From an uncultured Verrucomicrobiota bacterium (GTDB taxonomy: Bacteria > Verrucomicrobiota > Verrucomicrobiae > Opitutales > Opitutaceae): a DNA stretch of 5,201 nt. The stretch covers positions 1 through 5,201 of the forward strand of contig CAMLQS010000352.1 of the NCBI GenBank assembly GCA_946482165.1, given 5' to 3'. The position numbers and the translations under genes were made by a program. Shown piece by piece: positions 1 through 5,201 of this stretch (the stretch's first letter is position 1; each line of letters opens with the position of its first letter). Under the pieces are notes generated by a model. That model worked only from the letters and a program-made list of their open reading frames with translations, had not been told where the DNA came from and searched no databases.

Positions 1-451
1 CCTCGGTATTCGTTCCAGTGATACTGATCAGGCCGCCGTCGATCGCCAGACCGGCGCGGTCGGGGCCTTCGCGGGTGGCGTTGCGGCGCAGGGAGGGCTC
101 GACCGCGGGCGGCGGCAGCGTCGCCTCCGGAATATCGAGCGCTATCTGGAACTCATACCAGGAGGCTTTCTCGTTGGCGAGGTGCGCGGACCAGGTGATG
201 TCGGCGTCGGCGGCGGTGAGCTCGCGGACGACCTTGCCCTCGGCGTCGTAGCCGTAGATGCGAAAGAGCGCGGCCTCGCGCTTGATGGCGCCGGGGCCGT
301 CCTTGTAGAAACCCGGCGGGCGGGGCTCGGGGTGGACGACCTCGGGCCCGACGTAGAATCCGTCGGGGCTGTTGCCGACGCGGGCGATGCCGATGGCGGG
401 ATGGATGGCGGCGCGCACGATGGCACCGGGGGCGGAGGAGGAATGGTTCAT
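1..451 (-). CDS. LodA/GoxA-like cysteine tryptophylquinone amino-acid oxidase, N-terminal part (3' end outside window)
   Basis: The first 150 residues are visible and the frame stays open to the window edge. Residues 16-28 read IHPAIGIARVGNS, the hallmark N-terminus of the LodA/GoxA family. Further family-like segments follow: GFYVGPEV (31-38), a tryptophan-containing ITWSAHLANEKASWYEF stretch near residues 84-100, and a GLAIDGG segment near 135-141. Known members are L-lysine epsilon-oxidase and glycine oxidase; they oxidatively deaminate amino acids, release hydrogen peroxide and can be antibacterial. They carry a cysteine tryptophylquinone cofactor, made with help from a flavoprotein (LodB) usually encoded next door. 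The Cys and Trp that form the cofactor, and any lodB, would lie outside the window, so substrate and activity cannot be judged. ATG at 451 was chosen because it directly precedes the conserved block in frame; no clear Shine-Dalgarno precedes it. The family call is confident. Confidence 0.88.
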   Translation of the reverse strand, partial: MNHSSSAPGAIVRAAIHPAIGIARVGNSPDGFYVGPEVVHPEPRPPGFYKDGPGAIKREAALFRIYGYDAEGKVVRELTAADADITWSAHLANEKASWYEFQIALDIPEATLPPPAVEPSLRRNATREGPDRAGLAIDGGLISITGTNTE

Positions 452-494
452 GGTCGGGAGGTGGAGGGCATGGAAACAAGGACGAGCGTGTGCA

Positions 495-742
495 TCACTC
501 GGACAGGCCGGCGTTGAACCGGTCGATGATCTGCCGGATCTCGGCGGGCGTCGCGTATCGGCCGGCCGGGGCGTTGCAGGGCATGCGGCCGTAGAAATCG
601 ACGGGGCCGGAATTGCCGATGGTGCCCCCCAGTTGGCGTCGTGGACGCGACGCTGCCGCACGCGTTCCGGGTCGATCAGGGGATGCGCGTCCCCGAACTC
701 GCGCGCAGGCGCTGGGGCGGAGACGACGGGGGAGGCGGGTGT
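495..742 (-). pseudogene. Small ORF broken by a frameshift at a six-base homopolymer, upstream of the LodA-like gene
   Basis: Two neighbouring minus-strand frames each look coding, but only in part. From 742 down to about 630 one frame gives a plausible segment (EFGDAHPLIDPERVRQRRV then HDANW). From the C-run at 625-630 to the TGA at 497-495 the other frame takes over (GNSGPVDFYGRMPCN, then ATPAEIRQIIDRFNAGLSE). One extra G in the minus-strand run would join them as HDANWGGTIGNSG. The upstream frame has a TGA at 745-743 and no good start codon after it; a GTG at 746 lies in the other frame. The MP...T.AEI..I...F.AG pattern faintly resembles C-terminal segments of cytochrome c-like modules, but there is no CxxCH, so no function is assigned. 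It ends 43 bases before the LodA-like start. It may be a decaying gene, a sequencing error, or a fragment of a longer gene. Confidence 0.4.
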
Positions 743-856
743 TCACAGGAAAAGGAGGAGACGGACGGATGGAAACGGACACCGAACGACCCGCGCGGAC
801 AGGCGGCAGCCCGGCAGGGCGAAGACGGACCAGTCGAACCGCGTCGGACGGGACCC

Positions 857-902
857 GGCGGCGAGAGGAAGAGGCGGCGAGACGAAAAAGAAGGGGCGGC
901 GA
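857..902. repeat. Polypurine stretch with three GGCGGCGA copies, in the gap downstream of the hydroxylase gene
   Basis: The 171 bases between the hydroxylase stop and the broken ORF hold no convincing gene. On the plus strand they contain a purine-rich run with GGCGGCGA at 857-864, 873-880 and 895-902, separated by GA-rich spacers. No hairpin with a T-tract was found there on either strand. The repeat may be simple compositional bias. Confidence 0.3.
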
Positions 903-917
903 AACCCTGCGAAAAAT

Positions 918-1568
918 TCAGGACGCGGAGGACGAAACGGCGGAGGCTTCGCGCGCGGCGGAGAGCACTTCGGCGCGCAGCCAGTCGTTGACCACGCAGT
1001 CGATCGTCAGATGCACGCGGTCGCCGTCGCCGTCATTATGCACGCTGTGGAGTTCGGTGAAGTCGTTATACCAGCACTCGCCGGGAGCCATGATCACGCG
1101 CTTGCCGGCGACCATGAAACGCACCTCGGGGTTGGTCGTGATCGGGATGTGCAGGCGGAGTTCGCCGTCCTCGAGCCGAAGCTGGTAGTCGCGGTGTTCC
1201 TTCACGACCGAGCGCGGTCGCACGCGAAGGAAACGCACGGCGAGCTTCGGGCACGGAAACGAGTTCACCACCTGCGCGATATAGGGGCACCGCGCCATGA
1301 GCGGCGTGTCGGCGAAATCGGTGCGCGTGGGATCGGGATAAATTTTCTTTTCGTCTCCGCCGATCGCCCGCAGCGACACGACGCTCCAGTCGCCGTCGTA
1401 GTAGCGGGTGTTGAAGTGCGGGACAAAATCCTCGGCGACGATGCGGGCGAGGTCGAATTGAAGACGCTCCACGTCGAAACGCGGACGCAGCTTCAGACTA
1501 GGAGGAACGGCAATCGGAACGGCGCTCGGAAACACGGGATCAAAGACGTCGGAAAGTTCGGAAGACAT
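918..1568 (-). CDS. Aspartyl/asparaginyl beta-hydroxylase family 2-oxoglutarate oxygenase
   Basis: This 216-residue protein matches the stand-alone bacterial form of the aspartyl/asparaginyl beta-hydroxylase family, which are Fe(II)/2-oxoglutarate oxygenases on a cupin-like fold. The iron site is visible as EHRD (H125, D127) followed by ELHSVHN, where H174 is the most likely distal histidine (H177 is the alternative). R184 in DRVHLTID is the expected 2-oxoglutarate-binding arginine. Other family-like blocks are YYDGDWSVVSLRAIGG (56-71), a LRLHIPITTNP strand (137-147) and APGECWYNDF (161-170). All key residues are present and the length is normal, so it should be active; no signal peptide is seen, so it is probably cytoplasmic. 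ATG 1568 is preferred over the in-frame 1637 start because the longer form would overlap the preceding gene and adds a low-quality basic stretch. It starts 34 bases after the third reb gene stops, suggesting co-transcription. The protein substrate is unknown; Reb proteins are an inferred possibility. Confidence 0.88.
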   Translation of the reverse strand: MSSELSDVFDPVFPSAVPIAVPPSLKLRPRFDVERLQFDLARIVAEDFVPHFNTRYYDGDWSVVSLRAIGGDEKKIYPDPTRTDFADTPLMARCPYIAQVVNSFPCPKLAVRFLRVRPRSVVKEHRDYQLRLEDGELRLHIPITTNPEVRFMVAGKRVIMAPGECWYNDFTELHSVHNDGDGDRVHLTIDCVVNDWLRAEVLSAAREASAVSSSAS

Positions 1569-1602
1569 GTGAAGACGACCGGGACGGGACGACCGTAGAA
1601 CT

Positions 1603-2073
1603 TTATGCGGACGCCGGCGCGGCGGGTTTTCCGGCAAACGCGGCGAGCGTGCTCTTCAGATCCGCGAGAACCGTGTCGTCCACCCGCGACCTCAGCTCGG
1701 CCAACGCGGAGCGCAACGTCTCCTGCAGCTTGGCCAGTTCCTCGCTCACGTCGGGGTTGACGAGGCGCGATTCGGCGAGTTTCAAGACCGCCTCGGCCTC
1801 CTCGCGCTTGCCATCAAGCAGCGCGCGAGCGGCGGCGGTGGTGAGCGCGGACCGGAGCATATGCGCATGCTGCTGCTGCGCGACGGCGTTTTGCATACCA
1901 AGCGCGACCGCCTGGGCGAGCGCCTGAAAGGTGACCGCGGCGGTGAACGGAGCGAGCTGGCCACGAAGCAGCGCATCGACCTGGCGAACGGAATCGTGCA
2001 CCTGATCGTTGGCCGCGTCGTCGGGAGGCTCTGGCGACTCGGCCGGAGGGGCAGCGGTGGGTTCGTCGCTCAT
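1603..2073 (-). CDS. Divergent, extended Reb (R-body) family protein
   Basis: This 156-residue protein has three parts. Residues 1-21 are a Pro/Ala/Glu/Asp-rich leader. Residues 22-86 align with the Reb core of the preceding gene over nearly the same length: NDQV...D.V.Q, then LAPFTAA, an AxxxQALAQA helix, QNAVAQQQ and a final ALL; the neighbour has NDQI...DAVTQ, DAPAQA, QATAQA, HNAVNAQQQ and VALL. Residues 87-145 form a charged helical extension (GKREEAEAVLKLAESRL, then LAKLQETLRSALAELRSRV) with heptad-like leucine spacing that suggests a coiled coil. The tail AGKPAAPASA is flexible. The short Reb proteins beside it are only 77-88 residues. It starts 9 bases after the previous reb stop, so it is almost certainly in the same operon. 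Its GDAPAQALG motif is lost, so it may be an accessory or assembly factor rather than a bulk ribbon subunit; that role is inference. Confidence 0.75.
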   Translation of the reverse strand: MSDEPTAAPPAESPEPPDDAANDQVHDSVRQVDALLRGQLAPFTAAVTFQALAQAVALGMQNAVAQQQHAHMLRSALTTAAARALLDGKREEAEAVLKLAESRLVNPDVSEELAKLQETLRSALAELRSRVDDTVLADLKSTLAAFAGKPAAPASA

Positions 2074-2082
2074 GTTCGGGGC

Positions 2083-2349
2083 CTAGCTGGAAAGAATCTT
2101 CTGCGCCACGCCGGCGGAGGTCGTGTCGATTGAGTAGAGGAGCGCGACGCCCTGAGCGGTCGCCGCCTGGGCGGTGACGTAGGACTGCTGCTGGGCGTTG
2201 ACCGCGTTGTGGGCAGCGTTGGAGAGGGCTTGCGCAGTCGCCTGATAGAGCGAGCCGAGCGCTTGGGCGGGCGCGTCGCCAAGCACCTTCACGCTGCTCT
2301 GGGTGACGGCGTCGGTGATCTGGTCGTTGACAGCGGTGGGTTGGGCCAT
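2083..2349 (-). CDS. rebB: RebB-family R-body structural protein (second copy)
   Basis: This is an 88-residue protein of the RebB 'killing trait' family. Reb proteins are small, alanine- and glutamine-rich helical proteins that polymerise into R-bodies; in Caedibacter taeniospiralis these ribbons unroll at low pH and are needed for killing sensitive Paramecium. The family signature is plain: VNDQITDAVTQ (7-17), VLGDAPAQALG (22-32), LYQATAQAL (34-42), NAVNAQQQ (48-55) and a VALLYSID segment (68-75). It has no signal peptide, as expected for cytoplasmic R-bodies. ATG 2349 is chosen because the domain starts within ten residues of it and it mirrors the MAxPTAVN start of the sister gene; the longer open frame upstream runs antiparallel to no recognisable domain. 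The Shine-Dalgarno is weak. It lies 50 bases after the first reb gene and 9 before the third. The symbol denotes family membership, not a proven orthologue. Confidence 0.9.
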   Translation of the reverse strand: MAQPTAVNDQITDAVTQSSVKVLGDAPAQALGSLYQATAQALSNAAHNAVNAQQQSYVTAQAATAQGVALLYSIDTTSAGVAQKILSS

Positions 2350-2633
2350 GGGAAAAGCGCGGCGGGACGTTGGAGAGGAAGGGGCGGCGAGCCGGCGGGT
2401 CAGGCGACGGGGCCGACGACCAGCGATTGCACGCAACGGGTGGTGACAGCCTGGGCGAGGATCGACGCCTGCTGCTGCGCGGCCGTTGCGTTGAGCGAGG
2501 CGGTCGCGAGCGACTGCGCGGTGATTTGATAAAGCGCGCCGAGCGCCTGGGCGGGAGCGTCGCCAAGGACTTGGACGTTGGACTGTGTGACGGCGTCCGT
2601 GATCTGGCTGTTGACTGCGGTGGGGAATGCCAT
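2242..2633 (-). repeat. Tandem gene duplication: 5' halves of the two short reb genes
   Basis: Bases 2633-2526 and 2349-2242 (first 36 codons of each gene) match at 87 of 108 positions by hand count with no gaps, offset 284 bases. Most differences are third-codon changes. Similarity fades in the 3' halves and in the spacer, indicating duplication followed by divergence of the C-termini. Confidence 0.8.
2400..2633 (-). CDS. rebB: RebB-family R-body structural protein (first copy)
   Basis: This 77-residue RebB-family protein is the first of three in a row. Visible signatures are VNSQITDAVTQ (7-17), VLGDAPAQALG (22-32), LYQITAQSLA (34-43) and NATAAQQQ (48-55). It is 31/36 identical to its neighbour over the first 36 residues by my hand count, but the C-terminus diverges: it ends TTRCVQSLVVGPVA and lacks the LYSID-type tail, being 11 residues shorter. 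C67 is the only cysteine in the three Reb proteins, which could matter because R-body ribbons are unusually stable, though no disulfide can be inferred. The start ATG 2633 sits at the domain edge; upstream bases show no strong Shine-Dalgarno. The gene begins about 49 bases beyond the base of a terminator-like hairpin, leaving little room for its own promoter. It is probably a major ribbon subunit together with the second copy. Confidence 0.9.
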   Translation of the reverse strand: MAFPTAVNSQITDAVTQSNVQVLGDAPAQALGALYQITAQSLATASLNATAAQQQASILAQAVTTRCVQSLVVGPVA

Positions 2634-2674
2634 GGTTACAAGGATTCGTAAACGGGTTGGGCGATTGGGCGGGG

Positions 2675-2704
2675 AAAAGAAAGGGTCCGTCCGAAGACGG
2701 CCCC
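2675..2704 (-). terminator. Intrinsic terminator-like hairpin with UUCG tetraloop
   Basis: Read on the minus strand, GGGGCCGTC (2704-2696) pairs with GACGGACCC (2691-2683), a 9-bp stem with one G/A mismatch, closed by a C(UUCG)G loop (2695-2692), an exceptionally stable tetraloop. It is followed at once by TTTCTTTT (2682-2675). It starts 13 bases after the stop codon of the 73-residue gene, the usual place for a terminator, and lies 41 bases before the first reb start. It may end the adhesin/PEP-CTERM transcript or act as a leaky attenuator setting reb expression. On the plus strand no T-tract follows, so it is not bidirectional. Confidence 0.65.
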
Positions 2705-2717
2705 GAGAAAGGCAAAT

Positions 2718-2939
2718 TCAGCGTCGATGCAGCGTAGCGGCGGTGTTCTGCACCGCCTGGGCGACAAGTTCCTCGGCCTCTCGCATTGCCGCGAGAACCT
2801 CGTCATGGGCGGACTCGGACATGGGGATCGCCGCGATCATCCCGACGTCGGGAGAAACCGCCGCCGCTCCGGGGCCGCCGCACTCGGGCGGCGGCGGAGC
2901 TAGCGCGGCTGAAGCGGCGTTCTCGGAATCAAGGCCCAT
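2718..2939 (-). CDS. Hypothetical 73-residue protein upstream of the reb genes
   Basis: I do not recognise this protein. The first 40 residues are Ala/Pro/Gly-rich and probably disordered, with a run of four prolines in ALAPPPPECGG. The C-terminal third (residues 40-73: SESAHDEVLAAMREAEELV, then AQAVQNTAATLHRR) is predicted-looking amphipathic helix. It contains alanine- and glutamine-rich helix reminiscent of Reb proteins in composition, but lacks the DAVTQ, GDAPAQ and QQQ motifs, so I do not call it Reb. ATG 2939 leaves a 19-base gap to the PEP-CTERM gene; a GTG at 2969 in the same frame would overlap that gene by 11 bases and is less likely. A third start (the M at residue 40) would leave only the helix. 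It is followed by a terminator-like hairpin. Whether it belongs with the surface genes upstream or the reb genes downstream is open. Confidence 0.5.
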   Translation of the reverse strand: MGLDSENAASAALAPPPPECGGPGAAAVSPDVGMIAAIPMSESAHDEVLAAMREAEELVAQAVQNTAATLHRR

Positions 2940-2958
2940 GGGGATCGCTCGGGCCGAC

Positions 2959-3597
2959 TCACGCGGCACGGCGACGGCGTGTCGCCCCCGCGACCATTAA
3001 CACGGACGCGCCGACCAAAGCGACGTAGGTGGACGGCTCGGGGACGGCTCCGACTTCGATGGCCTCGCCGGGAGTGTCGTTATAGGCGAGGTCGTAACTG
3101 AATCCGTCACCGCTGTCGTTTGGCGTGAAGCTGATCCACCCATAGCCGGTGCCGCTTACCGAGGTCGCTTGGTATTCAAAAGCGAGGAACCCCTTGACAC
3201 CGGACTGGAACTGATTGCCGGAAATTCCTATATGCGAAATGGATACGCTTTCCCCCGCGACAAACGTGGATAGCGATCCGTCGATGATCATCTCGCTTGG
3301 CGCGTTCACAAAGAAGCCACCGTTGTCGGGATCGTAGCTTGCCGTGGACTGGTTGGAAAGAGGGCGCAGTAACTCGCTATTGGAAACCCCCAACCCGCCC
3401 GAATAGAGGTTCAGCCAAGGAGCATCATTAAAATCCACAGGGAATGAGAGGCTGGTCTGCCCTGTCAGGATATTGATATAAATCCCTTCAAAGGAGCTCG
3501 GAATCGAAAGGCTCTCCAGATCCACGTAAACGACTCCGGCCGAAGCCGTCGCGGAAAACGCGAACGAACAAAGCAAATACTGGATTTTGTTTTTCAT
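2959..3597 (-). CDS. PEP-CTERM sorting domain-containing secreted protein
   Basis: This 212-residue exported protein has a signal peptide (residues 1-20: MKNKIQ, a hydrophobic core, then ATASA before G21) and a C-terminal PEP-CTERM signal: V185-P-E-P-S, hydrophobic YVALVGASVLMVAGA, then RRRR near the end. Such tails are recognised by exosortase, which cuts near the PEP motif during export to the surface or matrix; no exosortase gene is in the window. The body between is Ser/Gly/Asn/Asp-rich and beta-strand-like (FLAFEYQATSV, GYGWISFTP, GDGFSYDLAYNDTPGEAIEVG), as is typical of this class of small predicted outer-surface proteins of unknown function. The GYGWISF...AYNDTPGEAI segment recurs in many PEP-CTERM proteins of Verrucomicrobia and relatives, in my recollection. 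It follows the adhesin by 17 bases, with a good Shine-Dalgarno. GC is lower than in its neighbours (lines of 42-52% by hand count against about 65%), hinting at separate acquisition or less biased codon use. Confidence 0.88.
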   Translation of the reverse strand: MKNKIQYLLCSFAFSATASAGVVYVDLESLSIPSSFEGIYINILTGQTSLSFPVDFNDAPWLNLYSGGLGVSNSELLRPLSNQSTASYDPDNGGFFVNAPSEMIIDGSLSTFVAGESVSISHIGISGNQFQSGVKGFLAFEYQATSVSGTGYGWISFTPNDSGDGFSYDLAYNDTPGEAIEVGAVPEPSTYVALVGASVLMVAGATRRRRAA

Positions 3598-3600
3598 AAT

Positions 3601-3606
3601 TTCCTT
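3601..3606 (-). promoter_or_regulatory. Ribosome binding site of the PEP-CTERM gene
   Basis: On the minus strand AAGGAA (3606-3601) lies three bases before ATG 3597, with the AAGG core about five bases away. It is the clearest Shine-Dalgarno in the window; the reb, hydroxylase and LodA-like starts have none as good. It sits in the short gap after the adhesin stop codon, consistent with reinitiation on one transcript. Confidence 0.65.
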
Positions 3607-3614
3607 AATAGTAA

Positions 3615-5201
3615 TTAGTTGATCTCCGCCACGACACGGAAGAAGCGGGCTTTTTTTCCACCGACGACCTGGGTGTAGGGAACCGACACCACTTCATGTA
3701 AACCAGAGGTTGCCAGAAGAGTCGGAGTGGCCGAACTGCTCACCCAAGTGGTGCCATTTGAGCTAAACTGGACCACGTAAGAGATATCCCCGCTAAAGGA
3801 CGCGCTACGTCGCACGAAGAGGACGCGCGTGTTGTTGGTGGGCGTCGTTTCCGTGCGAGTGATCGGCTGACCGGTCTCACTCAAGGTGCCGCCACCGGCG
3901 AAGGTTCCGACGTAAACCAGCGGGTCCGGGCCAGAACCAATATCGTTCGGATCGGTGCCAAAGGCGTATTCGTAGAGATTGGTCACGCCGTCGAGGTCGG
4001 GGTCGGCGGCGGGGCCGCTGATGCCGGCGTCGAGCAGTTCGGAGGGAGTGAAGTTCTCCGACTCCCAGTCGGCGATTTCCAGGAGGCGCACGGTCAGCGA
4101 ACCATCGACGAAGCTGAAGGTGTAGTTGGTTGCGCTCAGCGTGCCGATGGCGGCGGTGATCGTGTAAGCGCCGGGCGTGCTCGAACCGGTGGCGGAGGTG
4201 CTCAAGTCAGCGGAGCCGGAGAGCACCGCGCTGGTGTCGCCGCCGACAAAGCCCGTGATCGTCGCGGTGAGGGTCGGGTTGGCGTAGCCATAAGGACGGG
4301 TCTTGTTGTCGGCAGTCACCGTGAGTTGCACGGAGGTGATGTCCGCCGCGGTCGTGGGCTGAATAAGGGTGTAGTTGCCGCTGTGGGCGCCGGAAAGGGT
4401 CAGGCCGGAAACCGTCACTGTTTTGCTCGTGCCTACCGTGGAGGTGTCGAATACACCGGTAGCGGAACCGGTGACGAGGGTCACGTCGTCACCGCCAAAG
4501 ACGCCGGAAAGCCCGGCGGAGGAAAGGTCGAGGGCTGCGGTGGTGCCGCCGTCGTAGGGTTTGTCGTTCGCGGTCACACCCGTGACGGTGAGGGTGGCGG
4601 CGTTGATGGTGATCGTGAGCGGATCGGAATCCACGTTGCCGGCCGCGTCGGTGGCGGTGACGGTGGCGTTAAACGTGCCAGCCTGAGTGGGCGTTCCGGT
4701 AATCGCACCGGAACCAGAATCCACGCCAAGGCCGGTGGGAAGTCCCGACGCACCGTAGGTCGTGGCGGAACCCGACGCAGTGATCGTGTAGGAGAAACCT
4801 GCGGTGCGATAATCTCCCGATGCGGTGGATCCGCTGGTGATGACCGGAGCGGTGTTATCCACCGTGAAGGTCGTGCTCGGTCCGGCCGCGGCGGCGGTGT
4901 TGCCGGCGGTGTCGCTGGCCGTGCCCGCGGCGATGGAGATGCCTAGCGTTCCGTCGCCCGTGATCGAGCTGATGGTAACAGTGCGCGTGGTGCCGCTTCC
5001 CGTCACGTTCACCGTTCCACTGGCGCTCCCCGTCGAGTTGAGGGTCACGTTCCCGTTGGCCAGGGTGCTCGAGTTGAAATTGGCGTCCGAGTAGGTCACC
5101 GTATAGGTGATCGGGCCGCCGCTCGTGAGGCTGGCGGACGGAGCGCCGATCGAGATCGAGGGGGCGGTGTTATCCACCGTGAACGTCGTGCTCGGGCCGG
5201 C
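3615..5201 (-). CDS. Large secreted adhesin-like protein with Ig-like, YDG and MBG modules, C-terminal part (5' end outside window)
   Basis: The last 528 residues are visible; the frame is open to the window edge, so the true start is outside. Domains in order: an Ig-like repeat of about 105 residues (1-107) bounded by AGPSTTFTVDNTAP copies; a putative Ig (He_PIG-type) domain about 118-200, with LPTGLGVDSGSGAITGTP then AGTFNATVTATDAAGN; a YDG domain about 201-289 (ANDKPYDGGTTA ... SGNYTLIQP); an MBG domain about 290-373 (TADNKTRPYGYANPTLTATI ... YTFSFVDGSLTV); a linker 377-418 with DPDLDGVTNLYEYAFGTDP, a thrombospondin type 3-like calcium loop; and a final beta-rich module about 450-528 (SYVVQFSSNGTTWVS ... 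KARFFRVVAEIN). These are surface or extracellular modules, used for adhesion or as stalks. There is no PEP-CTERM tail on this protein itself. It is followed after 17 bases by the PEP-CTERM gene, so co-expression is likely. Ligand and total length are unknown. Confidence 0.88.
   Translation of the reverse strand, partial: AGPSTTFTVDNTAPSISIGAPSASLTSGGPITYTVTYSDANFNSSTLANGNVTLNSTGSASGTVNVTGSGTTRTVTISSITGDGTLGISIAAGTASDTAGNTAAAAGPSTTFTVDNTAPVITSGSTASGDYRTAGFSYTITASGSATTYGASGLPTGLGVDSGSGAITGTPTQAGTFNATVTATDAAGNVDSDPLTITINAATLTVTGVTANDKPYDGGTTAALDLSSAGLSGVFGGDDVTLVTGSATGVFDTSTVGTSKTVTVSGLTLSGAHSGNYTLIQPTTAADITSVQLTVTADNKTRPYGYANPTLTATITGFVGGDTSAVLSGSADLSTSATGSSTPGAYTITAAIGTLSATNYTFSFVDGSLTVRLLEIADWESENFTPSELLDAGISGPAADPDLDGVTNLYEYAFGTDPNDIGSGPDPLVYVGTFAGGGTLSETGQPITRTETTPTNNTRVLFVRRSASFSGDISYVVQFSSNGTTWVSSSATPTLLATSGLHEVVSVPYTQVVGGKKARFFRVVAEIN
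4849..5201 (-). repeat. Direct repeat at Ig-like module boundaries in the adhesin
   Basis: Bases 4849-4886 and 5164-5201 match at 36 of 38 positions, offset 315 bases (105 codons), encoding AGPSTTFTVDNTA twice. The second copy is cut by the window end. The in-frame period equals one Ig-like module, so more copies probably follow upstream in the gene. Confidence 0.75.

Follow-up and report, generated by a model that had tools for sequence, protein, structure and literature searches.

A reb gene cluster, probably verrucomicrobial, with a small reb-linked gene and an adjoining dioxygenase that may act on a Reb protein

R-bodies are coiled ribbons of protein that serve some bacteria as weapons. 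The part of a 2013 survey considered here placed Reb homologues in Proteobacteria and in one Bacteroidetes species (PMC3583457). A 2026 survey, likewise considered in part, lists clusters of at least three reb genes in several Acidobacteriota and also in one taxon each of Planctomycetota, Lentisphaerota, Verrucomicrobiota and others, reports extensive reb transfer, and describes the Reb proteins of many species as still unconfirmed experimentally (PMC13430693). Signature tests for R-body proteins are given in the same part of that source: QITD with two prolines, a KxxxD/E motif, an NAV/QQQ pattern that is extensive, not absolute, and no Cys pair (PMC13430693). For the Group 1 synteny, Raymann et al. 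2013 describe, in the part considered, HP1.3 as a distant Reb of about twice the usual length and HP1.4 as a protein of 60-80 aa (PMC3583457). Since non-proteobacterial reb clusters are thus already published, such a cluster is not new in kind, and the original prediction that the present locus would belong to a lineage poorly explored for R-bodies is weakened.

The window, by which we mean the whole stretch of 5,201 nucleotides analysed, carries the features listed in Table 1 on its minus strand, where the order of transcription is YDG/MBG surface protein, PEP-CTERM protein, small ORF, rebB1, rebB2, reb3, hydroxylase, and LodA/GoxA-type oxidase. The coordinates confirm the predicted gaps of 50 bases between rebB1 and rebB2 (2350-2399) and of 9 bases between rebB2 and reb3 (2074-2082). 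The hydroxylase gene begins 34 bases downstream of reb3 on the same strand; neither this gene nor the small reb-linked gene upstream was part of the original prediction. The start of rebB2 is the ATG at 2349, the mechanical ORF beginning farther upstream with TTG, and the open frame of the small gene begins at 2969. The genes of the reb cluster may share a common transcript. No promoter-like site was found between positions 400 and 3700, and the terminator-like sites there number 3, equal to the expected 3.0; no Rfam RNA element was detected in the window at gathering scores. The partial oxidase gene scores 112 bits against NCBIfam GoxA, below the whole-protein cutoff of 750, and the C-terminal 155 aa of the YDG/MBG surface protein have no match among plasmids. 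An open frame at 495-782 ends in a protein-like tail, GTIGNSGPVDFYGRMPCNAPAGRYATPAEIRQIIDRFNAGLSE, and is possibly a fragment of a broken gene; it has no match in Pfam, NCBIfam or PHROG.

Table 1. Features of the window, with positions counted from its first nucleotide.
Feature	Position	Strand	Description	Evidence
LodA/GoxA-type quinone amino-acid oxidase	2-451	minus	N-terminal part; neighbouring gene, cut by window edge	PF17990 148 bits
2OG/Fe(II) dioxygenase	918-1568	minus	216 aa, aspartyl/asparaginyl beta-hydroxylase family	PF05118 74.1 bits
reb3	1603-2073	minus	156 aa, divergent RebB, conserved helical extension ALLDGKREEAEAVLKLAESRLVNPD after the Reb core	PF11747 38.8 bits
rebB2	2083-2349	minus	88 aa, canonical RebB: VNDQITDAVTQ, KVLGD, GDAPAQALG, NAVNAQQQ	PF11747 102.9 bits
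Reb signature peptide in rebB2	2299-2331	minus	VNDQITDAVTQ	direct reading
rebB1	2400-2633	minus	77 aa, canonical RebB, MAFPTAVNSQITDAVTQ...QQQ...TTRC	PF11747 84.3 bits
Reb signature peptide in rebB1	2583-2615	minus	VNSQITDAVTQ	direct reading
small reb-linked protein	2718-2939	minus	73 aa, Pro/Ala-rich start, LAAMREAEELVAQAVQ helix	profile 18.4 bits
PEP-CTERM protein	2959-3597	minus	neighbour, upstream of the small gene	PF07589 23.1 bits, cutoff 20.7
large YDG/MBG surface protein	3615-5201	minus	cut	

All three Reb proteins match the Pfam RebB family (PF11747, curated cutoff 24 bits) above the cutoff and far beyond chance (E 6e-24 for RebB1, 1e-29 for RebB2 and 1e-9 for Reb3), which bears out the predicted tandem of three reb genes on one strand and the predicted RebB core of the third protein. 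With three reb-homologous genes within 1603-2633, the locus has the at least three genes per cluster used as a criterion in PMC13430693. The motifs expected in the two short proteins, QITDAVTQ, GDAPAQALG and QQQ, are all present by direct reading. RebB1 and RebB2 carry the domain-1 signature, QITD between two prolines, as PTAVN(S/D)QITDAVTQ...GDAPAQ, and Reb3 has NDQVHDSV in its place. The KxxxD/E motif of domain 1 reads KVLGD in RebB2 and QVLGD, without the K, in RebB1, and the NAV and QQQ of domain 3 read NAVNAQQQ in RebB2, NAVAQQQ in Reb3 and NATAAQQQ, that is, QQQ without NAV, in RebB1. With one cysteine in RebB1 and none in RebB2 or Reb3, there is no Cys pair, as in the R-body signature. 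The structure model of Reb3 is all helical (mean pLDDT 72, pTM 0.43), and a sequence search with RebB2 at E 1 found no solved Reb structure. All three Reb proteins match a PHROG family, phrog_32040, along 63-77 residues. The idea that the reb genes come from phage was considered and rejected, since RebB2 has no match at E 1e-5 among 50,697 phage records; its first 22 residues gave no match in phage records at E 10.

Reb3 has 57 relatives in the database, 36 of which make up, together with the window sequence, the 37 rows of alignment A1. A profile built from A1 found 17 loci on GTDB contigs, in Bradyrhizobium, Ramlibacter, Pelomonas, Hydrogenophaga, Dyella, Lysobacterales, Stenotrophomonas, Oceanibacterium, Bryobacterales, another acidobacterium and Eremiobacteraeota, with no verrucomicrobial member among them. 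RebB1 and RebB2 each have matches at all 17 loci, being 51-81% and 55-73% identical, respectively, to the best-scoring match per locus, and in the 11 genomes counted there are 3 to 6 RebB places, closely spaced on one contig. Eight related loci, from Burkholderiales, Bradyrhizobium, Bryobacterales, another acidobacterium and Eremiobacteraeota, were examined for gene order, and show two or three rebB genes followed by reb3. The window resembles known reb clusters (PF11747) in its tandem RebB genes with QITD, GDAPA and QQQ and in the longer divergent Reb-domain protein adjoining them, but differs in having a small protein of the AAMQAAEAAV type and, as a feature of this lineage, a dioxygenase alongside. 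Like HP1.3 of Group 1, window Reb3 is a distant Reb homologue of about twice the Reb length. The long Reb of Azospirillum argentinense (L030:8743-9198), which we equated with HP1.3 on the grounds of size and order, shares with window Reb3 only the similarity general to Reb proteins (E 3e-6), and its tail is rich in Pro, Gly and Thr where window Reb3 has the helical extension instead. The HP1.1-like and HP1.2-like proteins of the same Azospirillum cluster have no counterpart in the window at E 1.

The small partner recurs at other reb loci. At all eight loci examined for gene order, a short ORF with a Pro/Ala-rich start and an AAMQAAEAAVxxAVQ-type helix adjoins the reb genes. In five of them it precedes the first rebB, in two, both from Bryobacterales, it separates a pair of rebB genes, and in one it follows reb3. 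A profile built from these eight loci, which match it by construction, recovered 7 further loci, for a total of 15 of the 17 (absent: L015 and L017). The window ORF matches this profile weakly (E 5e-4 among 3583 ORFs, the next match being at E 0.3), and the best of 2000 shuffles of the ORF reached 15.7 bits against 18.4 for the real sequence. The protein has a near-identical database copy (P0178) but matches nothing in Pfam or PHROG, nor any NCBIfam model above its cutoff. Its identification as an Azospirillum-type HP1.4 was tried and rejected, as it does not match the HP1.4-like gene. On the evidence of these profile matches, the small gene is a putative member of an unnamed short family found beside reb genes.

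The hydroxylase score against PF05118 compares with a cutoff of 22.6 bits. Its HxD...H motif and Arg are intact as H125, D127, H174 and R184, which we take to be the metal and 2OG residues; they are kept in all 121 aligned rows, and the HRD, H and R align with residues of 4p7w. The structure model (alignment A2, 38 relatives and the window; mean pLDDT 94) matches the folds of L-proline cis-4-hydroxylase (PDB 4p7w) and AspH (e.g. 5jqy, 6yyu), at about 15-24% identity, and is equally close to free-amino-acid enzymes and protein hydroxylases; the comparison covers the families among the Foldseek rows, which the VIA-align listing looked at a second time. The window hydroxylase retains an Asp metal ligand that human AspH is not known to have. 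Matches to the hydroxylase were found in 5 of 199 genomes of the phylum Acidobacteriota (best 51%), in 23 of 399 genomes of the order to which the Ramlibacter genome G002 belongs (best 45-46%) and in 28 plasmid records, each below 60%. Many more distant relatives (P0125, P0130, P0133 and others) also bear GNAT acetyltransferase domains.

One hydroxylase clade is associated with reb genes. From the 372 hydroxylase relatives, 120 were listed, the closest 25 being 72-95% identical to the window protein, and linkage was tested by equal size of the longest contig between these 120 and the 57 Reb3 relatives, a comparison from which we infer co-location rather than see it. Seven equal sizes were found in total. 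Six of the 25 closest hydroxylase clusters match a Reb3 relative exactly, with overlapping sources (2193, 62423, 5475, 49879, 5173 and 20042), and the other 95 listed rows gave a single match (1454), whose sources differ and which is probably due to chance (6/25 vs 1/95, Fisher p 3e-4, the split at 25 having been picked after the list was seen). For contigs above 5 kb the count was 5, whereas 5000 jittered-length runs averaged 0.05 matches and never exceeded 2; for all lengths, with 5% jitter, chance matches averaged 0.9 and reached 6 in 5000 runs, against 7 seen, so that the short 2193 match is weaker than the others. No match to any Reb3 row was found for 19 of the 25 closest clusters, and among the 13 on contigs of at least 5 kb, 5 match, 1 is a fusion and 7 are neither. 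The fusion, P0080, found on a single contig, is a protein of 308 aa with a RebB domain followed by a hydroxylase domain in one open frame.

In the hydroxylase tree, made from 68 of the 120 listed rows and the window, with P0080 trimmed to its hydroxylase part, the six linked rows, the fusion and the window fall in one 26-row clade (SH-aLRT 99). The Reb3 tree, made from 54 of the 57 relatives (P0015, P0056 and P0057 omitted), 8 of the 17 loci and the window, likewise places the window and the six hydroxylase-linked rows in one clade, of 20 rows (SH-aLRT 99); for all 7 of 7 to fall there the chance p is 1e-4. The linked labels require 6 changes on the hydroxylase tree, where 17 of 500 shuffles were as low, and 7 on the Reb3 tree, where 500 of 500 were, because unmatched rows sit among linked ones. 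Judged from these sequence comparisons, the link between hydroxylase and reb is good but lineage-bound, and the 26-row clade may be a single family with conserved gene order. In the open-access literature we found no paper tying a hydroxylase or dioxygenase to R-bodies or reb, and the word "hydroxylase" is absent from the main text of PMC13430693.

The N-terminal Reb peptide also appears in phage proteins. Scanning IMG/VR with RebB2 yielded five weak loci (L018-L022), with 15-37 matching residues inside otherwise unrelated proteins, and a degenerate DNA pattern for NDQITDxVTQ found at least 119 IMG/VR stretches (L044-L162). With the peptide masked, the 119 listed proteins fall into up to 40 groups (blastp E 1e-3) with 85 different DNA words; the 40 is an upper estimate because single linkage and low-complexity filtering may split true families. 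A PHROG match was obtained for 8 of 20 group representatives scanned and a Pfam match for 9 of 10 scanned, and the families matched include a gp32-like ssDNA-binding protein, RecT, DUF3310, a T7-type capsid assembly protein, an endolysin, a cupin, an OmpA protein and a CHASE2 cyclase. V or I stands directly before the peptide, and A or S at its free codon, in 40 of 40 representatives, with A at -2 in 18 of 40 and P at -4 in 12 of 40 (background 4.5%, p 1e-7), non-random preferences that mirror the Reb N-terminus PTAVNDQITDAVTQ. A second pattern, QITDxVTQ, contigs already in the NDQITD set being excluded, gave at least 76 new loci (L198-L273), with 32 groups among the matches listed; of these groups, 23 have N at the second place ahead of the Q, 22 have V at the third, 25 have P, S or N immediately in front of it, and 24 have A or S at the free codon. 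About 9 of the 32, without the flanking N, look like chance. The gp32-like, DUF3310 and CHASE2 families are, by eye, common to both sets, so the group counts are not additive. Of two same-codon scramble controls, one gave 0 matches and the other 35, all of one family. Among 20 phage records in which the peptide is known to occur, the RebB2 protein query found a place in only 10, and it is too insensitive for per-phage counts. The peptide or its QITDxVT core is found twice in tandem in some phage proteins among L048, L087, L091, L101, L121, L125, L130 and L143, and L091 holds the peptide in two different frames, thus in two different proteins. A search of the open-access literature for the peptide string returned one faecal-proteome paper, with a shorter string only, and no description of a short linear motif common to phage proteins and R-bodies was found there. 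VN[DSPN]QITD[AS]VTQ thus stands on its own, outside Reb proteins, in as many as 40 groups of phage proteins that are otherwise unrelated to one another.

We consider it somewhat probable that the locus is a variant reb cluster, probably verrucomicrobial, with an accessory small protein and a dedicated dioxygenase that most likely hydroxylates a Reb protein. It is quite possible, if less probable, that the hydroxylase is instead a passenger, a neighbour in one bacterial family that is perhaps connected with small-molecule metabolism or with the LodA/GoxA oxidase, while the reb genes act alone. Such a role would agree with the wider hydroxylase family beside the clade, which has GNAT-fused members and no RebB domain noted among the 120 of 372 relatives listed, with the free-proline hydroxylases among the closest solved folds, and with G002 (Ramlibacter), where the reb cluster and a 46% hydroxylase relative lie about 520 kb apart on one contig. 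No hydroxylase gene was found in the examined flanks of the 17 GTDB reb loci either, and reb clusters in general thus do not need one. The passenger role is harder to reconcile with an association that extends across hydroxylases 75-91% and Reb3 proteins 58-78% identical to those of the window, together with a fusion at 72% hydroxylase identity, and with the long stem (0.56) that sets the clade apart from its relatives in the midpoint-rooted tree. We regard it as decidedly unlikely that horizontal transfer brought a plain reb cluster into a proteobacterium, or into some other lineage already known to bear reb, with nothing beyond the published surveys. RebB2 is 79.8% identical to Azospirillum plasmid RebB proteins, which is consistent with horizontal transfer, as is the extensive transfer reported in the part of PMC13430693 considered; yet the 20-row Reb3 clade of the window contains none of the 8 named loci placed in the tree. 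Six of the 120 listed hydroxylase relatives (of 372) carry taxon names, namely four verrucomicrobial labels (P0083, P0090, P0132 and P0172), one 'Candidatus Acidoferru...' (P0121) and one Burkholderiales (P0079). P0079 lies inside the window's own clade and speaks for a plain cluster, against which P0083, labelled Verrucomicrobia, is the nearest named row outside the 26-row clade. The suggestion in the original prediction of a phylum other than Proteobacteria holds to the extent that a non-proteobacterial host is favoured by four of the six names, and is tempered by that Burkholderiales label; by these relatives the host is probably verrucomicrobial.

It is also unlikely, though less so than plain transfer, that the Reb proteins use their N-terminal peptide to polymerise or to bind partners and form no classical extendable R-body. 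The peptide does stand alone in phage proteins, RebB1 departs from the signature in the missing K and in NAT for NAV, and the Reb proteins of many species await experimental confirmation according to the part of PMC13430693 considered; against this, the two RebB paralogues of the locus are canonical and retain most motifs of the published signature. More doubtful than any of these is the combined proposal that the Reb subunits are hydroxylated by a dedicated 2OG dioxygenase and that the Reb peptide is a portable interaction tag shared with phages, maybe the docking or modified site.

In the preferred reading, that of a variant reb cluster with a dedicated dioxygenase, RebB1 and RebB2 would be the likely structural subunits of a coiled ribbon, which may be toxic, and Reb3, as a third Reb-domain protein with a helical extension, could serve in assembly, capping or nucleation. 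The small protein would act as an accessory partner. The neighbouring dioxygenase would be an accessory enzyme dedicated to the system, with a Reb protein as its most likely substrate for hydroxylation, in which case the assembly, stability or firing of the ribbon would depend on oxygen, iron and 2-oxoglutarate.

The assembly and triggering of R-bodies are largely open questions, and few accessory partners are known. The dioxygenase, which accompanies reb genes within one lineage, offers a concrete candidate for post-translational control, and the small partner common to several phyla a second candidate. The phage-borne Reb peptide, if a common target is bound, would provide a first handle on the most conserved part of Reb proteins. 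If the proposed hydroxylation is true, R-body assembly or firing would be tied to oxygen, iron and central metabolism.
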